Shown: positions 1 to 46,487 of the stretch, in pieces | How positions within the stretch are numbered: position 1 is the stretch's first letter | How the letters are laid out: each line of letters starts with the position of its first letter | Source: an uncultured Chitinophagales bacterium | GTDB lineage: Bacteria > Bacteroidota > Bacteroidia > Chitinophagales > JAHDHT01 | DNA: 46,487 nucleotides | Assembly: GCA_938023075.1 (NCBI GenBank) | Contig: CALHDG010000156.1 | Coordinates: 1 to 46,487, forward strand | Direction: 5' to 3' | Notes under the pieces: model-generated | What the model saw: the letters and a program-made list of their open reading frames with translations, nothing else | Database searches by the model: none | Told to the model about the DNA's origin: nothing | Translations under genes and position numbers: made by a program

Positions 1-89
1 TAAACTAGCCCCGATTGCAGCGGTTATGCTGCCTGAAGCGCATGATTTTGCAGCCTAGCCGCAGCATTTGAGCGAAAAGCGGGACGGGT
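1..89 (+). repeat. Repeat family C, copy 1 (GC-richer intergenic repeat)
   Basis: This stretch is almost identical to the reverse complement of 38369-38457, with about one visible difference over roughly 89 bases. It contains the shared core GATTGCAGCGGTTATG and ends in GCGGGACGGGT. A more diverged copy lies at 31497-31594. No open frame is conserved between copies. It is clearly more GC-rich than the surrounding intergenic DNA. The window edge may truncate it. Confidence 0.85.
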
Positions 90-196
90 GTTATTATGAT
101 GCTATGAGGTTTCGCTTCAAAAAAACAATGCAAAAGTGTCAAGTACTTTGTTGTTTGGATAAACTTGTCTAGCCATTTTAGTTAAAAACTAATGCT

Positions 197-1351
197 TTAT
201 TTTCTAATGCCTGCCGCCAATGGAGTTAAAGGAGCTTCCACCGGTATTCTACCTTGAACAATTGGCATAGAAACATTGTTTATACGAGGCAAAACATATT
301 TAGCGAACAAATTACATTCATCTAAATGTGGGTAGCCCGAAAAAATAAAAGCCCGAATACCCATAGAGCGATAACGGTTTATCTTTTCTACAATTTGATC
401 AGGATTGCCAACTAAAGCTGCCCCACAACCTGAGCGGGCTCTGCCAATACCGGTCCATAAATTGGCTTCGGTAAAACCTTCATCATCAGCCAGGTCGCGC
501 ATAGTGGCTTGTCTGGCTACACCCAACGATTTGGCATCTAATGCCCGTTCTCTGATTTCCGTACCTTTTTCTTCATCAATATTACTCATTAAATGTTTGG
601 TGTAGGCTATGGCTTCAGCTTCGGTTTCTCTTACAATTACGTGAATACGCAACCCAAAATCAACAGTTCTATTATAGTCCGCTGCTTTTTTGCTCATGGT
701 CATCATCAACTGTTGCAAACGGGTTTCGGTTTCAGGCCACATCAAGTAAACATCGCAATGTTCAGCACATAAGTCAACACCCGGTGGCGAATAACCCCCG
801 AAATACAACAGCGGTCCACCGTTTTGTTGATAGGGTTTTACAGGCTCTGTACCCAACTGAATATTATAAAAATTACCTTTAAAATTAATTTCGTCTTGTG
901 TCCAAGCTTGTTTTAAAATTTCAATTACTTCACGAGAGCGTTGATACCGGTCAGCAGAACTCAAATCAGTACCCGGCAAATTTGATGAAATGATATTGAT
1001 GGTTAAACGACCTTTTAAAATATGATCTAAAGTTGCCACAGCCCTTGCCAACATAGGTGGATGCACTTCACCACAACGGATAGCCGCCAACAAATTAATC
1101 TGCTTAGTTAACGGTGCTACCGCCGAGGCAAAGGTTAAAGTATCTTGCCCAACTTGGTAAGACGATGGACATAGAATATTTTTAAACCCATTTTTATCAG
1201 CTGTTAATAAAATATTGGAGGCATTATGCCAATTGCTTTTGTATTTTGGATCGTGGCTACCAAGCAATTCATCATCGCCATTACAAATAGGGGCAAACCA
1301 GGCTATTTCTGCCCCATCTAGTTCTTTTGATCGTATATTGATTTCTTCCAT
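197..1351 (-). CDS. ssuD: SsuD-like FMNH2-dependent alkanesulfonate monooxygenase (bacterial luciferase-like)
   Basis: The predicted protein of 384 aa belongs to the luciferase-like flavin monooxygenases. Close SsuD likeness is seen in the LRIHVIVRET stretch, in NLWTGIGRARSGCGAALVG and in the late FIFSGYPHLDE stretch. SsuD uses FMNH2 and O2 to release sulfite from alkanesulfonates in the cytoplasm. Length fits the family (about 380 aa). The frame stays open upstream to a TTG at 1397-1399, but that TTG lies inside a promoter -7 element (TACATTTG, 1397-1404), so the ATG at 1349-1351 is chosen. No ssuABC transporter or flavin reductase is adjacent; the next gene is an oligopeptide-type permease on the other strand. 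The exact substrate is inferred. Other luciferase-family sulfonate or sulfone monooxygenases are possible. Confidence 0.8.
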   Translation of the reverse strand: MEEINIRSKELDGAEIAWFAPICNGDDELLGSHDPKYKSNWHNASNILLTADKNGFKNILCPSSYQVGQDTLTFASAVAPLTKQINLLAAIRCGEVHPPMLARAVATLDHILKGRLTINIISSNLPGTDLSSADRYQRSREVIEILKQAWTQDEINFKGNFYNIQLGTEPVKPYQQNGGPLLYFGGYSPPGVDLCAEHCDVYLMWPETETRLQQLMMTMSKKAADYNRTVDFGLRIHVIVRETEAEAIAYTKHLMSNIDEEKGTEIRERALDAKSLGVARQATMRDLADDEGFTEANLWTGIGRARSGCGAALVGNPDQIVEKINRYRSMGIRAFIFSGYPHLDECNLFAKYVLPRINNVSMPIVQGRIPVEAPLTPLAAGIRK

Positions 1352-1396
1352 AATTTTTGATTTGCGAACCCTCCTTTTTGTAGGATGATTTATAGC

Positions 1397-1429
1397 CAAA
1401 TGTATAAATTTTTTAACTAACTACAAGCA
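1397..1429 (-). promoter_or_regulatory. Bacteroidota-type promoter of the ssuD-like gene
   Basis: On the minus strand the -7 element TACATTTG (1397-1404) matches TAnnTTTG exactly. A -33 CTTG lies at 1426-1429 with a 21-bp spacer. Transcription would start near 1392, about 40 nt before the ATG at 1351. This position argues against the upstream TTG as the start codon. Confidence 0.5.
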
Positions 1430-1832
1430 AGATCAATTATCATATTCAGAAGATGGCAATTTTGAAATGTTGAATTTCTAACTAAACAAATTTTACAGAT
1501 TCACGATGATTTATTTTCTTTACACTAAAAACAAATTCATCCACAAGGTTAACAAAAAAAGATTCTTCTAAAACAAAAGGGTATCTTTAATTTTGTTTAT
1601 ACATAAATCACATAGTTCTCTTCTCAGAACTCCAGACCCCAGCCCCAAAAATCAGCAGTTCCAGGCAGTTGTTTCGTAAAATAAAATGCGCATTTTTTAG
1701 GCATGCAGTTACGATTACCGACTTTTCCGAAATATACAAAACTAATTTTTACTTGCCTGGATGTTTATGAGCGCAACGATATTGTTCAATACCTTATCAA
1801 CAGCTTGCCAGCTATTGCCACCGCAACAATGA
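1430..1832. other. Intergenic stretch without a recognised gene
   Basis: About 400 bases with no convincing open frame on either strand. It is AT-rich and lies between a gene reading left and the helix-turn-helix remnant that starts at 1833. The part after about 1680 could be a further decayed piece of that remnant, but the frame is interrupted several times and nothing recognisable could be read from it. Confidence 0.5.
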
Positions 1833-2060
1833 TTTAAATGGTTTTGCCTTATCACCAGCAATTACATTGAGCAAGGCTTGTTTAGTCAGGCAGAAGTTCA
1901 ACAATGTTTTCAGGTTAGTATTGATTCGGTTTGCCGTTAGCTCAAAAAATATAGAACCTATGGTGAAACTGCTTTTTTTGGCGAACTAAACCGCCAAGGT
2001 AAATCGCACAAAATATTAGCAGAGTGAAAAGACCGTATCCAAAAAGCATTCTTTAAAGGT
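1833..2060 (+). pseudogene. Decayed helix-turn-helix (transposase-like) protein remnant
   Basis: One frame reads as a credible protein for about 75 codons, interrupted only by TAG at 1938-1940 and TGA at 2025-2027. It contains a helix-turn-helix-like stretch, LFSQAEVQQCFQVSIDSVCR, followed after the first stop by LKKYRTYGETAFFGELNRQG. The first stop sits where transposase-type HTH domains commonly carry tryptophan, so TGG to TAG is a plausible single mutation. The pattern recalls the N-terminal HTH of several transposase families, but the family could not be named. There is no start codon or intact C-terminal part. It lies directly upstream of the permease gene. Confidence 0.45.
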
Positions 2061-2107
2061 ATGATTCATTTTGGAATACAATTGCGAATACTTAACTTCA
2101 CCGCACT

Positions 2108-3163
2108 TTGATACAATTTATAACACGCCGTTTATTTACCGGTGCACTCAGCTTGTTTGGGGTGGTTGTTTTGGTATTTGTTTTATTTATGATTTTACCA
2201 ACCGACCCTGCCCGAATGACTTTAGGGCAACGTGCCGATGTCGCTTCTATTGAAGCTATTCAAAAAGAATTAGGCTTAGATAAACCTAAGCACATCCAAT
2301 TTTTATATTATTTGAATGATTTATCGCCAATCTCTTATCATAAAGATAGCGAAAAAAATCAAAGAAAATACAATTATGCGAAATTATTTAATATGAACGA
2401 GAAAGCGGTTGTATTTAAAATGCCGTATTTGCGAAAATCTTACCAATCGAAAAGAGATGTTAGTGCCATTTTGATAGATGCCTTACCGAAAACAATTATA
2501 CTGGCAAGTGCTGCTATACTACTGGCAATTATCTTCGGCATTACCTTTGGTATTATTGGTGCCTTAAAACAATTTTCTTTTATTGATAATTCTTTGTTGG
2601 TAACTTCCATTATGGGTATTTCTTTACCCAGTTATTTTTCAGGAATTGTATTGGCATTAATTTTTGGTTATTTATTGGCTGATTGGACCGGCTTAAACTA
2701 TACTGGCGGGCTTTGGGTACTCAACGATTATGGCGACGAAGAGTTGGTGTTAAAAAATTTAATTCTACCGGCTATTGCTCTTGGCATTCGCCCAATTGCC
2801 ATTATCACCATGCTCACCAGAAGCTCTATGTTAGAAGTCTTATCACAAGATTACATTCGAACTGCTTATGCCAAAGGGCTTTCGTATTGGAAAGTAGTAA
2901 TTAAACACGCTTTACGGAATGCGTTAAATCCGGTGGTTACCGCAGTATCGGGTTGGTTTGCCGGTTTGTTAGCGGGGGCTTATTTTATTGAGATCATTTT
3001 TGATTTTAAGGGTTTGGGCTATGTAACCATCAAAGCTATCGAAAACTTAGATTTTCCGGTTGTAATGGGTTCTGTATTGTTTGCAGCGGTTATTTTTGTT
3101 ACTATCAATATTTTGGTAGATGTTTTTTATGGAGTGTTAGATCCTAGAGTTTCTTTAAAGTGA
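2108..3163 (+). CDS. DppB/OppB-family ABC transporter permease (orphan)
   Basis: The 351-aa inner-membrane permease starts at TTG with MIQFITRRLF, the usual opening of DppB-type permeases. A first membrane span follows (about residues 9-30), then the FILPTDPARM stretch and a periplasmic loop. Several more spans occupy about residues 115-345. The EAA-like loop that contacts the ATPase is seen near HALRNALNPVV, followed by AGAYFIEIIFDFKGLG, characteristic of this family. Such permeases pair with a DppC-type permease, two ATPases and a binding protein to import di- or oligopeptides. None of these partners is adjacent, which is common in Bacteroidota, where the subunits are often scattered. The loop at about residues 60-105 is long and charged. 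Substrate cannot be read from sequence. Confidence 0.85.
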   Translation: MIQFITRRLFTGALSLFGVVVLVFVLFMILPTDPARMTLGQRADVASIEAIQKELGLDKPKHIQFLYYLNDLSPISYHKDSEKNQRKYNYAKLFNMNEKAVVFKMPYLRKSYQSKRDVSAILIDALPKTIILASAAILLAIIFGITFGIIGALKQFSFIDNSLLVTSIMGISLPSYFSGIVLALIFGYLLADWTGLNYTGGLWVLNDYGDEELVLKNLILPAIALGIRPIAIITMLTRSSMLEVLSQDYIRTAYAKGLSYWKVVIKHALRNALNPVVTAVSGWFAGLLAGAYFIEIIFDFKGLGYVTIKAIENLDFPVVMGSVLFAAVIFVTINILVDVFYGVLDPRVSLK

Positions 3164-3307
3164 TATTACTTTACAAATTTTGTTTTTTTTGTAACCTGTC
3201 TTATCTATAAACGTAAATTCAACTTACAAATAGCATTTATTATAACATATAACATATGTGTTATAATATAATACTAAAATATTTTTTCACGTATTAATCA
3301 ATCAATC

Positions 3308-4972
3308 ATGATAAACAGATTATCACTAATCGTTTTATCTATCCTTACTATCATTTGTCAAACCGTAAACGGACAAAATTGTAATTGTTCAAAATACTTA
3401 TATTTAAATGATACAGGCTTAGATTTTATAGAAAAGTTTAAAATTGACCCTAACGACGGCTCACTAACCGAAATTGGAGATGCTCAAAATGGTATGCCCT
3501 GGCTCAATGCAGCCGGAATTGTAGATGACCCACACGCCATTGCCAGCGACTTGAATGGCAATTTATACATTGGTGAAAATGACCAAATTAATAACGAATA
3601 CAACATTCAAAAATTTAGTTGTATTGGGCAAAAAATTGACGCCAATCTATCTACACCGGCAATTGACAATTTTGCCAATGATGGTTTTAGTTTTAACCAC
3701 TTTTCAATTGGTAATTTATTGTATACCAACATATTTAGCGATTTTCAAACCGGAACTGGCAATATTATTATATATGATTTATGCACAGGAAATCAAGTTG
3801 GTTGTATGAGAGAAGGCTACTTTTGGGGTTTTAATGAAGGAAATGATGGTTATTGGTATGCCACCGGTACAGGTGCTTCAGGTGGTTTTCAAGGCGGTAT
3901 TTATAGAGGATTAATTGATCCGGCAGCCTATACAGATGGGGCAGGAGGTTGCGGTTCATTTGAGCTATTTTTAACAGAAACTCAATTGGGTGTACCCTTT
4001 GGCTCCAGAATAATGGGAATCGATCAAGATGCTAGCGGTAATTTTTATATCGCTGTTTCTGCTGGTGGTGGTTTTAATCCTCCATCTTACATTCAAAAAT
4101 TAGATGTGAATGGTAATGTAATTGCACAATCGCTAACCGACACTCAATTTGATACTAATCTGGCAGATAATTTAAACTGGGCAGGCTCCAGAGGAGTAAC
4201 TTATAATAATGGATATGTGTATGTTTCTTCAGGTGATGATTGTATTGCTGTTTTTGAAAGTACCAATTTAAACTATGAACCTGCGCTTAGTAACAATATC
4301 ATAGCTAGTTTTCCAAAACAAATAGGTTTATTAGAAGAATGTTGCCCCATTAACAATCCCTTAACCATTGATACTTTAATATGTAATGGCACCGGAACGA
4401 TATCTTTTTTACTACAAGATATTTTAAATTGCAATTCATCCGTTTGTGAAGGAGAATGGTCGGTTGATATTACTGATCCAAATGTAACTTATGATGCCTG
4501 CGAAAATTCTATTGCTGTCAATCTTTCTGAAAATACTTGTACCTCATACACCTTAACTTCCGATGGTATGGCTACTAATAATCAATGTGGTCAATTCACT
4601 ATTAATATTAATTTTGAAACAGCTTCGATAACTTCTACAATTATTGAACCTGATCAAACTATCTGTCAAGGTGGCGTTCCACAACCCTTGGTAGCTATTA
4701 GTTCAACGGCTGGCGTGGTTCATCAATGGCAAAGCAGTACAACTGGTTGTAATGGTAGCTTTACTAATATACCCAATGCATCTAATAGCACTTATGCGCC
4801 GCCTGCATTAAATCAAACAACTTATTACCGGGCAATAACTTCCTTACCGGGTACTTGTAGCGATAAAAGTTGCTCAACTACCAGTAATTGCATTACTATT
4901 ACTACCGATATCCCCCCACCAAGATGCATAAATGAATTTGGTGAATTTACTATACAGAAAAGAAGACCCTAG
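3308..4972 (+). CDS. Secreted propeller-like protein with Ig-like C-terminal part
   Basis: The 554-aa protein begins with a classical signal peptide (residues 1-22, cleavage near VNG-QN), so it is exported. Residues about 25-330 hold repeated blocks with DPHAIASDLNGNLYIGEN- and DASGNFYIAVS-like stretches, typical of NHL/SMP-30-like beta-propellers. The remaining part has many cysteines and an Ig-like stretch with QWQSSTTGCNGSFTNIPNAS, common in Bacteroidota adhesin-like proteins. No T9SS sorting domain or FlgD-like ending is present: the protein stops after CINEFGEFTIQKRRP, 7 bp from the convergent rlmH stop. It may have lost its C-terminal domains, or use another sorting tail. Function unknown; a surface or extracellular role is inferred. 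Confidence 0.7.
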   Translation: MINRLSLIVLSILTIICQTVNGQNCNCSKYLYLNDTGLDFIEKFKIDPNDGSLTEIGDAQNGMPWLNAAGIVDDPHAIASDLNGNLYIGENDQINNEYNIQKFSCIGQKIDANLSTPAIDNFANDGFSFNHFSIGNLLYTNIFSDFQTGTGNIIIYDLCTGNQVGCMREGYFWGFNEGNDGYWYATGTGASGGFQGGIYRGLIDPAAYTDGAGGCGSFELFLTETQLGVPFGSRIMGIDQDASGNFYIAVSAGGGFNPPSYIQKLDVNGNVIAQSLTDTQFDTNLADNLNWAGSRGVTYNNGYVYVSSGDDCIAVFESTNLNYEPALSNNIIASFPKQIGLLEECCPINNPLTIDTLICNGTGTISFLLQDILNCNSSVCEGEWSVDITDPNVTYDACENSIAVNLSENTCTSYTLTSDGMATNNQCGQFTININFETASITSTIIEPDQTICQGGVPQPLVAISSTAGVVHQWQSSTTGCNGSFTNIPNASNSTYAPPALNQTTYYRAITSLPGTCSDKSCSTTSNCITITTDIPPPRCINEFGEFTIQKRRP

Positions 4973-4979
4973 TTTTAAA

Positions 4980-5450
4980 TTATGGATTGTGATAGGGCAA
5001 GCGATGTATGATAGATACTGCTCGATACAGTTGTTCAGCAAAAATTAAACGGATTAATTGATGCGAAAAAGTCATAGGAGAAAGGGCTAATTTAAAATTG
5101 GCTTGCGTGTAAATAGCATCGTCAAAACCAAAAGCTCCACCAACAAAAAATTGAATAGGATTATATCCATTATAAATCCATTTTTCTAAAGTTTTGGCAA
5201 AGTCTGCTGAATGAATTGACTTTCCTTTTTCATCTAACAAAATAGAAAAACTGTCTTTTGTAAAGTGAGGTGCTAATAATTTTGCCTCCTCTTTTTTTAC
5301 CGCTGTTGCTTGAGTAGCTTTTATTTTATTGCTACTAATACAATGGATGCTGAAGTTATAATATTTATTAATTCGTTTAAGATAAACTTCTAAGCCATTG
5401 TGTACAAAAGTTTGGTTTGTCTTTCCTATAACAATCAGTTTTATTTTCAA
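4980..5450 (-). CDS. rlmH: 23S rRNA (pseudouridine-1915 N3) methyltransferase RlmH
   Basis: The 156-aa protein matches RlmH (old name YbeA), a small SPOUT methyltransferase that uses S-adenosylmethionine to methylate pseudouridine 1915 in helix 69 of 23S rRNA. The SAM-binding trefoil-knot region is seen as FFVGGAFGFDD (about residues 100-110). It is followed by LSPMTFSHQLIRLIFAEQLYR and the terminal HRLPYHNP, where family members end in a YH motif. Length is as usual. The start is TTG (5448-5450), giving MKIKLIVIGK; no in-frame ATG lies upstream. It is convergent with the secreted protein gene, with stops 7 bp apart. No operon partner is visible. Confidence 0.95.
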   Translation of the reverse strand: MKIKLIVIGKTNQTFVHNGLEVYLKRINKYYNFSIHCISSNKIKATQATAVKKEEAKLLAPHFTKDSFSILLDEKGKSIHSADFAKTLEKWIYNGYNPIQFFVGGAFGFDDAIYTQANFKLALSPMTFSHQLIRLIFAEQLYRAVSIIHRLPYHNP

Positions 5451-5559
5451 ATGAATATTTATTTTTTAAAAGTAACTTTCAGTAATTTATCAGTTTCCAA
5501 ATTATGAAAAAGAATTGGAAAAACCTGCTATTGCTTTGTATAACTGCTTATATGTTGAG

Positions 5560-5660
5560 TTGCTTAGTAGTCTGTCAAGTTGATGATGTCTGATTAATTT
5601 GAGTAAAATTCGTATGAGTACGAGGCGGAGGTTATCAAGCATAGCCTGAGCCTCCGCATT
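5560..5660 (-). repeat. Coding-like repeat family E, copy 1
   Basis: Read on the minus strand, this stretch matches 43357-43443 on the plus strand over about 85 bases (core ATGCTTGATAACCTCCGCCT). Both encode AMLDNLRLVL followed by RILLKLIRH. Several of the differences are synonymous (CTC/CTT, AGA/CGA, CAT/CAC), so the parent was probably a protein-coding gene. Here the frame is open through 5502, but its 5' end runs into the MITE at 5672, so the whole is judged a gene fragment, not a gene. The parent family was not recognised; the C-terminus of a mobile-element protein is one guess. Confidence 0.65.
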
Positions 5661-5671
5661 ACTTAGTAATT

Positions 5672-5890
5672 TATGTTTCGGTAGTAGTATATATTTCATA
5701 ATAACTTGAATATAAATTATTTATGGAAATTGAAGTACTCAATAAAGTAAAGTTAACTTAATTCAAAATATAAAGCATACAATCATCCAAGTGAACCTGT
5801 TCACTTGTTGTAGTAAAGTAGCCACACTTTTGTTGACACAATGGAACAGGTTCCATTGGAACAGCAATTATTTTACTACCGAAACTTAAG
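5672..5890 (+). mobile_element. MITE family A, copy 1 (no transposase)
   Basis: This element of about 215 bp has terminal inverted repeats: left GTTTCGGTAGTAG, right CTACCGAAAC. It is near-identical to 22262-22482 and related to 18470-18676. The 9-bp sequence TTAGTAATT flanks it on both sides (5663-5671 and 5891-5899), as expected of a target-site duplication. Inside are two perfect 20-bp palindromes, CAAGTGAACCTGTTCACTTG (5788-5807) and CAATGGAACAGGTTCCATTG (5839-5858). It has no coding capacity. It sits between a gene fragment and a pseudogene. Confidence 0.85.
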
Positions 5891-6184
5891 TTAGTAATTG
5901 CTTTGGCACAAGCTGATTGTACTTTTTTGTACGCCTTTTCATTTGGTGTAATTGCCGATTGTCAATATCGTAGTCTTAATTGTAAATCAGTACCGAAACT
6001 ACAAGAAGCCGTTGCCTAATCAAGTATAACTATTCAAGTGGCGAGCCCAATGGAATCAATAAGCATATATTTGTTAAATGGCAAGCTGATACTCCACTAT
6101 AAAATGGCTGCGCATACAGCCGATTTTTCAATCCATAAATTTTGAAAGTTAGCTGCCGGGCATTATTACATTGGAATATTTTAA
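5891..6184 (+). pseudogene. Remnant of a secreted protein with type A T9SS C-terminal domain
   Basis: One continuous frame of 97 codons, broken by TAA at 6017-6019 and TGA at 6143-6145, ends at TAA 6182-6184. Between the stops it reads SSITIQVASPMESISIYLLN and then GKLILHYKMAAHTADFSI. After the second stop comes KLAAGHYYIGIF. This spacing of beta strands and the LNG and AGHYYI motifs are those of the type A sorting domain that sends proteins through the type IX secretion system. The upstream half (QADCTFLYAFSFGVIADC...) was not recognised. No start codon remains, and the MITE directly upstream may have cut the gene. The domain call rests on pattern recognition only. Confidence 0.6.
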
Positions 6185-6262
6185 ATTTAAATTAAGCATT
6201 CTAAAGTAAAAAAAGTAGACAATCACCAACATTAAAAATCTGAAATTAACCGATAGATTGTT

Positions 6263-6270
6263 TATTTTTG
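6263..6270 (+). promoter_or_regulatory. Candidate -7 promoter element of the large secreted protein
   Basis: TATTTTTG matches the Bacteroidota -7 consensus TAnnTTTG. It would start transcription near 6275, about 27 nt upstream of the GTG start at 6302. No convincing -33 TTTG is seen about 20 bp upstream, so the call is weaker than for other promoters here. Confidence 0.35.
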
Positions 6271-6301
6271 AACCTCATTTAAAATAAATACAAATAAAGT
6301 T

Positions 6302-9300
6302 GTGCGAAAGCATTCATTAGGTATGGTAGTTTTTGTGCTTAGCTTATTGCTAGGATGTTGCCAAAATCAGCTGCTTGCTTCACATGCGATGGCTTTAGAT
6401 TTTACCTATGAATGTCTTGGGCAAAATGAATACCGCTTTTATTTAAATTTTTATCAAGATTGTTCTGGCACCATTAATATTACCGCCCCACTAAATTGGC
6501 CCACTATCTATTTAAATGCTCAATCGTGTAATGAATTTATTGAGCTACCATTAAGTTTAGATCCACAAGCGGTTTCAACCGATACTCTTTATGATGCGTT
6601 CGGAAATGTAAGAAATGTAATTCCAAACTTTGAAGTAAGTGCTATTTGTGATGAGGTAGAAAGTACTTGTGGCGGTGGTCTTTTTCAAGGCGTAGAAAAA
6701 TTTGTGTTTACTGCAGATTACATCTTACCCAAAACATGCAATGATTGGACAATAAGTTACAGCAGTTGTTGCCGAAACGATGCCATTACCAATTTAGCAT
6801 CGCCAGAACTAACAGAGTTGTATGTAGAAGCATTAATTAACAACACCAACGGTATTTGTAATAATGCACCAACCTTTACGTCTTTACCGGTTCCCTATAT
6901 ATGTGTTGGGCAAAAAAGTTTTTATAACCATGGGGTGTTTGATGTTGATGGAAATGACTTAACCTTTAGTTTAATTAATCCACTAACCAAGGGTGCTGCC
7001 CCTATAGAGATCCGTCCAAGTTTTACGGCAACCCAACCTATACGATCGGTCAATAACGATTTTCAGTTCAACCAACAATCTGGTCAAATGGAGTTTACAC
7101 CTCGTTTACGAGAAGTAGATGTGGTTACCGTTTTGGTGGAAGAGTTTAATGCCAATGGAACATTAATTGGTTCGGTAATGCGAGATATTCAGGTAGTGAT
7201 TTTAGATTGTGATAATCAGCAATCGCAATTGGTAAATATTATTAATTTAAATGAAAATGCCGCGCTCCAAATTGATGAAACCACTTTTGAAGTTTGTCCT
7301 GGAGCCCGGTTTACTTTTGAGGTGATAGCAACCGACCCGGATGCGAACGATACCCTTCTGTTAAATACCAACTTATCTACTGCTATACCTGATGCTGAGT
7401 TTAGGGCTACCGGCATTAATCCGGTAAATGGAGTGTTTAGCTGGCAACCGGCAAAACAAGATATTGGCTATAATTCTTTTACCTTAAGTTTGTTAGATAA
7501 TGTTTGCCCCATACCCAGCAACCAAATTTTTGGCTTTAATATTTTTGTGTTAGAAGGCGTAAATGCTGGAGGAGACAAAATAAAATGTTCTGATGATCCG
7601 GTAATGCTAACAGCAAAAGGTGGGTCAAAATTTACATGGTCAAGTGAATCGGATATGCGGGTTACCTATCAATCGCAAAATGGAGATACACTGATGGTTA
7701 ATCCAAATAAAACCACTACCTACTTTGTAGAAAGTAATTTAAATGAAGGATGCAAAGTGGTAGATACCGTTGTGGTAAAAGTTCAGAATGAATTTGATTA
7801 TACGATCAGTCCAACCTTAAATGTTTGTCAATTTGATGAAATTCAATTATTGGTAGAACCTGATCCAGCAAATGGACCTTATACTTATTTATGGGAACCA
7901 AGCAATGCATTTACACGAGCAGACATTGCCAATCCAAGCCTCATAGCTAATGCCACTATGTTCTATACTGTTTCGGTTAGTAACAACAGCGGTTGTAGCA
8001 TTACTGATGTTGTACAAGTAAACGTTGCTGAAAATGTACCCGATTTATTAGTAGAGGCTTCAAAAGATACCATCTGTATTGGAGAGTTGATTGACTTGAG
8101 TGTTGAAGTGCAAGTTTGTGAAGATTGTGAAGTAGGGGAGGGCAATGCAGAAACCATAGATGCCAGCCCGTTTAATTTAATTTGGGAAGATGCTAAAATT
8201 CAAATGCTTTTTAAGGCAGAGGAATTAGCGGAAGCTAAGGTGCAAAGTGGTGCCATTAATCAATTAGTGTTAACAGTTACTGAAAAATCTAGTACCATTG
8301 ATTTAAGCAATTTTCAAATTGCTATGGCTAATACCAATGCCAACGCTTTAAACAGTATATTGGGTTTTTTAGATAATACGCAAAACGTTTTCGGTCCATC
8401 TACCTATACCGCTCAATTGGGTGAAAATGTTTTTTTGTTGGATGTGCCTTTTATTTGGGATGGCAATAGCAACCTAGTGGTAGAAATGTGTTTTGATAAT
8501 GAAGACGGTATATGGGGAGCACCTGATAAAGTAATATCCACCAATACCAATTTTGTTTCGGTATTAAAAGGCGATACCGATGGAGTCAGCAATTGCAACT
8601 TAGTTGGAGATGAAGAATTAACTGTACGACCCGACATACAATTTTTATCTAACCTAAGTAACAATAATTTACCAATGTTAGGCATTAATTGGTTAAATGC
8701 TGCTAATGCTAACAACTCAACCATAACAGTTATGCCTAACAACACAGCTTATTATGTGGTAGAGGTTGGTTCGGTTAAATGCTCTCGTACAGATTCCGTT
8801 CAAGTTTTCACCCATCCACAACCAAGCATTTCGTTAGGAGAAGATGTGCAAGTTTATGCCGGCGAAACCGTTCAGCTTACTGCCGAAGGAAATTTTACGA
8901 ATTTCGAGTGGCTAACTACCCAAGGCTTATCCGATGTAAACATAACCAATCCAATTTACGCGCTTAACCAAAGCACTCAACTCATTATTGCGGTTAGTAA
9001 TGAATTGAATTGTATCAACAGCGATACTTTACAAATTACTTTTGAAGGTTGCCGTGCAATAGAAGTACCTTCTGCCTTTTCACCTAATGGCGATGGTATT
9101 AATGATAAGCTACAAGCTATTCAATTAGATGATTACACTATATTTAAGCAATTAATTATTGCAAACCGTTACGGTGAATTAGTTTTTGAAACCAATAACC
9201 TTACTATTTTTTGGGATGGTACCTTTCGTGGCAAGAAACAACCTATTGGTGTATTTTCGTATTGGCTTAGCTACACTTGCGAAGATAAACTTGAACAAAA

Positions 9301-9328
9301 AAGTGGTACGATTACCTTAATTCGATAA
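6302..9328 (+). CDS. Large secreted protein with C-terminal gliding-motility/type B T9SS sorting domain
   Basis: The 1008-aa protein starts at GTG and opens with a signal peptide that ends near LLGCCQ (a lipobox-like sequence) or LLAS-HA. The first domain (SHAMALDFTYECLGQNEYRF onward, with cysteine pairs around YSSCCRND) is the N-terminal module of many Bacteroidota gliding-associated proteins. Ig/cadherin-like strands follow at about 330-420 (ATDPDANDTLL) and PKD-like units at about 440-630. About 645-760 is an insert of unknown fold. The last 85 residues, starting EVPSAFSPNGDGINDKLQAI and ending in SGTITLIR, are the gliding-motility C-terminal domain used as type B signal for T9SS export. 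It is thus probably surface-displayed or released, as an adhesin-like structural protein. It is a single-gene unit; repeats fill the DNA downstream. Confidence 0.85.
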   Translation: MRKHSLGMVVFVLSLLLGCCQNQLLASHAMALDFTYECLGQNEYRFYLNFYQDCSGTINITAPLNWPTIYLNAQSCNEFIELPLSLDPQAVSTDTLYDAFGNVRNVIPNFEVSAICDEVESTCGGGLFQGVEKFVFTADYILPKTCNDWTISYSSCCRNDAITNLASPELTELYVEALINNTNGICNNAPTFTSLPVPYICVGQKSFYNHGVFDVDGNDLTFSLINPLTKGAAPIEIRPSFTATQPIRSVNNDFQFNQQSGQMEFTPRLREVDVVTVLVEEFNANGTLIGSVMRDIQVVILDCDNQQSQLVNIINLNENAALQIDETTFEVCPGARFTFEVIATDPDANDTLLLNTNLSTAIPDAEFRATGINPVNGVFSWQPAKQDIGYNSFTLSLLDNVCPIPSNQIFGFNIFVLEGVNAGGDKIKCSDDPVMLTAKGGSKFTWSSESDMRVTYQSQNGDTLMVNPNKTTTYFVESNLNEGCKVVDTVVVKVQNEFDYTISPTLNVCQFDEIQLLVEPDPANGPYTYLWEPSNAFTRADIANPSLIANATMFYTVSVSNNSGCSITDVVQVNVAENVPDLLVEASKDTICIGELIDLSVEVQVCEDCEVGEGNAETIDASPFNLIWEDAKIQMLFKAEELAEAKVQSGAINQLVLTVTEKSSTIDLSNFQIAMANTNANALNSILGFLDNTQNVFGPSTYTAQLGENVFLLDVPFIWDGNSNLVVEMCFDNEDGIWGAPDKVISTNTNFVSVLKGDTDGVSNCNLVGDEELTVRPDIQFLSNLSNNNLPMLGINWLNAANANNSTITVMPNNTAYYVVEVGSVKCSRTDSVQVFTHPQPSISLGEDVQVYAGETVQLTAEGNFTNFEWLTTQGLSDVNITNPIYALNQSTQLIIAVSNELNCINSDTLQITFEGCRAIEVPSAFSPNGDGINDKLQAIQLDDYTIFKQLIIANRYGELVFETNNLTIFWDGTFRGKKQPIGVFSYWLSYTCEDKLEQKSGTITLIR

Positions 9329-9446
9329 CAGCTTGATTCCTTGGTTTATGGTGACTGATCGAAAAAGCCAACAAAAGGGGAAGTTGAGAAAGCCATGAAG
9401 ATAGTCCATTGTATCAAAGTGCAAATCAACTAATCAAAATTCAAAT

Positions 9447-9527
9447 AAGGAACGATGAGAAAATAAATTGATCAACTCTGATAAAGTCATTTTTTGATAG
9501 ACGAGTTGAAAAACGCAGGCTTAGTGG
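9447..9527 (+). repeat. Repeat family D, copy 1
   Basis: This stretch matches the reverse complement of 35163-35245 over about 80 bases. The longest identical run includes AGTCATTTTTTGATAGACGA, followed by GTTGAAAAAC. No coding frame is shared. Here it is joined directly to a scrap of family C (9528-9546), forming a composite repeat block between two large genes. Confidence 0.8.
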
Positions 9528-9546
9528 CATAACCGCTGCAATTCTA
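9528..9546 (-). repeat. Fragment of repeat family C
   Basis: The short stretch GCATAACCGCTGCAATTCTA is the reverse complement of the family C core GATTGCAGCGGTTATG with one mismatch. It links family D to family B at this locus. On its own it is too short for independent assignment. Confidence 0.45.
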
Positions 9547-9767
9547 TCTAAGTGTCTTTCGGCATATTGAATGTCATTTATTTATACATTAAAAATAATT
9601 CAACCTTCATTATTCGTTAATCGATATTCGTTATTCATTAAATGGTCAACCAAAAAATATCGAATATCGAACACCGAACACCCAATTTTGAATGACGAAT
9701 TTTTCCATTCGAAAAACAACACTTAGCTGCTAAACAACCCAAGGCACTTTAGTGCTGTTGGCTTGGC
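9547..9767 (-). repeat. Repeat family B, copy 1 (AT-rich intergenic repeat)
   Basis: This stretch of about 220 bp matches, in reverse complement, 39743-39949, 41886-42038 and 42261-42412. Shared blocks are GTTGTTTAGCAGCTAAGTGT, GTGTTCGATATTCGATATTT, ATAACGAATATCGATTAACG and GTATAAATAAATGACATT. The ATCGAT-centred part is palindromic. No open frame is conserved. The other copies are in the opposite orientation and lie near each other at 39.7-42.4 kb. Confidence 0.85.
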
Positions 9768-9805
9768 AATCGGGGCTAGTTTAAAAACTTCGGTTCTTCG
9801 TAGAA
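9768..9805 (-). repeat. Fragment of repeat family C (edge)
   Basis: CAATCGGGGCTAGTTTA followed by CGGTTCTTCGTA also occurs at 38441-38477, at the edge of a complete family C copy. It shows that family C extends about 20 bases beyond the 89-bp core at that side. Here the rest of the element is missing. Confidence 0.55.
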
Positions 9806-9944
9806 CAAGAAAAACAGTGACAATCCAAAACAAGAAAGTATCAACCACTTTGATAAACTTGTCTAGAATTGTAAACAAAAATACAGATTTATATATTTAA
9901 ATATGATTACTTGCTTCTATTCAACTTTCGACAGGGGTTACCGT

Positions 9945-12900
9945 TCAATACCCAGCCTGCCCCTTCATCCGTGCAACAAAATTATCTTTCTTAATAAAGT
10001 TGCCTTGTTGATAGCGGTAAAATTGCTTTTTCTCTTTTAACTCGCGTTTGGGTAATTTAAGTTCAGCTAACTGACTGTTGAAATCACCTATAGAACTTAA
10101 GACCTCTAAGGCTCCGTTTTTGTAGGCGAAATAAAACCAATCAGGTTCTATGGTTTCTGCTTCTTCATCGGTTTCCGGTGTGTCTGTTTCTAAATAAATG
10201 TTGAAATAATCGCCTTTAATCCGGCTGCCAAACTCTACATAACCCATTACCATCCGGTTAATATATTTATCGCCGGCATAGGCTAAGCCAAAGGGTTTGA
10301 TGCTGATAATGGTTCTGGATACTTCGTTAAATTCCATCTGTAAATCTGATAAAAGCAATTGATATTTTAAATCTTTTGTTTTTTCGAAATAGCCGAGTCG
10401 ATCAATCGCTTCAACCGTTTCCGTTACCTTTTTTGGTTTGACTAGTTCAGCTATACCTTTTTTGAAGTCCTCTGTAGTAAAGTCAATTTCAACGGCTTCT
10501 TCATTGGCATCTTGAAAGGTATTGCCTAATAACTTCATTAAATTTTCATCAAACAAAAAATCAAACCCAACCACCAGATTATTGAAATTAAATTGTTTGC
10601 GTAACAAATCGTGTTCAATACTTCCGGCAACATCAATAGTCATTAAAGGATATTTACCCATATCAATTTTACCTTCGGTACTTATAAAACCGGAATTATC
10701 ATTAAAGCTAAACAAGCGACCTTGATAATTGCCCTGTTCTATTTTGCCTTTATCGCCAATGCTAAAAATATTTTGTGCTCTATTGTAATTAATTAAACCA
10801 TTAGCCATAAGCAAAGCATGATCATTTCGACTAACCGGCTTGTTGATAAAAACCGTATACAGTTGACTGGAAGCCGCATTAAAGTGAATGCCAATTGCCA
10901 TCGTATCATTATTGAGCCCCATTAAATCACCACTCATTTCAATTTGAACATTTTCAGGATCAATAAAATCTTTAAACTTAAACCAGTTGGTTGCTAGACT
11001 ATCATTTTTTAAATTGATTTTTGTGTAGCCATCAAATTCTAAAAAAGCCTGGTCGCCAAACAAATTTACCTTGCCTTGATAATCAAACAACTGATCTAAT
11101 TTAAAATTTTTGGATTCATCAATAAAGCCTTGTGCTTTTGTTATTTGTTCAGTTTGTCTATTATTTTGGTTAGATGCAACGGTTATCGTATCAAAAAAAA
11201 TAGTTTGTGTACCGAGTTTACTACTTTGAAAATCGTATTTCCCAAAAGCCTGCAATTGATTGGCAGATTCTATAAACACCGTAGCTTCATAAATTTGATG
11301 CTTCGCATTGGTGGTATCTGCTATAATTGAGGCATTGTATAGCGTATCAAAAACACCACCGGGATTTATGGTCAGTCTATTGCTATCAGGAATTATTTTA
11401 CTATTCGCAATAAAAATATGAGGAACTTCATTAGCCTGTAAAATGTAATTTTTCAAATTGTAGACGGCGCTGTTGCCTTTAAAACGCAGCCCTTCTTTAG
11501 CTTTGTCGGTTGAGCTGAAATAATATTCTTCCCCAACATTATCCGGTGTATATAATTCGATCAAACCATTTTTCATATCCCAATCAAAAGCACTCATGGT
11601 AGTTTCAAATTGATTAAAAGGCAACTCAATTTTTAAATTACCCGAAGTGCTGAATTTACCTATATAGTTGTCAAAGTTAATTTCGGAACTTACATTTTTA
11701 GTTGAAAAAGCGATAGAAGAAGTATCTAAAGCTTGAATGGATAAATTGGAAATTTCAGAGGAGGCAACATCTGCTTCAAATTTTAAAAGATTGGCTTGCA
11801 ATTGACCACCTTCCCAATTTAAAATGCCTCTGCCATACAAACCGGTGGAAGACAATAACAAATCGCCATCAAAATCGGTAAGTTCATTATACAAACTAAA
11901 TGGATTAATTTTCTTTCGAATAAGCAAGGTGTCTTTTTTTGCCTTCCAATTTACAGCAACCGGCCCATTACTAAACGTAAGGGGTTGATGTGGATTAGCT
12001 TCTTTTTTTTCCAGAAAAAAAGTATCGCAGGTTGCAATGATAGAATCCGGAAAAAAAGAGATGGCATTAGAATTGAGTTCGGCAGTCAAAGCCCGGAAAC
12101 TTCCACTGCCATTTAACCCTTTGCTGTTTAGTTTTAGATTGCCTTTAAAGGTGCCTGCTCCATTATACATAGGGTAACCCGCTTCGGGTGCTTGTGCCTC
12201 AAAACCCAATGAACGATCTAATTGGATGCTTAAGGTTTGCTCCAAATCGTCAAAAATTTCGCTGCTGACTAACTTACCCTCAAATGCAACCAATTCGGGC
12301 GATAAAATCCAAAGGCTATCTAATTGAAAAGGTTTTAATTCAAAATAAAAACTATCTCTGCGATACAAATTTTTAAACGGTCCTACGTCATAATAAGTGC
12401 GTGCCGTTCCATTACTTTTAAATTTCGGGAAGTCCCGGTTGCCCATTAAACCCGATTTGTTTTCGGGCATATCAATATATAACACGCCACTAACATCTTC
12501 AATTTTGGTTAAAAGAGGTTCTAGTTCTGGTTGTCCACCGGCAGTCATTTTAAAGCTGGGATAGTTGATCAATATTTCTTCCATCACCGGCATGCTTATC
12601 GTAAAATTTTGATAATCCATTTCAAAATCATTGCCCACAAAATCAACTCTGCCTCCAAGAACAGTTCCGTTGAATTGCAGGTTGCGGTTTTTACCTACTG
12701 TAATCATATTGTTTCTTGGTAAGATAACCACATCTTTAGCTTTGCTCAACCGAACGTTGGTAACGCCGCTTAGCGTAAAATTTTTATTGCCAATGTCAAA
12801 AACAGCATTGTCATTTTTAGCCTCCGATTGAATTTTTAAAACATCGTAATCCGATTTGTTCACATTGGCTAAGCCGTGTAAAATTACTTTGTCTTTTATT

Positions 12901-14432
12901 TGAATTACATCGTTTGAATCATTATAATAAATAAAGCCATCTTCTATTAAACTCAATAATAAATTTTGTATGGATTTAGTAGTGAATTTAGTGCCGAGTG
13001 CATCTGCAAATTCGGCGGCAGGCATTAATCTTGTTTTGTGGTTATCACTAAATGCTTTCAACTCATAAATAGGATTGATGTCTGTAAAAGCCCGGTATTT
13101 TTGAATATCCTTTTTATTGAAATAGTCTTGCGATTTAAACACTGCCGGATCGGTTGTTCCGTCAGACGAGATCATATTTAAATTAAAAAATGTACTATCT
13201 AACTGCCAATATAAACCATCTACCTTAAAATCCAATCCGTGGTACGAATCATAATATGGAATATTTATGCCTTTCATGTTAGCGCGCAACATTTTCAATT
13301 CGCGATTAGGTATGTTGTATTGCAAGGCTAATGCCGGATGATAAATAGAATCCTGATCAAAGTATATCACCAATTCGGCATCTTTTGTGGAAATATCTTT
13401 AAAATCATCAATCTCAAATTTGGAAGAACGGGCTTTAATATGAATGGCTTTTTGAGGGGCATAAAAGTGCAATTGAGCGGGTTGTATAGAATCGCCAAAG
13501 CCAATTACATTATTGCCTTGCAAGGTAAAGCCACCTTTGTATTGTACATTATTGCCAAGGTTATTTAGTTCTATTTTATCATAAGCTCTAAATTGAGGAT
13601 AGGCATTGGTAGTTCCCTTACTCATCGATAATTTATCTTTCAAATCGCCTTTTAAAGGTTTGCTTAAAAAGTCGAGATAGGTAAAGGTAGCGTCTGGTAT
13701 GGTATAGGAACCTTCTTTTACATTAATTTTATAATTATTGAAAGTAGCGAAAACAGTGTCGGCTGCTAAACCGGTATAACTCCAATCAACTAAACCGTTT
13801 TTACCCCTCCATGTAAAAATTGACGGATAGTAACTGCCGGATGTTTTATAGATAATTAAACTATCACTTACAGAATAACCAATTAGCTGACCTTCTTCAA
13901 ATTTAAGAGCTGCTAATGTATCTTGAAAAGTAAAATTATATATTGCTGCATTGTGTAACCAATGTTTATTATCTGATTGGAAGAGATGTTGATTGGAGAA
14001 AAAGATTGTTGAAAAGCTCATATAGTCTTTAAAATACTGATGCAATTCTCCAGAATGTTGAACTACTTGTTCACTTACGGTTAACCACTGCTTAAATACC
14101 TCTTCTTTTTCTAAAGGATTTGCTGCATAGGTGTTTAAGGCTTGTAAATATGTGGTAAAATATGGAAAAGCCACCATTTTTTGTTGCCACATTGCCGAAC
14201 ATGTTTTTTCAATTTGAGTAATTTGTTCATTTGAAAATTGGTCATTTTTAGCATGTAATAAAAATTTCTTTAAGGTAACTTCTGCTTTTGTTTTTTTACT
14301 TTTAACGATATGGCTAGTTAACTTGCTATAAAACGCAGCGGTATCTGTAGTAAAAGTATTGTTTGTAAAATTTTGGGCATATAGGTTTTGACTAAGTAAC
14401 AATATAATACTTGCACAAACTGTTTTCAACAT
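9945..14432 (-). CDS. Very large exported protein of unknown function, beta-rich
   Basis: The 1495-aa protein has a signal peptide (residues 1-19, MLKTVCASIILLLSQNLYAQ, cleavage after the alanine). The first 190 residues look mainly helical. The rest consists of repeated beta-rich blocks with alternating polar and hydrophobic residues, such as FTLQGNNVIGFGDSIQPAQL, FNGTVLGGRVDFVGNDFEMD and GAGTFKGNLKLNSKGLNGSG. These recall AsmA- or LptD-like beta-taco or beta-helix repeats, but no named family was recognised. A C-terminal basic segment (KLPKRELKEKKQFYRYQ) follows. No T9SS tail is present, so periplasmic or inner-face outer-membrane location is inferred. It stands alone, with 173 bp between it and the next gene upstream. 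Similar giant proteins occur as single copies in Bacteroidota; their role is unknown to me. Confidence 0.7.
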   Translation of the reverse strand: MLKTVCASIILLLSQNLYAQNFTNNTFTTDTAAFYSKLTSHIVKSKKTKAEVTLKKFLLHAKNDQFSNEQITQIEKTCSAMWQQKMVAFPYFTTYLQALNTYAANPLEKEEVFKQWLTVSEQVVQHSGELHQYFKDYMSFSTIFFSNQHLFQSDNKHWLHNAAIYNFTFQDTLAALKFEEGQLIGYSVSDSLIIYKTSGSYYPSIFTWRGKNGLVDWSYTGLAADTVFATFNNYKINVKEGSYTIPDATFTYLDFLSKPLKGDLKDKLSMSKGTTNAYPQFRAYDKIELNNLGNNVQYKGGFTLQGNNVIGFGDSIQPAQLHFYAPQKAIHIKARSSKFEIDDFKDISTKDAELVIYFDQDSIYHPALALQYNIPNRELKMLRANMKGINIPYYDSYHGLDFKVDGLYWQLDSTFFNLNMISSDGTTDPAVFKSQDYFNKKDIQKYRAFTDINPIYELKAFSDNHKTRLMPAAEFADALGTKFTTKSIQNLLLSLIEDGFIYYNDSNDVIQIKDKVILHGLANVNKSDYDVLKIQSEAKNDNAVFDIGNKNFTLSGVTNVRLSKAKDVVILPRNNMITVGKNRNLQFNGTVLGGRVDFVGNDFEMDYQNFTISMPVMEEILINYPSFKMTAGGQPELEPLLTKIEDVSGVLYIDMPENKSGLMGNRDFPKFKSNGTARTYYDVGPFKNLYRRDSFYFELKPFQLDSLWILSPELVAFEGKLVSSEIFDDLEQTLSIQLDRSLGFEAQAPEAGYPMYNGAGTFKGNLKLNSKGLNGSGSFRALTAELNSNAISFFPDSIIATCDTFFLEKKEANPHQPLTFSNGPVAVNWKAKKDTLLIRKKINPFSLYNELTDFDGDLLLSSTGLYGRGILNWEGGQLQANLLKFEADVASSEISNLSIQALDTSSIAFSTKNVSSEINFDNYIGKFSTSGNLKIELPFNQFETTMSAFDWDMKNGLIELYTPDNVGEEYYFSSTDKAKEGLRFKGNSAVYNLKNYILQANEVPHIFIANSKIIPDSNRLTINPGGVFDTLYNASIIADTTNAKHQIYEATVFIESANQLQAFGKYDFQSSKLGTQTIFFDTITVASNQNNRQTEQITKAQGFIDESKNFKLDQLFDYQGKVNLFGDQAFLEFDGYTKINLKNDSLATNWFKFKDFIDPENVQIEMSGDLMGLNNDTMAIGIHFNAASSQLYTVFINKPVSRNDHALLMANGLINYNRAQNIFSIGDKGKIEQGNYQGRLFSFNDNSGFISTEGKIDMGKYPLMTIDVAGSIEHDLLRKQFNFNNLVVGFDFLFDENLMKLLGNTFQDANEEAVEIDFTTEDFKKGIAELVKPKKVTETVEAIDRLGYFEKTKDLKYQLLLSDLQMEFNEVSRTIISIKPFGLAYAGDKYINRMVMGYVEFGSRIKGDYFNIYLETDTPETDEEAETIEPDWFYFAYKNGALEVLSSIGDFNSQLAELKLPKRELKEKKQFYRYQQGNFIKKDNFVARMKGQAGY

Positions 14433-14605
14433 CGTTTAATAAAATTTGTAATACAAAAAAAATAATGAATATGAGTAGTATTCAGAGCAACTAATATACC
14501 TTTTGTTTGGGTAAATTAATATTTATAACGTGCATTTGTTTGAAACAATTTTGGACTATGATTGATTATCAGTGAGTAAGGTTGTTTTTTTTGATCAAGT
14601 CTTCG

Positions 14606-15955
14606 CTAACGAATCAATTTCTTTTCTAAATCCTCTAAAGAAATGCCTTTGGTTTCAGGAACGGCAATTAATACCCAAAGTAATTGTAAACACATCATAA
14701 AGGCAAAAAAAGCGAAGATGGGCCAGGGGTTGTCGCCGAAAATACCTTTTTCAGCATCTAAAAATAACGGTGTTACTAAGGTGATGATGGCAGCAAAAAC
14801 CCAATGCACACCCGTACCCCAACTTTGCCCAAATGCCCGCACTTCGTTAGGAAATATTTCTGAAATAAACACCCAAATAACGGCACCTTGTCCAATAGCA
14901 TGTGCCATAATAAAAATTAAAATAAAGCTCAATAAAATGGTTGGGGCGGCGGCTGTATAAAATGCCCATGCAGAACCTGCCAAACCAATAATGTAAAATA
15001 TGGAACCTAAAATCAACAGGGTTTTTCTTCCGAGCTTATCTATTAGCAACATGCCTACAATGGTAAAAATAAGATTTGTTCCTCCAATCCAAATGCTGTT
15101 TGCTAATGATGCTTTTGCAGCCAAACCGGCTTTCTCTAAAATTTCTGGTGCATAGTACAGTAAAAAATTAATACCCGATAATTGATTAAAGAAAGATATA
15201 AAAAAGCCTAAAGTTAATGGAATACTATATTTTTTTGAGAAGATACCTGTAGCTACTTTTTGAGCAGCCGAGGATGATTCATTGACAATACTGCTTAAAA
15301 CTTGCTTGGCTTCACTTTCGTTATAAATTTGTTTTAGAATGGATAATGCGCCTTCTTTATCTTTGCGTTTTACGGCTAACCAGCGTGGGCTATTTGGTAC
15401 GCCTAATATCATTAAACAATACAACACTGCGGGTATCGCTTCAGCACCCAACATATAACGCCAATCGGCAGTGCCGCCAACGCCTTTTAATAAGTAGTTG
15501 GAAAAGAAAGCAATAAAAATACCCAATACAATACCAAATTGATATAAAGCTACCAAACGTCCTCTTCTATCAGGTGATGATATTTCGGCAATGTAAGTTG
15601 GGGCGGCTACCGAAGAAGCACCAACCCCAATGCCACCAATAAAACGGAAAAATGAAAAAGAATAGGGGTCGGGAGCAAGTGCTGAGCCAATTGCAGATAC
15701 TAAAAATAAAATACCAATCCAGAATAAGGTTTTTTTTCTGCCGAGCTTATCCGTTGGAATGCCGCCAAGTAAGGAACCCAAGACTGTGCCCCACAATGCC
15801 ATACTCATTATAAAGGTACCATGAAATAGGGGAGAAGTATCCCATAATTCTTTAGTCGGTTGATTGGCTCCTGAGATCACTACTGTATCAAAACCAAAAA
15901 GAAAACCTGCCAAGGCAACTGTTACCGACCAGAAAAATAGTTTATTGTTGTTCAT
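14606..15955 (-). CDS. Sugar porter family MFS transporter (XylE/GLUT-like)
   Basis: The 449-aa inner-membrane carrier has 12 predicted spans and the sugar porter signatures. These are FGFDTVVISGA in span 1, DKLGRKKTLF in loop 2-3, SSPDRRGRLVALYQFGIVLG in spans 4-5, QLSGINFLLYYAPEI in span 7, DKLGRKTLLI in loop 8-9 and VPETKG at the end. Such proteins move hexoses or pentoses with protons. QLSGINFLLYYAPEI is the sugar-contacting part and is intact. It is shorter than E. coli XylE (491 aa), mainly at the loops. No sugar kinase or isomerase gene is adjacent, so the substrate is not assigned. Confidence 0.9.
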   Translation of the reverse strand: MNNNKLFFWSVTVALAGFLFGFDTVVISGANQPTKELWDTSPLFHGTFIMSMALWGTVLGSLLGGIPTDKLGRKKTLFWIGILFLVSAIGSALAPDPYSFSFFRFIGGIGVGASSVAAPTYIAEISSPDRRGRLVALYQFGIVLGIFIAFFSNYLLKGVGGTADWRYMLGAEAIPAVLYCLMILGVPNSPRWLAVKRKDKEGALSILKQIYNESEAKQVLSSIVNESSSAAQKVATGIFSKKYSIPLTLGFFISFFNQLSGINFLLYYAPEILEKAGLAAKASLANSIWIGGTNLIFTIVGMLLIDKLGRKTLLILGSIFYIIGLAGSAWAFYTAAAPTILLSFILIFIMAHAIGQGAVIWVFISEIFPNEVRAFGQSWGTGVHWVFAAIITLVTPLFLDAEKGIFGDNPWPIFAFFAFMMCLQLLWVLIAVPETKGISLEDLEKKLIR

Positions 15956-16194
15956 AAATATTACTAAGGCTAATTTTGTTTGAAACTAAGAAACGGATTT
16001 TTATGTTGGCATCAAAATATAATTATATGGTTAAATATTTATATTATTAATTATTTTGTTAATAATTTTTGAATGTTTCATACTTAAGTTTAAATAAAAA
16101 ATGCAGTATAAATGTAAGGTATTTTACTTAGAGCGAAGTTGGCAATATAGCCCCTATGGGAGCGGTATCCTTTTTATGGAACAAAGTGGAGTAA

Positions 16195-16355
16195 TACCAA
16201 ATTGACCATAAAATGTCACACAAATTTAGTTTTAATGTTGGCAATCTTTTCGTTAAAAATACTCGTCATAGCTTAGGCTATGCCTGTGTTTTTTGCCTCA
16301 ATCTTGCCAAATTAAATTCTAAATTTTAGTGTAACATCTTATAATCAAATTGGTA
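16195..16355. mobile_element. Small inverted-repeat (MITE-like) element, family F
   Basis: The ends form imperfect terminal inverted repeats of about 36 bp. The left end starts TACCAAATTGACCATAAAAT; the reverse complement of the right end starts TACCAATTTGATTATAAGAT, and both continue with ATGT(C/T)ACAC and then TTTAG. The middle holds a smaller palindrome around CATAGCTTAGGCTATGCCTG. There is no coding capacity. From memory, near-identical sequences are abundant in Bacteroidota genomes; this was not checked. Flanks read TGGAGTAA on the left and TAAAAAGATT on the right. Confidence 0.65.
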
Positions 16356-16443
16356 TAAAAAGATTTAGCGGACAGCGGGACCCACCTTTTTGTTAAGCCC
16401 TGCTGTTTCGCTTCTAATAATTATGTTTATTTATATATAAAGT

Positions 16444-16941
16444 TTATAGCCATTGGCAAATAACACCACCCATTAAGGCAAGTGTAATAAACCAGTAGCC
16501 AAAGTGTATGCCAATATACTTCCAGCCCCGTCGTTCAAACAAAGCATTTATGGCAATTAAAGGTAAAGCAATTAATACTGCGGCAAAAGCACCGTGTATA
16601 ACACCGTGTTTAAAGGTTCGATGCATATCCATAAATTTTTCGGAGACCGTTGTTATAATATTATTGATTTCGGTGCCGGCAACAGCAGCGTCCGGATGAT
16701 TTCCAAACAATTGAAATATACCCATCTGATGATTGGTTAAACCCATTAAGCCCAAGGCTAAAACAGTACTTAAAAAATACGAAAGCCCCATAATTAGTGG
16801 CATATTGCCGCCTTTTAAACTTTCTTCGGTAAAGCCGTTGGTACGCATCCAGGCTTTGCCAAATAAGGGACCGTACCAGATAAAACCAACAAACATGGGT
16901 ACTATGGCTGCAATAAAGAGTATCCAAACATTTTGAAACAT
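16444..16941 (-). CDS. DUF1761 family membrane protein
   Basis: The 165-aa integral membrane protein has about four hydrophobic segments: residues 4-25, 50-70, 110-130 and 142-163. The N-terminal VGFIWYGPLFGKAWMR is the most recognisable signature of DUF1761, a family of unknown function. It lies 13 bp downstream of the nitrilase-family gene on the same strand and is probably co-transcribed with it. No catalytic motif is visible. A functional link with the amidohydrolase is only suggested by the operon. Confidence 0.75.
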   Translation of the reverse strand: MFQNVWILFIAAIVPMFVGFIWYGPLFGKAWMRTNGFTEESLKGGNMPLIMGLSYFLSTVLALGLMGLTNHQMGIFQLFGNHPDAAVAGTEINNIITTVSEKFMDMHRTFKHGVIHGAFAAVLIALPLIAINALFERRGWKYIGIHFGYWFITLALMGGVICQWL

Positions 16942-16954
16942 AATGCTAATTTAT

Positions 16955-17821
16955 TTAAAGTTCAACTAATTTATCATAGGTTTCGGGGCGGCGGTCTCTA
17001 TAAAATTGCCAGGTAGAACGCACTTCATCAATCATATCTAAATCAAACTCGGCAACTAACAACTCATCTTCGTATTCGGAGGCTTCAGAAAAAATTTGCC
17101 CGCGCGGATCAACAAAATAGGAGGTGCCATAAAAGCGACCTAAGTCCCATGGTTTTTCTTCACCAACCCGGTTGATGCAACCCATAAAATAGCCGTTGGC
17201 GGCAGCATGAGCAGGTTGTTCTAACTTCCATAAATATTGGGATAATCCGGCAACGGTAGCAGAGGGATTGTACACAATTTCGGCACCGTTTAAACCGAGG
17301 CAACGTGCACCGTCAGGGAAGTGGCGATCGTAACAAATATACACGCCAACTTTGGCGTATTTGGTTTGAAAAACCGGATAGCCGAGGTTGCCCGGTTTAA
17401 AGAAAAATTTCTCCCAAAAGCCGGTAGTATGTGGAATGTGGTTTTTTCGATATTTGCCGAGCAAAGTTCCATCGGCATCAATTACGGCAGCGGTATTGTA
17501 TAAAACGCCGGGTTGTTCTTTTTCAAATATGGGAACAATAATAACCATATCGTATTTTTTGGCGTAGGCTTGCATGCGCTCTACAGTTGGTCCCGGTATG
17601 GTTTCGGCAGATTGATACCATGCCCTATCTTGTCCCGGACAAAAATATGGGGTATTGAAAATTTCTTGCAGGCATAAAATTTGTACACCTTGCTCACCCG
17701 CTTTTTCTATAAAGGGTATGTGTTTAGCTTCCATAGCTTCCATAATTTCAGCAATGCTACCTTCGCCTTCGGTTATGGGCAAGCTCATTTGTATTAATCC
17801 TGATTTTATTTTTCTTGGCAT
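16955..17821 (-). CDS. Nitrilase-superfamily amidohydrolase, beta-ureidopropionase-like
   Basis: The 288-aa cytoplasmic enzyme carries the nitrilase triad Glu53 (LQEIFNTPYF), Lys126 (YRKNHIP) and Cys163 (YICYDRHFPDG). The stretch NGAEIVYNPSATVAGLSQYL and the later CINRVG are close to beta-ureidopropionase (N-carbamoyl-beta-alanine amidohydrolase, the last step of reductive pyrimidine breakdown). N-carbamoylputrescine amidases have similar signatures, so the substrate is not certain. Length fits prokaryotic members. The DUF1761 gene follows after 13 bp. No dihydropyrimidinase or dihydropyrimidine dehydrogenase is in the window to confirm the pathway. Confidence 0.85.
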   Translation of the reverse strand: MPRKIKSGLIQMSLPITEGEGSIAEIMEAMEAKHIPFIEKAGEQGVQILCLQEIFNTPYFCPGQDRAWYQSAETIPGPTVERMQAYAKKYDMVIIVPIFEKEQPGVLYNTAAVIDADGTLLGKYRKNHIPHTTGFWEKFFFKPGNLGYPVFQTKYAKVGVYICYDRHFPDGARCLGLNGAEIVYNPSATVAGLSQYLWKLEQPAHAAANGYFMGCINRVGEEKPWDLGRFYGTSYFVDPRGQIFSEASEYEDELLVAEFDLDMIDEVRSTWQFYRDRRPETYDKLVEL

Positions 17822-17907
17822 AATTGTATTAATCCTAAAAATTTATTTGCTCTAATTTAAGAAGTTTGTTTTGAATTGTCCAAATTTGGCGTCAGATATT
17901 TTGGTAT

Positions 17908-18435
17908 TCAAGTGTCAAGCAAGGTAGCTTCCATGCATTCAATTAAGGTTTTCATTTCTAAAAAAATAGCTGCTTTAAAATCGTGCTCCAATTTTTGGAA
18001 ACTACTGCAATCATCGGCTATTTGTGTAAGCGAAAGATACAAATTTTTAAAATGCATTTTGTTTAAGTCGGCTTCACTTAACTCAATTTGTGTTGCTTGG
18101 TCTTCTTCTGTTAAATAGTTTACAAAGCTTAAATTTAATTCTAATTTTTTCTGAAAGGCTTCTTGACTGACTTGTGCTTTACTAATGTTCGTTTTGTGTT
18201 CAAAAAACAAAAAGATGATAAATAGCAAATCGTTAATATCGTTAAATGCTTCCTCTGTTAAATTTCCTTGATCCATATGGTCTTCATACTGCATCATCAT
18301 CGATAAAATTAGGGGTTGATTTTCATAAATGCTGGTAAAGATCGAGTCTTTGCCTTCCCCTTCTAATTTATCTATTTTTGATAAGACGGTTTGCAGAACT
18401 TCAAGCTCTTCATTGTCTTCATTTATATCTGTCAT
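17908..18435 (-). CDS. Unknown acidic protein, tandem paralogue 1
   Basis: The 175-aa protein is helical and acidic, without signal peptide, and no named family was recognised. It is clearly homologous to the product of 18678-19190. Both carry (E/K)NQPxxxxMxMxxE near residue 40, then a hydrophobic segment ending in FFExKTNI. Both also have LNLSFVNYL- or TNLQFAEYL-like sequences, and MHFKxLY near residue 132. Identity looks like roughly 30%. In the minus direction it is the downstream gene of the pair; a MITE lies between the two. A cytoplasmic soluble role, perhaps protein-binding, is all that can be inferred. Confidence 0.75.
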   Translation of the reverse strand: MTDINEDNEELEVLQTVLSKIDKLEGEGKDSIFTSIYENQPLILSMMMQYEDHMDQGNLTEEAFNDINDLLFIIFLFFEHKTNISKAQVSQEAFQKKLELNLSFVNYLTEEDQATQIELSEADLNKMHFKNLYLSLTQIADDCSSFQKLEHDFKAAIFLEMKTLIECMEATLLDT

Positions 18436-18469
18436 TGTAAAAATTTATACGTTTTATTGTTATTCATTT

Positions 18470-18676
18470 AAGTTTCGGTATTAAATAAATTGCTGTTCCA
18501 ATGAAACCTGTTCGATTGTGTTAACTAAAATAAGGTAACTTTGTAACAACAAGTGAACAGATTTACTTGGATTTATATTTTATAATTAAGTTGATTTAAT
18601 GTTTTTGAATACTTTAATTTTCATAAATAATTTATAACAAAACTAATATAAAACAAATGCTACTACCGAAACTTGA
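18470..18676 (-). mobile_element. MITE family A, copy 3 (diverged, inverted)
   Basis: The ends are AAGTTTCGGTA on the left and TACTACCGAAACTTGA on the right. The interior matches the reverse complement of copies 1 and 2 at lower identity, with the two palindromes partly degraded (TGAACAGATTTACTTGG and CAATGAAACCTGTTCGATTG). It is flanked by an exact 11-bp direct repeat GTTATTCATTT (18459-18469 and 18677-18687), which looks like a target-site duplication. The right repeat lies over the stop codon of the upstream paralogue. It splits a tandem gene pair. Confidence 0.8.
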
Positions 18677-18677
18677 G

Positions 18678-19190
18678 TTATTCATTTAAAAGATACGATT
18701 CCAAGCATTCAATCAATGCTTTCAAAATTAATAAGATGCCATCTTGCAATTCTTCATCATTTTCAAAGCATTTGCTTTCATCTGATAAAAATATCATAGC
18801 CGTATACAAACTTTTAAAATGCATATTTTCCAAATTTAAGGCACCTAATTCTAATTGGTTTTCTTCATTTTCTTCTCCATCTAAATATTCGGCAAATTGA
18901 AGATTAGTCTCGTATTTTTCGTCATACATCGCATCGGTAATGGCAATTTTTTCGATATTGGTTTTTTCTTCGAAGAATAAATAAATGATACAAAACATTT
19001 CTAACAGATAGTCAAATTGCTCATCATTCACCTTTGGTTCAAATGACATCAGCATGGCAACCAGAAATGGTTGATTTTTTCGCATGCGGTCAGTCAATAT
19101 CTGCGCTTCGTGTTGTTCAACTTCTTGAACCTTAGTGTGTAGTTCTTTAATAAATAGTGTTTCTTCTGCAAGCCGGACTGAAATTTCCAT
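18678..19190 (-). CDS. Unknown acidic protein, tandem paralogue 2
   Basis: The 170-aa protein is a paralogue of 17908-18435. The frame is open 11 codons further upstream, but the ATG at 19188-19190 (MEISVRLAEE) is chosen, because it puts the conserved NQP motif at residues 39-41, exactly as in the paralogue. Conserved features are KNQPFLVAMLMSFE, FFEEKTNIEK, TNLQFAEYL and NMHFKSLY. It has no signal peptide or membrane span. Function unknown. The stop codon lies within the direct repeat flanking the MITE, so the insertion went in at the very end of the gene without changing the protein. Confidence 0.75.
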   Translation of the reverse strand: MEISVRLAEETLFIKELHTKVQEVEQHEAQILTDRMRKNQPFLVAMLMSFEPKVNDEQFDYLLEMFCIIYLFFEEKTNIEKIAITDAMYDEKYETNLQFAEYLDGEENEENQLELGALNLENMHFKSLYTAMIFLSDESKCFENDEELQDGILLILKALIECLESYLLNE

Positions 19191-19262
19191 TTTATTATTG
19201 ATAGTTAGGCAAACATTAAACAAAAAAGAGATGAACTAACCAAATAATTGTTCATTTTTTAG

Positions 19263-19766
19263 CTAATCCAATATCAAAATCATCATGTTTTCGTTAATGT
19301 ATTGTTCGTTTACCACCATTGTTCTAGGTTCGGTGGCGTAGGTTTTAAAACCGAATGATTCGTATAAGCGAATAGCTGCAAGATTATGTTCTGCTACACC
19401 GAGATGAATTTGTTTGATCTCAGGCAATTGTTTTACTGCTTTTAAAGTGGCTTGAAACATAGCTTTGGCAATTCCCTTCTTACGATGTTCCTCATATACA
19501 AATACTCCCCAAATAGTGCTGCGGTGTTTTAATTTAGGCATTGTTTCTGCATAAAAACCAACCGTACCAATTAGTTCATCTTCTATAAAAGCACCCATAA
19601 TAAAGTAGTTGGGTTTGTAGTTTACCCGTTGCTCAAAATGCGCTAAAGGTTTATTTTTCCGAAGGTTGTAATCTGCCGCAAAGGCTTCGGGCTCTAATCG
19701 TAAAGCATCTAAACGGCATTTTTGATACGCTTGTGCATTGGTTGGAGTTAGCGGTTTGATGATCAT
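19263..19766 (-). CDS. GNAT family N-acetyltransferase
   Basis: The 167-aa protein shows the GNAT fold. Strands around DELIGTVGFYAE (about residues 63-74) and STIWGVFVYEEHRKKGIAKAM (84-104) include the acetyl-CoA pyrophosphate-binding R/Q-x-x-G-x-A pattern as RKKGIA. A C-terminal VAEHNLAAIRLYESFGF (123-139) is the classical motif B. It would transfer an acetyl group from acetyl-CoA to an unknown amine in the cytoplasm. It is separated by 72 bp from the paralogue gene downstream. Substrate cannot be predicted. Confidence 0.9.
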   Translation of the reverse strand: MIIKPLTPTNAQAYQKCRLDALRLEPEAFAADYNLRKNKPLAHFEQRVNYKPNYFIMGAFIEDELIGTVGFYAETMPKLKHRSTIWGVFVYEEHRKKGIAKAMFQATLKAVKQLPEIKQIHLGVAEHNLAAIRLYESFGFKTYATEPRTMVVNEQYINENMMILILD

Positions 19767-20032
19767 GGTTTATACAATTTTCAAGAACTAAAGTAACTTA
19801 ATTTATCGGTTACAAAAGATAGAGTTCTGTTTTTTTTACCTTTGGATTTTATGATTAAGGATTTTTATTTTTCTCTTCGTATTGCTCAATTTTATTTTTG
19901 CTCAGTTTGTTGTAATGGATCACACGATTTCACTACTATAAATTTGTTGTTATTAACAACCCGTTATAAAATTGCGCCACATAATTTTTGTTAATCGTCC
20001 ATCAAAAGCTAAAAAATATCTAATTAAATACT

Positions 20033-20064
20033 TTTGCTAATATGATCAATTGTTCATACTTTTG
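20033..20064 (+). promoter_or_regulatory. Promoter with palindromic operator of the ArsR-type regulator
   Basis: A -33 TTTG (20033-20036), a 20-bp spacer and a -7 TACTTTTG (20057-20064) form a perfect Bacteroidota promoter. The spacer holds the palindrome-like TATGATCAATTGTTCATA (20041-20058), matched at 14 of 18 positions by the sequence in the promoter at 20535-20566, at the same distance from both promoter boxes. A repressor bound there would block the promoter. Transcription would start at about 20069, right at the chosen ATG, so the mRNA may be leaderless. Confidence 0.65.
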
Positions 20065-20068
20065 TAAG

Positions 20069-20392
20069 ATGCAGGTTGAAAAATCAAAATATACATTAGA
20101 TGAACAGTTGGTAGAGAAGTTAGAACGAATTTCATTTATTTTAAAAACTATAGCACATCCTATGAGATTAGGAATTGTTCATCTATTAGAACAATACCCG
20201 AAACTTTCCGTCAGCGAAATTTGTGAAATGTTAGATTCCGAGCAGTCACTTACCTCACATCACCTTCAAAATATGAGAATTAAAGGTTTACTTTCAGCCG
20301 AAAGAGACGGACGCAACATGATGTATTCTTTAAAAGAAAAAGATGTTAGCCTCATCATTGAATGTCTTGAAAATTGCCAATGTAATATGTAA
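20069..20392 (+). CDS. ArsR-family winged-helix repressor
   Basis: The 107-aa protein is a winged-helix transcription regulator. LERISFILKTIAHPMRLGIV is the typical ArsR opening. SVSEICEMLDSEQSLTSHHL is the helix-turn-helix, and GLLSAERDGRNMMYSL is the wing. The C-terminal CLENCQCNM carries two closely spaced cysteines that could sense metal, sulfide or redox state (inference). The frame begins 27 bases upstream at 20042, but that ATG lies inside the operator and promoter, so the ATG at 20069-20071 is chosen. The matching operator in front of the ferredoxin/NrfD gene 260 bp downstream makes that gene the likely target, with autoregulation. Members of this family respond to sulfide or polysulfide in sulfur metabolism or to metals. 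Confidence 0.85.
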   Translation: MQVEKSKYTLDEQLVEKLERISFILKTIAHPMRLGIVHLLEQYPKLSVSEICEMLDSEQSLTSHHLQNMRIKGLLSAERDGRNMMYSLKEKDVSLIIECLENCQCNM

Positions 20393-20534
20393 ACTCACAC
20401 ATCTGTAATCTCTTTCTAAGAATTAAATACAGTTTTTAGTAAAACTTAATATTTCGGTTATTATATCCGAACATTATTTGTAACAAGTATACTAGCATTT
20501 TTTGCTTATAACACAAGGTTCTTTCTTCGATATT

Positions 20535-20566
20535 TGAAAATATGAAAAAATGTTCATAAGTTTGAG
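20535..20566 (+). promoter_or_regulatory. Promoter with ArsR-type operator of the ferredoxin/NrfD gene
   Basis: A -33 TTTG (20535-20538) and a -7 TAAGTTTG (20559-20566) are separated by a 20-bp spacer. The spacer carries TATGAAAAAATGTTCATA (20543-20560), an inverted repeat (TATGAA...TTCATA). It shares TATGA and TGTTCATA with the site at 20041-20058, starting the same 5 bp after the -33 box. The predicted transcript starts near 20571, giving a leader of about 80 nt before the ATG at 20652. Confidence 0.65.
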
Positions 20567-20651
20567 TATCAATTAAAGGATTGATGTTTTAAACAAATAT
20601 TAAGGTTTCAACACATTCATTAATTAATAATTATAAATATATAACTACTTA

Positions 20652-22253
20652 ATGAAATACGGATTCGTAATTGACAACAGAAAATGCATCGGCTGCCACG
20701 CTTGCACTACCGCCTGCAAATCAGAACACGAAGTACCGGTTGGCGTAAACCGAACATGGGTAAAACAGGTTGAAAAAGGCACTTTCCCCAATACCCGCCG
20801 TTTGTTTTCGGTAATGCGCTGCAACCATTGTACAGATGCCCCATGTGTAAGTATCTGCCCAACAGAAGCCTTATTTACCAGAGAAGATGGTATTGTAGAT
20901 TTCAATTCAGACCGTTGCATCGGCTGCAAATCGTGCATGCAAGCCTGCCCGTACGATGCCTTATATATTGACCCCGAAACCCACACCGCCGCCAAATGTA
21001 ACTACTGCGCCCACCGAATTGACATAGGTTTAGAACCTGCCTGCGTCAACGTCTGTCCCGAAGAAGCCATCATTTCTGGCAATATGGAAGACCCTGATAC
21101 CAAAATCGCCAAACTGCTTGCCAAACAACCTGTAAAAGTTCGCAAACCTGAAAAAGGAACCCAACCCAACCTCTTTTATATAGATGCCGACGATATTTCG
21201 CTCAACCCAACCGCTACCGAAGCCTCCGAAAATTTTTGGAACAGCCAAGACTTAGGCGTTGGACATTTTGCCAAACAAGCCGAAAAAATGGCGATGAGCA
21301 ATGCTGCTGTAAACCACGCGCTAACCCAAATCAATGTAAACAAAACAAAAAAAACACCCCCCAAATCAATTGATGTTTTATTGGGCAAAGGACGGCGCAT
21401 TTACGACACGCCAGACAAAGGCATTCTTTGGGGATGGGAAGTATCGGCTTACGTGCTTACCAAAGCAATTGCCACCGGTGCCTTTCTCGTTCCGTTTATT
21501 GCATGGGCATTTGGTTTTGCCGAAATTAATTCCACCGCCATGTGGGCAGGTTTATTTACAGGCTTAATTTTTTTGGGCTTAACCGGTTTGCTACTCATTA
21601 AAGATTTAGACCAACCCAAACGATTTCTCAACGTCCTTTTTCGCCCCCAATGGAAATCGTGGTTGGTCAGAGGCGGTTACGCCATCACCGCATTCGGCGG
21701 CTTACTCAGCCTTCTCGCCTTAAGCACTTTTTTCAATTGGAACAAGCTCAGTAATGTTTTAATGTACCTCACCGCCCCCGTCGCTGTCATTGTTTCCGTT
21801 TACACCGCTTTTTTATTTGCACAAGCCAAAGGGCGCGATTTTTGGCAAAGTCCTATATTACCCATTCATATGTTAGTACACACATTTATGGCAGGTACAG
21901 CAGTATTTGCATTGCTTTCTTTAATATTTGAAAATGGAGAAAATTGGTTGCCTTTTATTAAAATTGTAATGCTTATTTCTATCAGCATCAACTTACTTAG
22001 CATGCTTATAGAATTAAGTATCACCCACCCAACAGAAGACGCCAAACGAACCGTACAAATGATTTACAAAGGCAGATACCGCCACCTGTTTTGGAGTACC
22101 GTTATTTTATTAGGAAACATCTTACCCATAACAATTTTATTACTCGGCGGTAGTTCCATTATATTAGCAAGTGCAGGCATACTTGTACTTACCGGCATCT
22201 ATTTTACAGAACACATTTGGATAGAAGCCCCGCAACAAATCCAATTAAAATAA
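20652..22253 (+). CDS. Fused four-cluster [4Fe-4S] ferredoxin and NrfD-type membrane subunit
   Basis: The 533-aa protein joins two subunits of molybdopterin oxidoreductases of the DMSO/polysulfide reductase kind. Residues 1-170 are a DmsB/PsrB-like ferredoxin with four cysteine clusters: CIGCHACTTACK, CNHCTDAPCVSICP, CIGCKSCMQACP and CNYCAHRI...CVNVCP. After a linker (about 170-255), residues 255-525 hold about eight membrane spans of the NrfD/PsrC type, which exchange electrons with quinone. The usual partner, a large molybdopterin catalytic subunit, is missing: a MITE follows 13 bp downstream and then a gene on the other strand. The first half uses notably more C-ending codons than its neighbours, which may indicate transfer. 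Regulation by the ArsR-type protein upstream is inferred from the shared operator. Confidence 0.85.
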   Translation: MKYGFVIDNRKCIGCHACTTACKSEHEVPVGVNRTWVKQVEKGTFPNTRRLFSVMRCNHCTDAPCVSICPTEALFTREDGIVDFNSDRCIGCKSCMQACPYDALYIDPETHTAAKCNYCAHRIDIGLEPACVNVCPEEAIISGNMEDPDTKIAKLLAKQPVKVRKPEKGTQPNLFYIDADDISLNPTATEASENFWNSQDLGVGHFAKQAEKMAMSNAAVNHALTQINVNKTKKTPPKSIDVLLGKGRRIYDTPDKGILWGWEVSAYVLTKAIATGAFLVPFIAWAFGFAEINSTAMWAGLFTGLIFLGLTGLLLIKDLDQPKRFLNVLFRPQWKSWLVRGGYAITAFGGLLSLLALSTFFNWNKLSNVLMYLTAPVAVIVSVYTAFLFAQAKGRDFWQSPILPIHMLVHTFMAGTAVFALLSLIFENGENWLPFIKIVMLISISINLLSMLIELSITHPTEDAKRTVQMIYKGRYRHLFWSTVILLGNILPITILLLGGSSIILASAGILVLTGIYFTEHIWIEAPQQIQLK

Positions 22254-22261
22254 ATTGAATG

Positions 22262-22482
22262 ATTAAAGTTTCGGTAGTAGTATTTATTTCATAATAACAT
22301 GAATATAAATTATTTATGGAAATTGAAGTACTCAATAAGGTTAAGTTAGTTTAATTCAAATTATAAAACATAAAATCATCCAAGTGAACCTGTTCACTTG
22401 TTGTAGTAAAGTGGCAATGCTTTTGTTGACACAATGGAACAGGTTCCATTGGAACAGCAACTAATTTACTACCGAAACTTAA
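22262..22482 (+). mobile_element. MITE family A, copy 2
   Basis: Near-identical to 5672-5890 over about 215 bp. The ends are AAAGTTTCGGTAGTAG on the left and TACTACCGAAACTTAAG on the right. Both 20-bp palindromes are perfect here too. The flanks TTGAATGA (left) and TTAAATGA (right) resemble an 8-bp target-site duplication with one mismatch. It lies 13 bp behind the stop of the ferredoxin/NrfD gene, where a catalytic-subunit gene would be expected. Confidence 0.85.
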
Positions 22483-22487
22483 GTTAA

Positions 22488-22553
22488 ATGACCTACAACG
22501 TGTATCAAAACAAAAGCAAAGCCGAACCAATTTCAATTCCCCTTTACGTGTGA
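22488..22553 (+). other. Short open frame beyond the MITE, possible 5' gene remnant
   Basis: ATG at 22488 opens a 21-codon frame starting MTYNVYQNKSKAEP and ending at TGA 22551-22553. It is in the same direction as the ferredoxin/NrfD gene and has similar codon use. It could be the 5' end of a lost downstream gene or simply chance. It is too short to assign. Confidence 0.25.
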
Positions 22554-22562
22554 AGGAGTGGG

Positions 22563-22596
22563 CTTCACCTTCGGTGAAGGTCGGGGTATTTTTTTG
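22563..22596 (+). terminator. Possible intrinsic terminator
   Basis: A 7-bp perfect stem with a 3-nt loop, CTTCACC-TTC-GGTGAAG (22563-22579), is followed after eight bases by TATTTTTTTG. It could end transcription of the ferredoxin/NrfD gene, but the gap between stem and T-run is longer than in standard terminators. It may instead be part of a dispersed repeat. Confidence 0.3.
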
Positions 22597-22676
22597 AAGT
22601 GGAACAGTAGAAGAATCCATAAAGGGGCTCCCCGATTTTATGTGGCTATTAAAATATTTTAAATTCAAAAAATTTA

Positions 22677-23834
22677 TCATCCATCTTTGCGATTGCGCAA
22701 CCAAACGCTACAACGGTACCGGTCTTCGTGGTAAGTATTGTACAATGCATCTAATTGTTCCACACAATTTTGGATGCCAATTTCATCTGCCCAAGCAAAT
22801 AAGCCTTTGGGGTAATTCACTCCTTTAGTCATTGCCAAATCTATATCAGCTTTGGTGGCTATATTATATTGTAAGGTGTCAGCCGCTTCATTAACTAACA
22901 TTACTACAATGCGGTCAACAATCATTTTTCCGAGTGCTTCATCTTTTTTGGGTTCAGGTTTTATAGCTCCGTCGGCATAATTATAATAACCTCTACCTGT
23001 TTTTCTACCCCAATATCCGGCTTCGGATAAACGTTTTTGAGTAAAAGCCGGCTTATATCGCGAATCGTAATAAAAAGCTTTAAACACGGTTTCGGTTACG
23101 GTATAATTTACATCGTTGCCAATAAAATCCATTAACGTAAAGGGACCCATTTTAAAGCCGCCCATTTCGGTCATTGCCCAATCAATAGTAGCTATGGCTT
23201 GTTCTTGAGGTAAACCGGTTAGCCCTTCTTCTAACATTCGTAAGGCTTCACTATAAAAAGGGCGGGCTACTTTGTTAACGATAAACCCAGGGGTATCTTT
23301 TGCCAACACCGTTAGTTTATCCCATTCATCAATAATGCTTCTTGCTTCTTTTACTATATGGTTGTTGGTTTGTATGGCAGGAATAATTTCAACCAACTTC
23401 ATTAGAGGTGCCGGATTAAAAAAGTGGATTCCAATAAATCGTTCTGGCTTATTCAAAGCAGCAGCCAAAGAAGTAATAGACAATGAAGACGTATTACTTG
23501 CAATAATCGCATCGGCAGCAACTAGCGGTTCAATCTTTTCAAATACTTGTTTTTTAATAGATGGATTTTCAACAATGGCTTCAATTACCAAGTCGGCTCC
23601 CTTTAAATCATCTAAGGCAGTAGTATATCGAATGTTTTGTTCAATTTGATTGGCTTTAGCTTCTGTTAACCTGCCTTTTTCAATTAAGCGCAACATAATT
23701 TTATGCAGCTTGGCTTTCGCTTTGTCTAAAATTTCAATATTGGTATCTGATAAAACTACTTCACAGTTATTTGTGCTGGCAACTTGAGCAATACCACTGC
23801 CCATAGTTCCGGCACCTATTATTCCAACTTTCAT
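22677..23834 (-). CDS. paaH: 3-hydroxyacyl-CoA dehydrogenase PaaH
   Basis: The 385-aa enzyme has the NAD-binding GIIGAGTMGSGIAQ at residues 4-17 and the catalytic region SNTSSLSITSLAA...GIHFFNPAPLMKLVEII (about 113-150). TPGFIVNKVARPFYSEALRM follows at about 187, and there are two C-terminal dehydrogenase domains. In phenylacetate breakdown PaaH oxidises 3-hydroxyadipyl-CoA to 3-oxoadipyl-CoA. It starts directly after the paaG stop, so the two are co-translated. The end is odd: after EDRYRCS the frame gives VWLRNRKDG and stops, while another frame of the same DNA reads AIAKMDDKFFEFKIF, closer to the usual ending. A frameshift within the last 15 codons is likely; the enzyme core is intact. Confidence 0.88.
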   Translation of the reverse strand: MKVGIIGAGTMGSGIAQVASTNNCEVVLSDTNIEILDKAKAKLHKIMLRLIEKGRLTEAKANQIEQNIRYTTALDDLKGADLVIEAIVENPSIKKQVFEKIEPLVAADAIIASNTSSLSITSLAAALNKPERFIGIHFFNPAPLMKLVEIIPAIQTNNHIVKEARSIIDEWDKLTVLAKDTPGFIVNKVARPFYSEALRMLEEGLTGLPQEQAIATIDWAMTEMGGFKMGPFTLMDFIGNDVNYTVTETVFKAFYYDSRYKPAFTQKRLSEAGYWGRKTGRGYYNYADGAIKPEPKKDEALGKMIVDRIVVMLVNEAADTLQYNIATKADIDLAMTKGVNYPKGLFAWADEIGIQNCVEQLDALYNTYHEDRYRCSVWLRNRKDG

Positions 23835-24614
23835 TTATAGTCCTTTAAAGTTTGGTTTTCTTTTTTCTAAAAATGCAGCTACGCCTTCAAAATAATCAGC
23901 CGTTTCGCTGGCTTCTATTTGTAGCTGTTTTTCTAAAGATAGCTGTTCACTAAAGGTATTTTCAAACGAAGCGTTGATCGCTTGTTTGGTTAAAGCCAAG
24001 CCTTTAGTTGGCATTGTTGAAAGTCGTTCTGCCAATTGGGTAATTGTTGTTTCAAAATTTTCTGCCGGTACACATTGATATATCATGCCAATTTGTTGGG
24101 CGGTTTGAGCATCAATTTTATCGCCTAACATAGCAAAAGCCATGGCTTTGGCTCTACCCACTAAGCGGGGTAGGGTATAGGTTCCGCCGCTGTCGGGTAT
24201 TAAACCAATGGCACTAAAGGCTTGTATAAATTTGGCTTTGTCACTAGCGATAATAATATCACATGCCAGCGCAATGTTGGTACCGGCACCGGCAGCAACA
24301 CCATTTACTGCGGCAATTACTGGTTTATTTAATCCAACTATTTTTGTTATGATGGGCGTATAATGCTTTTCTAATAGATGTTTGAAACCGGGCATAACAT
24401 CTTCGTCGGTAACTTCTTTTAAATCTTGCCCGGCACAAAATGCTTTACCACTACCTGTAATGACTACTACTCGTATCGTTGAATCTTGCTGGCAATCATC
24501 TAAGGCTTCAATAAATGCTAAGGCTAAAGCAGCGTTTACACTGTTATAGCTTTCGGGGCGGTTTAGCCTTATGTTGGCAATACCGCTGTTTTTAGTACAT
24601 ATAATTTCAGCCAT
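23835..24614 (-). CDS. paaG: 2-(1,2-epoxy-1,2-dihydrophenyl)acetyl-CoA isomerase PaaG
   Basis: The 259-aa protein belongs to the crotonase family. The oxyanion-hole segments are GSGKAFCAGQDLKEV (about residues 54-68) and NGVAAGAGTNIALACD (about 104-119). The stretch AIGLIPDSGGTYTLPRLVGR (about 135-154) with Asp in place of the hydratase glutamate is typical of PaaG. PaaG isomerises the ring epoxide of phenylacetyl-CoA to the oxepin. It is the first gene of a two-gene unit with paaH. The epoxidase genes paaC and paaD are 13 kb away; paaA, paaB and paaE are not in the window. Confidence 0.9.
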   Translation of the reverse strand: MAEIICTKNSGIANIRLNRPESYNSVNAALALAFIEALDDCQQDSTIRVVVITGSGKAFCAGQDLKEVTDEDVMPGFKHLLEKHYTPIITKIVGLNKPVIAAVNGVAAGAGTNIALACDIIIASDKAKFIQAFSAIGLIPDSGGTYTLPRLVGRAKAMAFAMLGDKIDAQTAQQIGMIYQCVPAENFETTITQLAERLSTMPTKGLALTKQAINASFENTFSEQLSLEKQLQIEASETADYFEGVAAFLEKRKPNFKGL

Positions 24615-24754
24615 TTATTTTATTTTATGCGAAAGTAAGGAGATTAAAAATGTTGAAGAAATAATTGTGTGTAATTTTGATCAAGTGCAGTAAGAGCGCA
24701 ATTAAACGCTTTATCATTATCGCGAAGTTTACAATTCATCAGCGTCTCTCTTTA

Positions 24755-25972
24755 CTAAGTTTTATATGGTTTAGCAAAAAACTCCACAGCCGGAACCAGC
24801 CAAATCATCTTTCCATCAACCTGCAGTTTGTCTTTTTCATTTTGGGTGATGATAAAACCTTCCTTTAAATTAAAATACTTCATGGCTTCTAACAAACCAT
24901 TAATTTCTCTGGCTTTATTGTCGGCGTGTATTTTTTGAGTTACCTGAATGGCCGCCAAACATTTATTTTTATCGAAAACCACAAAATCACATTCGCCATC
25001 TTCTCTAAAATAGTACAACGTTTTTCTACTTCTTCTTAAATGTAGATACACAGCATTTTCTAATAATCTGCCAATATCATCGGTAAAACTTAATGAATTG
25101 GCTTGCGCTAAACCATTATCAATTACATAAACTTTTCGGGGGTTTTTAGCTATACTTTTTGCCGACCAACTAAAGCGGGGCAGGTAAAAAAACAAATAGG
25201 CATCACCCAACCAATATAAATAATCGGAAACGGTAATGGCAGACCCTACTTTAAAATGTTTTTTTAAGCCATTATAAGAATAGGGTTTCCCAATATTAGA
25301 AATTAAAAATAAGGTAATGGACATCAATGTTTTCGAATTTCTGATGCCGTGACGCACTGCAATGTCTCTCAACACAATATCTTTTAAAAGTAGTTGCAAA
25401 ATTTCTGGATTTCCAGATTTGAGATACTCCGGGAAACCACCTGATAGCATATACTCACTAATCGTTGAGGCACTTGCTTTTTTCTTTTTAAAAGTTAAAA
25501 ACTCTGTATAAGAAAATGGAAAAAGCTCATGGCTTAAATATCTACCCGTTAACCTTGTACCCAATTCTTTACTGAGTAACGAGGCGTTTGCACCGGTTAT
25601 ATACACCTTTTTTCCACTATCGTGCAGGTTTCTTACATAAACCTCCCAAGAGGGCACATTTTGAATCTCATCGAAAAAATAAATTTTGGTGGTAACGGGA
25701 ATAATTTCATCTAACTTTTCAAAATCTTGTAATTGAAAGTTGTAAATACGGGGGTCTTCAAAATTTAAATAGGCAACATATTTTTTTTGCTTTTTGTTAA
25801 TTTGTTTTAGCAAAGTGCTTTTACCGCACCTACGCACACCGGTAATTACTTCAATATGGCTTTCTTTTCTTTCTACTTTCTTTAAACATTCCCTTTCAAT
25901 AAACTTAAATGAGGTGTCAAAAATTTGCTGCTGTCTTGCAAAAGATACTTCTATATCAGATTTTACAATCAT
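24755..25972 (-). CDS. AAA ATPase of the DUF4143 family
   Basis: The 405-aa protein has the two-domain design of this family. An N-terminal AAA domain shows Walker A GVRRCGKST (about residues 46-54), Walker B YFFDEIQNVPSWE (about 98-110) and a sensor-like TGANASLLSKELG. A C-terminal DUF4143 domain contains ENAVYLHLRR and then GECDFVV followed by AIQVT, a PD-(D/E)XK nuclease-like arrangement. Members are widespread in bacteria and archaea, often in several copies per genome; their role is unknown. The gene is monocistronic. Its promoter is embedded in tandem 23-bp repeats (25983-26131), suggesting tight or autogenous control. Confidence 0.88.
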   Translation of the reverse strand: MIVKSDIEVSFARQQQIFDTSFKFIERECLKKVERKESHIEVITGVRRCGKSTLLKQINKKQKKYVAYLNFEDPRIYNFQLQDFEKLDEIIPVTTKIYFFDEIQNVPSWEVYVRNLHDSGKKVYITGANASLLSKELGTRLTGRYLSHELFPFSYTEFLTFKKKKASASTISEYMLSGGFPEYLKSGNPEILQLLLKDIVLRDIAVRHGIRNSKTLMSITLFLISNIGKPYSYNGLKKHFKVGSAITVSDYLYWLGDAYLFFYLPRFSWSAKSIAKNPRKVYVIDNGLAQANSLSFTDDIGRLLENAVYLHLRRSRKTLYYFREDGECDFVVFDKNKCLAAIQVTQKIHADNKAREINGLLEAMKYFNLKEGFIITQNEKDKLQVDGKMIWLVPAVEFFAKPYKT

Positions 25973-25982
25973 ACCTCATTTA

Positions 25983-26131
25983 AGTTTATGTTACAAATAT
26001 ACAATAGTTTATGTTAATAATGCACAATAGTTTATGTTAATAATACACAATAATTTATGTTAATAATGCACAATAATTTATAATAGTAACATAAACTATT
26101 AGTGATTGCTAATATAATATAGTTTATGTTA
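25983..26131. repeat. Tandem 23-bp repeats and inverted copies upstream of the DUF4143 ATPase gene
   Basis: The unit ACAATAGTTTATGTTAATAA plus TGC is repeated at 26001, 26024, 26047 and (partial) 26070, each 23 bp apart with few changes. The core AGTTTATGTTA also occurs at 25983-25993 and 26121-26131, and inverted (TAACATAAACT) at 26087-26097. The array begins at the -7 promoter box of the ATPase gene and covers its -33 region. There are no spacers, so this is not a CRISPR. It could be a multi-site operator. Confidence 0.85.
25994..26001 (-). promoter_or_regulatory. -7 promoter element of the DUF4143 ATPase gene
   Basis: The minus-strand sequence TATATTTG matches TAnnTTTG. Transcription would begin near 25989, leaving a leader of about 17 nt before the ATG at 25972. 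No TTTG is seen at the usual -33 spacing; the tandem repeats occupy that position, so activation by a protein bound there is possible. Confidence 0.45.
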
Positions 26132-26251
26132 GTAGCATAAATTAGTTTACAATAACAATACAAACTAATTAATAATGCTAATATAAGCTCTCATTTTTTA
26201 AAGATTTTTTTTCATTTCAATGTTATCCCTAAATGTATTAACTTTACCAAA

Positions 26252-26333
26252 ACTTTAGGGGTGTTTCAATGTAGTTGAAACTGAGATGATACCCTTTGAA
26301 CCTGATACGGATAATACCGGCGCAGGGAAAAGT
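26252..26333 (+). ncRNA. TPP riboswitch (thi-box)
   Basis: The conserved aptamer parts are all present in order: GGGGTG (26258-26263), CTGAGA (26281-26286), ACCCTTTGAACCTGAT (26291-26306) and GGATAATACCGGCGCAGGGA (26310-26328; the family has GGATAATGCC). Stem P1 can form from ACTTT (26252-26256) and AAAGT (26329-26333). Thiamine pyrophosphate binding would switch off thiS-thiC downstream. The 5' side of the aptamer can also pair with 26367-26376, which provides a candidate switch. Confidence 0.95.
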
Positions 26334-26342
26334 AATCAGTTT

Positions 26343-26376
26343 ACCTTTCTATATTAATAAAAGGTTCTCCTAAAGT
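26343..26376 (+). promoter_or_regulatory. Candidate expression platform of the TPP riboswitch
   Basis: A hairpin ACCTTT/AAAGGT (26343-26348 with 26360-26365) is followed by CTCCTAAAGT (26367-26376). That decamer is complementary to ACTTTAGGGG at 26252-26261 of the aptamer (ten pairs, one G-U). The pairing excludes aptamer stem P1, so the two folds are mutually exclusive. The thiS ATG lies 18 nt downstream. Whether control is on transcription or translation is not clear, as no U-run directly follows the hairpin. Confidence 0.5.
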
Positions 26377-26394
26377 AATTAAATTTTATTTTAT

Positions 26395-26592
26395 ATGAAT
26401 TTAACAATAAACGGAGAACAACAACAAACTAAAGCATCTACCATTAAAAATCTTTTAGAAGAATTGAATATTCCGGTTGAAGGTATTGCTGTAGCGGTTA
26501 ATGAAGAAGTAGTATCTAAAAATAACTGGACCGAACGTTCTTTAAAACAAAACGATGCAGTGTTAATTATAACAGCCACACAAGGCGGATGA
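26395..26592 (+). CDS. thiS: Sulfur carrier protein ThiS
   Basis: The 65-aa ubiquitin-like protein ends in Gly-Gly (TATQGG), where ThiF-type adenylation and thiocarboxylate formation take place. It carries sulfur for the thiazole ring of thiamine. The internal GIAVAVNEEVVSKNNW and LKQNDAVLIITATQGG stretches are typical. It is the first gene behind the TPP riboswitch; thiC follows after 121 bp in the same direction. No ThiG, ThiH, ThiE or ThiF gene follows in this window, so the operon is short compared with many Bacteroidota. Confidence 0.95.
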   Translation: MNLTINGEQQQTKASTIKNLLEELNIPVEGIAVAVNEEVVSKNNWTERSLKQNDAVLIITATQGG

Positions 26593-26707
26593 GGGGTGTT
26601 TTTTTTACTGTTATACCGGAAAAATTTTTGACCAGAAGCAGAAAAATTTTATCCAAGCATTTCCCACAACTGAAAAATAGCCTATTGATAAAAATTATAA
26701 AAAGTAA

Positions 26708-28615
<1,908 letters not shown>

Positions 28616-28621
28616 TAGTAT

Positions 28622-28831
28622 TTAATCTAAGTATTTTTTATCTTTGATAAGACAAAAATTTCTACACAATAAATAAAGTATAGCAATGAGTGTAAGAGAA
28701 AATATTTTAAAAGATCTTAATAAAATTGAAAACATAAATAAGCTGACTATCAAAACGTCTTTGTTTTTATCTATTTCATCGAAATAAGTTTTCATATTTG
28801 CGCGTAAATCTCTTAAAGTTACCGTGTTCAT
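28622..28831 (-). pseudogene. Truncated Phd/YefM-type antitoxin fused to foreign sequence
   Basis: The first 29 residues (MNTVTLRDLRANMKTYFDEI, then DKNKDVLIV) are the DNA-binding N-terminus of a Phd/YefM antitoxin. The expected continuation is missing. From about 28743 down, the frame gives a 40-residue hydrophobic tail unrelated to antitoxins. That tail is the antisense of a plus-strand frame starting at ATG 28686 (MSVRENILKDLNKIEN), which looks like the 5' end of another small gene. Two gene starts thus seem joined head-on at about 28743, as after a deletion or inversion. No toxin gene is adjacent. The antitoxin can probably still bind DNA weakly at best, if expressed. Confidence 0.6.
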
Positions 28832-28981
28832 TGTTTAAAGATAATTTTCACAAATGTACATGTTTGTGTACTAATTTGTAGTTTTATTCATTGGTTTTTT
28901 CATTTCCAACTTATTCAAAACAATCTACCATTAAATAGTTAAGATTTTGACTATCTTTAAGTGTTGTAAGAATTTGATTCA

Positions 28982-30346
28982 ATGAAAATTAAAAAGCTAA
29001 CTGCTAAAAACTTTAGGTTGTTTACTGATTTGGAAATCAACTTTCCGGATGAGAATTTTATTTGCCTGATTGGTAATAATGGGAGTGGGAAGAGTGCGGT
29101 GTTGGATCTTTTAAATTTAAACATAAAATATTTCATACATTATATATTTTTTATAAAATACAAGAGGAATAATAATGGACTATTAAAGTCCAACCATCAT
29201 GAGTGGGGTTTTAATTTAGATGATTTAAAAAGTTTGAATCATAAGTTAAATACAGAACTACTATTTGAATTTGAACATAGAAAAAATACTTATGTTAAAA
29301 GCGAATTTGAATCACCAGATAAATCTCATAGTTTGTCTCCTATAGATTGTGATAAAAAATATGTGGATGAGTTAATAAACAGGATTATTGAAAAAGATGA
29401 GAAATTGTTTAGTTCAATTCCAATTTTTCTTTATTTTGATGTGAAAAGACTAGAGAACCGAAATGATAAGGTTTTGAGATTTGATAACTTCGATAAAAAA
29501 GATATTATATATCCTTACCTAAGTGTTTTAATTGATGATAGATATATTTCATTAAATGAATTTGAAAAGTGGTTTATCAATGAGGTAGTTAGAGAAATTC
29601 TAAAAACTAAAAAGAAGAAAGACTACGAATCACCAAATTTAATTCCTTTAAGGTCTGCTCTGTTAAAGTTTCTTACACATTTAGAAAAACAGAAATTCCT
29701 TTCCTTATCAGTTATCACCGATGAACTTAGTGAAGATTCAATTTGGGAATATGGCGCATCACATGTTGTATTAGAGAAAGAAAATATAGAAGGTGAAAAT
29801 TTTGAACTCAAGCTATCTCAATTATCAAGTGGTGAAAGAATGATAATATTTTTAGTAGCTGAAATAGCAAGAAGACTAACAATTTCTAATAAAAATAACA
29901 AAACAGAAGCCCTCAACGGCAAAGGTGTAGTTCTAATCGATGAGTTAGATTTACACTTACATCCCAATTGGCAACGCAATATTGTGGGAGCATTAAAAGC
30001 AACTTTCCCGAATGTACAGTTTATTACTACTACTCATTCGCCGCAGGTGTTGAGTAGTTTAAAAGCATCTGAAATTATTGAAATTGATGGTGATAAAGTG
30101 TACAGTCCAAACGTAAATCCTTATGGTAGAAATAGTGACAATATTCTCACGAATGTTATGAATGATGGGGCAAGACCGAAAGAGGTGGAGGAACTTATCA
30201 ATTCCATTTTTATGCATTTTGCAGAAGATAAAAATGAGGCAGCAATTAAACAGATTGAACAACTAAAAGCATTGATTTCGGATGATGACCCAATTTTGGG
30301 TAGATTCAAAAGTATTATTAAACGAAAGGAAATACTGAATAGTTGA
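28982..30346 (+). CDS. PtuA-like AAA/ABC ATPase of a Septu-type defence operon
   Basis: The 454-aa ATPase has the ABC/SMC-like order typical of defence ATPases. Walker A is GNNGSGKS (residues 31-38). A helical, charged middle (about 50-270) follows. The signature is LSSGE (281-285), Walker B is GVVLIDELDLHLHP (315-328) and the H-loop is TTTHSPQVLSS (349-359). It is followed by a gene for an HNH endonuclease of the TIGR02646 type with a 4-bp overlap (TTGA). An ATPase of this kind plus such an HNH protein is the composition of Septu (PtuA and PtuB), which protects against phage by nucleic acid cleavage. No retron reverse transcriptase is nearby. The middle and the last 90 residues are strongly AT-rich, which fits horizontal transfer. 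Confidence 0.75.
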   Translation: MKIKKLTAKNFRLFTDLEINFPDENFICLIGNNGSGKSAVLDLLNLNIKYFIHYIFFIKYKRNNNGLLKSNHHEWGFNLDDLKSLNHKLNTELLFEFEHRKNTYVKSEFESPDKSHSLSPIDCDKKYVDELINRIIEKDEKLFSSIPIFLYFDVKRLENRNDKVLRFDNFDKKDIIYPYLSVLIDDRYISLNEFEKWFINEVVREILKTKKKKDYESPNLIPLRSALLKFLTHLEKQKFLSLSVITDELSEDSIWEYGASHVVLEKENIEGENFELKLSQLSSGERMIIFLVAEIARRLTISNKNNKTEALNGKGVVLIDELDLHLHPNWQRNIVGALKATFPNVQFITTTHSPQVLSSLKASEIIEIDGDKVYSPNVNPYGRNSDNILTNVMNDGARPKEVEELINSIFMHFAEDKNEAAIKQIEQLKALISDDDPILGRFKSIIKRKEILNS

Positions 30347-31035
30347 GACACATTATTAAACAGCCATCTCCTACTGAATTTGAGCTTTGGAAAGATACTC
30401 CAATGTCAGAAGATTCTGATAAAAAACCAACAGACTTTGATAAGCACTTTCCAAGTAATCCACCTAAAGTAAAGGAAGAGGGAAAAATTTATTATTCTAA
30501 ATACGATTTAAAAACAGCATTGTTGAAAGAGCAAAATAGTTTATGCTGCTATTGTAATGTTGAAATAAAAAACGACCATAATACAACAATTAAGCATTTA
30601 AAACCTAAGGAAGGTACCAAAAATCAGCATCTCATTTTTGATTATGATAATTTGTTGGCTTCGTGCAATGGAAACCGAAAAGAGCCGAAACCAAGAGTTT
30701 TACATTGTGATGCTGAAAAAGATATAAAAGAAATTGACTTAACACCAAAAATGTCAGAATGTGAAACCGAAATCATTTATGCTGAAAATGGTGGCATTTC
30801 TGGTATAACAGAAAGAGCAAATGAAACCGTCAAGGTTTTGAATTTAGGTTGCGATAAACTGATTGACGAAAGAGCAGGTAAAATTTTAGGGTTTATTTAT
30901 GAAGATGAATTGAACACCATCAAAATATCTGAATTAGAAGCGGAAAAGATTTATAATGCTTTATCTAAGACAAAATCAGAACCTTATATCATTGCCATTC
31001 TTCAAGTTTTAAAACAAAATTTTAGTAAAAAATGA
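30343..31035 (+). CDS. PtuB-like HNH endonuclease (TIGR02646 family)
   Basis: The 230-aa protein starts at TTG and overlaps the ATPase gene by 4 bp (TTGA), so translation is probably coupled. The HNH core is seen as CCYC (residues 68-71), TIKHLKPKEG with His85, and FDYDNLLASC with Asn103 and Cys108. A later HC pair sits at 121-122. The two cysteine pairs suggest a structural zinc. Usual family members have IEHxxPK; here the Glu is Lys (IKH), which is slightly unusual. Such proteins are the nuclease component of Septu and of retron-associated PtuAB. The next gene overlaps by ATGA. Activity is inferred, not shown. Confidence 0.72.
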   Translation: MRHIIKQPSPTEFELWKDTPMSEDSDKKPTDFDKHFPSNPPKVKEEGKIYYSKYDLKTALLKEQNSLCCYCNVEIKNDHNTTIKHLKPKEGTKNQHLIFDYDNLLASCNGNRKEPKPRVLHCDAEKDIKEIDLTPKMSECETEIIYAENGGISGITERANETVKVLNLGCDKLIDERAGKILGFIYEDELNTIKISELEAEKIYNALSKTKSEPYIIAILQVLKQNFSKK

Positions 31036-31478
31036 GGCACATAATTTTAACCATATTATTCTTTTCATTCATGTCAAATTCCTGCCAAGCACAATCCAAA
31101 AACCACAGTCTAAAAACTCACCAATGGCAAAACCGTTTGCTTTTGGTAATTGCTAAGGATTCTGCTGACCTTAACTTCCAACAACAAATCTACCATCTTA
31201 GTCAAAACCAAAAAGATTTGATAGAAAGAAAGTTAGTAGTCTACAAAGTTTTGCCTAATCAATTATGTATGGGCTTAGAGAATATGGAAATGGTTTCTTC
31301 TCATGATTTGTATAAAAAATACAATCCTCAATCAACAGCATTTAAAGTGGTGTTAATTGGTTTAGATGGTAGGGTGAAGTTGAAACAAACTGAACTTCTT
31401 TATATAGACAATTTAAATGGTGTTATTGATGCCATGCCGATGCGGATGAATGAGTTGCGGAATAAGAAAAGTTATTGA
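31032..31478 (+). CDS. DUF4174 family exported protein, third gene of the Septu-like operon
   Basis: The 148-aa protein has a hydrophobic N-terminal signal (residues 1-20) ending at SNSCQAQ, either a type I site after CQA or a lipoprotein-like site at Cys18. The body contains HQWQNRLLLVIAKDS (about 30-44), LIERKLVVYKVLP and FKVVLIGLDGRVKL, characteristic of DUF4174, a thioredoxin-fold-like family of unknown function. Its ATG overlaps the HNH stop (ATGA), so it is co-translated with the defence-like pair. DUF4174 proteins normally stand alone. Its location here may be an accident of insertion or indicate an envelope accessory. Confidence 0.75.
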   Translation: MRHIILTILFFSFMSNSCQAQSKNHSLKTHQWQNRLLLVIAKDSADLNFQQQIYHLSQNQKDLIERKLVVYKVLPNQLCMGLENMEMVSSHDLYKKYNPQSTAFKVVLIGLDGRVKLKQTELLYIDNLNGVIDAMPMRMNELRNKKSY

Positions 31479-31496
31479 AACCGGGCGAGCTTGGAA

Positions 31497-31594
31497 GTTT
31501 AACCCTGATTGCAGCGGTTATGCCGTAATGCAGCGGTGGCTCTGCTGCAAGGCTACGGCATTTGAGCGGAAAGCAGGCTGCGCGTTTATTAATT
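31497..31594 (+). repeat. Repeat family C, copy 2 (diverged)
   Basis: It shares CTGATTGCAGCGGTTATGCC and GGCATTTGAGCGGAAAGC with the copies at 1-89 and 38369-38457; the middle is longer and different (about 98 bp in all). It also holds an internal imperfect hairpin around GCAGCGGTGGCTCTGCTGC. It lies just behind the DUF4174 gene and may act as its transcription end. Confidence 0.7.
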
Positions 31595-31651
31595 CATCCA
31601 ATGTTTCGTTTCTAAAAAAAATTTATGTTGGCTAGAAATGATTCAATTTGT

Positions 31652-34600
31652 TTAGTAACTCCATACTTGCAAAGTATCGGCATTGTTGGCAACAAGTATG
31701 GCTGGCTTAGTTGATAAATTGATGGGTAACATCGCTTTGGTATCTTTACCCAACTTTATGCCGGTTTTTGAATAGGGCAGATGACTGAAATTACCTGCGC
31801 CATCTCCACTTAAAATAATGCCGTAGCTGGCATCGTTGCGGGGGGTTTCAACTTCGGAACCAAATAAGTTACCCGATAGTATTAAATCGATGTGTGTGTC
31901 TTTATTAAGGTCTTTTGCAATAATGGCATTGATGGAAGATAGCTGCGCCTTAACCGGTAAAGGTTTTAAATGAAAAGATTGACCGGCTTGGTTCAATAAA
32001 AAAGTACTGGCAAAAGTTTGTGCCTGATAATGCAAACCGGCTTCCAAATCGGGTTCGGTATAAATATCGACGAGACTGGCTTCGGCGAAGGTGTTGTAAT
32101 TTTTGTATTTTATGCCAATGCTAGGTATTTGTTCTGAAGAGCATTGTTTACCCCGCACCGGATATTGGATGCCTTCATTGTAATAGCCGAGCACAATATC
32201 TGGCTTGCCGTTTTTGTCGTAATCATTTAAAAATACATCAAAAGTTTCGGTGGGGCTGGCTTTGTATTTATAATTTAAGCCTAAGTTGCCTGCCACCAAA
32301 TCTGGGTAGCCATCTTGATTAAAATCTTCGGCTACAATACTGTACCACCAACCAACCGTATTTTCTAAACCCATTGTTGTAGTGATATTTTTAAATTGTT
32401 GACCAGTATTTTTTAAGATGGTGATGGGCATCCACTCGCCAACTATTACTAAGTCTAACCAATCATCTTGGTTGAGGTCTGTCCAAACAGCATCGGTAAC
32501 CATGCCTACTTCTAAAAGGGTAGGGGCAAGGTTTTTGCTTACATCTATAAAGGTTGGCTTTCCATTTTGTATACCTTCATTTTGTAGTAGATAACTTTTG
32601 GCAGGTTTTGGATAGTTTTTTGGTACAATCCAACCTCCTACAAATAAATCTAGATCGCCATCTTTATCAAAATCAGCAGCTTTTACACAGGAGCCGGAAT
32701 TGGTAACTTTAGGTAAACTGTTTTTTGCTTTTTGAAAAATACCTGAACCATTATTGAGGTATAAACGGTCTTGCAATTGTTGGCTGCCTTCGTCAAATTC
32801 GTTGCTTCCGCTTACTACATACAAATCGAGATTACCATCATTATCTGCATCGAAAAATGTTGCGTCAATATCTTCTTTTTGGATATCGTCATTTAAAAAA
32901 GTTGAATTTGCCTCCATAAATGTTTCATCTTTTTCTTGAACATATAAGGCACCCAAATAACCACTTGCCCCTCCTACAAAAAAATCATCTAAACCGTCAG
33001 CGTTTACATCGCCGATTGCAAGCGCCGGACCATTGCGTGAATAGGTATGCGGCAACAAGACTTCATGAGCGTAATCGTTATAGTTGTTTTCTTTATGAAT
33101 AAAATTTATGTTTGATTGATTGCTAACATCGGTAAACAACTTAGGTTTTTTTGGAACGTATTTTACATTTTCTTTTTCTAAAACAGCATGTTCATAAGAT
33201 ATTATGAGGATTTTATTTATTTCAGTATTTTCGATAATATTTGTTTTTCCATCTTGCCAAATAACAATCACTTTGTCAATTGTATTTAAAGTATCTAAAC
33301 CAAAATGCAACACCGGTTCTACTGATGATTGAAAACCCCTTGTAAACATTTGCTCTTTCACTTGCTCACCAGCAACAGTTAGTAATTTTACCTTAGCCCC
33401 AATACCTAGTGGATTCCGTTTGCTTCCTTTCAATTGCACCTTAAGATAATTCCCTAATTGCCGTTCTACGGCATTATTTTTAAAGATGCTTACAGGCGCA
33501 TCAATGTTATTAATGATTAATTCCAAATCCCCATCATTGTCTAAATCAGCATAAGTAGCACCGTTAGAAAAGCCTTTTTCGTTTAAGCCCCAACTGTGGG
33601 TGGTATTTTCAAATTGAAGGTTGCCGCTATTCTTAAAGATAAAATTATCAATGGCTTCCGATGGCATGTTTAAAGTTAAGGCTAAAGTATCAAATTGTTG
33701 CCTTTCTTTATAATTAGCCTTTTTTAGTTGATTAAAATAATCTTTATTGTTGATGTCGCGACGAGTGCCATTGGTGATGAATACATCTTTAAAACCATTG
33801 TTGTCAAAATCAGCACAAAGAGCAGCCCAACTCCAATCGGTAGACGCCATATTGGCAAACTGTGCTACATCGCTAAAATGAGGTGTTTTTTTTCCATCTA
33901 AACTAATACCCTGATTAATTTGGACGGAGTTAAACATATATTGATAATGCATGCCATAGTTCACAATTTCCCAAAAACTATTGATGTTCATCGATGCCAT
34001 ATTCGCTTTGTTTCTTCGGTTATCTGCTGGAGTCATATCCATTTGAACTAAGTCAATTAAACCATCATTATTGAGGTCGGCAGCATCGCTACCCATCCCA
34101 AAAAAAGAAGTATGCTGAAAACTGTTTTTCAATTGATCGCTAAAAGTGCCATCTTGATTATTGATATAAAAAAAATCAGGAGAAGCAAAATCATTAGAGA
34201 CATAAATATCTAACCAACCATCGTTATTGTAATCTGCTACTGATGCACTTAAACTCAAACCAAAATTTAGTACACCGGCTTGCTCAGTAACATCTTTAAA
34301 AAGGCCTTTACCATCATTAGCATACAACCGATCTGAATTTTCTAATTTCGGATCCTTCATTTTATAATAGTAGGTATGATTAGGCGTTTTAAAATGGGTA
34401 AATGGATAGTTGGCAACATACACATCTAAATCGCCATCATTATCATAATCAAAAAAAGTGGCTTGGGTGCTTTGTCCTTCGTCGGCTAATCCGCGCCCTT
34501 GGGCATCTTCTATAAAAGTTGGCAAGCCTTCCTTATTTAATCCCTGATTGACAAATAATTGATTTTTAGTAGTCGCGAACTTTCCTGATACCGATACATA

Positions 34601-35020
34601 AATATCTAACCAACCATCGGCATTGATGTCGGTTACGGTAACTCCGGTTACCCAACGTTGGTCACTTGAAACGCCGGCTTGTTCCGTAATATCTTTAAAC
34701 GTTAAATTACCTTGGTTTAGATAGAGTTCATTCTGCACCATATTACCGGTAAAGTACAAATCGCTTAATCCATCATTGTTGAAATCTCCGGCAGCTACTC
34801 CACCGCCCATGTAAATGTAGGGATAAGTAAAATAGTTGATCATAGTATTTTCCCTAAGTTGGTTGTTAAAGTGGATGTTGGATTTTTTAGGATCTATTTT
34901 TTCGAAGATTTTAGTTTCACGCTGATGACTTGATGATTGCGTGCCTTCTTCGGTTGTTTGACAACCGAAGCAGACCAACACCATAATGGTTGCCATCCAT
35001 AAAAGCCAACTGTTCTTCAT
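31652..35020 (-). CDS. FG-GAP/VCBS repeat lipoprotein with ASPIC-UnbV domain (CRTAC1-like)
   Basis: The 1122-aa protein opens with a lipoprotein signal ending in the lipobox VCFGC (Cys20), so it is anchored in the membrane and, in Bacteroidota, often surface exposed. About fourteen calcium-binding-like repeats of the form D-x-(N/D)-x-D-G-x-x-D follow, for example DFNNDGLSDLYFTGN, DINADGWLDIYVSV, DLNNDGLIDLVQMD and DYDKNGKPDIVLGY. Between two repeat blocks, at about residues 545-620, sits the ASPIC/UnbV domain (NPLGIGAKVKLLTVAGE ... GFQSSVEPVLHFGL). Such proteins form beta-propellers and are very common in Bacteroidota, often next to SusCD genes; none is present here. Ligand unknown. Confidence 0.9.
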   Translation of the reverse strand: MKNSWLLWMATIMVLVCFGCQTTEEGTQSSSHQRETKIFEKIDPKKSNIHFNNQLRENTMINYFTYPYIYMGGGVAAGDFNNDGLSDLYFTGNMVQNELYLNQGNLTFKDITEQAGVSSDQRWVTGVTVTDINADGWLDIYVSVSGKFATTKNQLFVNQGLNKEGLPTFIEDAQGRGLADEGQSTQATFFDYDNDGDLDVYVANYPFTHFKTPNHTYYYKMKDPKLENSDRLYANDGKGLFKDVTEQAGVLNFGLSLSASVADYNNDGWLDIYVSNDFASPDFFYINNQDGTFSDQLKNSFQHTSFFGMGSDAADLNNDGLIDLVQMDMTPADNRRNKANMASMNINSFWEIVNYGMHYQYMFNSVQINQGISLDGKKTPHFSDVAQFANMASTDWSWAALCADFDNNGFKDVFITNGTRRDINNKDYFNQLKKANYKERQQFDTLALTLNMPSEAIDNFIFKNSGNLQFENTTHSWGLNEKGFSNGATYADLDNDGDLELIINNIDAPVSIFKNNAVERQLGNYLKVQLKGSKRNPLGIGAKVKLLTVAGEQVKEQMFTRGFQSSVEPVLHFGLDTLNTIDKVIVIWQDGKTNIIENTEINKILIISYEHAVLEKENVKYVPKKPKLFTDVSNQSNINFIHKENNYNDYAHEVLLPHTYSRNGPALAIGDVNADGLDDFFVGGASGYLGALYVQEKDETFMEANSTFLNDDIQKEDIDATFFDADNDGNLDLYVVSGSNEFDEGSQQLQDRLYLNNGSGIFQKAKNSLPKVTNSGSCVKAADFDKDGDLDLFVGGWIVPKNYPKPAKSYLLQNEGIQNGKPTFIDVSKNLAPTLLEVGMVTDAVWTDLNQDDWLDLVIVGEWMPITILKNTGQQFKNITTTMGLENTVGWWYSIVAEDFNQDGYPDLVAGNLGLNYKYKASPTETFDVFLNDYDKNGKPDIVLGYYNEGIQYPVRGKQCSSEQIPSIGIKYKNYNTFAEASLVDIYTEPDLEAGLHYQAQTFASTFLLNQAGQSFHLKPLPVKAQLSSINAIIAKDLNKDTHIDLILSGNLFGSEVETPRNDASYGIILSGDGAGNFSHLPYSKTGIKLGKDTKAMLPINLSTKPAILVANNADTLQVWSY

Positions 35021-35162
35021 TTGTTAATATAAACCAATCGTTAACGGTGAAGATAAAAAAAGGAGAGCAATGTTGTATTAAAATGAATTAAGGAATGAGA
35101 AAAAAATATTTACCATCTTACTTTGTCATTTTCCGATATACTTCCTTAAAACCTCGCCTTTG

Positions 35163-35245
35163 CCCCACTAAGTCTGTGTTTTTCAACTCGTCTATCAAAA
35201 AATGACTTTGTCAGAGTTGGAAAATTTATTTCCTCCTCATTCCTA
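35163..35245 (-). repeat. Repeat family D, copy 2
   Basis: Its reverse complement matches 9447-9527: AGTCATTTTTTGATAGACGA and flanking sequence are shared, with about a dozen differences over 80 bp. Its end CTCATTCCT is also the inverse of AGGAATGAG at 35092-35100, so the copy may be part of a 150-bp inverted-repeat element. It lies between the FG-GAP gene and the toxin-antitoxin pair. Confidence 0.75.
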
Positions 35246-35313
35246 AAAGTTTAGAGAAAAGAACATCTAATAATAAGGACGGTAAAAATAGTGCGTAAAT
35301 ACTTATAAAAACT

Positions 35314-35321
35314 TATCTTTG
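35314..35321 (+). promoter_or_regulatory. -7 promoter element of the DUF433/DUF5615 operon
   Basis: TATCTTTG fits TAnnTTTG exactly. Transcription would start close to 35326, almost at the ATG (35329), so the mRNA would have little or no leader. No clear -33 TTTG is visible at the expected distance. Confidence 0.45.
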
Positions 35322-35328
35322 AATTGAT

Positions 35329-35568
35329 ATGAATTTAACAAAAAGGATAGAAATTAATCCGGCAATACTGAAAGGTAAAGCAGTTATTAAAGGAACCAGA
35401 CTTTCCGTACAATATATTTTAGGCTTATTGGCAAATGGAGCTAGTGAAGAAGAAATTTTAGACGAATATACCAACCTTAGAAGAGATGACATTTTAGCCT
35501 GTCTGATGTTTGCATCAAATGCTTTAGACGATCATTTCTTTTATCCAAATGCTCAAGATCAGGCTTAA
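35329..35568 (+). CDS. DUF433 antitoxin-like DNA-binding protein
   Basis: The 79-aa protein has the full DUF433 pattern: RIEINPAILKGKAVIKGTRL, then LGLLANGASEEEILDEYTNL and DILACLMFASNAL. DUF433 is a small helix-turn-helix-like family that precedes PIN-like DUF5615 proteins and acts as the presumed antitoxin. The partner gene begins 2 bp behind its stop. The antitoxin-first order and tight spacing are as expected of a type II toxin-antitoxin operon. Confidence 0.88.
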   Translation: MNLTKRIEINPAILKGKAVIKGTRLSVQYILGLLANGASEEEILDEYTNLRRDDILACLMFASNALDDHFFYPNAQDQA

Positions 35569-35570
35569 AA

Positions 35571-35933
35571 ATGGAAGCCAAAAAAACAAAATTTTTGGTA
35601 GATGAATGCACGGGTCCAAATGTTGCGAAATGGTTAACTAATAATGGATACGTGGTTTATTCAGTTTTTGATGAAAATCCTGGAATTAGTGATGTTGAAA
35701 TCATTAAAAAAGCTACAGAAGAAAATTGGGTGATTATTACCAATGATAAAGATTTTGGTGATTTGGTTTTTAGAGATCACCAACAACATTCAGGTATAAT
35801 ACTTTTAAGACTGAAAAATGAACGGTCTATCCATAAAATCAATTGTTTAAAAAAACTGTTAGAACAATTTTCTGATGAAATTGACAATAATTTTATCATA
35901 GTTACGGAAACATCTATTCGCATCACTAATTAA
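35571..35933 (+). CDS. DUF5615 PIN-like toxin
   Basis: The 120-aa protein is a PIN-like ribonuclease-type toxin of the DUF5615 (Mut7-C related) group. The acidic residues expected of the active site are seen in FLVDECTGPNV (Asp10-Glu11), ISDVEII (Asp42) and ITNDKDFGDLV (Asp59, Asp61, Asp64). RNA cleavage is presumed by analogy with VapC; there is no direct evidence for this member. It is translationally linked with the DUF433 gene (2 bp gap). Confidence 0.85.
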   Translation: MEAKKTKFLVDECTGPNVAKWLTNNGYVVYSVFDENPGISDVEIIKKATEENWVIITNDKDFGDLVFRDHQQHSGIILLRLKNERSIHKINCLKKLLEQFSDEIDNNFIIVTETSIRITN

Positions 35934-36060
35934 CCTTCCAACACTCACATATTATTATGCAAAAAGGGTGACATAAGATTGTTAAAAAGTCTAAAAATCG
36001 GTATTAAATATAGTTCTTTGCCGAAGGTATTGCTTTTCTAAAACAAATTAATTTAACACA

Positions 36061-36933
36061 ATGTCAATGTTTGTATTTTTATTATCGCTTACTTCCACTG
36101 CTTTAACAGCTTTAGTTGGGCTAGTGATCTCTGCCCTTATTGGTTTTTTTATTGGCCGGATGTTTAGCAAGGGCGGCGAAGAATGGAAAACAAAATTTGA
36201 GCAAAAGCATACTGCCTATCTTGAATTAGATAAAAAATTTAAATCGGAAGGCAAACATTTAAACCGGTTAAAACAAGAGTCGCAAAATTGGAAACATAAA
36301 TTTGAAAATTTAGAAGAAGATCATAACACAGCTTTAAAGGAGTTGGAAGAATTGAAAACAAGGCTAATCAAGGAAACTGCGGAAAAAGATAAACTACAAA
36401 TTGAGCTGAACCAAGTAAACAATGCGTTTGAACGATTATCAAAAGAGTACGATGAGTTGAGAAATAAATACCGGGCAGACCAAAAAGATACCAAAGCATG
36501 GAGAACTGAAATTGAGCGTTGGAAAAGCGAAGCAGAAAAATACAAAACCTATTTTCATAAAACCGACGTTCGTTTAAAAGAACTGAATGCTTTGTTGCAA
36601 GGCAGAAAAGCCTTAGAAGCCGAATTAGAGCAAACACGTATTGAATATAAAAGCCAATCGCACTTGGTGAAGCAATTGAATAAAAATGTAAAATATTGGG
36701 AAGAGGAACATTATAAAACCCACCACGAGTTAGCGGCTTTGAAAATAGAAATGGAATCGAGCACTAAAAAAGCCGAAGACTTAAATCAATTAATTAACGG
36801 TGTACGTATTGAAAAGCAAAATCTGTTAACAATGATTGAAGAATATAAAACCAAATACATCCGTAAAAACAATGATTATCGCGAGTTGTTAGAAAAATAC
36901 AGAAACGGCAGCCCAGTAAGCAGTTCCAATTAA
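36061..36933 (+). CDS. Membrane-anchored coiled-coil protein
   Basis: The 290-aa protein has a single N-terminal membrane span (about residues 5-32, with ALIGFFIGRMF at its end), then a long charged coiled coil from about 40 to 280. Heptads are visible in KELEELKTRLIKETAEKDKL and in RLSKEYDELRNKY. No signal cleavage site or enzymatic motif is seen. The rod would most likely face the cytoplasm, given the positively charged residues just after the span. Similar proteins are found singly in Bacteroidota with unknown function. It is convergent with paaD (30 bp between stops). Confidence 0.75.
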   Translation: MSMFVFLLSLTSTALTALVGLVISALIGFFIGRMFSKGGEEWKTKFEQKHTAYLELDKKFKSEGKHLNRLKQESQNWKHKFENLEEDHNTALKELEELKTRLIKETAEKDKLQIELNQVNNAFERLSKEYDELRNKYRADQKDTKAWRTEIERWKSEAEKYKTYFHKTDVRLKELNALLQGRKALEAELEQTRIEYKSQSHLVKQLNKNVKYWEEEHYKTHHELAALKIEMESSTKKAEDLNQLINGVRIEKQNLLTMIEEYKTKYIRKNNDYRELLEKYRNGSPVSSSN

Positions 36934-36963
36934 AAATCATTAGTTCGCAAGTTCATCACTTTT

Positions 36964-37467
36964 TCATTTCAAACATTTAAAATAATCAAACGGCTCTAAG
37001 CAATCTAAACATTTAAACAAAGCCTTGCAAGCCGTTGAGCCAAACTGACTAACCAATTGGGTATGTTGAGAGCCGCAATTAGTACATGCAATTATGTTTG
37101 CGCCTTCTAATAAAGCCGCTTTATCGGCGGTGGTTTCAACCGGCGGAGCAACCCCATAGGCTTTTAAAGCAGCTTTCCCTTTTTGGCTGATTCTATCGCT
37201 CGTCCATGCAGGAGACAATATTAATTGAACCTGTACGGAATAGTTGGAGCCTTCAAACGCTTTTACAATATCTTCCTGCATTACATCCATTGCCGGGCAG
37301 CCGGTGTAAGTGGGCATTAATTCAATATAAACCTCATTTTGGGTAACCTCCACTTGATGCACCACTCCCAAATCAATAATAGACAATACCGGAATTTCAG
37401 GATCAGTAACCTTTGCTAATAAATCAAAAATTTCTGCTGGTATTGTATGTTTCAGATCAATTATCAT
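36964..37467 (-). CDS. paaD: Phenylacetyl-CoA epoxidase maturation protein PaaD
   Basis: The 167-aa protein begins with a DUF59/MIP18 domain (about residues 8-95: ITDPEIPVLSIIDLGVV-like core, here VTDPEIPVLSIIDLGVVHQV). It ends in a zinc-ribbon-like segment with CTNCGS (about 131) and CKALFKCLDCLEPFDYFKCLK. This combination is characteristic of PaaD (also called PaaJ), needed for iron-sulfur or di-iron centre maturation in the phenylacetyl-CoA epoxidase. General SufT proteins lack the cysteine tail. It follows paaC after 88 bp on the same strand. paaE and the ring-cleavage gene paaZ are not next to it. Confidence 0.93.
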   Translation of the reverse strand: MIIDLKHTIPAEIFDLLAKVTDPEIPVLSIIDLGVVHQVEVTQNEVYIELMPTYTGCPAMDVMQEDIVKAFEGSNYSVQVQLILSPAWTSDRISQKGKAALKAYGVAPPVETTADKAALLEGANIIACTNCGSQHTQLVSQFGSTACKALFKCLDCLEPFDYFKCLK

Positions 37468-37555
37468 AGCAAAAAATGTATTTCATTTATGTAACTTGAA
37501 AGGTGGAATTTGTCTTTTTTAAATTTGAAATTTGCCATTGTTGAAATTTACAACA

Positions 37556-38311
37556 TCACCATTGCATATTAGGATAGGTCTTTTGCATATATTGAAAATC
37601 TTGTAAAATATAATCTAAATATTCAGTATGGAAACCCTCTTTACCTTTCGCAAACCGGTAAGGCGATGTTGGTATGGTGAGCTTAGCTTCAGCCAAAATG
37701 CGCTGAACCTCCTGTACATAGCTGTCTTTTATAGCAAAAATATCCGTACCATAACCTTCTTTATATGCCTCTTCTTCAATTTTAGAAGGTCTTAACAATT
37801 CGCCCGTAAAAGGATATAAATCATCAATAGCCCCTTGCATTTTTGCACGACTCTCTTCCGTACCATCGCCTAATCTTTTAACCCAATCCGATGAAAAACG
37901 AACATGGTAAGTTGCTTCTTTTAAAGATTTTACTGCAATGGCACTTAACTGCTTATCGGTACTTTTGGTTAAAGCCTGCAAATTCAATTTATGAAAAACA
38001 TCAAATAAAAATTGACGAGCAATTACATAGGCAAAGTTGGTATTGGGTTGTTCCAATAAAATGAGATTATAAAATGCTCTTGAACCCCGTTGGTGGGCGA
38101 TGTCGTCTTCCGTACTTCCGTCGGCTTTCACTTTGGCAGCATATTGAAAATAGTTTCTCACCTCTCCAAACAAATCTAACGAAATATTGGTTAAGGCAAT
38201 ATCGGTTTCTAAAGTAGGTCCGTGTCCACAAAGTTCCGATAAGCGATGCCCTAAAATCATCGAGTTATCACCTAAACTTAATATATAACGGTATAAATTT
38301 GAATCGTGCAT
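37556..38311 (-). CDS. paaC: Phenylacetyl-CoA epoxidase structural subunit PaaC
   Basis: The 251-aa protein is the non-catalytic subunit that pairs with PaaA in the epoxidase, which adds oxygen to the ring of phenylacetyl-CoA. It has the family stretches YILSLGDNSMILGHRLSELC, ETDIALTNISLDLFGEVRNY and HVRFSSDWVKRLGDGTEES, plus a C-terminal YMQKTYPNMQW close to the usual ending. The frame extends three codons further to a TTG at 38318-38320, but that TTG is part of the -7 promoter box, so the ATG at 38309-38311 is the start. paaA and paaB would normally lie upstream; instead a family C repeat is found, so the cluster is broken here. Confidence 0.93.
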   Translation of the reverse strand: MHDSNLYRYILSLGDNSMILGHRLSELCGHGPTLETDIALTNISLDLFGEVRNYFQYAAKVKADGSTEDDIAHQRGSRAFYNLILLEQPNTNFAYVIARQFLFDVFHKLNLQALTKSTDKQLSAIAVKSLKEATYHVRFSSDWVKRLGDGTEESRAKMQGAIDDLYPFTGELLRPSKIEEEAYKEGYGTDIFAIKDSYVQEVQRILAEAKLTIPTSPYRFAKGKEGFHTEYLDYILQDFQYMQKTYPNMQW

Positions 38312-38317
38312 CAATGG

Positions 38318-38348
38318 CAAAGTTAATCAATAATTTTTTGAAGCCAAA
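38318..38348 (-). promoter_or_regulatory. Promoter of paaC-paaD
   Basis: On the minus strand a -33 TTTG (38345-38348), a 19-bp spacer and a -7 TAACTTTG (38318-38325) give a full Bacteroidota consensus promoter. Transcription would begin at about 38313, two bases before the ATG, so the transcript is nearly leaderless. This also explains why the upstream TTG is not the start codon. Confidence 0.65.
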
Positions 38349-38368
38349 CATTTGTCCTTTGTAGAAAT

Positions 38369-38457
38369 ACCCGTCCCGCTTTCCGCTCAAATGCTGCGGC
38401 TAGGCTGCAAAATCATGCGCTTCAGGCAGCATAACCGCTGCAATCGGGGCTAGTTTA
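38369..38457 (-). repeat. Repeat family C, copy 3
   Basis: The reverse complement is nearly identical to 1-89, so one copy must be recently duplicated. It lies right upstream of the paaC promoter, where paaA and paaB would be expected. The adjoining 20 bases (to 38477) are shared with a fragment at 9768-9805. Confidence 0.85.
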
Positions 38458-38623
38458 TAAAACGCGGTTCTTCGTAAATTATTTCAAAAAAGCACCACCA
38501 TCAAGCATACTGACCTATGATCAATATTTATAAAATAAAATTTATCAATTACGAAATATATACATAACAAATAATCCATTAAAGATGATGCCTTTTATCA
38601 AACATCAACTTATGCCTATCTGC

Positions 38624-39475
38624 TTAAAACGCATAAACAAAACCTGCCGACACCGTAATAAAATTAAGCCAATTTCTAGTAAAACCATCTCCCGGACCTT
38701 CCATTCTTTCATTAGTACCAACTGCACCGCCACCTAAATACCGTAGATTTAAAAAGCTAGTGACCTCTTTGGTAACCTGCAAACCTGTTCGGAAACTCGC
38801 ATCTAAAATAGCTCCTATAATTTCGTTGTCGCTGCCGTTTAAGTAACTTACCGGTGCGTAAAAACCATCTGCTTCAATAGCCGCAAACATTCGTTCATTT
38901 AGCTGCGCCATTCCCCTAAGTTTTATAATGGGCACAATCCCAACATTTCTATTCGTACGAAAAAGCTCTCCATCTCCCGATTCGAAAGTTATGGTCGTAT
39001 TGCGAATTTGCAAAGAACCACCAACCGATAATTTAAATTTAGTACTACGTGGCAACAATTCCCGAAGATAACTCAAGCGGTAAAATGGAAAATTATACAA
39101 AGTTTTAACATTGCTGGAAGCAGGAAAAAGCAACTCATCTACAATCAAATCATTTTCTAACAATACTTGCGTTTCTAACCGCAAGGGCTGATACATTAAC
39201 ACTAAGGTATTTCTCTTTTTAAAATCCAATTCTAATGAAAGTCGACTAACAGGAAACAACACATCTTGTCCTCCCTCTTGTTGATAATTAAAATAAGTAC
39301 CGCTATTACCAAATTGAATTTGATTACTCAATACCCCCAAAAAACCGATTTCGGCAACAGCCCGAAATTTGAAATTAGTGGGCGTTTCCATATCGGTTTG
39401 CATAGTTTCTTGGGCATTAGTAATAATACAGGCAGTTATAAATACCCATAGAGCACATAATTTTTTCAACATCAT
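38624..39475 (-). CDS. Predicted outer-membrane beta-barrel protein
   Basis: The 283-aa protein has a signal peptide (residues 1-21, cleavage near TNA-QE). Alternating hydrophobic and polar residues follow, as in transmembrane beta strands: RLSLELDFKKRNTLVLMYQP, FKLSVGGSLQIRNTTITFES, GIVPIIKLRGMAQLNERMFA and the last strand WLNFITVSAGFVYAF. That last strand ends in Phe, as barrel proteins do. It resembles the outer-membrane barrel proteins that are plentiful in Bacteroidota, with no specific function to name. It has its own unit, with a repeat-free 150 bp in front. Confidence 0.75.
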   Translation of the reverse strand: MMLKKLCALWVFITACIITNAQETMQTDMETPTNFKFRAVAEIGFLGVLSNQIQFGNSGTYFNYQQEGGQDVLFPVSRLSLELDFKKRNTLVLMYQPLRLETQVLLENDLIVDELLFPASSNVKTLYNFPFYRLSYLRELLPRSTKFKLSVGGSLQIRNTTITFESGDGELFRTNRNVGIVPIIKLRGMAQLNERMFAAIEADGFYAPVSYLNGSDNEIIGAILDASFRTGLQVTKEVTSFLNLRYLGGGAVGTNERMEGPGDGFTRNWLNFITVSAGFVYAF

Positions 39476-39742
39476 CTTTTTTTAACTATTACTTTTTAAA
39501 ATTTATAAAATGTAAATCTCTCCATTATATACTTTGGTTGACAAGGTAGTTTTTTTTTGAAAATTGTTTTAGTTTTTTCTTAAGCTATTTTTTATAAACA
39601 CCTTAGAAGGTTAAGCACTAAGTTTAATTCGTTATTACACTATATAAACATGAAGTACATAGATAATTCTGAAGTGATGACAGCTTGGTAGTATTAAAAT
39701 ATGCTGGTTTATTTTGTTCTAAAGGCACTAGCTCCGGTTGCA

Positions 39743-39949
39743 AAGCCAACACCTGCTAAAGTACATTGAGTTGTTTAGCAGCTAAGTGTTGTTTTTTTTG
39801 AATGGAAAAATTAGTCGTTCAAAATTTGGTGTTCGATATTCGATATTTTTTCGGATGATCATTTAATGAATAACGAATATCGATTAACGAATGTTGAATG
39901 ATTGTTTATGTATAAATATATAATATTCAATATGATAAAAGACATTTAG
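39743..39949 (+). repeat. Repeat family B, copy 2
   Basis: About 207 bp matching 9547-9767 in reverse complement. It includes TTGTTTAGCAGCTAAGTGTT, GGTGTTCGATATTCGATATT, ATAACGAATATCGATTAACG and the terminal AAAAGACATTTAG. It lies just behind the end of the DEAD-box helicase gene (27 bp). Confidence 0.85.
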
Positions 39950-39975
39950 TTTGTTGTTAAACGGGTAGCCGAATT

Positions 39976-41757
39976 TTAATTATCCCTATTTACCCTTAAG
40001 GCTCTTCCATCGCCCAACTCAATATCTTTAAATTGGTTTTTTATTTTAGAAGATACAGACTTGTCAACTTCAAAATAAGAATGTGAGTTTTGCATTTCAA
40101 TGGTTCCAACGTCTGCTTTTTTAATCTCGCCCACTTTGCAAATAAAGTTTAACAGATCTTTTTTCGCAATTTCATCACGCTTACCTAAATTAATAAAAAA
40201 TCGCGGTTTCCCTTTATCACTTTTGTTCTTTCGCTTTTTATCTGCTCCAAAATCTTCTTTCTTATCAAAAGATTTTCGCCTTCTATCCCGGTCTTTACCG
40301 CCTTTTCTATCTCTTCTGTCGCTGTCGATGTCTCTGTCTCTATCCTTTCTATTACGATCTCTTCTACTTCGTTCTTTCCCTCGGCTTCCTTTCAATTCTC
40401 CTCTTCTTTCTCTCCGGTTTCCTTTTGTAGTTGATGCTTTTTCATTTAAGTCGCCCGAATTATCTAAACGCATTAAGCTCAACTCTTTAGTCAACAGCTT
40501 AGTCAATAATTCTTCTTTAGTAATGGCTTCAAAATACTCGAATACTTTATCACTTAAAGTAGCTGTTAGGTTACCGTCGGTTTTTTGGTTGAGTAATTGG
40601 GCACACCAATTTTCAATGCGTACAGCTAATACCTCGCTTATGTTGGGTACCAATATTTGCTCAAAAGAAATACCCAATTGTTTTTGCAACCGGTTAATTC
40701 TAAATTTTTCTCTGCCATTGACAAAAGCGATAGAAATACCTTCTTTCCCCGCCCGGGCAGTTCGCCCGCTTCTATGGGTATAATACGAAATATCTTCGGG
40801 TAAGGTAAAATGAAAAACGTGGGTTAAATCATTTACATCAATGCCTCTTGCGGCAACATCAGTAGCAATTAATACCTGTAAATGATGGGCTTTAAAACGC
40901 TTCATCACCCGGTCGCGCTGATGTTGCGAAAGATCGCCGTGTAAAGCATCTGCCTTGTAATTTTGTTTTAGTAATTCTTCTGCCAAATTTTGAGTATCTC
41001 GTTTTGTCCGGCAAAAAACCAAGCCCCGCATTTCAGGGTTAATATCTAAAAATCGAATTAAGGCTTCTGTTTTATTGGGTTGCCGTACCATTACAAACTG
41101 ATGTTCAATATTAGTGTTTACCTTATTTTTAGCATCAATGCGCACCTCCTCCGGATTGTACATGTAATTACTTACTATCCGCTTAATTTCGTTGGGCATA
41201 GTTGCCGAGAACAACCAAGTAATTTTATCATCGGGCGTGTGCGATAGAATTTCATCTAACTCATCTTTAAAACCCATATTCAACATTTCATCTGCCTCAT
41301 CTAACACTAATACATCAACGTCGTTAAGTTTAACGGCTTTGCGTTTGGTTAAATCAATTAACCTGCCCGGTGTGGCTATAATAATATGTTGTGGTTTTTT
41401 TAAGGCTCGTATTTGAGTAGAAATTGCCTGCCCACCATAAACTGCCAATACATTTACTTTGGGTAAATATTTGCTAAAGGTATCGAGTTGTTCGGCAATT
41501 TGTTTGCCTAATTCGCGGGTAGGTGCTAAAACCAAGGCTTGTGTTTTTTTGTTAGATGTATCAATGCGTTCTAACAAGGGCAAGCCAAAAGCGGCTGTTT
41601 TTCCAGTACCGGTTTGGGCTAAGCCAATAAAATCACATTCTTTTTCTAATAATTTCGGAATGGCTTCTGTTTGTATTTCGGTAGGTTTTTCAAAACTGAG
41701 TTCTGATAATACTTTCAATATAGGTTCTGAAAGCCCTAATGCTGTAAATGCAGTCAA
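39976..41757 (-). CDS. DEAD-box RNA helicase with DbpA-like RNA-binding tail (DeaD/CsdA type)
   Basis: The 593-aa helicase has all main motifs: AQTGTGKT (47-54), APTRELGKQ (77-85), TPGRLIDL (128-135), LDEADEML (151-158), LFSATMPNE (181-189), GLVFCRTKRDTQNLA (about 240), LIATDVAARGIDVND and YYTHRSGRTARAGKEG. After the RecA domains and a linker of about 90 residues comes a very basic RD/RS-like stretch (about 440-520, many RRDRDR and KGGKDRD runs). The last 75 residues, GKPRFFINLGKRDEIAKKDL onward, are a DbpA-type RNA-binding domain. DeaD/CsdA acts in ribosome assembly and cold adaptation. The start is TTG, placed behind a good promoter at 41784-41814. Confidence 0.93.
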   Translation of the reverse strand: MTAFTALGLSEPILKVLSELSFEKPTEIQTEAIPKLLEKECDFIGLAQTGTGKTAAFGLPLLERIDTSNKKTQALVLAPTRELGKQIAEQLDTFSKYLPKVNVLAVYGGQAISTQIRALKKPQHIIIATPGRLIDLTKRKAVKLNDVDVLVLDEADEMLNMGFKDELDEILSHTPDDKITWLFSATMPNEIKRIVSNYMYNPEEVRIDAKNKVNTNIEHQFVMVRQPNKTEALIRFLDINPEMRGLVFCRTKRDTQNLAEELLKQNYKADALHGDLSQHQRDRVMKRFKAHHLQVLIATDVAARGIDVNDLTHVFHFTLPEDISYYTHRSGRTARAGKEGISIAFVNGREKFRINRLQKQLGISFEQILVPNISEVLAVRIENWCAQLLNQKTDGNLTATLSDKVFEYFEAITKEELLTKLLTKELSLMRLDNSGDLNEKASTTKGNRRERRGELKGSRGKERSRRDRNRKDRDRDIDSDRRDRKGGKDRDRRRKSFDKKEDFGADKKRKNKSDKGKPRFFINLGKRDEIAKKDLLNFICKVGEIKKADVGTIEMQNSHSYFEVDKSVSSKIKNQFKDIELGDGRALRVNRDN

Positions 41758-41783
41758 TAAATAATTTTATTTAATATGAAGCG

Positions 41784-41814
41784 CAAAGGTAGTTGAATAT
41801 ACCCACTAAACCAA
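41784..41814 (-). promoter_or_regulatory. Promoter of the DEAD-box helicase gene
   Basis: Minus strand: -33 TTG core (41812-41814), 20-bp spacer, -7 TACCTTTG (41784-41791), which matches TAnnTTTG. Transcription would start near 41779, giving a leader of about 22 nt before the TTG start at 41757. Cold-induced helicase genes in other bacteria have long leaders; here there is no room for one. Confidence 0.6.
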
Positions 41815-41885
41815 TGTTGCGGTAAAATACTATTGGGTAAACATTAAATTTTAGATGGATAGCTAAATAGTTGAAAACGTTTAAA

Positions 41886-42038
41886 TTCGTCATTCAAAAT
41901 TGGGTATTCGATATTCGATATTTTTTGGATGACCATTTAATCAATAACGAACATCGATTAACAAATAATGAATAATAAATGTTAAATTATTATTAATGTA
42001 TAAATAAATGACATTTAATATTTTGAAAGATATTTAGG
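41886..42038 (+). repeat. Repeat family B, copy 3 (lacks the 5' part)
   Basis: Matches the central and 3' parts of copies 1 and 2: GTCATTCAAAATTGGGTATT, TCGATATTCGATATTTTTTG, ATCGATTAACAAATAATG and GTATAAATAAATGACATTTA. The block around GTTGTTTAGCAGCTAAGTG is missing. It lies in the 660-bp gap upstream of the helicase gene. Confidence 0.8.
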
Positions 42039-42111
42039 CTATCTGTCTAAGTACGGACAGTAGCAAATAAGGGAGATATTGCACAAATAATTCCACTCTG
42101 CTCCATTATTT

Positions 42112-42152
42112 CGCAGTATGACGGTTTGGTTAACGAAAACCATCATGCTGCG
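42112..42152. repeat. Long imperfect hairpin
   Basis: CGCAGTATGACGGTTT (42112-42127) pairs with AAAACCATCATGCTGCG (42136-42152), with two mismatches in 16. The loop includes GGTTAACG. It lies between two family B repeats, with no gene on either side closer than 260 bp. It may be a fragment of a further repeat family or a bidirectional terminator; there is no T-run. Confidence 0.55.
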
Positions 42153-42260
42153 ATTCATTGAGAAGCTTTGAATGCGCAGTATATTCCGTAAGATACGCCC
42201 ATTGAATTTCGCTTGTGTCTGTTCTTAGACGTGTAGCTGACATTTAGCTAGAATTTTTAA

Positions 42261-42412
42261 GCCAACAGTACTAAAATGCCTTGGGTTGTTTAGCAGCTAA
42301 GTGTTGTTTGTCAAATGGGAAAATTCGATATTCGAAATTGGGTGTTCGATATTTTTTCGGATGATGATTTAATGAATATCGATTAACGAATAATGAATCT
42401 TGAATTTTATTG
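42261..42412 (+). repeat. Repeat family B, copy 4 (3' part missing)
   Basis: Carries the 5' and central parts: GCCAACAGTACTAAAATGCC, GGTTGTTTAGCAGCTAAGTG, ATTCGATATTCGAAATTGGG and ATGAATATCGATTAACGAAT. The segment with GTATAAATAAATGAC is absent. It ends 7 bp before the stop of the secreted protein gene, so it covers that gene's transcription end. Confidence 0.8.
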
Positions 42413-42418
42413 AACCAC

Positions 42419-43045
42419 CTATGGATTACAGTTTTGTATATCTGCGAAAAAGCCAGCTTTTTGAGGCACTTCAAAACCTGCTTGTAGTTCAACATAATTA
42501 CCCGATAAATAACTGGTATTTACACTTGGACTTAAAATTGTTCCGCTTGATTTAATATAGTTGGACGTGTTGAATTCGGTAACTGGTACCGTTAAATCAA
42601 TATGTTCAACATTATTACGACAGGTATAGTTTGGCGAATTGCAAATAAAAAATTGTAATAACTCAATTTGAGTTTTTATTAACGGATCTAAGTTATAGGT
42701 ATTTCCAGCACTATCACTAATGGTAAAATCAATGATACCTGCAATTTGGTCTGGTTCTGTAAAATAAAACGTAAACCCTTCTCCTGCAGTAATGGTTGAA
42801 CTTGAAACCGAACAATCGCCTGCAGTAGTTACCGTGTAATTGCCTGACCCTCCACTCACATTGAGGATGTTAATGTACATTCGGTTAACGGGTTCTTGAT
42901 AATCACAACCAAACAACAAAACGTTTTGCCCATCAAAAGATTGATAGTCGGCAGAAATGATTTGTGCTTTTAAGTTATTGGGCATTAGTGCAATTAAGCC
43001 CAATATTATCCATATAGAAATAGTTATTTTACTGTATTTGTGCAT
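42419..43045 (-). CDS. Small secreted protein with a Saprospiria-type C-terminal repeat
   Basis: The 208-aa protein has a signal peptide (about residues 1-27, cleavage after NLKA-Q). Its body contains an Ig-like stretch (NILNVSGGSGNYTVTTAG ... STITAGEGFTFYFTEP) and several cysteines. The end, SGNYVELQAGFEVPQKAGFF followed by ADIQNC, is a short beta-rich tail (sometimes called coathanger stack) seen at the C-terminus of many secreted proteins in this group, often in place of a longer sorting domain. Export is well supported; function is unknown. It lies alone between repeats. Confidence 0.75.
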   Translation of the reverse strand: MHKYSKITISIWIILGLIALMPNNLKAQIISADYQSFDGQNVLLFGCDYQEPVNRMYINILNVSGGSGNYTVTTAGDCSVSSSTITAGEGFTFYFTEPDQIAGIIDFTISDSAGNTYNLDPLIKTQIELLQFFICNSPNYTCRNNVEHIDLTVPVTEFNTSNYIKSSGTILSPSVNTSYLSGNYVELQAGFEVPQKAGFFADIQNCNP

Positions 43046-43356
43046 TATATTTTATTTTAAGAAACTCACAAAAGTTAACTTCACCTTGATACAAAACAAG
43101 TTTAGTACCAACTTTACCAAAATTGGCTCGAAATTTAATTAATTATTATTATAGCTATAATTAAGAACGTACGTAAACCCCGACAAATGGTTCTTCTCTA
43201 ATTAAAATTTATAGACATTTTGAAGCTTTTTGCAAAAATAGATTGATGATTTTTGGGTGGAGTAGCTTTCATTAAAAAGTATCTACCTAAGCAGTCAGTC
43301 AAGCTCATACTGTCGGTTAATTTGGCAAAATTAGAACGATTACTTCGTTGGAGAAC
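43046..43356. other. Intergenic stretch without a recognised gene
   Basis: About 310 AT-rich bases between the secreted protein gene and the coding-like repeat E copy. No long frame on either strand and no promoter match to the TAnnTTTG pattern was found for the secreted gene. The part after 43250 may be a decayed extension of the coding repeat, but its frames are broken. Confidence 0.45.
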
Positions 43357-43443
43357 AGAGCTTAGGCTATGCTTGATAACCTCCGCCTCGTACTCCTCCG
43401 AATTTTACTTAAATTAATCCGACACGATGAACTTGACAGACTA
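43357..43443 (+). repeat. Coding-like repeat family E, copy 2 (decayed)
   Basis: Same family as 5560-5660 in opposite orientation. The plus-strand frame reads RA*AMLDNLRLVLLRILLKL and continues IRHDELDRLLS. The stop (TAG) sits where copy 1 has CAG (Gln), so this copy is a pseudogene fragment. It runs directly into the end of the DNA polymerase gene, whose stop lies at 43444-43446. Confidence 0.65.
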
Positions 43444-46400
43444 CTAAGCTTTTTTAGCTGGAAAACGCTTCTGTTCCACGCCTTTAAATTCATAACCGTC
43501 CACTTTTAGATAAGGTATTTTTTTCATAGAATTGATTTCTATAGAATAAACACCAAATTCCTCTGTCACCTTGCCCGTAATTTTATACATACCGCCGCCT
43601 TTAAAGGGATGTTGTTTCGCAGAAGGTGGAAAGTGTACGGTATCAAAAAAATAGTTTTCATTATCGGTAAAACAGCCAAAATGCATACGCCCGCCCTTAG
43701 CAGTAGTGGTGTTTTTTATAGCAACCAAATAGCCTAAAATATGGATGCTTTTACCTATATATTTCGGAAAACTTTGGCTATTGGTATAATCTTTTTTATA
43801 TACTTCATCAATTAAATCAAATGGATTGTACAAAGGCATATTGAGCAGTTCAATCTGGTCATAGGCATCTTCCATAAAGTGTTCTGTAAAATCGGGTAAT
43901 TCAAATTGTTTGCGTTGGGCTTTAAATAAAGTTTGTGCTTGCCCATATTTGGTATCGCTTGTTTTTTTATTACGGATAACGGCACGCCAAAGCAAAGCTG
44001 CCTTTGGCTCGCCCGTAAACCGGAATGCTTTTAAACGGATGAGTAAGTTGAGTTGCTCAAATGAAATGTTGATACGGTCTAAAAAATTTTCGAAGCTGGC
44101 ATATGGTCCACTTCGTTTGCGTTCTTCTAAAATTTGAGTAATTACTTTATGTTCTAAGGCTTTAATATGTACAAAACCCACATAAATTTTTGGACTAATT
44201 AAACGGTTATAATAATAACTGTGATTAACGCAAGGTGCCTCGATAGTAGCCCCTAAACGACGGGCTTCGTGAAAGTAAAATTCGGAGCGGTAAAAACCGC
44301 CAAAATTATTGAGTACTGCGGTTATAAATTCTAACGGATAATAAGTTTTTAAATACAAGCTTTGGTAACTCTCAACCGCATAGCTGGCAGAGTGTGCCTT
44401 TGAAAAAGAGTAGCCCGAAAAGCTGGCAATTTGTCGCCATACTTCTTTGTAAATTTTTTCAGGATAGCCTCTTTCCACACAATTTTGCATAAACTTATCT
44501 TTAATTTTTTCCATCTCTTCGGGTGAGCGAAACTTGCCACTCATACCCCGTCGCAATACATCCGATTCCTCTAAGGTTAAGCCTGCAAAATGGTGGGCGA
44601 CTTTAATTACATCTTCCTGATACACCATTACACCATAAGTTTCTTCCAATAATTTTTCCATAACCGGATGCAAATACTCAAAACTATCTGGCTTGTGAAA
44701 ACGTTCGATGTAAGCCCGCATCATACCCGATTGAGCTACACCTGGGCGAATAATAGAACTTGCCGCCACCAACGTTAAATAATCTGAACAACGTAGTTTG
44801 GTTAACAGCACACGCATTGCCGGCGATTCAATGTAAAAACAGCCAATGGTTTTAGCAGCTTTAATGCGTTCGCGTACTTGTGGATCTTCTTTAAATTTTT
44901 TTACCTGGTGTATATCAATTTTTACCTGGTGATTTTCTTCTACCATCTCCACACAATCGCGAATATGGCTTAAGCCTCGTTGACTTAACACATCAAATTT
45001 GTACAAGCCAATATCTTCTGCCACATACATATCAAACTGTGCGGTGTTTAAACCTTTAGGTGGCACGTGCAATGCCGTATAGTTGTACATCGATTTTTCT
45101 GAAATTAAAACCCCGCTGGCATGAATGCTTAAATGTTTGGGTTTGCCAATTAATTTTTGACTATACCGATAAACCTTTTTGGTAACCTCATCAGGTAAAT
45201 ACCCTCGTTGAATATGATTGATTACCTGGTCAATTTCAGATTTCGGCAAACCAAATACTTTACCCAACTCTCGGATAGCCGCCTTTTGTTGAAAGGTAAC
45301 GTAAGAGCCAAGCAGACAAACATGTTCATCTCCATATTTTTTAAACAGATAAGCATAAATATCATCGCGGTCTTTATGCGAAAAATCAATATCAAAATCG
45401 GGCGGCGATTTACGGTGTTTGTTTAAGAAACGTTCAAAATACAGATCGAGCTCCATAGGGTCAACGTCGGTAATTTTCATACAATAAGCAACCATACTGT
45501 TGGCTCCGCTGCCTCTGCCCACATAAAAATAACCTTTGCGTTCGGCATATTGCACCATATCCCAATTAATAAGATAATAACTGGCAAACTGCAACTCGTT
45601 AATAATGCGCAATTCTTTCATTAAGCGCAACATGGCATTGCGGTTGTTCATACTATAGCGATAGCTAAAGCCATCTAAAGCTAACTGTTCCAGTAATTCT
45701 GAATCGCCTTGATAAGAGCCGGTATAGGTTTGTTTGTTGTGGTTTTGGCGAAATTTGAAGCTTACATCGCAATGGTCAATTAAGGCTTCTGTATTTTCTA
45801 AAATAAGCGGATACACATCAAAGGCTTTTTTTATGGCTGTAGGATTTTGCCAAAGTTCTGTTGGCGGGGCGCATTGTTTTTTATCTAGTTTAGTAATTAG
45901 TTGATTATCGTTAATCGCCCTCAACAACAGGTGTAAGTGGTAGTTGGCTTTATTAAAAAAAGTAAGGGGCTGTAATATCACCAATTTGTGTTTCCAACGC
46001 AATAATGCCGGCGATTGATAGAGTTGATTCACCTGATGGGTAGCTACACCAATATATTCGTTGGTTTGTAATTGATATTGTTTTTTTGGTAAGAAGGGAT
46101 AAATTTTGGCGATATCTGTACTTAGAATTTCAGGGTCGGGTAGGGGGGTATTATTATCTTTTGCAGCAAGGCAGGTAGTCAAATACCTGTTCAGTTCTTT
46201 CAGTCCTTTTAAGTTGCGGGCAATACCCACAAAAGTAGTTTGTTGCGCTTCATTTTTAAAATCGATACCTACCAATGGCTTGATGTGGTGCTGTTGACAT
46301 TCGGCAATAAAAGCCCAAATACCCGAAGTATTGTTTACATCCGTTAATGCCAACGCCTTAATATGATGGTGTTGAGCACATTGTATAAGCTGCTTAAGGC

Positions 46401-46449
46401 TTATAGTGCCATAACCAAGGCTGAAATTGCTATGTGTATTGAGGTACAT
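43444..46449 (-). CDS. Second DNA polymerase III alpha subunit, error-prone (DnaE2/DnaE-like) type
   Basis: The 1001-aa protein is a C-family polymerase. The N-terminal PHP domain starts MYLNTHSNFSLGYGT, where the usual HxH of active PHP is NTH, so metal binding is probably weakened. The polymerase core has YVGRGSGANSMVAYCM (309-324) and the catalytic aspartates in SPPDFDIDFS (Asp351, Asp353, Asp355). YPEKIYKEVWRQIASFSGYS and FSKAHSASYAV are also present. A helix-hairpin-helix-like region and an OB-fold (IHILGYLVAIKNTTTAKGGR) come near the end. The length is well below the 1160-1400 aa typical of replicative DnaE, and the C-terminal tau/beta-binding part is short. In Bacteroidota such shorter paralogues often follow a Y-family polymerase gene in a damage-inducible operon; any such partner would lie outside the window. 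Confidence 0.85.
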   Translation of the reverse strand: MYLNTHSNFSLGYGTISLKQLIQCAQHHHIKALALTDVNNTSGIWAFIAECQQHHIKPLVGIDFKNEAQQTTFVGIARNLKGLKELNRYLTTCLAAKDNNTPLPDPEILSTDIAKIYPFLPKKQYQLQTNEYIGVATHQVNQLYQSPALLRWKHKLVILQPLTFFNKANYHLHLLLRAINDNQLITKLDKKQCAPPTELWQNPTAIKKAFDVYPLILENTEALIDHCDVSFKFRQNHNKQTYTGSYQGDSELLEQLALDGFSYRYSMNNRNAMLRLMKELRIINELQFASYYLINWDMVQYAERKGYFYVGRGSGANSMVAYCMKITDVDPMELDLYFERFLNKHRKSPPDFDIDFSHKDRDDIYAYLFKKYGDEHVCLLGSYVTFQQKAAIRELGKVFGLPKSEIDQVINHIQRGYLPDEVTKKVYRYSQKLIGKPKHLSIHASGVLISEKSMYNYTALHVPPKGLNTAQFDMYVAEDIGLYKFDVLSQRGLSHIRDCVEMVEENHQVKIDIHQVKKFKEDPQVRERIKAAKTIGCFYIESPAMRVLLTKLRCSDYLTLVAASSIIRPGVAQSGMMRAYIERFHKPDSFEYLHPVMEKLLEETYGVMVYQEDVIKVAHHFAGLTLEESDVLRRGMSGKFRSPEEMEKIKDKFMQNCVERGYPEKIYKEVWRQIASFSGYSFSKAHSASYAVESYQSLYLKTYYPLEFITAVLNNFGGFYRSEFYFHEARRLGATIEAPCVNHSYYYNRLISPKIYVGFVHIKALEHKVITQILEERKRSGPYASFENFLDRINISFEQLNLLIRLKAFRFTGEPKAALLWRAVIRNKKTSDTKYGQAQTLFKAQRKQFELPDFTEHFMEDAYDQIELLNMPLYNPFDLIDEVYKKDYTNSQSFPKYIGKSIHILGYLVAIKNTTTAKGGRMHFGCFTDNENYFFDTVHFPPSAKQHPFKGGGMYKITGKVTEEFGVYSIEINSMKKIPYLKVDGYEFKGVEQKRFPAKKA

Positions 46450-46469
46450 AATAATTTTGGAATTTAGGA

Positions 46470-46477
46470 CAAAGATA
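46470..46477 (-). promoter_or_regulatory. -7 promoter element of the polymerase gene
   Basis: Minus-strand TATCTTTG matches TAnnTTTG. Transcription would begin near 46465, 16 nt before the ATG at 46449. The -33 box would fall at the edge of or beyond the window. The nearby AGTTTGTTCTA may be part of a regulatory site, which cannot be judged from one copy. Confidence 0.45.
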
Positions 46478-46487
46478 GTTTGTTCTA

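Follow-up and report, generated by a model that had tools for sequence, protein, structure and literature searches.

A promoter-spacer operator links an ArsR-family gene and a split molybdoenzyme to a putative sulfide-oxidation regulon in Bacteroidota

The window analysed here, a stretch of 46,487 nucleotides from an uncultured member of the Chitinophagales, carries a gene for an ArsR-type protein followed by a gene for an Fe-S/NrfD membrane protein, and the initial annotation had proposed that the promoters of both share one 18-bp operator in identical position. This raises the questions of which genes the encoded protein would control, and to which signal it would respond.

Operators within the promoter spacers of the window

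Both sites are present as exact matches to one composite pattern, TTTG-N4-TATGA-N5-TGTTCATA-NN-TTTG, in which TTTG is followed by 4 nt, the 18-mer, 2 nt and a second TTTG: TTTGCTAATATGATCAATTGTTCATACTTTTG (20033-20064) before arsR and TTTGAAAATATGAAAAAATGTTCATAAGTTTG (20533-20564) before the Fe-S/NrfD gene (Table 1). The shared operator and its common register thus stand as first described, as does the 20-nt spacer from TTTG to TA, which is the same at both sites. Two corrections concern the second 18-mer, which lies two bases earlier than the reported 20543-20560, and the placement 5 bp after the -33 TTTG, which is right in so far as the fifth base is the first of the operator, the gap itself being 4 nt. 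Operator 1 follows the dyad TATGAA-N6-TTCATA with one mismatch, and at each promoter the last two bases of the operator's right arm are the TA of the -7 box. For the Fe-S/NrfD gene a transcription start is predicted at 20569, giving a leader of about 83 nt. Its -7 box has a G at -9, as does that of the C55 site described below, a base reported to be disfavoured and almost never found there (PMC6847099). Elsewhere in the window, two neighbouring reverse-strand genes (17908-18435 and 18678-19223) encode similar-looking proteins of 175-181 aa, both with FFE-KTNI; neither has a Pfam match, and they are perhaps a tandem pair.

Table 1. Coordinates of the promoter elements and genes discussed; positions are those of the window unless a contig is named.
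Feature	Position	Strand	Basis or remark
-33 element TTTG, arsR promoter	20033..20036	+	Sequence; Bacteroidetes consensus TTTG/TAnnTTTG (PMC6847099)
Operator 1, TATGATCAATTGTTCATA	20041..20058	+	Fills the -33/-7 spacer; register shared with arsR orthologues
-7 box TACTTTTG, arsR promoter	20057..20064	+	TA in common with operator 1
arsR, 107-aa ArsR/SmtB winged-helix protein, predicted repressor	20069..20392	+	Pfam HTH_5, NCBIfam HTH_metalloreg, AlphaFold model
-33 element TTTG, Fe-S/NrfD promoter	20533..20536	+	Sequence
Operator 2, TATGAAAAAATGTTCATA	20541..20558	+	Perfect dyad TATGAA-N6-TTCATA
-7 box TAAGTTTG, Fe-S/NrfD promoter	20557..20564	+	Sequence; PMC6847099
Fe-S/NrfD fusion	20652..22253	+	Pfam Fer4_11 and NrfD
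Mo catalytic subunit (L048)	G000:C55:11818-14721	-	Pfam Molybdopterin, Molydop_binding, Molybdop_Fe4S4
ArsR2 module (L231, L091, L311)	G000:C163:23-1986		Paralogous ArsR, 40% identical, then the genome's persulfide dioxygenase

The position of operator 1 bears on the start of arsR, as the ATG at 20042 lies inside it and is a spurious start. The A of the ATG at 20069 lies 5 nt on from the last G of the -7 box, with 4 nt between them. Transcription in F. johnsoniae starts such that the last G of TAnnTTTG occupies position -5 (PMC6847099); with this spacing, +1 of the arsR promoter would be the A of the ATG at 20069, and a leaderless arsR mRNA is predicted. Five other members of the ArsR subfamily also have 4 nt between box and ATG, and in several more the interval is 3 to 6 nt. 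These observations uphold the shift of the start from 20042 to 20069 and the leaderless transcript that had been suggested. A conserved leaderless start for a repressor would be unusual, given that only 5.5% of mapped mRNAs are leaderless in F. psychrophilum (PMC9723704).

As the composite pattern was written after sight of both window sites, the clean test of its significance lies elsewhere in the genome. Within the window, two matches at up to 3 mismatches compare with 0.01 expected from shuffles, and a first-order model predicts 3e-7 exact matches for the window and 4e-5 for the whole 6.12-Mb genome. Genome-wide searches, run with reversed-pattern controls, returned a third exact match and no others, at C55:14813-14844 before a gene for a 967-aa molybdopterin oxidoreductase, and 0 exact matches for the reversed composite. 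The shared geometry, already judged unlikely by chance in the initial annotation, is thus borne out by the shuffles and by a third site before a functionally linked gene. Specificity resides only in the composite, that is, the operator plus both promoter boxes in register: the bare 18-mer with mismatches is unremarkable (6 in the window against 2.6 expected), and the bare dyad was dropped as a genome-wide classifier, being at or below control at up to 1 mismatch (41 against 58). The fourth exact 18-mer of the genome, at C169:9744, has neither promoter boxes nor a sulfur gene near it and was taken as chance. One could read the shared 18-mers as chance, or as an AT-rich feature that Bacteroidota promoters have in general, and the lack of enrichment of the dyad would suit this, as would the roughly 100 occurrences of TTTG-N20-TAnnTTTG alone that are expected in the genome. 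Such a reading is scarcely credible, however, given three occurrences of the composite against so small an expectation, and given that the independent third site and the sites in relatives converge on one pathway.

The split molybdoenzyme and the operator in related genomes

The Fe-S/NrfD protein joins two domains in one chain, an electron-transfer domain with 4x[4Fe-4S] and an NrfD membrane domain that binds quinone. Orthologues of this protein and of the Mo subunit encoded on C55 co-occur in ten relatives, side by side on one contig in nine and on different contigs in G041, and nearly all of the 80 named loci introduced below also have them next to each other. This adjacency, together with the same operator at both halves, links the two genes as one enzyme: judged by sequence and gene order, the Fe-S/NrfD protein is the B+C part and the C55 product the A part of a molybdoenzyme that is split in this genome, and an orphan Fe-S/NrfD gene is thereby matched to a catalytic subunit on another contig. 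The same arrangement recurs in L198, where the Mo gene stands apart from the Fe-S/NrfD gene with an operator of its own. The idea of a self-contained regulon has to be given up: the C55 gene for the Mo subunit belongs to the regulon at the least, and in relatives so does a whole sulfide-oxidation set. Operator 2 and the C55 composite are identical in 31/32 bases; a simple promoter duplication was considered for this pair but rejected, as the flanks are without clear similarity by eye. A composite with two mismatches, TTTGAATGTATGTTGTAATGTTCATATATTTA (C55:4424-4455), lies upstream of a beta-propeller lipoprotein gene (3097-4257), which is a possible further member of the regulon. A gene for a single-domain rhodanese is also present on C55 (5972-6343).

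Conservation of the operator was followed in three partly overlapping sets: (a) 20 relatives, (b) 80 named loci from Saprospiraceae, Lewinella, Lutibacter and others, found via an alignment of the Fe-S/NrfD protein, and (c) 398 genomes scanned across the order, with some genomes, such as L276 and L198, common to (b) and (c). Among the 20 relatives, sites precede arsR orthologues, persulfide dioxygenase (PDO) genes (L128, L129, L134), SQR-like genes (L120, L127) and an Fe-S/NrfD gene (L121). The clusters at the named loci contain PDO (about 32), rhodanese (12), ArsR orthologues (10, scoring 151-177 bits) and SQR (7). At up to 3 mismatches the full dyad is found there before 20/32 PDO, 5/10 ArsR and 6/80 Fe-S/NrfD genes, with 0 sites for the complement control at the same threshold, and the strict register yields 26 sites, 25 of them directly before PDO (14), Fe-S/NrfD (8), SQR, ArsR or Mo genes. 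No site was found at the Flavobacteriaceae loci of this set, and most Fe-S/NrfD orthologues, including all those of Flavobacteriaceae, are without an operator directly in front. Conservation of the motif upstream of orthologues, on which the original proposal depended, thus holds for the head of the operon (often PDO) in Saprospiraceae-type genomes and for a minority of Fe-S/NrfD genes, but not for Flavobacteriaceae.

A shuffled dyad, AATGTA-N6-TACATT, gave five register hits and was rejected as a second operator, since all five fall in a coding stretch that is homologous across five Lutibacter-type genomes. This stretch, near 4600 on the reverse strand in L186, L188, L192, L203 and L214, mimics a dyad in promoter register, and motif statistics of this kind should be read with corresponding caution.

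With up to 2 mismatches allowed, the order-wide scan gave 97 sites for the composite and 26 for the reversed pattern, as counted from the scan table. With 1 mismatch at most, and leaving aside the genome's own sites, 16/20 precede PDO, ArsR, SQR, DUF1641-SQR, Fe-S/NrfD or Mo genes; at 2 mismatches, SulP and YeeE-type sulfur transporters also appear among the targets. A DUF1641-type protein is encoded behind the operator in L278, L283, L287, L298 and L299, with an SQR-like flavoprotein gene directly after it in four of them, which suggests that DUF1641 works in sulfide oxidation. The composite stands before about half of 49 ArsR-subfamily genes in the same register, which argues for the encoded ArsR as the likely repressor, as had been assumed from its position between the sites. 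A class-wide scan (395 genomes, up to 2 mismatches) found 16 genomes with a site, along with a handful of control matches; its best sites precede members of the ArsR subfamily (L140-L142, L147-L149), and the remaining ones look like chance or another regulator, for example a TetR-type gene in L143, from another Bacteroidota genome. This gene has its own palindrome, TATGACC-N4-GGTCATA, in exactly the same -33/-7 register (1501-1532, reverse strand), so an operator that fills the spacer may be a layout used generally by repressors of Bacteroidota.

The ArsR protein and its probable effector

ArsR scores above the cut-offs of Pfam HTH_5 (PF01022; 37.9 bits against 22) and NCBIfam HTH_metalloreg (NF033788; 69.7 against 55) and well below that of the BigR equivalog (NF040642; 46.3 against 155, with one orthologue at 52.1). 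The inverted-repeat operator over the own core promoter, a trait of the ArsR/SmtB family, is seen here in operator 1, with its register kept in orthologues. The AlphaFold model (pLDDT 89.8) has YgaV as its closest fold and as the closest solved structure by both sequence and fold (3cuo, E=4e-14, Z 14.5), with HlyU and SqrR also near and BigR at Z 13.9. Fold comparison fails to discriminate persulfide from metal sensors, as top chains of both kinds (SmtB, CadC, BigR, HlyU and SqrR) lie within about 2 Z units.

ArsR has four cysteines (C52, C99, C103 and C105) and not just two at the C-terminus, as had been noted. Every proven persulfide-sensing ArsR protein has a cysteine pair, placed in alpha2 and alpha5 (PMC10509353). 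Like its nearest solved structures, the cluster 4 proteins SqrR, YgaV and HlyU, the protein has a residue, C105, that aligns with the alpha5 sensing cysteine, but the alpha2 position is occupied by His38, and the conserved pair here is C99/C103. As the defining alpha2+alpha5 pair of SqrR, BigR and HlyU is absent, ArsR falls outside this group. C99 and C103 are nearly invariant across 45 relatives, with C52 and C105 kept in the closest group; in the model C99 lies in alpha5, and C103 and C105, the latter not conserved subfamily-wide, lie just past the modelled helix end. The genomic association that marks cluster 4, with genes for sulfurtransferase/rhodanese, dioxygenase and sulfur transport, is also found here. 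From this gene context we infer that ArsR works like BigR and SqrR without being a member of their group, presumably as a cysteine-based sensor that uses a pair other than alpha2+alpha5.

The neighbouring and co-regulated genes (PDO, SQR, rhodanese, SulP and YeeE/TauE) are in keeping with the sulfide or polysulfide response that had been guessed at, and give no support to a metal response, offered as an alternative, in spite of the cysteine cluster at alpha5. Metal sensors such as SmtB and CzrA have the same fold and, as here, an inverted-repeat operator overlapping the promoter; they differ in their cysteine set, and no metal-related targets are seen here. With the same operator and repressor, ArsR could still be a metal or As(III) sensor acting through C99, C103 and C105, at or near alpha5, and the molybdoenzyme could handle arsenic or a metal oxyanion. 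HTH_metalloreg is the best match of the subfamily, the atypical As(III) sensors of cluster 5, which bind with three alpha5 cysteines, provide a precedent (PMC10509353), and the Fe-S and Mo parts resemble ArrB and ArrA about as well as other members. However, beside the sites no ars or metal-efflux gene was recognised; the recurrent targets, PDO, SQR and DUF1641-SQR, include no metal gene, and around them lie genes for rhodanese, TauE, YeeE and SulP. We consider the metal reading quite improbable.

A further candidate for the protein that reads the operator is ArsR2, which stands on C163 before the only PDO found in this genome, so that C163 is a second sulfur ArsR module. Its site, TTTGAACGTTTGTTAAAATATTCATACATTTG (C163:1955), has the same promoter register. 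The two repressors may share or divide sites, as is the case for SoxR and sHdrR of Hyphomicrobium denitrificans, two related ArsR repressors of sulfur oxidation to sulfite with common sites (PMC12423496), although these belong to another phylum, have the classical cysteine pair and control other enzymes (Sox, sHdr). The related site with PDO downstream and the SoxR/sHdrR precedent would both be compatible with an operator that is read mainly by ArsR2, or by both proteins, leaving the window ArsR secondary or redundant. Yet the site at ArsR2, with its left arm broken, differs from the composite in 3 positions, the promoter of the window arsR holds a close match, and orthologues of the window arsR sit in the PDO/Fe-S-NrfD clusters, which makes a secondary role for the window ArsR distinctly unlikely. 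A type III SQR was not found in this genome by protein or family search, which gave weak FAD-domain matches only; weak matches in the family search also occurred in all 14 control genomes, so that it is uninformative at that level.

A SoeABC-like enzyme and the proposed regulon

Pfam and PDB sequence matches fix the architecture of the enzyme as that of a complex iron-sulfur molybdoenzyme (CISM), with a Mo-bisPGD subunit carrying Fe4S4, a 4x[4Fe-4S] subunit and an NrfD-like subunit. A twin-arginine motif (RRx[FLIV]) before the Fe-S motif was found in 0/76 Mo orthologues, in agreement with the catalytic subunit of SoeABC, which lies on the cytoplasmic side (PMC8076601), and not with the exported, twin-arginine-bearing catalytic subunits of PsrABC and PhsABC. 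PDO, the recurrent genomic partner, belongs to a sulfite-forming type of enzyme (PMC5823870), and sulfite is the substrate of SoeABC. These two grounds make a SoeABC-like sulfite:quinone oxidoreductase the probable identity of the split enzyme. The enzyme resembles SoeABC of Allochromatium and Aquifex (PMC8076601) in its Mo subunit without Tat signal, its 4x[4Fe-4S] subunit and its NrfD-type quinone subunit, and differs in having B and C fused and A on another contig; the likeness described here is one of architecture. The Mo subunit scores far below every NCBIfam equivalog cut-off. The sulfur regulon could also be real and its molybdoenzyme reductive, acting on polysulfide, thiosulfate or tetrathionate, and the best NCBIfam and PDB matches (PhsA, the PsrABC-type structure 2vpw, TtrB and NrfC) point in that direction. 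PsrA, PhsA and TtrA are exported, however, and the 76 Mo orthologues are without a Tat signal; the partner PDO, moreover, is of the oxygen-using, sulfite-producing kind. A reductive enzyme is therefore unlikely.

Taken together, we favour, with a probability of roughly 0.72, a dispersed sulfide-oxidation regulon under an autoregulated ArsR that is released by reactive sulfur and induces a SoeABC-like complex, the window being one part of it. To the operator, its register, the co-occurrence with sulfur genes, the leaderless spacing and the gene split, all read from the DNA itself, this model adds ArsR binding, repression, an effector and an enzyme substrate. An ArsR dimer would occupy the TATGAA-N6-TTCATA operator, filling the spacer between -33 TTTG and -7 TAnnTTTG and including the TA of the -7 box, and would thereby block sigma-A RNA polymerase at three promoters, the leaderless one of arsR itself and those of the Fe-S/NrfD and C55 Mo genes. 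Reactive sulfur species, that is, persulfide or polysulfide derived from sulfide, would attack C99/C103, perhaps with C105 and C52, and release the repressor. The induced complex of Mo and Fe-S/NrfD proteins, having no Tat signal, would most likely oxidise the sulfite made by PDO and pass the electrons to quinone, as SoeABC does.

The steric block of the core promoter, the autorepression and the release by sulfide-derived sulfane sulfur are modelled on BigR, an ArsR repressor that covers the -10 region of an operon with PDO and is released by sulfide or polysulfide (PMC5823870). BigR of Xylella and Agrobacterium (bigR-blh-TauE) is likewise an ArsR-fold autorepressor on a core promoter, with a sulfide-to-sulfite operon that includes an ETHE1-type dioxygenase and TauE (PMC5823870); the protein described here differs in having no equivalent of Cys42, in an operator placed in the Bacteroidota -33/-7 spacer and in a dispersed regulon that includes a molybdoenzyme.

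Sulfur-responsive ArsR repressors are already known. Bacteroidota carry PDO, and sqr and pdo transcripts rise on addition of sulfide to marine sediment (PMC12345210); in the literature searched, outside which most subscription journals lie, no regulator of sulfide or persulfide oxidation was found for this phylum, and the operator-in-spacer architecture, the different cysteine set and the SoeABC-like target appear to be undescribed. We see about an even chance that a Bacteroidota clade of ArsR proteins with a new sulfur site (C99-x3-C103, with His38 for the alpha2 cysteine) controls, via one operator in fixed register, the complete route from sulfide to sulfate, comprising SQR, PDO and the SoeABC-like enzyme with its fused B and C parts. 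As the composite promoter/operator pattern marks the genes for the repressor, PDO, SQR and the SoeABC-like enzyme, it makes the regulon recognisable in Bacteroidota genome sequences. If ArsR senses persulfide without an alpha2 cysteine, the alpha2+alpha5 rule for persulfide-sensing ArsR proteins would need widening.
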